Below, piece by piece: positions 1-64,000 of a stretch of 64,000 nucleotides of DNA; the stretch's first letter is position 1, and every line of letters begins with the position of its first letter. The notes under the pieces were generated by a model. That model saw only the letters and a program-made list of their open reading frames with translations. It was not told the DNA's origin and ran no database searches. The position numbers were made by a program, and so were the translations under genes. The stretch is from the NCBI RefSeq assembly GCF_014633365.1, contig NC_068338.1, positions 9,248,616-9,312,615 of the forward strand. Direction: 5' to 3'. This stretch comes from Diospyros lotus (lineage: Eukaryota; Streptophyta; Magnoliopsida; Ericales; Ebenaceae).

Positions 1-3000
1 AAATTCGTCAAATATCTCTTACCACGATTACAATACATAGTAATCATAACTTATAACTTTAATAGCATAATAAGTAAATCTGAGCTTAACTTAACCCTTG
101 TTTATACAACCGTGATACACAACTTCTCAAAATAACCCAAGAATTACATAAGATCCATAGAACATGAGTAACAAGAAATTAAACTAACTTTGGCCTCCTT
201 GTAGCCCTTTCCTCTTTCTTATCTCCGGGTACCTGGAACGAATGATATACCTGGGATGTTGAATATCCCAAAGGTATGAAACACCCGAGTTAGATTGTTA
301 CATCTAAATGAGTGGTACAAGAAAAGGAAAGCTCATGCATGCAAAGCAATATGCAATACGCCATGAAATATGAAAAATCAAGTATGAAATCTTCCCAAGA
401 ATCAAGAAACTTCCCCTGTGGTAACCATGCCAAAACGCGACCATCTTCGACCTTCTCGACCCCCTTACACAGGCACGAGATAGCTCGAACTAAAATGCTT
501 GTTTACTTACCATGTCATGAACCCCTCGGCCCCCTTACATAAGCTCAGGTAACCCCCTTACACAGGTCCACGTGGTAGTTCACACACAACAAGCCACCAA
601 CTAGCCATAGATACAAATACTAAGGTGCATATAAAATAGGCAAGATATGCTAAAAAACAATAAAACATGAGACATAACCTCTCGGCCCCTTTACACAGGC
701 ACGAGGTATCCTCCTTACTTACCATGTATGAACCCCTCAACCCCCTTACACAAGCTTGAGGTAGCCCCCTTACACAGACCCACGTGGTTAGCCCCCTTAC
801 ACAGGCCCCCGTGGTAGTTCACACATGACAAGCCACCAATAAGCCCCAGTCATCAAACAACATGATGTAAGATAAAGAAAAAGGAATATGAATAAACCAA
901 GGGAAGAATGATATGCATGTCACAACCCAGTCCTATGGCACGAACATGATTTCCCACGATGACCCATCAACAACCACAACCACACACTACGTGATGTGTG
1001 CAAAAATGGAAAAAATATGCTTGAAACAAAGGAAACATGAGATGAAAGCCACAGCCCATCCACAAATAAAACCAATGAGGATCAAGAGGAAGTAAGAAGC
1101 ATCCAGAACCACTAACACCATGATCACAAAAACGCCATGATATGTGCAAAATAGGGAGGATATGCTCGGAAACAAGGAAACCATGAAACGCAAGCCACAA
1201 CCACTTGTAAATGAAGTCAATAATGATCAAGATGAAGCAAGATACATGAAAGAATAGTTTACATGCACAAGAACCACTCACCTTGACTGTTTACCTTTTG
1301 AGTGCATCGTTTACATGCAAATCGAGGCTATTTACTGCCAAAATATGAGTTTTCATAAGGTAAATTCCAAATATGTTTTATATAGAGTTGTAGGGATTCA
1401 AAAGAGGAGTATGAGTTAAAATTTCATGGAAAAAAAAGGTTTCACGCACCCCGGGAAGGGGCCTCACGCGCTACCCCTATTTTTGGCCAACATCGCGCAG
1501 TTTCCGTATTTTAACCATATCTCCCTTGTTTTAACTCCGATTCAACCCCCGTTTGAACCTACAGACTCCTCTTTCGACTTTCTACATGATTACAAAAAGA
1601 AATTGAGCTTACCTTGGAATTTTTGTGACTGTTATGCACAAATTGCAAGATGGATTTGTAACTTCCGGCAGCTTGATTTTCCCTTCAACTCGGGCAGAAC
1701 TTTCTCCCTTTTTTCAAGAAGAATTTCCCCTCGTTCATGATTTTCCCCAATGCATGCTTATATAGAGCCCTTAAATCCATAAGATTGAGACATTTGGCTT
1801 TCTTAAGATGGTGACACTTGGCATTGAGATTTGCACCATAATCATTGCTTTCTTTCCCTTATGACAATTGACCCTTGAGATATGGGCCTAATCATGACAT
1901 TTTAAACCCTTCGACGAATGGATTTTCTCCACATGTCATGGGGATTTGAGCTATAATGATTACTTTCATCCTACGGCGCCACGTGTCCCTCAAGATATGA
2001 GCCATCATCATTACTTTCATCCTACGGTGCCACATGTCCCTCAAGATATGAGCCATCATCATTACTTTCATATATTTCCATCCAAATGGTGTCATGTGTC
2101 CCATATAATCATTACTCCCTTGTGTTTTCATCCAAATGGTGCCATGTGTCCATATAATCATTTATATCCATGTGTTTCCATCCAAATGGTGTCATATATC
2201 CCTTAATTGAATTTAATGGAGTTTGGAATCCAAAGGTTCATTTGATTTGAGTTTGAAATTGTAACACCCCTTCTCCTAGAACTGACCGAGAAGAGGTGCT
2301 ACTGGGGATAATAAAATAAACTGGCTGATAAACTGAAATCTGATACCATGACTGAACATCTCAATCAATTGGAATAAAAACTTTGAGTCAATACAGACTA
2401 AAAATCATAAACTCTGAGTAAGGGACAATCCCTCAATTGAAATATAAAAATAGATCTAAACTGACAAACACTATAAACTAACAAACTCTCAGACATCTTT
2501 AATCTTGAGCGGCTCCACGTACACACACTATAGACCACTGCTGCTAGGCCCCACATCTGGTACTCCCCTGCTAGAACCTGGAGGGGTGAAGAGTACAAGG
2601 TGAGCTACAAAAGCTCAGCAAGTAATAAGCTAGAAAGAATACTGAAGCTGAATCGAAAAATATCGACACTGATAAATACTTACTGAACTTGTACTAAATA
2701 ATCACTGTCTGATTGCATTTATAAAAATGTAATGCACATAAACTATAAACTAAATGCAGGTATGCAACTTTGGCCCATAGGCCCACATAATCTGGTAAAA
2801 CATACCTGACTGATCTAAAACCTGCATACATAAAAACTGTAAGCACATACTGTGGGCAAAGCCCCTAGCCCCCTGGTTGCCACCAGGCGAGCAACTCATA
2901 AACTGAGCTGAAACTGAAACTGATGGGATCTCCACGGACAAGCCGCCTAGAGCGCATAATGCAATGCAATGCTCACATAAATGCTGGCACACGATATGTA

Positions 3001-3276
3001 GTGCTCCATATAAAGTCATGCTCAATGCTCATACCAAAATGTATACACATAATCTCACAAAAATAATGTTGTTCATATTATAATAATGCTGAACATGATA
3101 TGATCTTCATCTATATATTAGAATACAAAGATTCAATGAACTATGATTTAGGGTATGGGTATGATTAACTTGTCATGTTCTGGCTTATGAATTCAATGTT
3201 GGAAGGTATTGCATACATTAATTGAATTAAACTTGAATTAGGACTCACTGGAAGCTAAATTGGATTTTTGAAAAAG

Positions 3277-3620
3277 TCATTCGGATATCAGGAAGTATAT
3301 CTGAATATGATGAAAGACATCCGGATATGAAGAAGGCTCATCCGGATACACTGACATTCAAAGAAGAAGCTATTCGGATATGCTGGGAAGTATTCAGATA
3401 TGAACTAAGACATCCGGATATGATTCTGGTCATCCGGATATCTCACTGATGCATTCGGATATAACTGGGGACTATTCGAATGAAAAATTTAACTTTTGAG
3501 GGAGGCATCCGGATATCAGGCGAGACATCCAGATATTATCTTGACCTTTTCGGATGTATAAACAAACCATCCAAATATCATACTCAAAGAACTTTAGATA
3601 CATCCGGATATGATACAAGG
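3277..3620. repeat. Degenerate array of ATCCGGATAT-type motifs
   Basis: The near-palindromic motif (C)ATCCGGATAT(GA) recurs about a dozen times with irregular spacing of roughly 20-35 bases inside the solo LTR. Several copies are mutated to ATTCGGATAT. It lies directly before the 33-bp array. Confidence 0.7.
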
Positions 3621-3650
3621 TATCTGAATATTAGAACTCAGAGTAATAGA

Positions 3651-4019
3651 ACTTGCAATCCAAAATGGATAAGGATTAATAAAACTTGCAATCCAAAATG
3701 GATAAGGATTAATGGAACTTGCAATCCAAAATGGATGAAGATTAATGGAACTTGCAATCCAAAATGGATAAGGATTAATGGAACTTGCAATTCAAAATGG
3801 ATAAGGATTAATAAAACTTGCAATCCAAAATGGATGAGGATTAATGGAACTTGCAATTTAAAATAGATGAGGATTAATGGAACTTGTAATCCAAAATGGA
3901 TAAGGATTAATGGAACTTGCAATCCAAAATGGATGAGGATTAATAGAACTTGCAATCCAAAATGGATGAGGATTAATAGAACTTGCAATCCAAAATGGAT
4001 GAGGATTAATGGAACTTGC
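3651..4019. repeat. 33-bp tandem repeat, about 11 copies
   Basis: The unit begins ACTTGCAATCCAAAATGGAT and continues with AAGGATTAATRRA. It repeats about 11 times with point changes only. The period is a multiple of three and lacks stops on both strands, so it creates spurious open frames of 116-128 codons. It is part of the solo LTR and not a gene. Confidence 0.9.
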
Positions 4020-4962
4020 TCATAACTTCACTGTTATACGCATATATATATATACGTCTCTGCTTACTGATATAAAATCTGAGAACTCAATGAAGAACTG
4101 GAATAATCTGAAATCAAAACTGATATGAACCTGGAATGGAAGGGATTACAGGAAGAATACTTGCCTGATAGAACTCTTTGATCGAACCCTGGAGCGATCT
4201 TGAAGACTCTAGCAAGCCTCTGTTATCTCTTGGCCTTTCTATTCTTCACATGGCGTGAAGAAAAGCTAAGCTAATGGGCTCTATATATAGACATAAAGTC
4301 TTAGATCTCTTTCCTTTTATAACTTGGAATCCCTCTCCCAATTGAACTTGGAGACTCTCAAAATCTTCTCCTATTGGGACTAGGAGACTCTTAATCCAAA
4401 TCCATCTCATATGTGGATTCTCATTCTTCTTTAAATACATAGTCCCACTTAATTAATAATCATACAAAAATTATTATTAAAACTCTCAAATAATAATAAA
4501 ACTCCAAAATCACCTTCATGCCCTTGCATTTAATTTTCAAAATAAATAACTAGAATTAAATGCTCTTTAAATGCTATTTATATACTATTCTCTCAATTAA
4601 AAATCTAAATTGTCACCTTGGCAAATTCTTTTAAACTCCAAAATTAAAAAGAAATAAATGCTATTCTTTTCCTTCAAAATCTCTAAATTGCCACATTAAA
4701 TAATTAATTGACAAAATCGCTTAATCAAATACTTCAACAATTAATTAAATCATTCTTAAATAAATATTGGGCCCTCTAACGAGTCGTTACAGAAATCCAA
4801 GATATTTTGAAGTTCACATCTTTTACACTAATTCCCAAGACTTTTGGCCAATTGTACTTTTACCCGAACTTCAATAATTACGACTTCGCCCCTAGCTCAA
4901 AAAATAATCATTTGTCTCAAGCATTACTTCATATTTGATTCTGAAAACTCTCGGGTATTACA

Positions 4963-5612
4963 GCAACAGTGGCAAAGGTGACGACCAAAGATGAAGGCAG
5001 CGACGGATGGGTCAACGGCTGAAACGGTGATGGATGGGTCGACAACGAGAGTTCACAAAGATAAAGAGAGAGGGACCGAGTTAGGGTTAAATATTTGGGG
5101 AAAGAGGTGGGGGTATCTCCCACCCACATTTTTGGTTTTTTTAAATATTTATTTGTTAAATAAAAATCAAATAATTTATGAAAATAATATTATTAATTAT
5201 TTAATTGATAAAAATAAAATAATTTAAATTATTGCATCAAATTAATATTTATTTGAAAATATTACTATATTATAAATCTAATAATTATAATAAATTAGTT
5301 TGATATATTATAAATCTAATAAGTATAAATATAAAATTATTTTTTTATTTTTTTATTTTTTTGTATTTAAAAAATATTAAATAAAAATGTCACAAAAATA
5401 ATACTAAATATACTAAACAATGTTTATGTGAATAAACAATGTTTGAATGAATAAATGTTTTATAAAAATAATACTAAATATACTAAATATGAGGTCATAT
5501 TTGAATACTGTATAGATATTGATGTATATATAGAGAAATGTATATCCTGATCATATTTGATATATTGTTATTCTTAATTTAAAAAGAAAATAGAAGCAAT
5601 GAGTATAGTACC
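4963..5612. other. Intergenic; short GC-richer piece then AT-rich repeat
   Basis: A short GC-richer stretch (about 4963-5095) has no recognisable product. The rest is very AT-rich. The last 170 bases resemble sequence at 13.2-13.4 kb, so this is part of a dispersed AT-rich repeat into which the next retrotransposon inserted. Confidence 0.5.
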
Positions 5613-6064
5613 TGAACCGTCCGGGCCAAATCTCAACATAATCTTGGTCCTCCCTCTGAACCTAGCCTTGGCCCAGCACTAGCCTACCACGGCATCATTG
5701 CAACCCCATTAGGTATCCGTGTGGCCGTCTCAGATCTCATTCTCATTAATGTCAAATCCCATCTACATTAATGAAGATCCCGTTGCCACCATGCTACCAC
5801 CTAGGAATCTCCACGGGCCCCGGATGACATCACTTACAAACGCACGACACATGCATGTAAGATGACATCTCCTCCTCCTATATCAACCAGCTCTTCAGAG
5901 CCAAGGTATGTTCTGACCTCTGACCTACTGATAGGCTATCTCTCCTTACTTTCTTACACACTTGAGTGTTGGAGTGCTTGCAGCTGCCAGCTGCCCCCTA
6001 GACGGACCCATCGTCGGAGCCCGTGCCCTACCTTCGATCGTCCTCTATTGGTCAGAAGGGAACA
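5613..6064 (+). mobile_element. 5' LTR of gag-only gypsy element
   Basis: A 452-base LTR running TG...CA. From about 5680 to 6064 it aligns by eye with 7388-7428 joined to 8759-9123, sharing CCACCTAGGAATCTC, the CAAACGCACGAC block and the TTGGTCAGRARGGAACA end. It is followed by the primer-site-like sequence. Confidence 0.75.
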
Positions 6065-6066
6065 TC

Positions 6067-6084
6067 TGGCACCCACCGTGGGGC
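6067..6084 (+). promoter_or_regulatory. Primer-binding-site-like sequence
   Basis: TGGCACCCACCGTGGGGC lies two bases after the 5' LTR end. The TGG start and position fit a tRNA primer-binding site of a gypsy element. Which tRNA it pairs with was not determined. Confidence 0.5.
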
Positions 6085-6151
6085 TCGGTAAAACTTACCT
6101 ACCCTATAAGTTCACTAAAGCCTTTCAAACCAAGCTCCCCGTTGCCACACC

Positions 6152-7390
6152 ATGGTGCGAACCAAAAGCGCCCCCGCCCAAGAGCCGAATAACCCCAATC
6201 ATCCCCCATAAAATCCAGCTGTCATAGAGGTCCTTTTCCAGACAGTCTAGCAACTATAGAATCAAGTTGTCGAATTAACCCAAAACTAGCAGCGTAACAA
6301 ACCCAATGAACGAATTGACTATGATGTAAAAGGCAATCGTCACCAACACCACCAGGCTACCCACACCCATATTCCCTCACCTTTGTACTCACACAGTCAT
6401 CCATTTTCTAAGTTTATCATGACTGTTTCTTTACCCGACGGCTTCCGCCTCCTTACACCTTGGAACCTTATGACGGCACCACCGAACCTTATGATCATCT
6501 CACCACATTCAATGCTGCCATTTTGATAAACGAAAACTCAAACCTGATCATGTGCAGATCCTTTCCTAGCACCCTAGGAAAGTCGGTCATGTTGTGGTTC
6601 TCGTCCTTGGAGCCGAATTCTATCCACGACTTCTCCGATCTAGCCACTCACTTCCTCACTCATTTCTCCACTAGTCGAGCCTATCACAGGACCTCGGCCA
6701 GTCTTATCAACCTGAAACAAGGTGAGCACGAGCCACTGCGATCATTCATGAATAGGTTCTTTCAAGAATCCCTTCAAATCAAGGATCTCAACCCCGTGGT
6801 ATCCTTACATGCCATTATAGCTGGATTAAGAGCAAGTCCTTTCACCGATTCACTGTCCCGAAAGCCCCCTACCACCTTGGCCAATCTCAGAAGGCATACT
6901 GCAGGGTAGATCAACATGGAAGAAGCCTCAGTCACCTGGCGTAAAGAAGTCGAGCTACAAGTATAGCCTCACCCGACCCCCAAGTAGAACCCCCGCCGGG
7001 CATTAACAAAACCATATGAGGGACCCCTACCGAAACCAAGAAAATAGAGATCGTAACAAGGGACGGAGGGAACCACCCCGAGCCCTCGAGCCACCTCAAT
7101 AACACTACAACGCTTACACCCCCCTCGCAACAAGGCGGGACCAAATTTTCTGAGAAATCTACAATGCCAGGGTCATTTCCTTTCCAGATATCAGTGAGCA
7201 GCAACCCCCTCGCGGTAACACCAACACTAGCAAGCGGTATGATTACCACCGTATGTTTGGACATACAATCGAAGAATGTGCCACCCTAAAGGACCAAATA
7301 GAGGGGCTGGTTAAGGAGGACTATCTCCGTCAATACATTTGTAGACCGGACCGAAGGCAATCCCCGCAGGGCAACCCAGACAGGTTTGTC
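6152..7390 (+). pseudogene. gag: Gag remnant of Ty3/gypsy element
   Basis: The ATG at 6152 opens a short frame that soon stops. A second open stretch (6460-6909) reads like a retrotransposon gag core: the PYDGTTEPYDHLTTF start, a CRSFPSTLGKSVMLWFSSL block, and a LKQGEHEPLRSFMNRF block, which are hallmarks of the Retrotrans_gag family. A further piece at about 7205-7385 (FGHTIEECATLKDQIEGLVK) resembles the region after the core in Tat-type gag. Several stops and frame changes lie between the pieces, so no capsid protein can be made. No pol follows. Confidence 0.7.
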
Positions 7391-7428
7391 CCAGTGCCAG
7401 CCTGCCACGGCATCATTACAACCCTACT

Positions 7429-8758
7429 CACCACAAAAAAAAAATTGATTTTTTATGGCAGTTTTAAAAATCGCTGCAAAACACGGTATTTTGCGGTAGT
7501 TTACAAAACCGCCGCAAAATACGTTTTTTGCAGCAATTCTTTTAACATTTTGCGGCGGTTTCCCAAAACCGCCGCAAAATTTATTAAAAAAATTAATTTT
7601 GCCACGGTTTTTAAAAAATTGTCGCTAAATTCAAAAACTAATTTAATAATTAAAAATTAAAATTAAATTTTGTGGCTGTTTTTGAGAAATCGCCACTAAA
7701 TTAAAAAAATAATTAGATAATTAAAAAATAAAAATATTTTAACATTTGTCACGATTTTTCAAAACTGCAGCAAAATTCATTAAAAAAATTTAATTTTGCG
7801 TTGGTTTTTTGAAAACCGTCGCTAAATTTAAAAAATAATTTAATAATTAAAAAATAAAACTAAATAACATTTGCGGCTTTTTTGAAAAACCACCGCAAAA
7901 TTCATTAAAAAATTTAATCTTGCGGTGATTTTCAAAAAACTACCCCTAAATTTAGAAAAAAAAATACATAATTAAAAAATAAAATTAAATAAAATTTGCA
8001 GCGATTTTGAAAAATTTCTACAAAATTCATTGAAAAATTTAATTTTAAGAAAATAAATAGAAATTTAACAAAATTTTAATAATTTTAAAAAGAAATTTTA
8101 AAAAATATATAAAATCTTCTTTTTATTTTTTAATCAATTAATTTATTTAATTTAATTCAATTAATTTATTTCATTATTGTTTTAAAAAATAATCAATTAA
8201 TTTAGTTTTTTCAATTTATAGCAAAGAATATAAATTATAATTCTGGAATATAGTAGTTGTATTAGTATATAATTTATATGAGTGAAGATTTAATAACAAG
8301 GCTTTGCAGCTCAACTGGTTTCGCGTGCGTATGCACATAGGGGAGGTTCTGGGTTCAAGTCTGGGGAAGGAGAAGAAGCATCGCCACATGGCGCAAGGGC
8401 CAGGCGCACTTGTGGGTGGATGGCCGTCTGGCTTGGCCGCCCCGACGAGGCTTGTAGAAATTTAAATTTTTTTGAATTTTAAAATTTCAAAATTTTTTGA
8501 ATTTTTGTGGTGGTTTTAGAACTGCCACTAAAATTTAATATTTTGGAATTTTTTGCGACGGTTTTGAAACCACCGCTAAATCACTTATTTTGCGACGATT
8601 TTCAAACCACTACAAAAAGTATGACTTAGCGACGGTTACTCAAGCGGTTGTTGAAAACCACCACTAAATCCTCTGCGACGGCTGATATAGCAGGGGTTTT
8701 TAAAACCACCGCTAAATGCAAAAAAAAAAACGCCACTAAATGCCATTTTTTTGTAATA
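7429..8758. mobile_element. Non-autonomous CACTA-type DNA transposon, about 1.33 kb
   Basis: The left end reads CACCACAAAAAAAAA and the inverted right end TATTACAAAAAAATGGC, degenerate forms of the CACTACAARAAA terminus. Subterminal regions are full of inverted TTTGCGGCGGTTTTCAAAACCGCCGC-like units, as expected for En/Spm elements. The flanking 3-mers are ACT and ATT; the intact 5' LTR has ATT there, which fits a 3-bp target duplication with one change. There is no transposase, so movement would have needed help from an autonomous partner. Confidence 0.75.
8297..8465 (+). mobile_element. tRNA-derived SINE-like fragment
   Basis: Inside the AT-rich CACTA-type element is a GC-richer island with pol III promoter-like boxes. 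An A-box-like GCAGCTCAACTGGTT lies at about 8306-8320 and a B-box-like GGTTCAAGTCT at 8352-8362, about 40 bases apart as in a tRNA. The tail to about 8465 is GC-rich. No clear target duplication was seen, and part of it may belong to the host element. Confidence 0.5.
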
Positions 8759-9354
8759 ATTGGGTATCTGCGCGACCGTCTCAAATTCCATCCTCATTAA
8801 TGGCAGATCCATCAACATTAATGAAGGTCCCGTCGCTACCATGCTACCACCTAGGAATCTCTACCGACGCCGAATAGCTAGTCTCATCACCTGCAAACGC
8901 ACGACGTATGCATGCAGGAGGACAGCTCCTCCTCTTATATCAATCAGCTCTCTTCAAAGCCAAGGTATGTTCTGACATTTGACCTACTGATACGTTGTCT
9001 CTCCTTACTCTCTTACTCACTTGAGCGTCACAGTGCTTATAGGTGCCAGCCGCCCCCCAGATGAACCTGTCATCGAAGCCCCCACCCCGTCTCTGATCAT
9101 CCTCTGTTGGTCAGGAAGGAACAATACCAATAGTAAATTATTATACATTTAATATATATTTCAATTTTTTTTTTCAGATTTAGTTTACATTTATATATAT
9201 ATTTAATTTTTTATTATACATTTTATATCTATATAATAAGGCAAGATGGTTTTTGAAAATGTCTCAAAAGTGAGACATTTCAATGGCTGGGGTCAATTTC
9301 TGATACATTTGATGGCTGAGATTAAAAAATTTTTTGCCCACCACGCAGCCATCT

Positions 9355-9915
9355 CATTGTCTCTCTCCCTCTCCCTCTGTCTTTCTCTCTCCCTCCCACT
9401 TACCCACCCACGCATCCCAGTCTCCAGCCCCCCTCTCTCTTTCTCTCTCTCATAGACCCACCCACCCACGCCGACAGTGGGAGGGGCAACCTGAGGGTGG
9501 CAGTGGCCGGAGGCGACAGTAGAGGGTGCGAACGGTGGGGGGCGACAGGTTGGGGTGACCGGTTGGGAGGTGACGGCGAAGGGAGGGGTGATAACCGGTG
9601 GGATAGGCGACGACCGACAATACTAGCAGTGGTGGTGAGGCAAGGGGGGTGACGGCTAGCGGCTGTGCTCTTTGTGGTGGTGGGGACGAGGCTGTGCAAG
9701 CACAGATGAAAGGGGGACAGGCTGATACTCACAGCGGGGGATGGAGGAGGAGATGAAGAGACATGCGCGATGGTGGATCTAGTCTGGTGGTGACTGGAGG
9801 AGACTGGTGCAGTGGATCTGAGAGGAAGAAGAACAGAGGGATGGCGATGGCTAATGGTGGCTGGCTGTGGGTCAGCAGTAGCCGAAAAGTGCAGAGGGGG
9901 CGAAGCGGGTAAACT
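9355..9915. repeat. CT-microsatellite and GC-rich low-complexity block in Helitron
   Basis: Runs of CTCTCTCCC at 9355-9465 are followed by GGTGG/GGCGAC-rich sequence. The long reverse frame it creates is made almost only of Ser, Pro, His and Thr, as expected of low-complexity DNA. It is not treated as a gene. Confidence 0.7.
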
Positions 9916-9917
9916 CA

Positions 9918-10240
9918 TTACACATTACACCCCTGCATATCCAAGGAACTAGTGTATGAATGAGTATGAATGTATATTCTTGGCGTTATTTGGGTTGGAT
10001 CTGGATTTTGATAGAAAAAGTTCGTGTTGTTGTGTGGAGCATTGAAGGGAAAAGGGTTCTGTCCTTGCAAATTGTGCCAGGGAAAATAAACCATAGAATG
10101 GTCTCCTCTGTATGATCCTCTGGTTATCAATTCGTGTCTTTGCCCTACTTGTGATGGCAACAGGTCTGTGATTGTTTGCATTTTCATACTCCTCTTGGAG
10201 GGTTTGAAAATGATAACTCAATAAGTTATTGGAATTGGGT
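9918..10240 (-). pseudogene. Possible captured host-gene fragment inside Helitron
   Basis: Two overlapping reverse frames of about 90 codons lie here. One contains a FPWHNLQGQNPFPFNAPHNN segment rich in Asn, Pro and Phe that looks more protein-like than its surroundings. Helitrons often carry host exon pieces. The parent gene was not recognised and no splice signals were judged reliable. It may be chance. Confidence 0.25.
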
Positions 10241-12258
10241 TTTCCACTCTAATAACAGGGTGCAGCGCTGTCTCAATTGTTTGGGCAGAGGGAATTACTG
10301 ACGATCTTAATTCCAGATTTTCATTGATTGCAGTTGCATTTGACTCTGTATATCTTTGAATCTATTGTTACTGGGAAATTTTGTCTTCTTGAAGTGATTA
10401 TGCTGGTAGCTACGAGGTTGATTGATAGGATGAGCAAAAGATGTTTGATAAAATGCTTACATGAACTATGAACCCTCAATGAGAGGCTTGCAATTCTTGA
10501 AAGATTTTTTTTTTTACTTTTTGCTGTTGAGCAAATTATTTGAAGACTTTTGTTGAAACTATTTTATCTTATTATTTTAATTCAAATTCTAGTAATAGAG
10601 TTTTGAAATTTTTATACACAAAATATCATTAGAATTGATATATTTTTTATTAAGTAATGTTCACGAACATTATTTAAAACTCAACACATGTTTAAATATT
10701 TTTGAGTAATTTAGTTTATATTAATAGATATATATATATATATATAATCTTTGCATTGATAGAAGAACAGAGATGCAAAGGTGCAGCGGCTGAGATGGGG
10801 ATTGAGGAACTGAGATGCAGAGGTGGTGGTGCACCGGCTTTGGTGGAGAAGCAACGGCGGCGGCACCGTTTGGGGTAGAGGTTAGAACCTCACCTTAATT
10901 CTTATACAATGTTCAAATCAGAAAAAAAAAAATTAGAAAATTATATAAACCACCACACAAATTACATAAAGTCCAGACACACACACACACACAAATTAAC
11001 ATACATGTAGTACCAAATAAAGTAGAAACTACTCTAATACATTAACTCTAACTCTAGCCACGATATATACAAAATTAGACAAGAGTAAATAAGTCAATAT
11101 ACACCAAATATAACTACTCTAATACATTAGCTCTAACTCTAACATGCTGTACCATTTTCTTAGATGAATATGTTCAAGGATAAGAGTTCCACTATGTGGT
11201 TATTCTAATGGTGATGATGGTGTATATATATAGAGAGAGATTGTATTAAAAGGCATATGAAAGTTGTATGCATTTAATCGTTTTCCATTTTATTGTTGTA
11301 CATTCTCCCAGTTGGAAGATACGGATTTGGATTGATACAATGACATTCAAAGTTGTGATGGAGAGAGAGTATTTACAATGATGTGTAGATAAATGACCAA
11401 TTTTGCAAATGTACTATATATAATTACATTTTGAGGTCATTCTTTAATATTATTTATGTTTAGGCACAAGTATGAGTTTATTTTGCAATGGTAAATAGTT
11501 CGAAATAGGCAGAACAGTGGTTATTATTGTTATGATGTTTTGTGGTAATCAACATGCATATGACATGGTTTGGTTACGATTATAAAATATATAAGTTTTG
11601 TAGACAGGTTGATATATTTGTGATATCATATTTTCAAAGGATATTCTGTTGAAAAATTGAAAATTTCTTACATTAATTTCAATTTACATTTTCAAATGAT
11701 ACTCTCTCATTACATGGTTTTTGAAATAAGCAAATTTTTTAGTGACCCAAAATATAATTCAATACCTCTTGCTTGGTTTTTGTTCATTCATTAAGATAGC
11801 GATTGATTTATAAGTAGTTTTCTTTTGAAAAAATTTATGAGTTTATTTTGTCTGTCACTTTTACAAGTATTGATATAGTTGTTTATATAGGAAGAATGGT
11901 GTTGTGGTAATTAGTACATAGTTGGATTTTTGTGTGCATATGACATGATTTGATTATGATTATGAAATATATAAGTTTTGTAGACATGTTGATATATTTG
12001 TTGCATCATATTTTCAGAGTATCCACATCTTAACCCTTTTTATTTCAAACGATTTTCAACTTAATGAATGTTTATATTAATTATTTGATTATTTCGTATT
12101 TAAGAACTATATACGTTGTCTTCAGACACGTGATATAGGGCAAGTTTAGGCTTTCAATTTAATACGTGTCTAAGTTCAGTGCTTGATTATTTTGTGTTCA
12201 AATTCAATGTTCATTTTTTTTTAGTTGCACCATGCCTTTAGGCATGGGTTATCCCTAG

Positions 12259-13504
12259 TAATTTTATATTTAACATTTTTCTGTATTATCTTTACATTTT
12301 ATATTATTTACATACAACTCTTGTGATTAATTAAAATGCTATATCAGGATCATATATGTATCACTTTATAAGAACATAAAATGTTAACTTTAATGTATAA
12401 TTTGATTCATAATTTTATGTAATTTCAAATCATTTATATTAAAATAAATTTATATTATATTTTTAAATTTCATGTTACCTCAACCATATGAAATTAAGTT
12501 AATTCATATACTTATAATTAATCAAACAAAGATTACAATATTTGATTAATCAAACACAATGTAGATAAATATCAGAAACATATGAAATTAAGTTAAATAT
12601 GAGATGAGAATGAAGACGAAGACGGAGACAAAGAAGAGGCAACGGATAGCTTCCATATCAAAAACGTTTTCCCAAATGCCCAATGGAGCTTCATGCGGCG
12701 ATCGTGTATACTAAATATATTATTAAATAAAAGAACAACAAACTGATCATGCTATTGTGAAAACTATAAAATGTTTCCATTTATATAGTTGTTCTAATAA
12801 TACTTTATAAGAACATAAAATATTTGAATGGAAAACTATACTTTTCAACAATCAACCTCTATAGTTGTTCTACATTTGAAATGATTCCAAATAACATTAA
12901 TTCCTACTGTGAAAAAAGAAGTGATCATGCTTCCATATATGCTTCATTAACATTTCATTACTTTGTTATGCTTAATTCATCTACCAAAAGAACAAAGTCT
13001 TAGATAGGAGCACTAAACAATTCCAATAGTAAATTATTATACATTCAACCATTGCAACAAAATAAGAAAGTAACGAGTATAGTATCAATAGTAAATTTTT
13101 ATACATTTAATATAAATTTCAATTTAAAAACTTTTTTGGATTTAGTTTACATTTATATATATGTTATTTTAGATTTTATATTTTATATTTTTTCATATTA
13201 ATTAAGTACCGAATAGATATATTACACAATGAAGATATATTATTGAATGAATAAATGTATTATTAAATAAGGTCATGTTTGATGTATACTATCTAAGAAA
13301 TATACATTCTAAATATGTTTGATGTATTATTATTTTTAATTCAACAAATTATTACAAAATTGATGTTTTTATGCTACCTAACTCAAGGTAAATTATTATT
13401 ATTATAGAATAAAACAATAAGTATAGTATCAATAGTAAATTATTATATATTCAAAAAAAATTCACATTTAGTTTACATTTATATATATTTAACTAAAAAT
13501 TTAA
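12259..13504. other. AT-rich intergenic DNA with repeated AGTATAGTA(T)CAATAGTAAATT blocks
   Basis: No gene is seen. Blocks around 13019-13200 and 13400-13495 (AGTATAGTATCAATAGTAAAT, then a TTTAGTTTACATTTATATATAT segment) are copies of each other. They also match the flanks of the gag-only gypsy element (5440-5612 continued at 9124-9227). This is a dispersed AT-rich repeat, possibly an old transposon. Confidence 0.55.
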
Positions 13505-14168
13505 ACTAGCGAAGGACTACCTATCCGTCACTAAAATAAATTAAAAATATTTTTATAATAATCTAAATATATTTATAAAATAAAAAATAAAATAAAATTT
13601 AAAATTTAGCGACGAAAATATAATTCCATCACTAATGCTAAAAAATAAAAAAAAAATCATGTAATTAGAGATGGAAATTTTTTTCTATTGCTAACTACAA
13701 TTTTTTTATTTTTAAAATTTAGCGACGAACATTTATGTCCATCGCTAATTTTAGCAATGGACTAATATTTTCGTCGCTAAATTTTAAAAATAAAAAAATA
13801 ATTTTTTTATGTAATTAGCGAATAAAAGATTTTTCGTCGCTATTCTCAGAGACAGAAAAAATGTTTCATCGCTATATTCAACGATGGAATAAATTTTTCA
13901 TCACTAAATACAAAAAAAAAATTCTTTTTTATTTTTAAAATTTAGCGATGGAATGAAATTTTCATCTCTAATTTTAAAAAACTTTTTTGCTTTCAATTTT
14001 TTTATGACTTTAGCGACGGAATATTGTTCTGTCGCTAATTTGCATCACTAAGTTTATGAAATTATTTTCCTATGATCTGTCGCAATCCGTCGTTGTTTCG
14101 TTGCTATATAGTGACAGAAATTTCAGTCACAAAAAATTTCGTTGCTAAATCTTACATTTCTTGTAATG
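13505..14168. mobile_element. CACTA-type element end with subterminal repeats
   Basis: There are many alternating copies of TTTAGCGACGRA and its complement TCCGTCGCTAAA. The sequence finishes at TTTCTTGTAATG (14157-14168), the complement of CATTACAAGAAA, a near-canonical CACTA terminus. The left terminus was not found, so the element is probably truncated. No transposase is present. Confidence 0.6.
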
Positions 14169-14266
14169 AAGTTAGGTATGATTATGAGGATTTGAGTATA
14201 ATTTTGTTATGTTCTCTACCAGCCTCGTATTTAATTTTCAAAGACACCAGACACTATAGTTGTAAT

Positions 14267-14493
14267 TGTAGTACCCCGAGAGTTAAGAAAAATGATAGTA
14301 TATATTGATGATAAGTAAAGAAGAAAACAACACCAGATGGATACCTTTTGAGCTGAATGTAGGCAAATAACTCTCAGGTTAAGCATGTTTGAGCTGGGGA
14401 AGCTCAAGAATGGTTGACCCCCTGGGAAGTTCGTGTAGGTCCATCATGGTAAGTTGTTCCGTTCCTTCCTATCGCTTGATGTGGGACGTTACA
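14267..14493 (+). mobile_element. Cassandra-type solo LTR carrying a 5S rRNA-like domain (copy 1)
   Basis: A 227-base unit runs from TGTAGTACCCCGAG to GGACGTTACA. Positions about 14371-14439 (GTTAAGCATGTTTGAGC ... TGACCCCCTGGGAAGT) match the 3' two thirds of plant 5S rRNA, the defining feature of Cassandra TRIM retrotransposons. No primer site or internal domain follows, so it is a solo LTR. Left flank GTAAT and right flank CTATC do not match each other, but each is the complement of the corresponding flank of copy 2. Confidence 0.8.
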
Positions 14494-14899
14494 CTATCAA
14501 ACGTGCATGTTGTGTCAAGGATCCAATATTCGCTAGGTTTAGTAACCTCGTTAGTAACCACCATAAGTTCCCCATCATTACTATTGTTTTTAACAATATC
14601 GGTTTCACTAAAAGTTTCTAGTTGTTTTCCTTTCTAGTTAAATTTTTGTCTCTTAAGTTTGTTATGTACCTTATAACACTCATTCTTTATGCGTTATTTC
14701 TTCTTACAGTAATTACAAGTTTTTTCTTTGTTCATGGACTTGGATCTACTTTTTCTTTTACCACTAGAATTTCTATCCTACGTTCTTCCTCGAATCAACA
14801 AACCCTTCTCCTGCTTTTCAGAAATCCCCAATGACTGCTTATCAATTTTCTCTTTCGAGAACAAAGTATCATAAACTTCACCTAGGATGAGAGTATTAC

Positions 14900-15126
14900 T
14901 GTAGTACCCCAAGAGCCCAGAGAAAAGGTAGTGTATATCGAGGATAAGTAAGGAAGGAAACAACACTACCTAGATATCTTTTGGGCTGAATGTAGGCAAA
15001 GAACTCCGAGATTAAGCGTGCTTGAGCTGGGGAAGCTCAAGGATGGGTGACCCCCTGGGAAGTTTGTGTAGGCCCATCAGGGTAAATTGTTCCGGTCCTT
15101 CCTATAGCTCGGTGTGAGATGTTATA
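14900..15126 (+). mobile_element. Cassandra-type solo LTR carrying a 5S rRNA-like domain (copy 2)
   Basis: The same length (227 bases) and orientation as copy 1, from TGTAGTACCCC to GATGTTATA. The 5S-like domain at about 15001-15064 is better preserved: GAACTCCGAGATTAAGCGTG, then GGATGGGTGACC and CCTGGGAAGT. The terminal CA has become TA. Flanks are ATTAC and GATAG. Confidence 0.8.
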
Positions 15127-15240
15127 GATAGCTCCTAATAGGGATTGGTTTTTGACATATAAAACTTTGACTTCTGGTAATGTGTTGATGGGTAATAATT
15201 TTTTTTATAAAATTGCTAGCATCGAAATAGTTAAAATTAA

Positions 15241-15643
15241 TGAGATCTGACACATAGTTACTAAGTTTGTGAGTTTGTCAGTCCATGGCTCTCGCTTAGT
15301 TGGGACGTTAGCTGATGAAAAGATTATAGCACATGGCAATCGTCAACTATAATATGTTCACTTAAAGTGAGACTTCACTGCCTCCTATACTGTTCTGAAC
15401 TACTACTAGGAGCTATTTAAAAAATCTTGGAATGTCAGTTTTAGTGATGGGTCAAGCGATTCATTGATACCGGAAAGGTTTTTAGTGTTATCTGATTGCT
15501 AGCGGGTAGTGAACTTAGAAAGTCACACCTATATAATGTTGTGTTTGGTATTGCTATCATGTGCTTAAAAATGTCTCTAGAAGTTGTTGGTCAAAAGTTG
15601 ACCCCTAACCTCCTGCTAATAATGCATAGTGCATAGTGTATAG
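15241..15643 (+). other. Unassigned sequence between copia fragment and solo LTR
   Basis: No gene or element boundary was recognised. It may be a further decayed part of the copia element, since the protease fragment runs into it. Confidence 0.4.
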
Positions 15644-17435
15644 TGTTAGATTTGAATAGCAATGGCACCAACACCAAGAGGGGGGTGAATTGGGTTGTTT
15701 TAAAAATTTGATTGAACTTGAAAATCCTTTTAATGAAAAATGTGATTTTAGTGAAAGTGAGGATTAATGAAATGCTTGAAACAATAAATGAAACAAATAG
15801 CACAAGCATATAAGAGACAGAACGATATATAGTGGTTCGGCTTAAACTAAGCCCACTCCACTACCTTAGCTCCTCACTAAGGATTTTTCAATCAATCCAC
15901 TAAAAACCTCCTATATCTCCGGATAGGCCCTCTAGCAACAAGCTAAGAAATACAACCCCTTGCTTCAACAAGAAATTCCTCTAGCACAATAAGCTAGGTA
16001 TTCAACCCCTTGCTTCAATAAGCAAGTCCTCTAGCACAACAAGCTAGGAATCAAAATCCTCCTACAAGCAAGGTAGTCCCTCTAGCAAAACAAGCTAGGA
16101 AAATTACAAAGAGGTATAAGATAGGAGAGGATCTGAGAAACAATATTATCACTTACAAATTCTCTCAAATATAAATACAAGGCTTAATAATGAATTTAAC
16201 CAAATGAATACAAAGCCTTGAAAAGAGAACGAATTTACCAATGAAGCACAACAATGATCTTGGCACTTGGGAGCTTGTAATGTAATCTCTTGGTTGGTTT
16301 GAATCACCCATTTGACTTGTATTTATAGTCCCTTGAGAGCCCATTCACGAATCTTGCCATTGGAAGTGGAAGAGCCACTTTGGGTGAGTGGAAAAACTAG
16401 CCATTGGGGGTTTCTGTGACACAAACGGTCAACAGATGCAAGGCATCGGTCGACAGATTAGCAAATATTTAAAATTCAATCGACGATGAAGAAGAACGGT
16501 CGACAGATGGTGCACACTATCGAAGCATCACTGAATGGCATTCTGTCGGTCGACAGATGGACAAAAAATATAAGGCCGGTCGACAGATGGAGAGAAATCT
16601 GTTGACAGATAAAGCCATCCTTCAGGACATGCATACAGCACAAAGTAAATGTCCTTATTTTGTTTTGTTTATATTTTACCTTTCATTTACTTTAATACAT
16701 AAATGTAAATAAGAAAGTACCTCTCATTTGGATTTAATAAAAATATCTAAAAAATCAAAATCCATAAGAATAAGAAAGTAGAAATTGGGTTTTAGTACAA
16801 ACTTAGGATTTTGCGATTTTACCACCTCCAAGATATACACTTTTCATTTCTTGAAAAATTCATTAAAAATCATTTTAACACTAATGAATGATAGGTATTG
16901 AAATACCGGGAGATAGTTTTTCAAAATGAAATCATTTTCTTATATGTCCTCTTATAAGGTGCTAGTCTTCCAAACTTAGAAAAATTTTGAAACGTTATCA
17001 AAACGAGTTTCAAGACATGATGCATGAACTAAAGGATTTTTCATACGTTTAAATTTCAAGTCAAAACCTTTCATGCACGCTTTAAAATATGAAAGCTTAT
17101 TTTGAAATATGAGATTAACATAAATGTTTTTTCATATTTAAGATTAGTTTTTCATCAAACACATTTATGTTCTATTGGTCTTTTGCCTTAAAACAATTTT
17201 AGCTCTATGTTGACCAACAACTTCAAACCTAATTTGAAAAATCATTTTAGGAGATTTCATCATAATATATGTTTGAGCCAATCTCCATGTACAAGAATAT
17301 AAATCATTTGGTTTTCATTTTAACAAAGTATTTGAAATTGATTTTTGTTGAAAACCATAAACTTGACTCGTGACTTTGGGATAGAACAAAGTATTGTTTT
17401 TCATCATCAAAACTAAACACAAGGGTAGAACATCA
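15644..17435 (-). mobile_element. Solo LTR of the GTCGAC-array copia family, target duplication TATAG
   Basis: It starts TGTTAGATTTG and ends AGAACATCA, flanked by TATAG at 15639-15643 and 17436-17440. It is collinear with the LTRs of the Sirevirus-like element. Shared landmarks are the CACCAAGAGG...GTGAATTGG start, the TAGTGGTTCGGCTTAAAC block, CCTCTAGC/AAGCTAGGA repeats, GGTCGACAGATGG repeats (16430-16600) and a CATCATCAAAACTAAACACAAG end. Strand is inferred from the full-length relative. It is clearly diverged from that copy. Confidence 0.85.
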
Positions 17436-18358
17436 TATAGTGCATAGTAAAATTGTATGATTGCACATCATTATTAAAGGGGAGGCGGTAGACGTTAGAG
17501 AGATTTCAATTTGGGAAAGGAGAGAATAAATAAAAAGGGAAGCTAAGAAATTTGCTTCCCACTTGTGCAATTCTTTTCTTCTTCTTTCTTTTTCCTCTAC
17601 TTCCTCTTAAAATGTTCTGCTACCATAAAAATTATACATGTGAAGGTCATGCATGTTCGAGACCCAGGCACTGGTGATACGCGGAACCTTTGTGTCTAGT
17701 ATGGGAAGAGGTGACCGAAATGATATCATTCGGCATACTAGGTGTGGACTAACTAGGACCACTACATCTTGAGGTGAATTCAATCTCAATACAGAAACCG
17801 TTTCTATACACCATCCTTACATCAGACAGCATGTATGCATTTATTTATGTATTTATTTGATAAATATGTGTGTTGCTTAAATACCTAAGATAGTGTATGA
17901 CATATATATTATATTTCACTGCGTGTATCGAATATACGGTAAAAAAAAATTATTTTTGCCCGTACCACCGTACACGTGATTCACTTCACTGCAAACTTCT
18001 CCCCCAGCCCCCACATCCCTCTTAAATTTATCCACTAAATGACTTGAAAAATCGTGCCCTATCAGAAAACTGTCAATAGCCCGAAGGCATTTATTGATAG
18101 CTAGAGGCTAGCCTTCATGAACGGTCAACAAACTCAACACCATTAGTTGATAGTTTCCTCACTTTCCCCCCTAAACGGTTTATAGACTACATGGAATGGG
18201 TGATCGACAGAAGCCAATTTCTCCTCAAACATCCTAAAACCGCCTTTAATAGTCGATAGCCTTAACACCATTTGTTGATCGCCAATGCCTGTTTCATTAA
18301 ATGGACGACAGCTAGCAGCTTCCTCCTCTTACGATGCTACCTTCTACCTCATTGCACC
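17436..18358. other. Unassigned intergenic sequence
   Basis: No coding region or complete element was recognised. A pyrimidine-rich run occurs at about 17565-17610. Confidence 0.4.
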
Positions 18359-20280
18359 TGTTAGTGTAGGTGCTCTAGACCCAATCAAATTGGGCATATT
18401 ATACACTGATAGTTATAATCATGTTTATTATTTGAATAAGGAGTTGTTCAAATTCACAAGAAGTCATTCTATTAGAAGTCCATAGATGTATACTATGATT
18501 AATCTATAAAGATGTGAGATGATGCATCACAGTTTCTAGACATCATTAAACGTCCCAAGTCGTAGCAATGTCAAGAATGGACATTGGCAATTGCGGTAAG
18601 ACTTGTATGTGCTATGTTTTTGCTATGTGATAGCAATGGGGGTCTCACACCCATAGGCATGGGGATGCCTAGACAAGTACATAGGTGACCAATGTTGGGG
18701 AACGTGTCACTGGACATGACTCCCCATGAGAATTCATTTTGGTTATATGTTGATGATATTCTCATACGAGATGGGTGTAACTAATCCTTGGACCTGAGGT
18801 TATCGCGGTCATCTCATAAGAAGACCGATATGCTTTGACATCGTTTCGATGGGCCTAGACAAAGGCTGCACTTGAGCGATCATTGGGTATATCGTGAGGC
18901 TTATGGAGATGGATGTATAACCAAGATGGGACTCATCTATCCCTTGATAGAGGATGATGTATCTAAGGCGCCTTCGATGGATATTCACTTTAAATCCATG
19001 GCCATAGTGAAAGAGATCAATAAGGAGTTATTGATTCACTTTCTATTAAGTGAAGATATCCGAATGACCGAAGAAAAACTTATGTGATCATAATCAAGCA
19101 ACACACTGCCAACTTGAGATCACATAGGATACATTGACGAGAGGATCGAATTACACGGTAACCATGCTCATGAAATGTTATTTGTGGATTATGAATCCTT
19201 CTAAATAATTGGGTAGGCATGATGCCTTGCTAGAGGCCAATCTTGTCTTATGTGTTTGTACCGACACATTGCCAACATATTCGGAAACCTAATGAGTCAT
19301 ACGCAATAGGCACATTCCCTCGCTTAAACCAGGAGAGTGAACGTATGGTGAAGTGGGATACTTTGGTAAGAAGTTGTGCCGTCGTAGATTCTCACGGAAA
19401 AAGAACAAATAGACGTAATGACGTTGATATGACGAGGAGTTGTCATAATAGAAAGAGTTTCCTAAAATGGCAATTGATTAAATTAGGAAGGAGTTTCTAA
19501 TTTAATAATTTTCTATTTTTTAGAGTGGCAAATAGGAAATAAAATATATTTGGGCTTAAGTTAATATTTGGACTAAATTAGATTTGGGCCAAATATTAAA
19601 TTAAATATTATATTTGGACTAAATTGGATTTGGGCCAAATATTAAATATTATATTTGGACCAAATTAGATTTGGGCTAAATATTAAATATTATATTTGGG
19701 CTTGAATTAGATTTGGGCCAAAATATTTTATTTAAACCTATAAAAGGATTTGGGCCATTTAATTATATATCTAGTTGGACTAGAATAAGCCCACTTAAGA
19801 TTCTAATTAAATTAGAATTAATAGGCTAGCCCAATTCATTAGGATTTTAAAACCCTAAGATATTTCTATATAAATATCCCTTTATAGGTTGCTCACAAGT
19901 GTAGTGAGTTTTGGTGTCATTTTTTAAGAGTTGAAAAACGTATTTCCGTTTACTCTTTCCCATTTCTTTTGGCATCAATACAAAACAAGGGCGTTCTTTT
20001 TTCGTCCATACACAAGCCGCACAAAGGAGAAGGAGCTAGCACTCCTATTCCGCTCTCCTTGCCAACGGACGCGTGCCGCGTATCACGAGTTAGAGGCCGG
20101 ATGCTTGGACGGCTCAAATCCGCGAACGACTCGATAATCTAAAGATTAGATTTATTTATTTGTTTGTGAATGATTTGATTTCGACATTGATCCAATCGCC
20201 AGGATCGGGGTAAGGTTCAAAATTTTTAAACTACGCTGCTTGCTCCGTAGCGATCTTGCTTTAATTTCAGCCAACCCGCA
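18359..20280 (+). mobile_element. Copia-type LTR, probably solo, about 1.9 kb
   Basis: It begins TGTTAGTGTAGGTGCTCTAG, a common plant copia LTR start. AT-rich runs of ATTTGGGCCAAATATTA follow (19550-19700), then a TTTCTATATAAATATCCC promoter-like segment (about 19862-19880) and an R/U5-like end near 20280. No gag or pol adjoins it. Matching target duplications were not found, so the right border is approximate. Confidence 0.5.
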
Positions 20281-20522
20281 ATCTCATATATGATACCTCT
20301 ATATACATTTACACACATACACACTTGCCTTATGACTGGCGACCCCACATCCACTTACTCCATTTGACTTTTCAAACATTCAACATCTTTTCTTCCTTCT
20401 TTAACTTTGATTACTCAACACCAAATTTAACTTCTTTTACTTTTGACTATTCAAACATCTCATGTGACCTTCCACTTAGCCCATAAATAACTAGAAAGCC
20501 ATAATTAAATCAACATAGAATT

Positions 20523-22146
20523 TGTTAGAACCAAAGGTGCTATGGCACACACCAACAGGAGGGGTGAATTGGTATAATTAAAACTCTTGATAGAACTTGA
20601 AAACTTTTTGACCCAATTGAGGTTTTAGTGACTTAAAACATAGAACATATGAGATGATAAATGTAAAGCAAGAAGAATAAAAGACACAAAGGATTTATAG
20701 TGGTTCGGCTTAAACCAAGCCTAATCCACTACCTTAGCTCCCACTAAGGATTTTAAACCAATTCACTAAAACCTCCTACTTACACAAGTAGGCCCTCTAG
20801 CTACACAAGCTAAGAAATACAACCTCCCAATTTAATGGGCCCTCTAGCTACTGCTAGGAAAAATACAACCTCCCAATTTAATGGGCCCTCTAGCTATTGC
20901 TAGGAAAAATACAATCAATCGAATAGAGAATCTAAGAGTACAACTCTTAGTTACAATGATCTCTCAAAAATGATACAAGGCTTGAAGTAAATAATTACAA
21001 GTGAGGATCGAAGCCTTGAAGAGAGAATTAAAGCAAAGACGATTTTAAATACAAATGAGAATAACAGTAAGCTCAAATAATTTCATTCCCGTCCATTAGC
21101 CTTCTCTTGATCATCTATGACATGTATATATAAGTGTCCCACAAAGTTGAAGAGAAATATAGCCGTTTGGAGCCGTTGGGATTTGAAAAAATAGCCATTG
21201 GAGCTTTCTGCAAAAAGAAATAGTCGACAGAAGAAATGCATAGTTGACTTTTTACAAGTAAAGCAAGAAATAGTCGACAGACAAAACGAATAGTCGACTA
21301 TTTTATAACACAAATTTTCAATAGTCGACAGACACATTCCAATAGTCGACAGATGCAAAAATGTGAAGAAAATTTTGAAACTCATGAACAAAAATAGTCG
21401 ACAGACCAAAAGGCATAGTCGACTATCCTTACTCGATAGTCGACAGATGCTAAAATAGTCGACAGATGCCTTGAATAGTCGACAGATCAAACAGAATAGT
21501 CGACTATTTTTTAGGCATAGTCAACAGAATGAAAAACATAGTCGACTATCCTTTTGAAAAGATTGAAAATTTATCAAATCCTTATTTAATTCTTTTGAAT
21601 CCTCATTTTGATTATTTTGAAAGCAAGTTGAGATCATCAAAAGTATATTTTGAAACAAATCACTCTCAACAAGTAAGTTTTTCAAATCACTCTCAACCAT
21701 ACTCAATATTTCTTCTATAAGTTTTCATATCTTGCTTCAAAACTTATATACTAAAAATTTATTTTCTCATTCATATAATCCACATAGTAGAAATTGATTT
21801 TCATATAGACATTTATCAAAACCATTCATTACCAAGAGATATTAGATATCAAAATACTAGGAGATAGTTTTCTAAAAATGAACACTTTCTAAAATGAACA
21901 CACTTTCAAAAACATGTTCTAGTTGGTCTTTTGCCATAGAATTATTTTGACCAACGATTTCAAGGAGATTCTTTTTAGATCTTAAAACTTGTTTATGCTA
22001 ATCTCCAAATAATATAAAAGATCATAGATCATTTTAACAAAGCACTTTGAAATTGATTTTTGTTTCCAAACCATATGCTTTGATTGAGAAAAAAAATACA
22101 TTTGAAATTTTTCATCATCAAAACTAAACACAAGAGTAAAATATCA
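20523..22146 (-). mobile_element. 3' LTR of Sirevirus-like element (1624 bp)
   Basis: It runs TGTTAGAACC...AAATATCA on the plus strand, with the plus-strand right end being the LTR start in element direction. It carries about fourteen copies of ATAGTCGAC(AGA/TAT) between 21210 and 21550, compared with about twelve in the partner LTR, which lacks one stretch near 21480-21510. Confidence 0.85.
21210..21552. repeat. Array of ATAGTCGACAGA / ATAGTCGACTAT motifs
   Basis: About fourteen GTCGAC-centred motifs occur, some extended to the palindrome ATAGTCGACTAT. The same array is at 27250-27560 in the other LTR. Related arrays are in the solo LTR at 16430-16600 and in the inverted solo LTR at 29400-29480 and 32270-32570. 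Confidence 0.85.
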
Positions 22147-22160
22147 ATCTCCCCCTTTTT
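22147..22160 (-). promoter_or_regulatory. Polypurine tract next to 3' LTR
   Basis: On the minus strand this reads AAAAAGGGGGAGAT and directly abuts the LTR start TGATATTTTAC, the expected position of the second-strand primer. Similar CTCCCCCTT tracts recur at about 22199, 22277, 22375, 22451 and 24934. Confidence 0.8.
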
Positions 22161-23299
22161 GATGATGACAAAACTTAAAAACAATTTCAACACATATCTC
22201 TCCCCCTTTTTGTCATAAATCAAAAAGGTAAGTCTTTTGAAAAAAATGGACTCTTCCTGGAATCAAAAGATAATCTCTCTCCCCCTTCTAAACTCTGCCC
22301 CAACGATTGTTTGAAAAACTTCATATTTAAATAAAAATATTTCAAACGATTTCACAAATCTTAAAATAAATAATCTCCCCCTTAAACCAAAATCTTTTCA
22401 ATAGAAATGAATCATAATCAAGTAAAGATAGTTTTAAGAACTAGAGATAGCTCCCCCTTAAGATGACATTATTAATATCAAACATAATTTTTTAGCACGT
22501 CATAAACTTTTTCATGAGATGCAAAAAAAAAATTTATACCATTATGGGAACTCATGATCATATCAGAGCCAATCTATATCTTTCAAAGTAATCACTCATA
22601 TTTAAACAATCAAAGCACTAGATCAAATGCATAGCCATTCATCATATAAGAGGCATATACATTAAATGATCAATATAGGAGTGAAATAGATCATTTCAAG
22701 CAAATAGAAAGACTCTTTTTGAAAAAGACTCCCCTTTAAACTTATACGGGAGGTTTTAAGATATAGAGACATTTTTCATATAAAAATAGACTAGCAATTT
22801 GTCTCAATTCAAATGATTTTCGCAAGAGTAAAATATGACAATGATCATAAATTTGAGGAATGAACCACATGCACTCATATATATATTCAAAGAATAAGTG
22901 GTCATCCAAAAACATAAATCTAAACGAGTTATGGCAGATTTCATGCAAGAGACATTAAAGATGGGCCTTAAAAACATACATTTGTCTTTTGATAATCTTA
23001 GCCATACTTGTAATCACATAGGATCATTACATATAGATAATTTCAAGAAGCAAGATGATCCTTTAGCAAATAAAGCATGATTTCATACTCAAGTATTCAT
23101 TTGTCACACAAAGATAATCAAGCTATTTCATACAAGAAAAATAGCATTATAAATGATTCAAGACATGAATACTATATGCCGTTAATAAACTTTTTAAAAC
23201 ATCTAAGAGCTTGATGGCATAGTCCTTTGATTTAACCAATGATAGATATGAGAGACATGAAGGATCTAAACTTCTTTATACAAAAGCACTTGAACTCAA

Positions 23300-23665
23300 C
23301 GATTGACTGGGATTTATCTAGGATTTGATTATCAATGATACCAATTGATATTTTCTTTTTGAGCAAGATCCCTTATGAATAGATGATTAATTTTCATATG
23401 TTGAGTCATGAAATCTAGAATTTTTGATAAGGCTATAGCATTTGTATTTGCACATTTGATTTGGAATATTGTGGGGATTTATGCCATAGTTTGAGGTTCC
23501 ATCCATGGGATTTGAGCAATTACATATTCACCTTTAGTGAACAAGAATGAAATGGAAATTCACTTTCTTTTAAACAAAGACACTAGGAATTTTCTTAAAA
23601 CTTGATATAGATCACTAGTGTTCTTTTTAGCTATTTTGCCTCCAAGATGGAATTCATTAGGATTG
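23300..23665 (-). pseudogene. Copia RNase H remnant
   Basis: On the minus strand, broken segments resemble the copia RNase H tail: a TKGEYVIAQIPWM piece (compare the usual AEAEYVA...W), then ANTNAIALSKI (compare DN.SAI.LSKNP), then a TQHMKINHLFIRD piece (compare TKHIEIRHHFIRD). Stops and frame changes separate them. No activity is possible. Confidence 0.6.
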
Positions 23666-23679
23666 GATTGAAGTCTAGC

Positions 23680-24195
23680 TCATAGGTAAACATTAAACAT
23701 GATGTTCATCCTAGTAGCTATCAAATGTAGCAATGGTCCAATCATATATCTATATAGCTCATTTTCCATCATTTGGCTTTTCCATAAATGTCTAGGCTTG
23801 ATGAACTGCTCTTTTGAGAGGCTTAGAAACAATGTTATATCTATTTGAGCTCTTTTAAGGTTTTCTTCTAGTACAAACTTGCTAGGACTTCCATACCATG
23901 ACTTAGGGGCTTGTTTTAAACAATATACTTCTTTTGAAAATTTGAACATATGATCCTTTCATTGAGAATTCTCAAAACCAAGAGAATTTATCTACATATA
24001 CTTCCTCATTTTTAACCATTCAAAAATGCACTTTCAATATTCATTTGAAATAGCTTAAACTTCTTATGACATGCACATGCCAATAATATTCTCAATGCTT
24101 CTAACTTAGCTACGAGGGCATAAGACTCATTATACTTGATTCATTTTTCTTGATTGTATCCTTTAGCTACTAATTTAGATTTAAAATGAAAAGAG
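23680..24195 (-). pseudogene. Copia reverse transcriptase remnant
   Basis: Reading leftward: KLVAKGYNQEK, ALVAKLEALRILLACAC, NIESAFLNG, then an open stretch (23949-23680) with SKEVYCLKQAPKSWYG and YMIGPLLHLIATRMNIMF. These are standard copia RT landmarks. The segment that should hold the catalytic YVDD box is missing between the KQAPKSWYG and MIGPLLHL blocks, and there are several stops. RT function is lost. Confidence 0.75.
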
Positions 24196-24229
24196 ACAAG
24201 TTTCGAAATATAGATATGAAGATTTTAAA

Positions 24230-24258
24230 ATATAAGTTTTTTTTTTTTTTTTTTTTTT
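24230..24258. repeat. Poly(T) tract
   Basis: An almost pure T run interrupts the element between the integrase and RT remnants. It may be simple slippage in an AT-rich stretch. Confidence 0.6.
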
Positions 24259-24486
24259 GTTTATGATGTTTCTATTTGAGATAAGAAGATTGTAAATTGA
24301 CATTCATTCTAAATAAATGATCTAATCCTTATTTCTTTAAAAAGATCTTCTATGATCTCATTACCTTGCACATATTTTCTCTTAGAAAATATGATTCTCT
24401 TTCTTCATAAGATATATTAGCATATTGTCCTTTGATAGATTTGATTCTTTTGATCTAATGAGAATTTTTCAGATTTTTATCCTAAT

Positions 24487-24745
24487 TCTTCATCACCACC
24501 CTCCATAGGTTTTGGAAATTCAACACTCACATAATTAACTATAACTAGAATAGATTCTTCTACCTTTAGAGTCATATTATTAAATACTCTATATGCTTTA
24601 TCTTGAGTAGAATATCCTAAGAAAATTCTTTCATCACTCTAAACATCAAATCTTTCCTAAAGAGTTTTTACCATTGTTAAGGATAAAACATGTACTACCA
24701 AAAACATGAAAATATGAAATCTTTGGTTTCCTTTGTTTTGAGACA
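24487..24745 (-). pseudogene. Copia integrase C-terminal remnant
   Basis: The minus strand reads SDERIFLGYSTQDKAYRVFN followed by NMTLKVEESI, the well-known segment after the copia integrase core. Upstream of it is a FHIFMFLVVHVL-type stretch in shifted frame, matching HVFGCTCFIL. The integrase catalytic core itself was not seen; the span from here to gag has lost it. Confidence 0.7.
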
Positions 24746-25232
24746 AAATACTTCACATAAATTGACATTAAAGCATACTGTATGTCTCATTTGTTTTTAT
24801 ACATGTAACCTTACAAGAATTAGCATCAATGCATTTATTATGATTCATATCACATAATCGGTAACAATGATCAAGATATGTTTAAGGCCATTTACCACAA
24901 ACACATTTTTCAGCACATATCAACAAATGTTATTCTCCCCCTTAGTCAATGCATATATCACAACACTATAACTCTCTTAATTTTAGAAATCAATATAAGT
25001 TTTCAACAAAATCATAAAGCCACACTTATAACTCAAGATCATCAAAACTTATAAACAGAGAGTTTAGGGAAAGAAATATACCACCAAGGATGAAATTCAA
25101 ATATCTCTTACTCTTGGTTGGTAAGATAAGGAGTGATCTTCTTGTTCACTTCCTCTTTCCTTCATGCTTGATTCATCCATAAAGATTTTCCTTTGTGATA
25201 TATTTGGATGACAAGCAACCTGCAAAAGGAGA

Positions 25233-26495
25233 TCATCCACAAGCCTTTGGTGCCCAAACCACCTTGGGATCACCACTGTTAGCATAGAGCTCTTCCTTAG
25301 GAACCCAAATTTGTTTAAACCTATGTGGATTATTTCTTTTAAAACCTTTGTTTCTAAATTGATACCAATAACTAGGATGTGAAGCAGAGAATTTATGTTT
25401 CCTTTTTATGAAAATTGTTTGCTTCTTATCCTTTTGCACATTCCTCCTAAAATGAGAATTTTTAGGTATCAAAACATGCTTGGATCCTTGGGGTTTAATA
25501 TTGGAAACAGTATACACCTTAGTTCCCTTAGGAATCCATTTCAAATTAGGTCCAAAATATGATTTCCTTTTTAAAGGACAGTTGTATGCAATGTGACCTA
25601 ATTTACCACAATAAAAGCATTTAATTTCATGATAGGTGTGTAAATGTGAGTTCTTGGCTTTTGCTCTTGGACTATGAAAAATTTGAACACCTTTGTTATG
25701 ATTACAAGAATTTGAAATCTCTTCTTTTAAAATGGATTTCTCATTTAATGCACTGTTCGAGGATTTCAATTCAAATTCTTCCAAAGCATTTTCCTTTGAA
25801 AATTCTTTATTGGAAGCAAGAAAATATTCATTATTTGATCTCAATACTTCCAATTCATTTGACAGTAGATTTAATTTCTTTTGACACGATTTATTTTTCA
25901 AACAAAGCTTTTCAAAATTTTCATATAAATCATTAAAAGCATTCAATAACTCTTCATTTGAAAAAGTATCATGATCATCATTTTTAGCATTCAAAGAACT
26001 AGACTCATGGACATTTTCAATATCAATACTGTCATCAAAATCATAAGTAGAAGTAGAGGTTACCTCCTCTTCTTCTTGAGCTATGAAGCACGAGATGGGA
26101 TTTGAGCTTTCTTCTTCCTCTCTTTGTTGATGATTCAAGTGATTTTCATCCTGTAAATTTTCATTAACATGCTCACAAGATTTCTTAGTAAGATAAATTG
26201 AATCAAGAGTATTCAAAATATCTTTGGCATTATTTCACTTAGAAATTTTTGCATAAATATTTTCATGCAAAGCTTGATGCAAAATTTTCATGGCTTTGAT
26301 ATTTAAAACAAAATGATTTTTATCATCTTCACTCCAAATGCATTTTGGTTTTGAAACGAATCCTTTATCTACAATATACCACAAATTAAAATCAATGGAT
26401 TGCAAGTAAATACAAATTCTTTTTCTCCAAAAATCATAAAATGAGCTATCAAAATAAGGTGCCACATTAGTAGGATACCCTTCCTTAAGAGCCAT
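25233..26495 (-). pseudogene. gag: Copia gag polyprotein with one in-frame stop
   Basis: The ATG at 26493-26495 starts 42 bases after the primer site. The N-terminus (YFDSSFYDFWRKRICIYLQS, then DFNLWYIVDKGF) matches the copia gag/UBN2 region. One TGA at 26235-26237 interrupts the frame, which then continues unshifted to 25233. The middle part is acidic with an EEEE run and a Leu/Glu/Asn-rich coiled-coil-like stretch. A CCHC zinc knuckle lies at about 25572-25627 (CFYCGKLGHIAYNCPLKRK). The tail is basic and ends with WVPKE and VVWAPK motifs typical of the gag-protease junction. Apart from the stop it is well preserved, unlike pol. Confidence 0.8.
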
Positions 26496-26536
26496 GGATC
26501 TCTCCTCGGGTTGTTAGACCTTGAATTAAGGAGTTA

Positions 26537-26549
26537 GGCTCTGATACCA
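26537..26549 (-). promoter_or_regulatory. Primer-binding site for initiator Met-tRNA
   Basis: On the minus strand TGGTATCAGAGCC lies two bases inside the LTR at 26552-28156, the classic iMet primer site. It fixes the element's orientation as minus. Confidence 0.9.
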
Positions 26550-26551
26550 AT

Positions 26552-28156
26552 TGTTAGAACGGGAGGTGCTATGGCACACACCAAGAGGGGGGGTGAATTG
26601 GTATAATTAAAACTCTTGATAGAACTTGAAAACTTTTTGACCCAATTGAGGTTTTAGTGACTTAAAACATAGAACATATGAGATGATAAATGTAAAGCAA
26701 GAAGAATAAAAGACACAAAGGATTTATAGTGGTTCGGCTTAAACCAAGCCTAATCCACTACCTTAGCTCCCACTAAGGATTTTAAACCAATTCACTAAAA
26801 CCTCCTACTTACACAAGTAAGCCCTCTAGCTACACAAGCTAAGAAATACAACCTCCCAATTTAATGGGCCCTCTAGCTACTGCTAGGAAAAATACAACCT
26901 CCCAATTTAATGGGCCCTCTAGCTATTGCTAGGAAAAATACAAACAATCGAATAGAGAATCTAAGAGTACAACTCTTAGTTACAATGATCTCTCAAAAAT
27001 GATACAAGGCTTGAAGTAAATAATTACAAGTGAGGATCGAAGCCTTGAAGAGAGAAAATTAAAGCAAAGACGATTTTAAATACAAATGAGAATAACAGTA
27101 AGCTCAAATAATTTCATTCCCGTCCATTAGCCTTCTCTTGATCATCTATGACATGTATATATAAGTGTCCCACAAAGTTGAAGAGAAATATAGCCGTTTG
27201 GAGCCGTTGGGATTTGAAAAAATAGCCATTGGAGCTTTCTGCAAAAAGAAATAGTCGACAGAAGAAATGCATAGTTGACTTTTTACAAGTAAAGCAAGAA
27301 ATAGTCGACAGACAAAACGAATAGTCGACTATTTTATAACACAAATTTTCAATAGTCGACAGACACATTCCAATAGTCGACAGATGCAAAAATGTGAAGA
27401 AAATTTTGAAACTCATGAACAAAAATAGTCGACAGACCAAAAGGCATAGTCGACTATCCTTACTCGATAGTCGACAGATGCTAAAATAGTCGACAGATGC
27501 CTTGAATAGTCGACTATTTTTCAGGCATAGTCAACAAAATGAAAAACATAGTCGACTATCCTTTTGAAAAGATTGAAAATTTATCAAATCCTCATTTAAT
27601 TCTTTTGAATCCTCATTTTGATTATTTTGAAAGCAAGTTGAGATCATCAAAAGTATATTTTGAAACAAATCACTCTCAACAAGTAAGTTTTTCAAATCAC
27701 TCTCAACCATACTCAATATTTCTTCTATAAGTTTTCATATCTTGCTTCAAAACTTATATACTAAAAATTCATTTTCTCATTCATATAATCCACATAGTAG
27801 AAATTGATTTTCATATAGACATTTATTAAAACCATTCATTACCAAGAGATATTAGATATCAAAATACTAGGAGATAGTTTTCTAAAAATGAACACTTTCT
27901 AAAATGAACACACTTTCAAAAACATGTTCTAGTTGGTCTTTTGCCTTAGAATTATTTTGACCAACGATTTCAAGGAGATTCTTTTTAGATCTTAAAACTT
28001 GTTTATGCTAATCTCCAAATAATATAAAAGATCATAGATCATTTTAACAAAGCACTTTGAAATTGATTTTTGTTTCCAAACCATATGCTTTGATTGAGAA
28101 AAAAAATACATTTGAAATTTTTCATCATCAAAACTAAACATAAGAGTAAAATATCA
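26552..28156 (-). mobile_element. 5' LTR of Sirevirus-like element (1605 bp)
   Basis: A direct repeat of 20523-22146 with few differences by eye. The clearest is a short shortening of the GTCGAC array near 27510. Confidence 0.85.
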
Positions 28157-29151
28157 AAATTAATCAACTTATTCCTTCCCATTCATTCTCTTCCCAAAAT
28201 GCCGAGTTGTTACACTAAGTCTCTCCTACAAGCTATCTAAGTGTATTGCTATTGACCCTTTCCTAACGATAGCAGCTCACTCCTCTTCCGTAGGACCCCT
28301 CGAGTTCCATGAGTCGGCGATATAGAAAGATCGTGCAAAATGTTTAGAAGTTCTACCTCTTAAGCTCGAGGGCCTTATCCGTGGAGAGATGATAATATCA
28401 GTAGTGGGTCGCTTAGAAGCCATTTTACCTCGAAGGAGTTAAGTTTTTGGTGAGTAGAGTCCAAAGAATAAAAAAATCCAGGGTTGAGAATAGAAAAGAG
28501 TCTCCAAGACGATCGAGAGTCTTCGGGGAAAAAATGTGGCCCATTGGGAACCACTTCCTATTTATAGCCCAAGCCTTCAGTAGGCCAACTGTTGTGAGTC
28601 CTTAGAGACTCTCCCCCGATGAGTCATCGGGCACTCATATTTTTGTACTATTTCCTTTATCTTTTAGCCCAAGGTAAGAGTGGGGAGTTATTGTTGCGGG
28701 GTGCCCTAAATTTTTCTAAGTCTATGATTCATAGTTCCCTAGGTAGCCTCCAGGACGATAACTCCTAGGCCCCCCGAAGGGTCCTTTGGGAGCAGTCTGG
28801 CCTCGTTCATTTTGCTAAGTCTGAAGACACCCTTCGGGTCTCCCGAACGAAAAGCCATCTGGTGGCCCCAAATCCCTTTTCGAGTCTACCCAGGGACAAC
28901 CATTGGGACTAGCCCCGAAGACATCCCCAGACCCTCTGACCTCTCTTTGCATATGCTTCTCGATGCATCTTTTGGACCCATCCATGGGTCCCACATGTTC
29001 ATCTATAAATATTAGCCTCTTTGAAGGCAAATGGATCTTTCTCCCAACTCTCACGAGCCATTTGGATCTAACCCTGTCTCTCTCTAGAACTCATATGGAA
29101 TGCCCCTAACTAGTCTTCGGGACTTACGAAAGACATTACCTAACATATAGA
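28157..29151. other. Unclassified transposon-like flank with a possible minus-strand promoter
   Basis: GC-richer sequence with CCCGAAGAC/CTTCGGG motifs resumes at 33336-33720 on the far side of the inverted solo LTR, so both belong to one older element. A minus-strand TATAAATAGG at 28558-28567 lies about 135 bases before the small ORF at 28277-28423. Confidence 0.4.
28277..28423 (-). CDS. Small ORF of 48 codons behind a TATA-like box
   Basis: Starts MASKRPTTDIIISPRIRPSS and ends in PTEEE before a stop. It is basic and Ser/Arg-rich with an acidic end, with no recognised domain. The TATAAATAGG upstream is correctly spaced for a transcript. It may be the 5' exon of a retroelement-borne ORF, like the antisense ORF at 47.8 kb, or chance. 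Coding status is weak. Confidence 0.25.
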   Translation of the reverse strand: MASKRPTTDIIISPRIRPSSLRGRTSKHFARSFYIADSWNSRGPTEEE

Positions 29152-29479
29152 TGATATTTTACTCTTGGTAATAAAATAGTTTTGATAATGACTATATGAA
29201 AATCAATCTCTACTATATGGATTATATAAATGAAAAAATTGATCTTTAATAAATGAGTTTGAAACAAGGTATGAAAACCTATAGAAAAATATTGAGCATG
29301 GTTGAGTACAGTTAAATTCAAAATAAATATATTTTTGATAATCTCAACTTGCTTTCAAAAGAATCAAAATGAGAAGATGTTAAGTTTTCAATCGTTTCAA
29401 AAAGATAGTCGACTATGTAGATTCATTCTGTCGGCTATGCCTAAATATAGTCGACTATATTATAAGGATAATCGACTAT

Positions 29480-32263
29480 TGTAACACCCGGTGTAACCGG
29501 TGTTAAGAGAATAAAAAAGGAAGTAAGTAAACTTCCAAAAATACCCTTGAGAAGGTGATGGATCCTTGAGATTGAGAATGCCCATGAGAAGGGTATTTTG
29601 GTAATTTGGATAGAGAAATCCAATAAAGGGTATTTTGATAAATTAAAAATAATTCCTATGAAGAATTAGGTGTGTAAGTGAATAAAAATCCCAATTTGGT
29701 ATTTATGTGGAGATATATGGAATTAATAAATTCACAAAGAGTAATTGGGAATTTTGGAATTTAATTCCATAAAGGAAATTTAATTTTGAAATAGGGAAAA
29801 TGGTGGATATTAAATTATTTGAGGAGAATAATTATATTTTCCCTAAGTTGTGAATTAATGTGGTAATGCCACTTGGAGAGATGAGATTAAACTTGGAAGC
29901 CAAGGTTAGTGTCTTGTTGTGACACTTGGCATTTTGTGGTTCAAGTATAATTGGGTGAATTAAATAAATGCAAAAGTTATGATAATTGGTCTTGTAAGCA
30001 TTTAATAAGAGGCATGATTATATGGATTAAAGAAAATCCAAAAGAAAATGGTAAATGGTCACCATTAATGCCTTGGAAAATATGAGAGTTATTTAAATAC
30101 ATAAGAAAGTATTTATGTCTCTCAAATGTGATGTTGGAAATTAGTCCCATTAATTTAAATGGGAAAGAAATTATTTATGTCTCTCATGTGATGGTTATGA
30201 AAATAGTCCCATTAATTTAAATGGGAAAGAAAGGATAATTTCAAGGGATGAGATTAATTCTTGAAATGGGAAAGTGATCCAAGGGTTGCCATTAAATCTT
30301 GGAAGTTGGCATGGATTGCCAAATGGTGGAGAGATGTTAAAAGAGAAATGATTGGAAGGTGGAGATTTAATCTCCAAATTAAATCAAAGGCTAGGATTAA
30401 AACCTAGCAAAGCACATGGATTGTGCTTCCTTTGGATGGCTAAGATGTTGTCTTGTAAAGTGAGAAAAGATCCAATGGTGGACTTTAAACAAGACTTAAT
30501 GCCATGGATTGTGTTAGTTTGGATGGTGAGGATTTATTCTCACCAAATAAATCTAATGGCTAGGATGCATTCTTGAAATATGAGGGAACTAGTATAAAAT
30601 GGCAAGAAGTGAGGTCTTGGTTTCCTTTGGCCATTTGGAGAAAGAAATGAAGAAGAGAGAAAGAAGAAGAAAAAAAAAAGAGAAGAAGAAATCCAAGAAG
30701 CCTAAAGGTAAAGGTTTCTTAAATTTCTTGTATTTCTCATTTTTAAAGGATTTCTTTATAATCCTAGGCTTGTTTTTCATGTAAGGAGTTTGAGGAAATT
30801 AAAGGAAGTGATTTTGGAGGCTTGAAGTTGTTGGAAACTTGAAGATCCATGGAGTATGAGGTAAGGGGAAAGCCCCAAGTGGATGGTGGCTAGCATGACT
30901 TTTGTATGCATTTTAACATTTTGTGCTTGCTTTGCATATGCTTGTGTGTATGAGACTCATGGCCATGAAATTGTGTGTTGGGATGGGTGTGTTGAAGCCT
31001 TTAACCTTGAGGGTTGAGGTATTGGAACCCTAGGCACTTGCATATGGCATTAGCATCTATGTTGTTAATTTCCATACTTTATGTCATTGCACCCTTATTG
31101 AGCTCTTGGAGCTCATGAGGTTTATTTGACCTCTTGTAGGTATTGAAGCATGCTATGGAAGGGTTTGGCAAGAGAAAGAAGCTTGAGCATGAAGGCATTA
31201 ATTATTTTTCTCAAATGGTGTAATTTATGCTTAAATTGTATATGCTTTAAGTAAGGGTTTCTTAAGCCCAAAGTGTATTTTTGGAGTGTATATTCCTTGA
31301 AGGGTTGATTTTTCTTAGTGAATGAGATTGAGGCTTATGGCATGTTGAAGCCTAGGCAAAAACTTCCCTTTGGTATGATATGTTGTATGTTCATCAAGAG
31401 GTGGATTAGGCCTTAATTATGGAGAATTAGAGGCAAACCAAGATGAATGTGAATTTATTTATTTAAATTTAGTTTTTGGAAAATTTGGGGTTTTATAGCC
31501 CAAAGAAAAAAAAAAAGGGGGGAGAAAGAATGAGGGAACCAGCAGCTGGAAGCTGCTGGAAATCAGCAGCAGCAGGCTTCTGCCTGCGCGCGGGCTGCTG
31601 CGGCCGCGCGCGCGCGAGCAGGCGGCCGTGCCAGCGCGCGGGCGCGCGCGCGTGCGGCCGCGCCCGCATGCCGACGGGCGCGTGCGGGCGGCCGCGCGGC
31701 ATGCGCGGCCAGCCTGCGCAGCCAGCGCCAGCGGGGCCCCGCGCGGGCCCCGGGCGTGCCAGTGGGCCCCGCCGGCCAATTTTTTTTAAAAAATTGGAAT
31801 TTTGGGAGAAATAAGGGGCATTTCTTAATCGATTTTGGGCCCTGGAGGAATTTTCAAAATAAATGGAATTTCAGGCATTTTTGGAGAAAACGCCGAAATT
31901 TCGGGAAATTGAAAATGATGAGTTTTTCCTCCAAAAAAAAAAAAATTGGTGATCCATCAATGGATTGGTCTGGATGGTGATTTTGGAAGCCCGGTAAAAT
32001 TCTTCGATGGAAAGAATTAAATATATAAAAAAAAAAAAGGCGGTTGGGCGCTTGAAGGAGATTTTCTTTATAGCCAACGCGGTGTGGCTAAAGCCCAATT
32101 CTGCTAGCGAATCCTGGGATTCAGCGAAGGGAAGGACGAGCCTAGATCCCACCTAGGGCGTTTCGTCTTGAAACATGATCCACCCTTCGTCAAAGGCCGA
32201 GCAGGTGGACAATTCAGGTGATTGTTCACGAGTAACACCCGTAAGTGGGAGCGGGGCGTTACA
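29480..32263 (+). mobile_element. Solo LTR of the LARD family (2784 bp), target duplication ACTAT
   Basis: It runs from TGTAACACCCGGTGTAACCG to GCGGGGCGTTACA, with ACTAT at 29475-29479 and 32264-32268. It is collinear with the LTRs at 47929-50638 and 56531-59036, including the CCAATTTTTTT and GATCCATCAATGGATTGGT blocks and the AGTAACACCCGTAAGTGGG end. It is more diverged from those two than they are from each other. It landed inside the GTCGAC array of the inverted copia LTR. Confidence 0.9.
31560..31785. repeat. CpG-rich alternating GC island inside LTR
   Basis: About 220 bases of CGCGCG, GGCCGCG and CAGCAGC runs in an otherwise AT-rich LTR. Corresponding islands at 50040-50162 and 58449-58560 differ in length and sequence. 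The open frames of up to 112 codons here come from the absence of AT-rich stops and are not genes. Confidence 0.8.
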
Positions 32264-33335
32264 ACTATGCATAAGGATAGTCGACTATGCTTGTTCAATC
32301 TGTCGACTATATATGGCCTCTGTCGACTATTTTTCACTCTGTCGACTATCATGAAAGGATAGTCGACTATGAATTTTCTTCCGTCGACTATATTTGTTCA
32401 TGATTTTCAAAATCTTCTTCATATTTTTGTATCTGTCGACTATGTGTATGTGTCTATCAACTATGGGATATTTGTGTTAGAGATAGTCGACTATAATTTC
32501 TTGTCTGTCGACTATGCCTAGTTTTATTTGAAGAAATAGTCGACTAACCTATTTTATCTGTCGACTATATATTTCACAAAAACTTATAACGGCTAGTTTT
32601 TGGCGCATTTAATGCTCGCCCAACCACCCACAACAGTCCAAAATTCAAACTTACCCACCATCAACTATAAATAGGTGGTTGAAGACGCATTGAAGGTTGT
32701 TGAATACATTGAATATCTTGAACTACCGAGCTTTCACTGTTACATCGAGCATTTAATTTTTCTCTCTGTATTTTCATTTAAGAGGCTTTGATATCTCTCT
32801 GTTCCATTCATTTTAAGCATCGATCATTCATTTAAAGAGAGAGCTTGTAACTAAGAGTTGTACTCTTAGAATCTCTATTTCACGATTTCTGTATTTTTCC
32901 TAGCAGAAGTTAGAGGGCCCACTAAATTGGGAGGTTGTACGTTACCTAGTCAAGGACTAGAGGACCTGCTCATATTTAGTAGGGGGTTTGATAGTGAAGT
33001 TGGTTTTAAAATCTTTAGTGGGTAGCTAAGGTAGTGGACTAAGCTTGGAAAGTTGAACCACTATAAATCCGTGTCTTCTCTGCTTTCCATCTTTTCTTGC
33101 TTAGATTTGCATTTTTGCTCCTATTCACTTTGTTTATTCATTGATAAGATTTCAATTTTATTCTTCACAATACTAGAGTGTCTTTACACGGTTGACACCT
33201 CATCGTGCCATTTCAAAATCTTAAGGTTTAACGAATCCGTGGTCTTCATCGACGACATCTCTATTTTTCAAAAAAAAAATTAATTATACCAATTCACCCC
33301 CTCTTGGTGTGTGCTATATCAGTTCAATTCTATCA

Positions 33336-36300
33336 ATACATTGGACATAAGACATTCACATGCATATTCTTGTATATCACCTTTGGACTATTGTTTGAGT
33401 TAGGCATTGGAGGGCCCGTATGAGGGAGTCTCTCACATGCCTTTCTGACATCCCTTGTGCTCGTAGGCTAAGGCAAAGCCGTGATCTGCAAACGCTCATA
33501 TCCCCGAAGACTCTTTGGGGCATCCCACTATCGTCGTCCCGAAGACCCCATCTAGGCAAGCTATCGTGAAAGCCCCGGGAGCCTTTCTGGGCTCCAATTG
33601 TTTTGGCCTTCTAGGATTGCAACTCCGACCAGATCTAGACTCGATTGACTTGCCGTCAACGTCTTAGACCCTCAACTCCTATGAAGGATTCTACTTTGAG
33701 TGATCTAAGACAAATAAATATCATCGTGATAGTTTGACAACAAATGAAAAAAGTGTGAACGTCAATTGGCTTCTCAAATTTAGTTAGGTTTTAAAAAAAT
33801 TTAGTAATTAATAATTAGACTTTAACATTTAAAATTTAATATTAAATATTTATTAAATTAATTATAAAACAATATATTAGTGTCAACTTATTAAATTTGA
33901 AATCAATAAATTTATCTATCAATGTCATAATTAGAGTTGTGCAACCAATTTGGACTGGACCCAGACAAGAAAACTTTTAATTTAAAGATCGAATATCACC
34001 TCGCCGCCAAAGTGATATGGTCGCGTTTGGTCAAGTCTACTCTAAATTGATCTAGTAAATTAATTTTATTTTTATTTAATATAAATTTCAAATATACATA
34101 TACACATAAATATATACAAGGATTCGAGCAAAATTAACAAGAATTTAATATTTAATATTTGGTTAAACAAAACATCTGAACTTCAAATATATATATATAT
34201 ATATATCTATATATATATACACACACATTTGATTTTCAATTTGGACTAGACTTCATTGAAAATTAAAAATTATTATTTTTTAAAATAAAAATCAAAGCAA
34301 GATAAATTGATCTTGAACCGAATAAATATTTTTAAATTAATCTAATTCAATATTTTATTTTGTTGAAATTTGCACATCCTTACACCTAATTTAGTTTCCA
34401 TAATATTAATTTTCACACCCACAAAACTATAAATATTTCTTTAAAATACATCCTCACAAAATTATTAATGATTTTTAAAAATTATAAATATTTTAAAATA
34501 AATTTTTAATTAATAACTTAAGAATAATTTTATTAATTTTATAAATATCAAAATTAAATGCATCTATTATCAACTATTTAATTTTTACCCCAAAGTAAGA
34601 AAAGAAAAGAATAATGTTAGAAATTATAATTGATTATGTGATATTTTTTTATTAGAAAAGATTAAAAGTTTATATATTATTTTTTATTTAATATATTTGT
34701 TTTAATAAAAATGCAACGTATCATTATTGTCAATACTCCTAAAATTACTTTTAAAAAAGTGCAGTAATTTTCGACTTCAATGCCATCTGGTCACTGTTAA
34801 GGAAAGCAAGACAGCAGCAGCAACACAGATCACAATCCCTCCCTCCAGCTGTTAACAAGATCGTTCTGGAAAATTAACGTATGTGGTATCTCTACCGCGG
34901 CGGCGTTGTTATCTTATTCCCGTCCACTAATATAGTATTTGTCTGATATTAATAAATTGAGAGGAAAGCGTCGGTCCCATGAGGGGACTTACACACCCAC
35001 CCCCAAAACTCTGTCCAATGCGACTAACCTAACTGTAATTATATTATTTTAGTATTTTTAAAATATTTTTTTAAGATGTTAAGAAAAATAAAATAAATAT
35101 TTTCATGTTGTTTTGTGACTTTAAACATATTTCACTATAATTTTGTAACATTAAAAAATATTAAAATTATATTTTTCATCTTCAATTATTTTTAATTAAT
35201 TTTTTTAACCTTAATATGTTCTTCTATCATCATGCTAAAAGTTTTTCAATTTGTGATTACGTAATTGTATGTATTTATAAATATAGAGAGAGGAGGGGAG
35301 GGAAGAGTGCAATTTTGTTCACCCGTTAAAGATAACCCCCAGTCCTTTGGGGGTTATCTTTCACAGAGGGACAGTGAAAGATAACCCCCAAAGGACTGGG
35401 AGTTATCTTCACCCCGTTAAAGGGGTGAACAAAATCACACGGGGAATGACAATGATGATAATGATGAAATAGAAGAATTTTTATAAATTATTTATTTTTA
35501 ATTATTAAATTTTAATCTATAAATAATAAAATTTGTACTTATATTTACTAGATGGAGAAAAAATTATGTTTATATTTGATATGGATATTTTTGAAATTGC
35601 GTGATTATGAGTTATGGGTGGCCCAGCCGATCGGCTCAATCATTTGAAGCCCGGTCAGCTCAGGTTCGAAACTAGCAAGGATAGCTCGCATGTCACTTTA
35701 AATCAAATCCAGTTCGCGAAATGACGTGAACAACAAGTTATGTCTTCAGCTTCTCGTAAAGTTGCTAAGCTCACGTAATACAATAGGAGTGAGTTTATAA
35801 GAGATTCTCAATAGCCTAATTGGAGAAGGAGTCATCTTTCCCTATTTTAAACAAATCAAATCCATACTAAAGCGGAGTCTGTTCTTGATTAGAAGAAAAC
35901 AGATATGGAAATGTTATCAATGTGATAATATCTTCTTATTTTAGAAACTTATCTCAATTATAAACACCACACGATATAAATAGGAGTCGAAATTCATTAT
36001 ATAAAAAATAATAAACAATAACATACTATTACTCTACTAGAATAACTAGAGAAATAGTTATAGACTAGGTATCGTTTAGGCCAAATCACGTGAAAACTCA
36101 TTTGTATATTTTCTCTTCTCTTTTTTTTCTTTGAAATCGTATTTACTTTCTCAATGTGGGCAAACGAATTGTGATCAACCAATTCTTAATGTCGACAATA
36201 ATTAATTAAATAATTATTTTTATATTAAAAATTATATTTATAAATATATTCTTCTATATTTATTTTTTATTTTTTAAAAAAAATATTATTTTTCTATTTT

Positions 36301-36700
36301 TCATTTTATATCATATTTGTTTATCATTTAATCTAACGTACGAGGGGTTTGTCCATTCTTTAACTTAACGGTATATCTTACTATCTAAAAAATATTTTAT
36401 ACAATTTAAAAATGTATTACATATAAAATAAATTATACAATGTAATCATTATTTATGTTATATAATATTATTTACAGTGTATAAGATGTCAGCACCCTCT
36501 TCTGGAGTGACGCACATGCTCCCTCACCGTCTGAGATTGATTTGATCAAATTATTTCATTGGCACGTGATTTTGTCTGCCACGGTCAGTAGCATTCATAA
36601 AATGTTTATGACCATCGATGCAGCTTCTTCGGTAACACCCAAATCCCCGACTCTCCGTCTTATTTTACTCTTACTCTCCGTCTTAGAGCTCAGAAGTCTT
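33336..36700. other. Intergenic: end of an older element, then AT-rich DNA
   Basis: Positions 33336-33760 continue the GC-richer element seen before 29151. From there to 36.5 kb the sequence is AT-rich with short microsatellites (for example TATATA at 34190-34220) and no recognised gene. A GC-richer patch at 34790-35030 may be low-copy sequence. The last 200 bases form the upstream region of the DUF247 gene. Confidence 0.5.
35307..35440. mobile_element. Small hairpin element built of inverted GATAACCCCC repeats
   Basis: TGCAATTTTGTTCACCC at the left is mirrored by GGGTGAACAAAATCACA at the right. Between them GATAACCCCCAGTCCTTT and its complement occur so that each arm is itself a hairpin. 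The whole 134 bases can fold into a nested cruciform. The size and terminal repeats suggest a tiny MITE; no clear target duplication was seen. Confidence 0.55.
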
Positions 36701-37208
36701 TAATCTCGGATTGGAGATGTCGTCGGCTAGTGATAACTCCGGAGCCGCAGGGGGATCCTTCAAGCGGCACAACTCCAAGTCCAACCCGGAGAGCCACGTC
36801 ATCACGATCAAGGAAATCATCGACGGCTCCGAGAAGACAAAGTCCAAGTCTGCCGCCGTCATTCAGAAGGTGCCGGAGGAGCTCCGGAAGCTGAAGGAGA
36901 GCGCCTACACGCCCCGGTTCGTCTCCATCGGCCCTCTTCACAGCAACAACGACCACCTCAAAAAGTGTATGCAGAACATCAAGATGTCCTACGTCAAGTA
37001 CCTCTTCGGCCGGATGGCCGAATCCGGCAAGGAGGAGAAAGCTCAGGTGCTGAAACGGTGCCAAGACGAAATGAGTAAGCTCACCGGCGAAGCCAAGAAG
37101 TTCTATGCCGAGAACGGCGATTTGCTCACTGAGGACATGCTCGTCATTGACGGTTGTTTCGTTCTCAAGCTTCTCTACTGGAAACGTAAGTGGCAAACGA
37201 CTAAAAAC

Positions 37209-38365
37209 GGGTAAAATTAATAAATATTCAGTGAACTTTAAAGTTGTAATTATTTACTTACTCAATTTTAAATTATAACCATTTACTCACTCAACTTTAT
37301 TTATCGTTAACCATCCATCACTCGTTATAACTCTGTTAAATATTATAAACGAAAAATACTAACGAAATCTGACGTGACTAACAGAATCTGACATGATAAA
37401 AGTAAATTTAACAAACACTCACTTAATTTTAAAAATATAACTAATTACTCACTAAATTTTGCTCAACGTTAACCATCTATCATCCTGTTATATCACCGTT
37501 TGATCTTGAAAAATACCGATTATATGACCGTTTGATCTTGAAATATATTAAAAACTTTTTATATGCATTTAAGATCACTTACTTTTTAAACCAAAAGTCA
37601 AAAACTAAACTAATAATTTAAATTTAAAAAATTATTGAAGCAAATCAAAAGTAAAAAAAAAATCTATTTAATTTTTTTTACCTCCATTACGAATAACGAA
37701 ATTCACAAAAAAAAAGTATTCAATAATGAGATCAAGAGTGAAAAATTAATTACAAAAATCGTATTTCTTCTATATAAAAAAATGCATATGATATCATTTT
37801 CTTACAAATACGATTTTTGTAATTAGTTTTTGGCTCTTGGTCTCATTATTGAATACTTTTCTTTTTGTGAATTTTGTTGTTCGTAATGAAAATAAAAAAA
37901 TTTAAATTGATTTTTTTGTTTACTTTTGATTTGCATCAATAATTTTTTTAATTTAAATTATTAATTTAATTTTTGACTTTTGGTTTGAAAAGTAAGTGAT
38001 CTTAAAAGCATATAAAAAGTTTTTAATATGTTTCAAGATCAAACGGTGATGTAACGGGTGTTTTTCAAGATCAAACGGTGATGTAACGGGGTGATATGTG
38101 GTTAACGCTGAGTAAAATTCAGTGAGTAATTAGTTATATTTTTAAAGTTCAGTGAGTGTGTGTTAAATTTACTTTTGCCACGTCAGATTCCGTTTGCCAC
38201 GTCAGATTCCGTTAGTATTTTCCGTTTATAATATTTAACGGAGTTATAACGAGTGATGGATAGTTAACGATAAGTAAAGTTGAGTGAGTAAATGGTTATA
38301 ATTTAAAGTTGAGTGAGCAAATAATTACAACTTTAAAGTTTAGTGACTATTTATTAATTTTACCC
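37209..38365. mobile_element. Mutator-type fold-back MITE, 1157 bp, target duplication ACTAAAAAC
   Basis: The left end GGGTAAAATTAATAAATA is mirrored at the right, and the inverted arms extend nearly to the middle (loop around 37765-37800), about 550 bases each with small differences. The 9-bp flanks ACTAAAAAC (37200-37208 and 38366-38374) match perfectly, the length typical of Mutator-like elements. Removing the element and one flank restores the open frame of the DUF247 gene at that site. No transposase is encoded. Confidence 0.9.
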
Positions 38366-38583
38366 ACTAAAAACCCACCCAGCAACGATCCGATTTGTGG
38401 AATTGGATTGTTGTGCGACGGCGTCCAGATCGATCTGCTCCTGGTTGAGAACCAGCTTCCCTTCTTCGTTCTTGAGAAGCTCTTTGTCTTCACTGAGAAA
38501 GCCAGGTCAAATCCTTCCCTGGAATTCGGTTTCAATTCCATTCAAGATTACATCGTCAGGGCCAGCTCCCGGATTACCCGTTA

Positions 38584-41500
38584 GCATAGAAAATCTGTGA
38601 GAAGATTCATTCAAGATGGATACAGATACAAGACCTCAATCAAAAATTTGCCACAAATTATTTTTATTCCTTATTTGCTCACTATCAATAGGAACCAAAA
38701 ATAACATTATAAATCATTCTTTACATAATAAACTTAGATTTACAACCCATATATTTTTAAAATGAAAGGGCATCAATGCTTTAAATATAAATTTAAACCC
38801 TCTAATCATGCCCTCAACTACATCCATGGATCTTTGAGGCCGGGACATCTCTATACACATCTAAGAACAACTCACCTACTTACCTGGAATGACAAAAGAA
38901 GTAAGGGTGAGCCACAAGAGTCAGCAAGCATATATCAAAAAAGAAGTATCAATAAGTCATATATATGAAGGCATGAACAACTCGGAGTCAAAGGAAATCT
39001 TTACCCGACATGTAACACTAACTAGGATCATGCCTTCTATACTTAACCACAACCTCACAGAATTACCAATTCTTGTTTTTGTTTATCAAACATATTTTTC
39101 CAATGTAAGACATAAGGCTTAGCAAGTGAATCAAAACAATAACAACTGGATATGATCAGACTTCCCTGAACATCATTCATATCATGCCACATATGGACAC
39201 ACCAACCCCAATAGCATATATGGCACACCATCTATGCCATGTGATTATTACTCATGTTAATCAGCCATACATTAATGCAAGGATACACATATAATGCACA
39301 CATATGGTCCTTGGGGCCCACATAAGAAAATGCACATAATGGCGCCCAAGACCCTGTATACAAACCTATTATAGCCAATAACAAGCTACCAAAATAAAAA
39401 CGTGAGCCTGAGGCTCTCATCTCACACCCATCACCATCATCTTCATGTACCACATCACTCATAATCTCATCAAGGTCACAAGCTGCTGTGGGCCTCCACC
39501 CACAGTCTTACGCATCACAAGATCCAATTGCTGTGGACCTCCACCCACAGTCTTACACACCACCAACACAAGCCAATTTCCACCACCAACACCCCCACGC
39601 ACAAAGGAACCATGCAATGCAACATATAAGGAATGCAATGGCTCTTATGCATATACTCGTCTAACATACACAAGTCAGCACTCATAGGCCAATCATGTCA
39701 TGCTAATACTCATGCTCCCATCACTTACAAAGCATGACCCCCCAATGATTGTAACCCATGTTCCAGCATCACAAAGTGAGGCAATATGGAAACACAATGC
39801 CATGTAACACAATCACATACAATGCTATAATAAATGGCATTCACACATCCTCACGTTGATTTCCTTGGCTCTTCTACACATTTCACATTGATTAAGGGCA
39901 ATTATTCATATAACGATAGTCATGCATCAAGCATGAGTTACTTGGACATGCCAACCAAGATCACTTCTTATTAATTTCCCAAAGGATTATCATCATGCTT
40001 CCTCATGCAACTCAATTACATTCTTATCATATGAACCCCACGAATATACATATAGATGCTTTCAACCATATTTTATCATTATAGGGGATTGAAGGATATC
40101 AAATGAAGCATTTTAAAACACTTTACATTAACCATCTTGCTTGAGTTGGATTAAGAAGAGCCTTAACCCATTCAACTCATAACCAAAATATATGATATTG
40201 CATACCAAATTGAAGCCCTGAAAGTCTAGTTTATGACGCTTTAAATGGATCACAAATTCGAGTTCTACATAAGAAGTTATGGTTGAAAAAGAGAAGCATA
40301 CGCAGAGTAGTCAAAATCATAGCCAGGTCGACTCAGCGGAAATTCAAGTCGACTTGGCTTGAGTCGACTCGCCAAAAATTGAGTCGACTTGACCTCTTGG
40401 GAGAGTCGACTTGGCTAAAAACGACGAAAAAATGCCAAAAATCCCCCCAAAACACTCAAAATGGACACCAAACACTCCAAAACTTCCATTCTAGTTTCCT
40501 AACCCATCAAAGTCATTCCTTGAAGGAAGAATGGGGTGATCAAACCCCAACGAAACCCATCAACAAGACCCAACAAAGACTCGACACAACTCAAGATTTG
40601 AACAAAAATGAAAACATCTTCCATCAATACGAAAAATCATTTACATCAAATGATGAAATACCAATATATATCTTCGACAATACAATCAAAAGAGAGAAAT
40701 AACTTGCACAACATAGGGAAAAAAAATAGTGCAAGAAGAGCTTGCCTTGCGAAACTTAAACTAACAAGAAGAAGCTTCCTCCTCCAAGACAAATCCCTCC
40801 ACCTTTGAAGCTTTAGCTCATTTAAGCACAATGGAAGGAGAAGAAGAAGAAAATGGAAAAGAAGAAGGAGAAGAGGAGCAAGGCCACGAGAGAGGGAGAG
40901 ATTGAGAATGGGGAAAGGGAAGAATTAAACAAGTATGGAGAGGTGAGGGGGAGAGAATGGTTTGCCAACCACTCTCCCCTTTGCATTTACCATACTACCC
41001 TCCTCCTATCACACACACACAAAAATATCACATGCCCCTTATGGATATTTAGCTTAATTTACCATTTCTTTTCTCTTTTCTTTATTCATTTCATTATGCA
41101 AATTCTCATTTTACCCTTCTCTTATACACACACCCAACACAAGACATTAAACCCAATTTAGACATTTGCCCTTTTTCTTATTTCTTTTTCTATATTCACA
41201 AATTTTGCACACACACAATATAATGCACATATAATGCCAAGGCTCACTTTATAAATGGCCCAAGCCCACTCAAAAGTCCAATTCATCTTAGGCCCATGGA
41301 ATTTCTCTAACCCACCACTTTCGTTAGCCTTAAACACATGGCCCAAGCCCACTTTCATTTACTTTAAACACATCATAAAATATGTGGCTTAGGCCCAATC
41401 AAATTCCTCCCATTTAATTAAAACAAAACCCAATCTATTAATTTAAATACATACATTTATTTACATATATTTTAACACATAAGAATATTTTTTAATATTT

Positions 41501-41590
41501 AATTTAATAAAATAAATTTTTAATTTTTTATAATTAAAATATTAATAAACTTCTAAATCTCGTCACATAAGTTATTTCCTACCATTGTGA
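38584..41590 (-). mobile_element. LTR-retrotransposon-derived insertion in the DUF247 gene
   Basis: About 3 kb of AT-rich, LTR-textured sequence separates the second and third DUF247 pieces. CGTTA occurs at both edges (38579-38583 and 41591-41595), a possible 5-bp target duplication. Near the right end ...CTCGTCACA (to 41567) followed by TAAGTTATTTCCTACCA reads on the minus strand as a polypurine-like tract followed by a TGTGACGAG LTR start. It is therefore probably a 3' LTR with a sliver of internal sequence, the rest being lost. It contains CTGTGGRCCTCCACCCACAG repeats (39480-39560) and GTCGACT motifs (40320-40415). No protein domain was found. Confidence 0.55.
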
Positions 41591-42295
41591 CGTTATTAGA
41601 TCAAGACGACGAGTTTAAATCCAGTGGCAGCAGCGAGTCCACGGCGGAAAAGAGGAGTTTTCATCACATCCTTCATCTTCTCCACGAACACTTTATTCCT
41701 CAGAATTCGAACAAAGAGCAGGGGGGGCAAAATCGTGTTCATGAAAACCGCCCGAGACCTGGATTTCGCCCTCGTGAAGTTCGTCCCCCGGCCCAAAAAT
41801 TACCCATTCCAGGTGGACTTCAAAGAACCCAAAGGCTTCCGATATCTCTTCCACAGAGCCTGCTTCGAGATCCCGATTCTGGACGTCGACAACTCAACCG
41901 AGCCAGTGCTCTGAAACCTCATCGCTTTCGAGCAGTGCACCCCCCACGCGCGGAGCTTCGTCACCTCGTACGCCTACCTCATGGACAGGCTCGTCAGCAC
42001 CGCCAAGGACGTGAAGGTGCTAATATAGGCCGAAGTTCTGGTAAACTATTTGGCCGCTGACGAAGAGGTCTCCGATCTGTTCAACAAGCTCTGCAAGGAA
42101 GTGGTTTTGGGCGACTTCTACTTCGCGGAGACGTGTCAGAAAGCGGCGGATTACAGCAAGCTGGGGTGGCCGGAATTCATTGGGTACATGAGAAGGAATT
42201 ACTTTGCGAAACCGTGGATGTTCACGGCTTTCCTCGTTGCGTTTCTGGTCTTCGGCATGACGGTGGGCACTTTCATCCGGAATCTTCTTAGGTAA

Positions 42296-43168
42296 TCCGC
42301 GCCGACGCTGTTTCGTCCGAGACTCTTTTCAATCCACATTTCTTTTTTAAATCTAAGTGGCTGTGACCAATATTATACTAGCAATAAAACTAGTATTGGA
42401 CAGTTTAGAGTGCAGTGTATAGCAGCAGCAGAAGCAGAAGCAGACGTCTTGGGTGGGAAAATATTTTGTGTATATGAAATATAATGAATTTGTAATTTGG
42501 GAAAATTTTGTTAAATATATTAATAAATTATTTATAAACAGGTAATAACATATTAATTGTCAGTCAGTTTGAGATATAGTTGATACCTTTTAGACTGTCA
42601 ATGTTGTCCATAGTCCACAAATGAATGAACTTTTGCAAGGGCAAGGGTGTTGGATGCCTATTAGTAATAGAAGAAATGAAATGAGATTAAGGTTTGGATT
42701 GTTTTGGATAAAGTGTTTTTTAAAGGAAAAATAATTTTATAAAATGATTTTTTTTTTTAAATGTCTTCTCCGTTGTTTGATTGTAAGGTGAAAAATTGGC
42801 TGAAAATTCATTTTTAGAGTTTGGCTGGTGCTTAAAAAATTATAATATATTTTTTATTATTAAATTTATAATATAAAGATAAAAAAATATAAAAACATAA
42901 TAATATCATATTTCATCTAAATAAATAAATTTGTGCATAATCATAAGTTGTTTAATATTATAAACTCTGCATGCAGAATTTTAATAATTAAAAGTAACAA
43001 GTTAAAAACAAAGTTAAAATTTTATAATATTAATAATTGCATATTTATAATAAGATATACGAGTTTAAATTTAAATAACACTATTAACAATCTTGGCTTT
43101 TTGTGATCCCAATCCACCATCTTTTTGGATAAAGTTTTACACCTAAAATCTTCTTATTCTCACTCTTA
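42296..43168. other. 3' flank of DUF247 pseudogene, AT-rich
   Basis: Holds the presumed former 3' UTR, including a CAGCAGCAGAAGCAG run near 42422-42443, then AT-rich DNA with no recognised feature. Confidence 0.5.
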
Positions 43169-44010
43169 GGGCTTGTTTGATTGCAACCATGGAATTTACA
43201 TGGAAATTATGAAGTAGAAGTGTTTGATTGAATTTTGTTTTCTATGTAATTTTCTCCCAAACCCACCCTTGTCTTCTCCCTGCCTTCTCCTATCTCTCTC
43301 TCTCTCTCTCTCCCTTGCCTCCCAAACCCAGTTCTTCGCCCTGCCATTCTCCATCACTGCCATCGTTGGAGAATGGAGAAATCTAGAAGTACCAGACCAT
43401 GCTGCCCTGTCTTCTCTCATTGCCGCCATCGCTACCTTCTTCCATGGCCGCCATCGCTGGAGCAAGCATCGCCGCCATCGTTGCCTTCTCCCATCGCCGT
43501 CATTGCTGGAGCCTTCTCCCATCGCCGCCATCGTTGCCTTCTCCCATCGCCGTCATTGCTGGAGCCTTCTCCCATCGCCGCCATCGTTGCCTTCATGATA
43601 AGCTACCCATCTCTCTCTCTCTCTCTCTCCCTCCCTCCCAAACCCAGTTCTTCTCCCTACCTCCCCCCATCGCCACCAGCACCGGTTGCAGCTGCTATCG
43701 TCGCCGCTGCCATCTTCGTTGCCCATCGTCGATGGCCAATCTTCACTGGCCATGGCTGCCATTGCCGACCGCCTTTCCCCTCCTCCTCGCGACTAGGCTT
43801 CCCCTCTTCTTCTCCTTCGTGCTTCAGCTTTTCTCTTCTTCCCTAGAATTTCTTTTCCCAGCCCCTTCCTAAGAATTGATTTTCCAGCAAAAGTGGGAAT
43901 TGGGGGTCACGTGATCAAAAATGAGAATTGAAATTACCTAGAAAATATTGCTAATCAAACACCACCAAAACTAGAATTTACATGGAAAATATGGCCAATC
44001 AAACAGGCCC
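43169..44010. mobile_element. PIF/Harbinger-type MITE, 842 bp, target duplication TTA
   Basis: Left terminus GGGCTTGTTTGATTG and right terminus CAATCAAACAGGCCC form an inverted repeat that continues with ATGGAATTTACATGGAAA-like sequence. The flanking TTA at 43166-43168 and 44011-44013 is the 3-bp duplication of PIF/Harbinger (Tourist-like) elements. The interior is unusual for a MITE: two CT microsatellites and a GC-rich minisatellite. The many open frames here come from the CCATCGCCGCC repeats and are not genes. Confidence 0.75.
43490..43595. repeat. 53-bp minisatellite, about two copies plus partial units
   Basis: The unit begins CCCATCGCCGTCATTGCTGG and ends with a CCATCGCCGCCATCGTTGCC block. 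Half-unit relatives (CCGCCATCG) spread from 43420. It lies between two CT microsatellites inside the MITE. Confidence 0.75.
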
Positions 44011-44013
44011 TTA

Positions 44014-44676
44014 GTAAAAAAAAAACCTTTTGCAATATTCTAATTCTCAGCTAAGGAATTGGTGCGCTCTCACATGCAATCAAATAAAATTTATATTCTT
44101 AAAAATATGTGTAGAAATACTAGTAAGGATTATTTTCACGGAGAGTATACAACTTAGTTTTATGCTACGTGAATAACGAATGGGGGGTTGAGTTTAATGA
44201 ATAATGAAAACAATTTTAAGAAAAATAACTAAGTTAAAATATCAAAATTAATCAAAAGAACAAATCTTGGTCTAAGTGAACATCCATCATCAAACTCTTA
44301 TAACTAATCATCGATACAAATATATATCAATTCACACTCTGAATATTCACCGTTAAAACTATTTTCATCTCTCTCCTTAGTTATAGTTAATTAGAGAACA
44401 AGTGATCTAATCAACACTAACAACTAAATAACTCAAGACAAGCGTTAAAGGTTTAATTACGGATTTGATATCTAATTTAATAGTTGATTGCAGTAAATAA
44501 TAAATTAGTAGGTCTTCTAGTAATTAAATGAAACAATTATGAAAATAGGTATAGAAGAACATCCGATACTCAAAATATTAATTGAATAATAAAATGAATT
44601 AAATTTTACAATTTTATTGATTATGAGACTTCTATTTTCTTAAATAAAGTATAAAAAATTAGCCACACAGGATGAT
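44014..44676. other. AT-rich intergenic sequence
   Basis: No gene, element end or repeat array was recognised in this stretch. Confidence 0.4.
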
Positions 44677-46416
44677 TGTAATATCCTATTATTTTGAAAA
44701 TAATAATAATTAATTTTTATTGTATTTAAAATATTTTTGATATCTATTAGAGATTATAGTTGAGAAAACGAATGGGTTTAGAGTTAGTGGGCTAAGTTGA
44801 AAAATGAACTGTTAAGTAAATAGACTTAGAGTTAATGGGTTAAGTTGAAAAGGAAAATGCTAAGTAAATGGACTTAAAATTAATGGACTAAGAAAATTGG
44901 CTTAAAATTAATAGGCTAAATGAAAGAATAATCTATTCAAAAGAAAATTTAATGAAAAATAATTAAGGTGACAAAACAATTAAAGATAGTGGGTGAAATA
45001 ATTGAGAAATGTAAGAGACAAAGTATGGTGTGGACAAATAATTAAAGATTATGAGTGAGATTTAATGGGAAATAATTAAGAAATGTAACAAAATAATTAA
45101 AGATAATGGGTGAAGTAATTGAGAATGTAGGAGACAAAATAGGATGCGGACAAATAATCAAAAATAATGGATGAATTAATGGAGAAATGTGGGAGACAAA
45201 GTAGGGTGTGGACAAATAATCAAAAATAATGGGTAAAATAATTGAGAAATGTAGGAAACAAAATGGGGTGTGGACAAATAATTAAAGATTATGAGTGATA
45301 TTTAGTAAAAATTAATGAAAAAATTTGACAAAATAATAAAAGATAGTGGGTTACTACAATTATACAAATCTTAATTCAACCTCTATAAATAGAGAAAACT
45401 TAAAAAGTTGGAGGATTTAAATTAGAAAGAGAAAGGTTGTAAGAAAAAAAGATTTGAGAGTAAAAGAGAGATTTGAAAAAGGGAAATAAATAATATAGAG
45501 AAAAAATACCAAAAATTTCTAAAAAAATCCTATAGGCTGGGTTTAGTAGCTCGGGTAAAAATTTGTGGCAGAAGACATTGTTGGATGCGCAAACCGAGAC
45601 TTCGTCACAATATAAAAGAATATCGAATCGCTCCGCGGGAATGTGAGTTATCTTTGAAAATTTCTTCAAAATTTCAGAAATATGAGAATGATATTTTAGA
45701 ATTTTTAATGATGAAATTGGAAGAGAAATGCATGATTGGTATTTATTATGGATTTTTGAGATAATAGATGCTTAAAAATCAAAGAGAAAATAAGAAATAA
45801 ATAGAACATAGATTCTGAAAATTATGAGAAAATTTATGAGGCTTAGAAATATTATTTTATGAATTATTGTGAAGAGAAATTGAGAAAGTATTTATTTCAT
45901 AATAAGAGGAAATGAGAAAAATTAGGAAAATTGGAAATCTGATTTTCTTAAGTAATTATGATGTCAGGGTACGTCAAGATTGAAAATTGAGTACGATTGG
46001 AAGTCCGATGCGAATTTTGCGACAAAATTACACTAGGGGCAAAATTATCTTTTTGCAAGATAAGTGGTACGTAATTTCCAACTGAATTTAGTTTTATAAA
46101 AATGCTTGGTTTGTAAGTGGTTCTATCCAAAACTTGATTTTAAGTAAATGATTTTATCATATTGTCATATCTTGATGTGAATATGTTTATATAGATTGCA
46201 TTTACATGTATTGATGATGAAATATACATATATACACGATGATATTATTGATCATGCATTCGCATAAGGGTTTGAGAGTACGGGTCGGGACTGCAACTCT
46301 CCCAAGGGTGCACCCATACACCTCGGCCTAGTTAGGAGGTTGTGAAAATGGGGAGTAGTAATAAGATACGGTCGGCTCAAACTGAAATGATATGAAAAAT
46401 GACATTTTACATCTGA
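44677..46416. mobile_element. LTR fragment (TGTAATATCC start), interrupted by the Tat element
   Basis: It starts TGTAATATCCTATT, a typical LTR start, and runs without coding sequence until the Tat-lineage LTR begins near 46417. A tandem array of about 60-bp units (ending AGGGTGTGGACAAATAAT) covers roughly 44940-45350. The matching right half of this LTR would lie beyond the window, on the far side of the Tat element. A chromovirus-type gypsy origin is an inference. Confidence 0.5.
44940..45350. repeat. Degenerate tandem repeat, about 60-bp units
   Basis: Units of the form AATTGAGAAATGTAGGAGAC, then AAARTRGGGTGTGGACAAAT, then AATYAAARATWATGRGTGA recur about six times with indels, inside the LTR fragment. 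Confidence 0.65.
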
Positions 46417-46863
46417 TGATGGTTTTTGGGACCGACCACCACGTGCCACCTCTGCGACTGGACCTCGGGAATAGAACCTCGGACTTGGGGATGTCGGACC
46501 TCGGGTGTAGAACCTGCAAGACAATGGAGGGCCGAGGCTTGGATCCCCCGGGGTGGACTCCGACTCTCAAATTAGTAGGGTAAATGCAAGTAGTAGTAAA
46601 TGAGAGAGCTGTAGAGTTTGGGTATACCTGGGGAGAGTCCTTGTCTTTTATAAGCGAACTCGTTTTGGGGTATCCGAGATGAGTGGGCACGATTCCCGAG
46701 AATCCCGGTCAAGTTGGAACGGGTCTTGCGGTTCGGCCTGGATTTCTCGGGCTCCGCTCTAGAGTGTTGACTGGCCACGTGTCGGTCTCTCAGGTGATCC
46801 ACATGGCAGGTGAGACTATCAGCGCGTAGGGGTATTCTAGTAATTTCAGTTGGTGCCACATCA
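46417..46863 (-). mobile_element. 3' LTR of Tat-lineage element, about 447 bp
   Basis: In element direction it starts TGATGTGGCACCAACTG directly after the polypurine tract and ends ...AAACCATCA. A minus-strand TATA box TTATAAAAG lies at about 46646-46654. The start is firm; the other border (46414-46417) is approximate, because the partner LTR is outside the window. Confidence 0.65.
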
Positions 46864-46878
46864 CTTGCCCCCCACTCC
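46864..46878 (-). promoter_or_regulatory. Polypurine tract of Tat-lineage element
   Basis: On the minus strand GGAGTGGGGGGCAAG abuts the LTR start TGATGTGG. Confidence 0.8.
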
Positions 46879-47092
46879 TTGAGCCGAGCTGAAAATCATG
46901 CTGGGTCGAGGAGTAGGTTACTTGACTGTTGATTTTTCCCAAGACGCACGAGAGTGTTTTTAAAGTTGAGATTAGTGCTTAAAAACCTCATTTACTACCC
47001 TGAAATTATAGGGATGGGTTTTGGTTGGAGGGAAGAATTCGTTTGGAGGGAAACATTGTCATTTTGAATTTTTTCCCCCTTTGGGTCCCCTC

Positions 47093-47099
47093 TATATAG
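47093..47099 (+). promoter_or_regulatory. TATA box for the antisense ORF
   Basis: CCTCTATATAGGCCC on the plus strand lies about 710 bases before the ORF start and about 60 bases before the first presumed intron. It points opposite to the element's own transcription and would give the additional ORF its own promoter. Confidence 0.45.
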
Positions 47100-47155
47100 G
47101 CCCTAAGGCCCCACCCCACAATTATTATTTCAAGACAAGCATTCATCTCCTTGAG

Positions 47156-47415
47156 GTTAGTCTTTCCCATCCTCATTTGCTTTTATTTTTCCTTATTTGT
47201 TATTTATTTATTTTTTGCCTTCTGCTTCCTCTTTGTTTTTTTGTTTGTTTTTTTTTTTTTTTAAATAATTTCTCCCTCGGCCTGGCCGAGGTCGGCCTGG
47301 CTGAGCTGGCCTGGCCCGACCTCGGTCGCGGCCGAGGTTGGCCATGCTCGGCCAGGGCCGAGGGTCTCGGCCTTGGCCGACCTCCCTTTCTTCTTTTCTG
47401 CATTTTTTTTAAACA

Positions 47416-47451
<36 letters not shown>

Positions 47452-47662
47452 ACATACATATATGGGCATCCTTGGGTCGGCCATGGCCGACCCTTGGGAC
47501 TTTTGCCCTTTTGATTTTTTTTTAATTATTTATTATTATTTTTTATTCCTTGGGTCAGCCATGGCCAACCCTTGGGCTTTTCCTTTGTTAATAATAATAA
47601 AACGATCTTTAAAACAAGGCTTAACTTGACTAACCCGTTTCCTTGGCTCTTATTTTTCACAG
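47156..47662 (+). other. Likely 5' UTR intron of the antisense ORF
   Basis: Donor TTGAG/GTTAGT at 47156 and acceptor TTATTTTTCACAG at 47662 bound a T-rich segment with a (TA)n run at 47421-47449 and GGCCGAGG repeats. A second small intron may run from 47766 to 47805 (acceptor GTTTTTTAG). Confidence 0.4.
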
Positions 47663-47928
47663 GCGTGACTCGAGATTTTCCCAAGCTAAATCGCGCTTAC
47701 TGAGCTCTCCGAGGCTCTAGCCCAGTCGTGGTTGTTCTTTCCTCACCTCGGCCTTTACTCTCCTGGTCAGTGACCTTCTCTTAACTACTTCTGCTCGTTT
47801 TTTAGCATATCTTCTTCCTTTTCTTCCTCTGATTCAGAAAACTCTTGTACCAGCTCTAGTAGTGAGGAATCACACATCGAGTTATCCAGCCCCTCCCATG
47901 GCCCCCTTCGTAGGCCCGGGAAACTTAG

Positions 47929-50638
47929 TGTAACACCCGGTGTAACCGGTGTTAAGAGAATAGGAAAGGAAGTAAGTATACTTCCAAAAATGCCCTTGAG
48001 GAAGTGATGATCCTTGAGATTGAGAATGCCCATGAGAAGGGTATTTCGGTAATTTGGATAGAGAAATCCAATAAAGAGTATTTTGATAAATTAAAAATAA
48101 TTTCTATGTGGAATTAGGTGTATAAGTGAATAAAAATCCCAATTTGATATTTATGAGGAGATATGTGGGATTAATAAATTAACAAATAGTATTTGGGAAT
48201 TTTGGGGGATTCCATGAAGGAAATTAATTTTGGAAATAGGGAAAATGGTGGATAATAAATTATTTGAGGAGAATAATTAAATTTTCCCTAAGTTAGTGAA
48301 TTAATGTGGTAATGCCACATGGATGACCAAGATCAAGAATTGGAAGCCAAGTTTGTGTCTTAGAGTGACACTTGGCATAATCTTGGAAATTTAAGAGAAA
48401 TTATATATGTGGATTTATGAGTTGGAGAAGGAATTAATTAAGTGCAAAAGAAATGTTAAATGGTCTTTCATGCATTTAATAAGAGGCATGATTATATGGA
48501 TTAAAGAAAATTCAAAAGAAAATGGTAAATGGTCACCATTAATGCCTTGGAAAATATGAGAGTTATTTAAATACATAAGAAAGTATTTATGTCTCTCAAA
48601 TGTGATGTTGGAAATTAGTCCCATTAATTTAAATGGGAAAGAAATTATTTATGTCTCTCAAGTGTGATGGATGTGAAATTAGTCCCATTAATTTAAATGG
48701 GAAAGAAATGGAAATTAGTCACACATTTATGAGTGAAAATGGGGAGATTTATTTAAATGGGAAATAAATATAAATTCAATGGATGAGATGTATTCTTGAA
48801 TTAGAGAATAAATCCTATGGTGGGGATTTAAAGAGAAGAAATGGCATGGATTGCCATCCTAATAAAAGTGTGCTTTCTTTCAATGGTGGAGATGAAGTCT
48901 TGTAAAGACAAAGGAAATCCAATGGATGAGAGTAATCTAGACCAAAGCACATGGATTGTGCTTTCTTGTGTGGTTGGGATTTTATTTCAAAAAGCAAATG
49001 GAAATCAAGGGCTAAGATTAAGTCTTGAAATTGAGATTTCAAGACAAGAGTAGTATTTAAAGGGAAAGTAAACCCTTGTCTCAAGTTTTGCCATTTCAAA
49101 GAAAGAAAGAAAATGAGAGGAAGGAAGAGTTGTCTTCCAAGAAGAAGAAAGGGAGAAAATGAAAGAATGGAGAAGAAATGAAGATGAAACCAAGGTATGT
49201 TCCATTCTTCTCTTCTCTATTTAGTATTCTTGTATGCAAGGTGAGTGACAAGTGAAATGCCATTTTAGGTGGGAGAAAATGGTGTTGGAAGCTCTCTTGA
49301 AATAAAGATAGGGAGGTTCAAGGATAAGGTAAGGGATGACCCCATGTGGAGGTGGCCTTGGATTGCATTGTAAGTAAGTTGCATAGACTTTTATGTATCT
49401 CTTTGCATGCTTTATTTGTTCATGAGACCTATGACCATGGGGGTGGGAAAGAAATGGTAGGTTGATGCCTCAAACCATGTTGGGTTGTGAGGATGGAAAG
49501 ACCTAACCATGCTTGCATGCATTTGCATTACATAGACTTGTTATGCTTGTATTTACTTTGCATATGCACCCTTACTGAGCTTTTGAGCTCATGAGATTTT
49601 ATCCTCCCCTTGTAGGTTGTCTTATGTCAAAAGAGAGAAGAAAAAGTGGCAAGCTTGTGGGTGGAAGCTCATGGTGTTTACTTATTTTTGTTGTAAATGT
49701 ATGGCTTATGGAAGCCCATGTTATTGTGTTTGATTCATGAGATGTAAATTTTATGGGGTGGGTAATGGCTTGTTTAAGCCTAAGACTATGAGTGTATATT
49801 CCTAGAAGTGTTGATTTTTTTTAGTGAATGAGATTGAGGCTTATGGCATGTTGAAGCCTAGGCAAAAACCTCACTTTGGTATGATATGTTGTGTATTCAT
49901 CAAGAGGTGGATTAAGCCTTAATTATGGAGAATTAGAGGCAAACCAAGATGAATGTGAAGTTTATTTATTTAAATTAAATTCTGGAAGGTTGGGGTTTAA
50001 ATGCCCAAGAAAAGAAAAAAAAAAAAGTGGGATGAGCAGCAAAGGGGGGCAGCCAGCAGCAGCAGGCTGCTGGGGGCCGCGTGCGAGCGGGCGAGCGCGG
50101 GCGGCCGCCCGGCTACGCGCGGCATGCGCGGCTAGCGCCCAGTGGGGCTCGCGCGCCGGCCAATTTGTTTTTAAAATTTGGAATTTTGGGAAATTAAGGG
50201 GCATTTCTAAATCGATTTTGGGCCCGGAGGAATTTTCAAAATAAATGGATTTTCGGGCATTTTTGGAGAAAACGCCGAAAATTTGGAAAATTGAAAATGA
50301 TGAGTTTTCCTCCAAAAACAATTGGTGATCCATCAATGGATTGGTTTAAATGGTGATTTTTGGAGCCCGGTAAAATTCTTGGTCGGAAAAGAATTAAATA
50401 AAAATGAAAAAATGGCGATTGGGCGTCTGAAGGAGATTTTCTTTATAGCCTATGCGGTGTGGTTAAAGCCCAATTCTCATTATGAATCCTGGGGTTCAGG
50501 GAAGGGAAGGACGAGCCTAGATCCCACCTAGGGCGTTTCGTCTTGAAACATGGTCCGCCCTTCACCTCAGGCCGGGCAGGTGGACAATTTGGGTAATTGT
50601 TCACGAGTAACACCCATAAGTGGGAGCGGGGCGTTACA
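47929..50638 (+). mobile_element. 5' LTR of LARD (2710 bp)
   Basis: It runs from TGTAACACCCGGTGTAACCG to GGGGCGTTACA. It contains a long AT-rich U3, a GC-rich island at 50040-50162 and a conserved U5-like end. It holds about 220 bases (about 49848-50070) that the 3' LTR lacks. Confidence 0.9.
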
Positions 50639-50641
50639 GTT

Positions 50642-50653
50642 TGGTATCAGAGC
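50642..50653 (+). promoter_or_regulatory. Primer-binding site for initiator Met-tRNA
   Basis: TGGTATCAGAGC begins three bases after the 5' LTR end, the standard iMet primer site. Confidence 0.9.
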
Positions 50654-53600
50654 ATGGTTGGAGCATCAAGTAGAAGATGCTTGGAGAAATGTGGTTGAAG
50701 GTTGATCGGAAAGCCTTAGAGGTAGAACCACAAGTGACCGAGGACCCTAGGAGTTGGGTCGGGACATTAAAGCTGGTGGCTATGTGAAAAGAGTGCTCGG
50801 ATATTCCTGCGATAGGAATAGGAAAATATCATGGGTCGAGATGATATACCGTAAGAGATATACGGGTGGAGCAAAGAAGAGTCAAATGCCCAAGTGTGGG
50901 ATTGGTTTCAAGGACCCGAATGTAGAAATTGGGGGTTCATGAAGCGTTTTAAGGATAAGATTTCCTTGTGAGTGAAGTGTTGAGGCTCGTGTGGGGACAC
51001 GAAGCCGAATCATGACAAGAGTCATGAAAGGGCCTGGAGGGCTCGAGGTATATCTAATCCGTGAATGGGTTAGCGGAATATCCCTATGATGGGGATATGG
51101 TCAAGCATGTGTAAGGGAATGGAGTTGTTCCCGTATGGGGGTGAGCTAAGGGTTGTGTGCTTGAATTAGGGTGAGCTAAGGCTGAGATTAGCTCAAAGCC
51201 CAAACAAAGAAGTCGTCAACAGGTTGTGTGACGAGCTCCGGGAAGGGAGTAAGCTAAAGTTGCTTGTAAAGAGGCTCTAAGTGAAGCAAGCATGTGAGGT
51301 ATATGCCAGTCATGGCCAGAGTAGGCGTGACGTTGATGGCTTGCAAAGACTTCGAGGGGAGTTGGGTGTGTGTTATGCATGAGGGATGCATATGGTCTGA
51401 GGTGATCGTATGGTTATGGAGATCCTGGATGGGACGTGCCTAGGGTGTGAGTGGACCCTAGTTGGTTTCATGAAGAAACAATATTTATCCTAAGAAAGGA
51501 TAGATATGTGGCAAATGGACCCTAGCGGGTGCTTGTGCAAAATGGAAATCCCAAGTGAGTCGAGTTGGAATCCAAGGGAATCCGGAATTGGGATAAAGGA
51601 GTTGGGCAAGTGTAGATATGCGCGTGGGAGCCATGGGATTAGGAGTCCTAATTATGAAAGGCCAAGTGACCGTTCATGTGAATGATGGATGAGGGGCCAA
51701 TTAAAACTCTCATTGACGCTTGGGGTCAGGCGAGACGCCTAAGGTCGGGAGATGAGAGGTGAATAGACCCTCATTATGATGCCTGGGGTCGAGATGACGC
51801 CTAAGGTTATAAGACCCTTGATGGGAGACGCGGAGGTCGCCCAGTGAAGGGTATGAACGGTGAGTGGGCCGAGGGTAGTAAATATTGGCAACAGGACATC
51901 CGTGGGCTATGCGCGCATAAGAAATGCCAACTTCGGATGCCAAGTGGGCAGGGGCATGTGAGCAAGGTGAAAGCCCAGGAATTTTAATTCCAAGTCAAGG
52001 AAGCCCGAGCGAGGTGTGTGGAAGGCCAGGCCGGGCGTAGTGACTGAATACATACGTGAGTGTGCAAGGAGAGACGAGAGGTCTCAATTTACCTAGAGGG
52101 TAATGCAAGGCGCTCCGTGGTTATGGGTGCAGGAGCTTGAGGTAAGCTCAGCGTGTCGGTTGTGGACTGAGAGATCATTGATAACCAAGCTTTTGGGATG
52201 AGCTAGGTGATGAAATAAATCATGATGGTTTGAGTTCATTGTCATGGAAAGTTGGAGCTTCCAAATGTTGAATGAGAGCCGTGAGATATGATCTTGTGGG
52301 GTAAGATCATGAGGCATCAAATTACGAAGTGGTCTGAGAGTATCTTAGGTGATAAGAGATGTAAAGTCCTGAGGAGCGGGGCTTATGGTACGAGCTTGAG
52401 GTTATCAAGGCGAGGATAACCAAGTGAGATGGCTCGGGTAAGGTGGTGGTAGAACCATCGTAGCTCGAGAGGCTTTAAATAGCTTTGATGCTATGGGTGC
52501 AAAGCTCGGTGTGACGGATCTGATACTACGGACCGTGTGGCAGAGAACTAATGAGTTGGCTCGTGTTGAGGGCAAGTGGCCCGTGGGCCTGAGCGATTTA
52601 GTGAACTGCAGGTGACGGTCGGATGTCGAAGATCTGGAGCAGCACCTTAGGAATTTTGGTCAGGTGAGACCGAGAATCTCCTGTAAAGGATGCGATATTT
52701 AGAGTAGTCCTAAGGAGGAATCGCGGAGTGCGTTAGGGATCTGATAGATTTGTTGTCGAGTAGGACGCTTGGTAAGAATAGTGGCTGCGAGCGTGGCGAA
52801 GTAGTCATGCCGGGATTCGATATCAAAAGTGTGACTGGAAGGCTGAAAGTCACACTACGGGATGCGAAACAGAACAGAGTGGGACTTGAGCCATGCTGTG
52901 GGAAACTATTGTTGGGCCAGTGTAAGGGACAACACAGTAAAAATGATTAGGTGTTGACTCTCCGAAGCACAGGGCAATACGATGGGGAACCAGTGTTGGG
53001 CCAGTGTATGGGAGTGACACGTGATTGGGTGTTGACTCTCTGAAGCACAGGGCAGTACGATGGGGAACCAGTGTTGGGCCAGTGTATGGGAGTGACACGA
53101 TGATGGTGACCAGGTGTTGGTGCGCCTGAAGCACAGGGCAACACAGTGACTATGCAGATGGCCAAGGACTGAAGATCTATAAGATGTTTGAGAAAGAAAC
53201 CCGGGGAAAGGAAACGGGTCTAGCCAAGGAATAACGCTATGGTTGATGCCTATCGTTAACGGGTCAAATGCTAGGGACCACTGGATGCAGACGATTACTC
53301 CATAGGAGGGACTACAGCCCTCTACGTGGAATAACATGTCTGTGGTGGAGGCGATTAGACATCGAAGACCTGGGGTATGCTGTAGGTTATGCTTGAGCTA
53401 GACCTAAAATTCTGTAAGGGTTGAAGTATGGTGGTAGTGCTTTTGGTGTCAAAGTAGCAAGAAGGTTTGTGAATTGAGGGGGGTGATATCTTGTGGCGTA
53501 ATAACAAGATGTGTGGTGATGCTCCTTATTAAAGAATGCTAACGTAGTGGTGGTTAATTTGATCGAAGTTGATCGGGTAAATCGAGATGATGAACCATGT

Positions 53601-56517
53601 GAGACGTCGCGGTGATGCAAGAAGAAGAATTGGTTGGTAGAGTTGGTAAATGGCTCGAGAATGATACGTAAGTGCCGTGGAAGGTGAGACTTACGAAATG
53701 GAAGCCAACCATCAGATGGGGAAATTGAAGCGTGCAGAGGTTTCCAATAAAGCCATCTCTAATCCAGTGATGTGAGTTGTGGTAGGCTGAACATGTGGCT
53801 AAGGCACGGTTTGAAATCTGTGAAGTTGCGCAATTGCACAGTCTGGTATTAGTCCTGGTTGTGTTGATGAGAAATGAGGAAGTGTCCTCATGTGGCACTG
53901 GAAGGTTTCCAGTTGACAACACATGATCAGTTGCTAGGTGGTAGCACTTGATGGCAATGATTGGGAGCGTGAGGCTCAAGGACCATGAGGTAAAGCCTTG
54001 TTGGTTGCCGTGTATGCAACATAAAGGTTCAGTGGGTCCTGGTGGTTAGACCAGGTGAATTTTGAGAAAAGATCCAAAGTGGAAAAAGATAGTTGGTCAA
54101 GGCAAAATTGTGCCGCTTAAGGGAGTGTGGCTTAGGAGTGAGAGCTATCAATGGTAGTGTGAAATGTGTCTTGGGAAGAACTTGAGATGTTCTCCTAAGA
54201 GAAGTTGAGCATGAGGCAACAGCGTGGGATGAACTTCCTAAGGCGCTACAACTTCATCAGGAAAGATCACCCGGGGAAAAGCTAGCGAAATGGCGAGTGC
54301 CTGAGTAGGAAGGTGAGTCCTACGGCATCAAGTGGAAGTGTAAATTCCACAGGAGTAGCAGGGGTGATTTCCAGTGAGTGGAGTTTAAATCGAAGCGATA
54401 GTCAATGATTGTAAGAGTAGTGCTCGGAGTCGGGTTGTGTTGGCTATGAGCCGGGCGATCCGACTAGAGCTAAGCGAGTTGGATAGATGGAAGATGATGG
54501 CAAATTTAAAATATCGCCAATGGGTAAAGAGAGCTCGAAGGAAGAGCCTATGGGACGAGATTGGTTTCCAGTAGTGGTGTGGAGGTGATAAAATCACCTA
54601 ATGGCTGTGAGTGATGCAGCTAAAGGGATGCCTTAGTGTGTGGGTAATCGATGAGAGTTAACCTCGTGTCTGAGATTAATGGTTGTGAAGGAAAGTCGGC
54701 TAGTGAAGCTGTTGTGGTGTTAAAGCCAATGAGGTTGGCCACCGAGTGGTGTGAGCTAGTTATAGCGAAGTATATAGGAAATCCGAGAGAAGCCAGAGTC
54801 TCTCAGGGAACTAGCTAGCTGCTAAAAGTATAAATAGTGATATGAGAAAGGCGACCTAAGAGTGGCGTCGTGCTGGTTGCGATGACCAGTGAGATTCATG
54901 GAGCAGCGAGTCTTTTGAGATGACATGGTGGTGTCATCGACGCGATTGGGGAAAAGATGTTGTCAGGAAGGTCAAAGGTAGCTATTGTGCATGGTAGGAC
55001 CTCAAGGCCGAGTGTGAATTGCTATGAAGGCTGGTGCCTGTGAAGTTTGAGATGCAACGACCATGGGGGAGAATTCGTTGCTGTCGTGGTGTTGTCCTTA
55101 CTAAGGAGGACAAAAGGGAACCATTATGAATGGTTGAAATCAGTGGCAGATTGAAAATGAACCTGATTTAGGAAAGCTGGAAGTGTCATACCTCAAGAGT
55201 AAGAGGCTCTATTGAGAAATGGTGAGGTTTGTAAGTCCCAATGAAATTAAGGCTGGGTGAGTGAATTTGGCTAAAGACCGCTACAAGAGTGGGGATGTAA
55301 CCATGATAGCTTGTTGTGGTGTGGACCAAAGGCACGAGTCATCCTACAGGTGCGATGCATAAGTGATTGTGTAGATGGTAACAAGCCATTCACTTGTGCC
55401 ACGCACCGTGGGTGATGACAAGGGCCGATTAACGGTCCTGCGACCTAAAGCGCAATGGTAGAATCCTGGACTCGTGGTAGGGTAAATAGCCAAGGTAAGG
55501 CCTAGCATGGGGACATAATTGTAAAAGTTGAATTGGGTAAGGTATCGAAGGGGGGGTTGCTCAACGAAGAGTTCCCTTGTATGGGTAAAAGACCCCTACT
55601 AGCATGTGATATCGGCTAGTAAGTACCTTTGTGTGCTTAATGCGAAAAACTCCTGGGTGGGAGAAGGATGTGGCCCGAGCATGGTTAAGCTCGAGGTGAG
55701 ATTGTAATGGTGCGTGCATCGCCAAGCTCGAGTTGGACTCGGGTAATGCACGTATGGTTGAACTGTGTAATTATCTGGCATGGTGTTAGGTATGTTAATT
55801 TTGCGTAATCATATCGAAAATGAGGGTCGACTGGTCAAGGTAGAAGACCATGTATGAAATGGTCGAAGTTGGCAAGGTGGGCCAAATGGGTGTTTCCCAT
55901 GTAGTACTAGCACGATAAGTTGATCGGTAATGAGAGGTTGCCATGAGGATCAACTTAGGCTATGCGTGCGTGTGATAATGGCGGTATGCCATGATGAATG
56001 GGTGTCAGAGTGTCTTGTGGGCACTAAAAGAGACATTGCGGTGGATGACTAGTGCTAAAACGTTGCTGGTTGGACCAGTGTAAAATCGTGGCCATGTGAT
56101 TTGGCAGTGTGAAACGTTGCCGTGTGTGATCGGCGTAAAACCGTGGTAGACTGATCAGTGAAGCAATGTTAGTGAAAGTTGTTTGATTGATGGAAAATGG
56201 GAAGTGGCCAGCAAAGTGATGCTTCGCGGCAGAGAAAAATCCATCTGTAGATGGACAGCGTTGCAATAAGCGAGACCAGCGACCAAAGGTGCGGTTTGGC
56301 GGGAGGCCAAAGCGGTATTCGATCGGTGAAGGTCCTCGAGAGTCGGAGGATCAAAAGCCTAAAGCAAAGCCTTGAGGTAGGTGTAACCCAAGGTAAATGT
56401 GAGAAATGAATAAGCTATGAGGTTCTCGAGCACGAGAATTTGCCATGTAGCCTGAGAATGCGATTATCTTGGGCAAGAGATTATGGTAAGGTGAATTTCG
56501 AGGACGAAATTCTTTTT
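50654..56517 (+). other. Non-coding G-rich internal domain of the LARD
   Basis: About 5.9 kb rich in G and A and poor in C. Stops are spread through the plus frames, and the longest open stretches (up to 143 codons) are on the minus strand, where the C-rich complement has few stops. None resembles a retrotransposon protein. The domain starts with a TTGGAGCATCAAGTAGAAG segment after the primer site and ends GAATTTCGAGGACGAAATTC before the polypurine tract. Confidence 0.75.
52951..53150 (+). repeat. Tandem repeat of about 78-86 bp, 2.5 copies
   Basis: The unit starts GTGTTGACTCTCYGAAGCAC and contains CAGTGTTGGGCCAGTGTA. Starts are at 52951, 53029 and 53115; part of a further copy precedes at about 52905-52930. 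It lies in the LARD internal domain. Confidence 0.8.
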
Positions 56518-56530
56518 AAGGAGGGTGGAA
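56518..56530 (+). promoter_or_regulatory. Polypurine tract of LARD
   Basis: AAGGAGGGTGGAA directly abuts the 3' LTR start TGTAACACCC at 56531. Confidence 0.85.
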
Positions 56531-59036
56531 TGTAACACCCGGTGTAACCGGTGTTAAGAGAATAGGAAAGGAAGTAAGTATACTTCCAAAAATGCCCTTG
56601 GGGAAGTGATGATCCTTGAGATTGAGAATGCCCATGAGAAGGGTATTTCGGTAATTTGGATAGAGAAATCCAATAAAGGGTATTTTGATAAATTAAAAAT
56701 AATTCCTATGTGGAATTAGGTGTATAAGTGAATAAAAATCCCAATTTGATATTTATGAGGAGATATGTGGGATTAATAAATTCACAAATAGTATTTGGGA
56801 ATTTTGGGGGATTCCATGAAGGAAATTAATTTTGGAAATAGGGAAAATGGTGGATAATAAATTATTTGAGGAGAATAATTAAATTTTCCCTAAGTTAGTG
56901 AATTAATGTGGTAATGCCACATGGATGACCAAGATCAAGAATTGGAAGCCAAGTTTGTGTCTTAGAGTGACACTTGGCATAATCTTGGAAATTTAAGAGA
57001 AATTATATATATGGATTTATGAGTTGGAGAAGGAATTAATTAAATGCAAAAGAAATGTTAAATGGTCTTTCATGCATTTAATAAGAGGCATGATTATATG
57101 GATTAAAGAAAATCCAAAAGAAAATGGTAAATGGTCACCATTAATGCCTTGGAAAATATGAGAGTTATTTAAATACATAAGAAAGTATTTATGTCTCTCA
57201 AATGTGATGTTGGAAATTAGTCCCATTAATTTAAATGGGAAAGAAATTATTTATGTCTCTCAAGTGTGATGGATGTGAAATTAGTCCCATTAATTTAAAT
57301 GGGAAAGAAATGGAAATTAGTCACACATTTATGAGTGAAAATGGGGAGATTTATTTAAATGGGAAATAAATATAAATTCAATGGATGAGATGTATTCTTG
57401 AATTAGAGAATAAATCCTATGGTGGGGATTTAAAGAGAAGAAATGGCATGGATTGCCATCCTAATAAAAGTGTGCTTTCTTTCAATGGTGGAGATGAAGT
57501 CTTGTAAAGACAAAGGAAATCCAATGGATGAGAGTAATCTAGACCAAAGCACATGGATTGTGCTTTCTTGTGTGGTTGGGATTTTATTTCAAAAAGCAAA
57601 TGGAAATCAAGGGCTAAGATTAAGTCTTGAAATTGAGATTTCAAGACAAGAGTAGTATTTAAAGGGAAAGTAAACCTTTGTCTCAAGTTTTGCCATTTCA
57701 AAGAAAGAAAGAAAATGAGAGGAAGGAAGAGTTGTCTTCCAAGAAGAAGAAAGGGAGAAAATGAAAGAATAGAGAAGAAATGAAGATGAAACCAAGGTAT
57801 GTTCCATTCTTCTCTTCTCTATTTAGTATTCTTGTATGCAAGGTGAGTGACAAGTGAAATGCCATTTTAGGTGGGAGAAAATGGTGTTGGAAGCTCTCTT
57901 GAAATAAAGATAGGGAGGTTCAAGGATAAGGTAAGGGATGACCCCATGTGGAGGTGGCCTTGCATTGCATTGTAAGTAAGTTGCATAGACTTTTATGTAT
58001 CTCTTTGCATGCTTTATTTGTTCATGAGACCTATGACCATGGGGGTGGGAAAGAAATGGTAGGTTGATGCCTCAAACCATGTTGGGTTGTGAGGATGGAA
58101 AGACCTAACCATGCTTGCATGCATTTGCATTACATAGACTTGTTATGCTTGTATTTACTTTGCATATGCACCCTTACTGAGCTTTTGAGCTCATGAGATT
58201 TTATCCTCCCCTTGTAGGTTGTCTTATGTCAAAAGAGAGAAGAAAAAGTGGCAAGCTTGTGGGTGGAAGCTCATGGTGTTTACTTATTTTTGTTGTAAAT
58301 GTATGGCTTATGGAAGCCCATGTTATTGTGTTTGATTCATGAGATGTAAATTTTATGGGGTGGGTAATGGCTTGTTTAAGCCTAAGACTATGAGTGTATA
58401 TTCCTAGAAGTGTTGATTTTTTTTAGTGAATGAGATTGAGGCTTATGGGGGCCGCGCGCGCGCGTGCGGGGCTGCCGTGCGCGAGAGGCCGCACGCGGGC
58501 GGCCGCGCGGCTGCGCGCGGCATGCGCGGCCAGCGGGGCCCCGCGCGGGCCCCGCAGGCCAATTTTTTTTTAAAATTTGGAATTTTGGGAAATTAAGGGG
58601 CATTTCTAAATCGATTTTGGGCCCGGAGGAATTTTCAAAATAAATGGATTTTCGGGCATTTTTGGAGAAAACGCCGAAAATTTGGAAAATTGAAAATGAT
58701 GAATTTTCCTCCAAAAAAATTGGTGATCCATCAATGGATTGGTTTAAATGGTGATTTTTGGAGCCCGGTAAAATTCTTGGTCGGAAAAGAATTAAATAAA
58801 AATGAAAAAATGGCGATTGGGCGTCTGAAGAAGATTTTCTTTATAGCCTATGCGGTGTGGTTAAAGCCCAATTCTCATTATGAATCCTGGGGTTTAGGGA
58901 AGGGAATGACGAGTCTAGATCCCACCTAGGGCGTTTCGTCTTGAAACATGGTCCGCCCTTCACCTCAGGCCGGGCAGGTGGACAATTTGGGTAATTGTTC
59001 ACGAGTAACACCCGTAAGTGGGAGCGGGGCGTTACA
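56531..59036 (+). mobile_element. 3' LTR of LARD (2506 bp)
   Basis: Nearly the same as the 5' LTR by eye except that GCTTATGG (to 58448) jumps directly into the GC island, and the island itself (58449-58560) differs in sequence from the 5' copy. Confidence 0.9.
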
Positions 59037-61014
59037 CTTAGGAGGCCTGAAAGAGTTTCACTTCATCCCACCTCAAAATCTCATGTGAGTAGTGATCCCT
59101 ACTTAGGAAGCTTACCCGAGGATCTAACCACGGACCATTCTGCTATAACTGAGAGAGAGTTGTTTCCCCTCCTCCGAAAATACCACCTCATTCATGATGA
59201 GTATTGGTATAGTGAACCCGGAGGTCTGAAAGCTCACCAGGCCCCCCCATGGTTGTATCACCGTCTACGAGCAGGCCTTGGCTGCTGGCCTTAGGTTCCC
59301 CCTCGCGACTCCTGTAGTTGAGGTGTTCGCTATCGTGGGGTTATGCCCATCTCAATTGACTCCCAATGGCTGGATGTGCCTATCTACCTTCGTTCTTTGC
59401 TGTCGAGCTTAGGACATTGAGCCCACTGCTCAACTATTCTTTAGGATGTTCAAGGTAATTTCCATTAGCAAAACTGAACCTCGATTCGCCTTTTGCCCCC
59501 TCAACCAGCGTCAGTTCATAGTTGATAATCCCATGTCGGCGAAATGGTGGAAGAGTAGATTTTTCTTTGCTAGCCTAAGAGATGGGGGGGGGTCAGCTTC
59601 GGGGTGCCAGTTGAGTGGGCTTTCCAGCCCTCAAAGGTCCGTAGTCGCAAGATCACGCAAGACGAGTTTCATAATATTCAGATCTCGAGGGAGCTGAACC
59701 CTATCAGCGCTCGGGTCCTGATATGTGATCGCACCTTGTACCTAGGGGGTTTATCCACTCACACTTGCTTCGAGCCTGATGTCACTTTGGGTAGTCATTT
59801 TCCCACTATTTTCATACTTTTCTAACTTGCTTTTCTTGCCCTTAATATCTTGTTTTCGCATTTGCAGCTGAGATGGTGAGCACAGCTTTCATCTGGGGGA
59901 AGAACAAACGGAGACCCACGGAGGACGAGGGCGCCCCAGCTCTTACGAGGGGAAAGGCTGCCTTGAATGCTCCTCCTGCTGAGGAAGGAGAGCCTAGTTA
60001 TGCTAAGAGGAAGGGGACTTCCCATCCTCCGAGAAAGCTCATGCTAGCCCCAGAGTCTCCCCCCCCATAGACCAGACCATGTTCCTGATTGGGGAGTGAA
60101 GGCAAGCGATCTCAGCCGGAACACTCAGGTGGTAAGACGTATGATTCACCACTTCGCCACTCTCATCGATCGTCAGGTGCTGGCTGAGCAGTCCTCGGAG
60201 GCCATAGAAGCCACATTGTGCAAGTATTTGGCCCAGGTAATCACCTATACTTTACCGACATCCTCCAGTCTCATCTATGTTATCTCCACTTGTCTTGCCC
60301 ATTACAGGTGGTCACACTCGTTTCGGACTTTTCTGGATGTTTCTCTCAAGCTTCCAAGAAGACCTTGGAGCTAGACACCCAGCTGCAGGAGAGAGACGAG
60401 TTACTGGAGAGCCACAGGAAGAACTTGGATGAGTTGTCCTCCCAGAGGCAAGCTTCAGACCTACGTATTCAGGAGCTAGAGGCAGAGCTATCTCGGACGA
60501 GCTCCAAGCTATCCCTGGCGAACTCAGTCATTCGCCAATACGAGCGCAAGTATGCCGAGCCTATCAAGCTCCCTGAGGTAGAGGAGTTCCTCCAGAAGAA
60601 CCTGCAGGACGCTTGGACAAAGGGATTCCAAGCTCATGAGACAGAGGTATTACGAGCTCATCCAGACTTGGACATGTCCAATGTTCGGTCTGTTGCGGAG
60701 ATTCTGGCCGGGATGGAGGACTCGGAGATGGCCGACGATGATGATGGGCCTCCTGATGCTTGAGCTTTTCTTCTTTTTCTAGCTAGGGCCTTTTGTACTT
60801 CCTCTATTATCATGTATTGGACCATCTCACTTTTATACAATGCCGTTTCATTTTGACTGTTCATCTTTTGCTTGCGAACATATGGGCTGAGACTAGTTGA
60901 ACCTCGATCCCTTCCATAGTTAACGAGGGTGAATTTGACCCTTGGTTCTCCCTAAGTCAACAATCAGGAGGGTGCTGTGTTGTAATTTTTCCTTGGCCAT
61001 TAGTCCACCCTTGG

Positions 61015-61400
61015 GGGACAGCCGAGGGCTCGTGACCCATGAATGAATCTTTTCGTGGCCATCAGTCCACCGTTGGGGACAGCCTAGGGCTCGTGACCCT
61101 TGGATTTTAGCCACTCCCACGCGAAGGAGGGTGTTAGCCAGAGTTTTTCCATGGCCCTTAGTCCACTTTTGAGGACGGCCTAGGGCTCGTGACCCTCGAA
61201 TTTTAGCCACTCCCATGCGAAGGAGGGTGTTGGCTAGAGTTTTTCCGTGGCCTTTAGTCCACTTTTGAGAATGGCCTAGGGCTCGTGACCCTTGGATTTT
61301 AGTCACTCCCACGCGAATGAGGGTATTGGCTAGAGTTTTTCTGTGGCCTTTAGTCCACTTATGAGGACGGCCTAGGGCTCATGACCCTTGGATTTTTCTT
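61015..61400. repeat. 96-bp tandem repeat, about four copies, in Tat 3' region
   Basis: GCCTAGGGCTCGTGACCC recurs at 61082, 61178, 61274 and 61370, each with TTTTAGYCACTCCCAYGCG and TGGCCTTTAGTCCAC in between. It lies between the antisense ORF and the integrase end. Tat elements commonly have variable tandem repeats in this zone. Confidence 0.85.
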
Positions 61401-61508
61401 CGATGAAGTATAATCCTTTGTACAATTGCTATTAGATGAAGAGAATACGAAGCCTTGCCATTAGTCGTAAAGAAAAAGAGTACAAAGAGATTCGGGGAAT
61501 TCCCTTGC

Positions 61509-63994
61509 TCATTGATAAAACTTCCTTAAGTTTTGCACATTCCAAGTATGCTTCAGGGGCTTGCCTTCCATGTCTTCTAGTCGATATATCCCCAGACTCA
61601 GGGATTCCACCACCCGATACGGTCCTTCCCAATTCGGAGTTAGTTTATTCATGTCCCGAGGATGACTCACGTCAAACCGTCGTAGTACAAGATCTCCCGG
61701 CATGAAGCTCCTAGCGTGGACTCGTCGATTGTAGTACCTAGCAATGCGCCGATTATATGCGGCTTGTCGAATTCGTGCCAGATCTCGAAGCTCATCCATC
61801 AAATCCAAGTTGCACCTTAGCCCTTGCTCGTTAATCTCAGGATCGAAATGCTCCACTCGGTAGCTCCTCACCCCAATCTCGACAGGGATGAGAGCCTTCA
61901 AGCCATAACACAGTGTGAAAGGGCATTCTCCTGTAGCCGTTCGCGGTGTGGTTCGATAAGACCATAGTATACTGGGGAGCTCATCTACCCATCGACCGTC
62001 CGCCTTCTCAACCCGACCTCAGAGTCCTTGCAAAATGGTCCTGTTCGTCAGCTCTACCTGCCCATTAGCTTGAGGATGGGCGACCGAGGTAAAATGATGC
62101 TTAATCCCCAACTCGCGGCACCATTCTTGCATCGATCGGTCCTCGAATTGGGTGCCATTGTCAGTTATTAGCACCCTTGGAATACCAAACCGGCAGACGA
62201 TGGATTTCCAAAGAAATTGTTTTACCCTCCGGCCTGTAATAGTCACCACAGGCTCGGCTTCCACCCACTTAGTGAAGTAATCGATGGCTGTTATCAAGTA
62301 CTTGTTCTGTCCAGCCGCTAGCGGAAAAGGCCCGAGGATATCGACTCCCCACCTGGCAAAGGGACAAGGCGAAGCCAGGTGGGTGAGTTCAGCTGTCGGG
62401 GTGTGAACTAGGTTGGAAGTTTTTTGGCATCTCTCACAAGTCTGGACCAAATGCCTGGCGTCGCTCATCATTGTCGGCCAGTAATACCCCTGTCGAAGGG
62501 CCTTATGGGAAAGAGACCGAGCTCCGATGTGACTGCCGCAAATCCCTTCGTGGATTTCCCTTAGGATGTAGTGGGCCTCGACCGGCCCCACGCACTTTAG
62601 CAGCGGCTGAGTGAAGGATTTCTTATAAAGGTCTGATCCAACCAGTAGAAACTTGGCAGCCTGGCGCTTGAGTTTTCGACTTTCTTGTTCCTCCTCTGGT
62701 AGCCATCCCTTGGTCAGATGTGCTACGATGGGATCCATCCAACTTTCAACCCCTTCCACGCAAAGCTGCTCTGCCTCAATCTCTATGCTCCTCTGGGGCA
62801 ACGACTCCATGTAGACAGCTCGGGAATCCCTAGGGAAGGAAGAAGCAGCTACCATCGAGAGAGCATCCGCCACCGCATTCTGTGCCCGTGGGACATGATT
62901 GACTTTCACCGTCTGAAATCGTGCCATAAGATCCTTGGCTATCGCCAAGTATTGGGCCATGGCGTCCTCTCGGGCCTCGAACTCCCCTGTGACCTGTTGC
63001 ACAATTAAATTCGAGTCAGAATATACCTCCAGATCCCTGACTCCCATTTGTTCCGCTAGTTTGAGCCCGGCAATGAGCGCCTCATACTCGGCCTCATTGT
63101 TAGAGGCATTGAACTCGAAGTGGAGGGCATACGGCCAAGCCTGGCCATCGGGGCCTTGGAGTAGTAATCCAGCGCCACTACCTCCGACACTGGAGCTGCC
63201 ATCCACAGAGAGAGCCCAAGTCTGGGAAATCCCTTTGTTTGCTTCCTCTGGTCGGGTACCCTCCACGATGAAGTCGGCAAGAGCCTGCGCCTTGATGGCC
63301 AGCCGAGGTCGATAGTCGATGTTGAAAGCACTCAGCTCCACTGCCCATTTGAGCATCCTCCCTGACAAGTCCGGCTTTCCCAGCACATGCCTCAGCGGCT
63401 AACTTGATAGGACGATAATGTGGTGTGCCTTAAAATAAGGGCTCAACTTTCGAGCGGAGATGACTAGGGCATAGGCCAACTTTTTTGTTGGAGTGTAACG
63501 AATCTCAGCTCCGGCCAACCTCTTGCTCACATAATAGACCGGCTTTTGAATTTTGTCCTCCTCCCTTACCAAAACCGAACTGACAGCTTCATCCGAGGCA
63601 GCCAGATAAATATATAGTGACTCTCCCGACTGTGGTTTAGCCAAGACTGGGGGGGAGACTAGACACTGTTTCAGCTGCTCAAATGCCTCCTGACATTCCT
63701 CTGTCCATGCAAAATTATGGACTTGAGTCAAGGCCTTAAAGAATGGTAATTGTCTTTCCGCAGATCTTGACAAGAACCTCCCTAATGCTGTTATCCTCTC
63801 GGTTAGCCTTTGCACCTCCTTGATACTTCGAGGGGGAGGCATCTCAGTATGGCCTTTATCTTTGAGGGGTTAGCCTCAATTCCCCAGTAATGCACCATGA
63901 ACCCCAAGAATTTACCAGCTGTAAACCCAAAGGCACACTTGGCCGGGTTGAGCTTCATCTGATACTGGCGTAAGGTTCTGAGGCACTCCTCCAA
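61509..63994 (-). pseudogene. pol: Tat-lineage pol: RT end, two RNase H domains, integrase
   Basis: Reading leftward, the RT end (63994-63803; KLNPAKCAFGFTAGKFLGF) is followed by a frameshift near 63840. RNase H 1 (63842-63402; FEQLKQCLVSPPVL, VYYVSKRLAGAE) lacks the usual catalytic Asp at its first strand, which reads YIYLAASDEA. A TAG at 63399-63401 follows. The archaeal-type RNase H 2 (about 63285-62880) keeps its acidic residues in LSVDGSSS, NNEAEYEALIAGL, EVYSDSNLIVQQV and AVADAL. Integrase has the HHCC finger (HIGARSL ... CERCQ) and Asp, Asp, Glu in WGVDILGPF, ITDNGTQF and NGQVELTNR. A TGA at 62019-62021 then breaks it, and the C-terminal part continues in frame to 61509 (NWEGPYRVVE). 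In normal order this enzyme set copies and integrates the element; here it is inactive. Confidence 0.85.
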
Positions 63995-64000
63995 GTCGTC

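Follow-up and report, generated by a model that had tools for sequence, protein, structure and literature searches.

In the 64,000 nucleotides of the Diospyros lotus genome analysed here (the window), a copia segment is inverted exactly between two solo LTRs of the Cassandra type and the 5-bp target duplications bordering these LTRs are crossed, while related copia copies in the same genome hold the segment uninverted. We consider this to be a real and old rearrangement. As to how it arose, the chances are about even that a single, cross-paired event inserted two Cassandra cDNAs, probably members of one small lineage, into the same copia copy.

An inverted copia segment between two LTRs

LTR1 (14267-14493) and LTR2 (14900-15126) both lie on the plus strand. 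Each is 227 bp long, and the two can be aligned without gaps, with 37 differences (84% identity). The 406 bp between them (14494-14899, minus strand) start with CTATC, end with ATTAC and represent a copia segment reading from gag to protease. The left flank (14168-14266, plus strand) is a copia gag fragment with the translation EVRYDYEDLS...YSCN, which ends in the target duplication GTAAT (14262-14266; site 1). The right flank (15127-15240, plus strand) begins with the target duplication GATAG (15127-15131; site 2), followed by a copia protease/Pol_BBD fragment. The earlier sequence-only reading of this DNA had described two co-oriented 227-base LTRs around a 406-base copia segment, which the coordinates and the gapless alignment confirm to the base. 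It had placed the outer limits at 14169 and 15240. We find the copia start at about 14168 instead; most relatives do end at about 15240, but three of the 29 described below go on into a host-repeat extension (15241-15644, plus strand), L049 to 15637 and L050 and L062 to 15644. The copia fragment is part of a larger repeat (14077-15644). L050 is found approximately 86 kb upstream of the window, on its contig; L060 and L062 have a part of the stretch upstream of 14168 in common with the window.

The copia gag-protease identity and the inverted middle, both claimed previously, hold on the evidence of Pfam matches of the flanks, proteins that span the junctions, and relatives. The right flank matched PF22936 at profile positions 12-48 with an E value of 1.1e-4 (22.9 bits, below the cut-off of 27), and the left flank gave a weak match to PF14223, also below the cut-off (E 0.2). 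With the middle piece alone no copia match was obtained in Pfam, and a protein search with the right flank yielded nothing useful; pattern searches in viral_contigs gave no matches. The copia gag/protease reading strand is plus in both flanks and minus in the middle. Read by eye, the proteins P0001 and P0002 span the junction at site 1 and P0005 spans the junction at site 2.

A search with the middle segment, in which 40 of 244 candidates were scored, revealed 39 relatives in the same genome among the matches listed besides the segment itself. The 29 relatives with loci given were examined, and the other 10 were left out. All 29 match the left flank, and in all of them left flank, middle and right flank are collinear, the middle being turned round in comparison to the window. 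None of the 29 contains an LTR at site 1 or site 2. The uninverted arrangement, which the sequence-only reading had proposed to look for in relatives, is thus present at each of the related copia loci examined in the same genome. Together with a base common to both copies of GATAG (see below), these relatives support the claim that the breakpoints of the inversion coincide with the LTR ends. Among the relatives, L062 harbours a separate insert within its middle segment, and at L077 a Cassandra element is located several hundred bases further on from the copia segment.

The order of the flanking sequences is GTAAT-LTR1-CTATC...ATTAC-LTR2-GATAG. Each end of the middle segment is the reverse complement of the far outer duplication, CTATC that of GATAG (TSD2) and ATTAC that of GTAAT (TSD1), so that LTR1 and LTR2 have 5-bp target duplications in crossed form only. 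According to the 5-mer frequencies of the window itself, both crossed matches would occur by chance with a probability of 2.5e-6. This value and the collinearity in all relatives examined rule out chance as the source of the crossed flanks, which had been noted earlier and are borne out here. At site 2, the first base is G in both copies of GATAG, while it is C in 28 of the relatives and T in the remaining one (L072). Since both copies carry a base that is absent from all 29 relatives, we conclude that GATAG is a real target duplication. At site 1, GTAAT is present in only one of the relatives, L062. Both pairs of 5-mers hence descend from the target of this very copia copy. Where the alignment of a relative reaches both ends (L049, L050, L053 and others), the matches of left flank and middle share 5 bases, which correspond to the duplicated target. 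The junctions contain no extra sequence beyond the 5-bp duplications. The right flank is one base short beside GATAG when compared to the nearest relatives; the missing base may be due to older or later decay.

Family and relatedness of the LTRs

Cassandra elements are TRIMs with a 5S-like sequence within their LTRs (PMC10853983 and PMC7215508, in the parts available), and sub-threshold matches of this kind were obtained here. The Rfam 5S rRNA model was matched from its first to its last position with 21.8 bits in LTR1 (5S-like core at 14335-14447) and with 20.0 bits in LTR2 (core at 14980-15079), both values being below the cut-off of 38; at the gathering cut-off there was no Rfam 5S match anywhere in the window. 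Copies of the LTR were gathered from the genome (G000) with LTR1 as query and with sequence patterns. The query gave at least 41 matches besides LTR1, with 40 of 3,123 candidates scored. All 41 were fetched, and dropping the copies without both ends resulted in a set of 68 copies. The LTR is 226 bp long in 55 of 70 copies, and 28 LTR pairs are present at element spacing. Many copies have the primer site TGGTATCA adjoining the LTR, and beside many the purine tract GGGGGGAGAA, or a sequence near it, was found. Direct 5-bp duplications flank the elements L010, L011, L016 and L030, while in others the duplications contain mismatches. The family thus combines TG...CA LTRs with a primer binding site and a purine tract, neither of which is present at the solo LTRs LTR1 and LTR2. 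Taken together, the sub-threshold 5S-like match, the LTR length, the primer site, the purine tract and the 5-bp duplications fit Cassandra.

Among the LTR1-like sequences, two were flagged as solo LTRs bordered by a matching duplication. Solo LTRs were further surveyed at 33 loci of C1 and C2, chosen in the order of their listing. The focal LTR proved to be a 5' LTR at 12 loci, a 3' LTR at five and a solo LTR with a duplication (at most one mismatch) at four. At six of the other loci neither a site nor a duplication was present, two were of the TGACAC type, three were without the 3' end, and one was unparsed.

At position 5, LTR1 and LTR2 both carry a G, and near position 24 each has one extra base. 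With exact patterns, which miss decayed copies, the G5 start is found at 12 places in the genome and the +1 spacing at 22, LTR1 and LTR2 being included in both counts, and only these two LTRs combine both states. The normal spacing is found at 835 places, with no G5 among the 100 listed. Two states of LTR1 and LTR2 occur in none of the 68 other copies. Among 2,246 pairs of LTRs from different elements no pair had two such private states, in comparison to one of the 28 pairs from the same element. These shared rare states suggest kinship of the two LTRs, and we regard this evidence as good but not conclusive, because position 5 mutates recurrently (L078 carries G in one LTR and A in the other), the 10 other G5 places are outside the 68-copy set, and the extra base is located within an A-run. 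A tree of the LTR copies did not group LTR1 and LTR2; it is nearly a star, with good support for four of its 67 inner branches. By eye, however, only four of the 28 same-element pairs were grouped, and the tree therefore has little power on the question whether LTR1 and LTR2 are sisters.

The branch of LTR1 (0.13) is longer than that of LTR2 (0.076). Derived sites numbered 22 in LTR1 and 13 in LTR2 with 36 copies as reference (p 0.18), and 23 and 13 with 68 copies (p 0.13). Since a skew of at least this size is seen in nine of the 28 same-element pairs, an equal age of the two LTRs is not rejected. The divergence between LTR1 and LTR2 (16.3%) lies at the top of the range of the same-element pairs (6.2-16.4%, mean 12.0%). 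Their transversions amount to 4.8%, while same-element pairs have a mean of 2.2% and a highest value of 10 of 223. The host DNA is less diverged. In comparison to the nearest uninserted relatives, L062 and L049, the middle segment shows a divergence of 8.0% and 9.3%, respectively; the values are 10.1% in both cases for the left flank, and 10.9% and 13.2% for the right extension. This suggests either faster decay of the LTRs or origin of the cDNAs from different copies. A divergence of 16% is uncomfortably high for identical twin cDNAs.

Possible origins of the inversion

In the reading that we prefer, at about even odds, the two cDNAs were integrated at the same time, presumably by a helper integrase able to pair like ends. 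At site 1 (GTAAT), the two 5' LTR ends, one from each cDNA, would have been bound in the integrase complex; at site 2 (GATAG), at a distance of about 400 bp, the same would apply to the two 3' LTR ends. Both sites would have been cut and filled in normally, resulting in the 5-bp duplications. With each cDNA bridging the two sites, the DNA between them would have been inverted upon joining, the breakpoints falling at the LTR ends, and both elements would have collapsed to solo LTRs later. In a symbolic enumeration of four ends and two sites, the observed order resulted from like-end pairing only (5' with 5' at one site and 3' with 3' at the other). Normal pairing left the middle uninverted with direct duplications, and the remaining cross pairings gave a deletion, or an inversion with oppositely oriented elements. 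The locus has what such pairing should leave behind, namely co-oriented elements, an inverted target between them, crossed duplications and cuts exactly at the LTR ends. One like-end event would explain together the closeness, co-orientation and relatedness of the LTRs, the inversion, the cuts at the LTR ends and the crossed duplications. Against it count the LTR divergence of 16.3%, the longer branch of LTR1, the lack of grouping in the tree and the requirement that both elements become solo.

As the main alternative, two ordinary insertions (GTAAT-LTR1-GTAAT and GATAG-LTR2-GATAG) could have been followed by an end-joining inversion of the middle or of the whole block via TACA/TGTA, which we consider somewhat less likely. 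This scenario uses known steps only and allows the LTRs to differ in source or age, as their 16% divergence suggests. The facing LTR ends offer a 4-bp inverted match (TACA/TGTA) exactly at the two inner cuts, so a later end-joining inversion could fall exactly there, and terminal inverted repeats are a trait of the family (at least 5 bp in 51 of 70 copies, with a mean identity of 8.2 over 11 bp; 4 bp in LTR1 and 1 bp in LTR2). It would, however, require an inversion in addition to two insertions close to each other, and unrelated insertions would not be expected to have the same rare pair of states in both LTRs. Moreover, inverted matches of at least 4 bp number between 999 (14267-15126) and 3,303 (14077-15644); the inner LTR-end pair must be picked from about 1,000-3,300 comparable ones, and microhomology alone would rarely choose it. 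If the whole block was inverted, it also has to be considered that the present outer LTR ends match by 1 bp only. Replication template switches can invert short segments, and after two ordinary insertions the middle could have been copied in reverse between the facing LTR ends. The short inverted matches at these ends would suit such an event, but we consider it improbable, since two switches would be needed, both exactly at LTR ends, and the junctions are free of added sequence.

Recombination between the direct repeats LTR1 and LTR2 can be rejected, because recombination of this kind deletes and cannot invert the DNA between, as the sequence-only reading had correctly pointed out. Insertion of a single LTR-copia-LTR element as a unit is rejected as well, because the outer flanks differ (GTAAT and GATAG) and neither primer site nor purine tract is seen beside the LTRs. 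Recombination between oppositely oriented LTRs, with LTR2 being flipped afterwards, appears very improbable. Inverted, usually non-identical flanking duplications are its stated mark (PMC8225341, in the part available), and the inverted segment with inverted, swapped duplications corresponds to it; however, inverted-repeat recombination requires opposite orientation, the LTRs here are direct, and a second flip of LTR2, exact at both ends, would be necessary. An assembly error is the least probable explanation. The locus is known from assembled sequence alone, but the window contains no Ns, both duplications fit to the base, and LTRs which are direct and 84% alike give an assembler no cause to invert the DNA between them. 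Of the routes that the sequence-only reading had left open (integrase, replication or assembly), the integrase-type one is thus favoured here, though with no better than even confidence; a smaller but real share of belief goes to a later microhomology-mediated inversion, and an assembly error is unlikely.

Like-end integration resembles the reversed-ends or alternative transposition of maize Ac/Ds, as far as described in the available part of PMC8225341, in that ends of two elements take part in one reaction and inversions at element ends with target duplications result. Ac/Ds elements are resident and are moved by a transposase by cut-and-paste, while the present locus would involve incoming cDNA ends of a retrotransposon, and a reversed-ends inversion loses the segment between the elements (same source), which is kept here. 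The reversed-ends class thus belongs to cut-and-paste DNA transposons (Class II), and the elements in question are retrotransposon-family LTRs. Aberrant retroviral integration can be accompanied by host deletions, duplications and, less often, inversions (PMC5041404, in the part available), and it is similar in that integration goes along with rearrangement of host DNA. In the retroviral case integrase joins only one of the ends, host enzymes apparently taking care of the other, and duplications of host DNA tend to be much longer (same source); at the present locus, a 5-bp duplication adjoins each of the four LTR ends, and the duplications are crossed. The word "inversion" is absent from the main text of the Cassandra papers PMC10853983 and PMC7215508, and in the literature searched, with most subscription journals outside its scope, no description of this arrangement was found for LTR retrotransposons.

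It could go either way whether LTR retrotransposons have an alternative transposition of their own, in which integrase pairs like ends of two cDNAs at two sites close to each other and inverts the host DNA between them, and of which this locus would be a fossil. If so, co-oriented elements with crossed reverse-complement duplications would be a readable mark of like-end integration, and small inversions could be made by retrotransposons directly, through integrase. No mechanism can be proved from a single fossil locus. The mark is precise, however, and searchable in any assembled genome, which allows a simple genome-wide test of the idea right away. A scan of flanks for crossed pairs gave no second example in 88 loci, a set with no positive control in it; the same test does flag the present locus. 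Seven oddly spaced LTR clusters (L087-L093) were also fetched, six from the 100 listed places with normal spacing and one from the +1 set; they can be read as an interrupted element, as arrays, as elements in opposite orientation or as a different repeat. Outside this cluster check lay an opposite-strand pair near C1:20506710 and three pairs 458-479 bp apart.

Other repeats

Several Cassandra loci have an unusual structure. L028 consists of two LTRs fused head to tail, and at L081 the LTR start is duplicated along with a 10-bp flank, TGGTCATAAA. The Cassandra-like LTRs L088, L091, L093, L097, L102, L118 and L119 have near-constant flanks, TGACACGATGTG before and AAAATGTGTGTCAA after the LTR, as if the LTR were now part of another repeat with its own ends. 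L118 and L119 are more divergent than the others of this group, and L091 contains three copies approximately 500 bp apart. Within the window, 13577-14120 is an AT-rich stretch with many direct and inverted copies of units like TTAGCGACGGAA; its weak similarity to the MIR2646 precursor model (37 bits) stays far short of the cut-off of 245 bits. Finally, two copies of a further sequence, at 20539-20824 and 26568-26853, are approximately 6.03 kb apart, and each is about 75% like 15659-15957.
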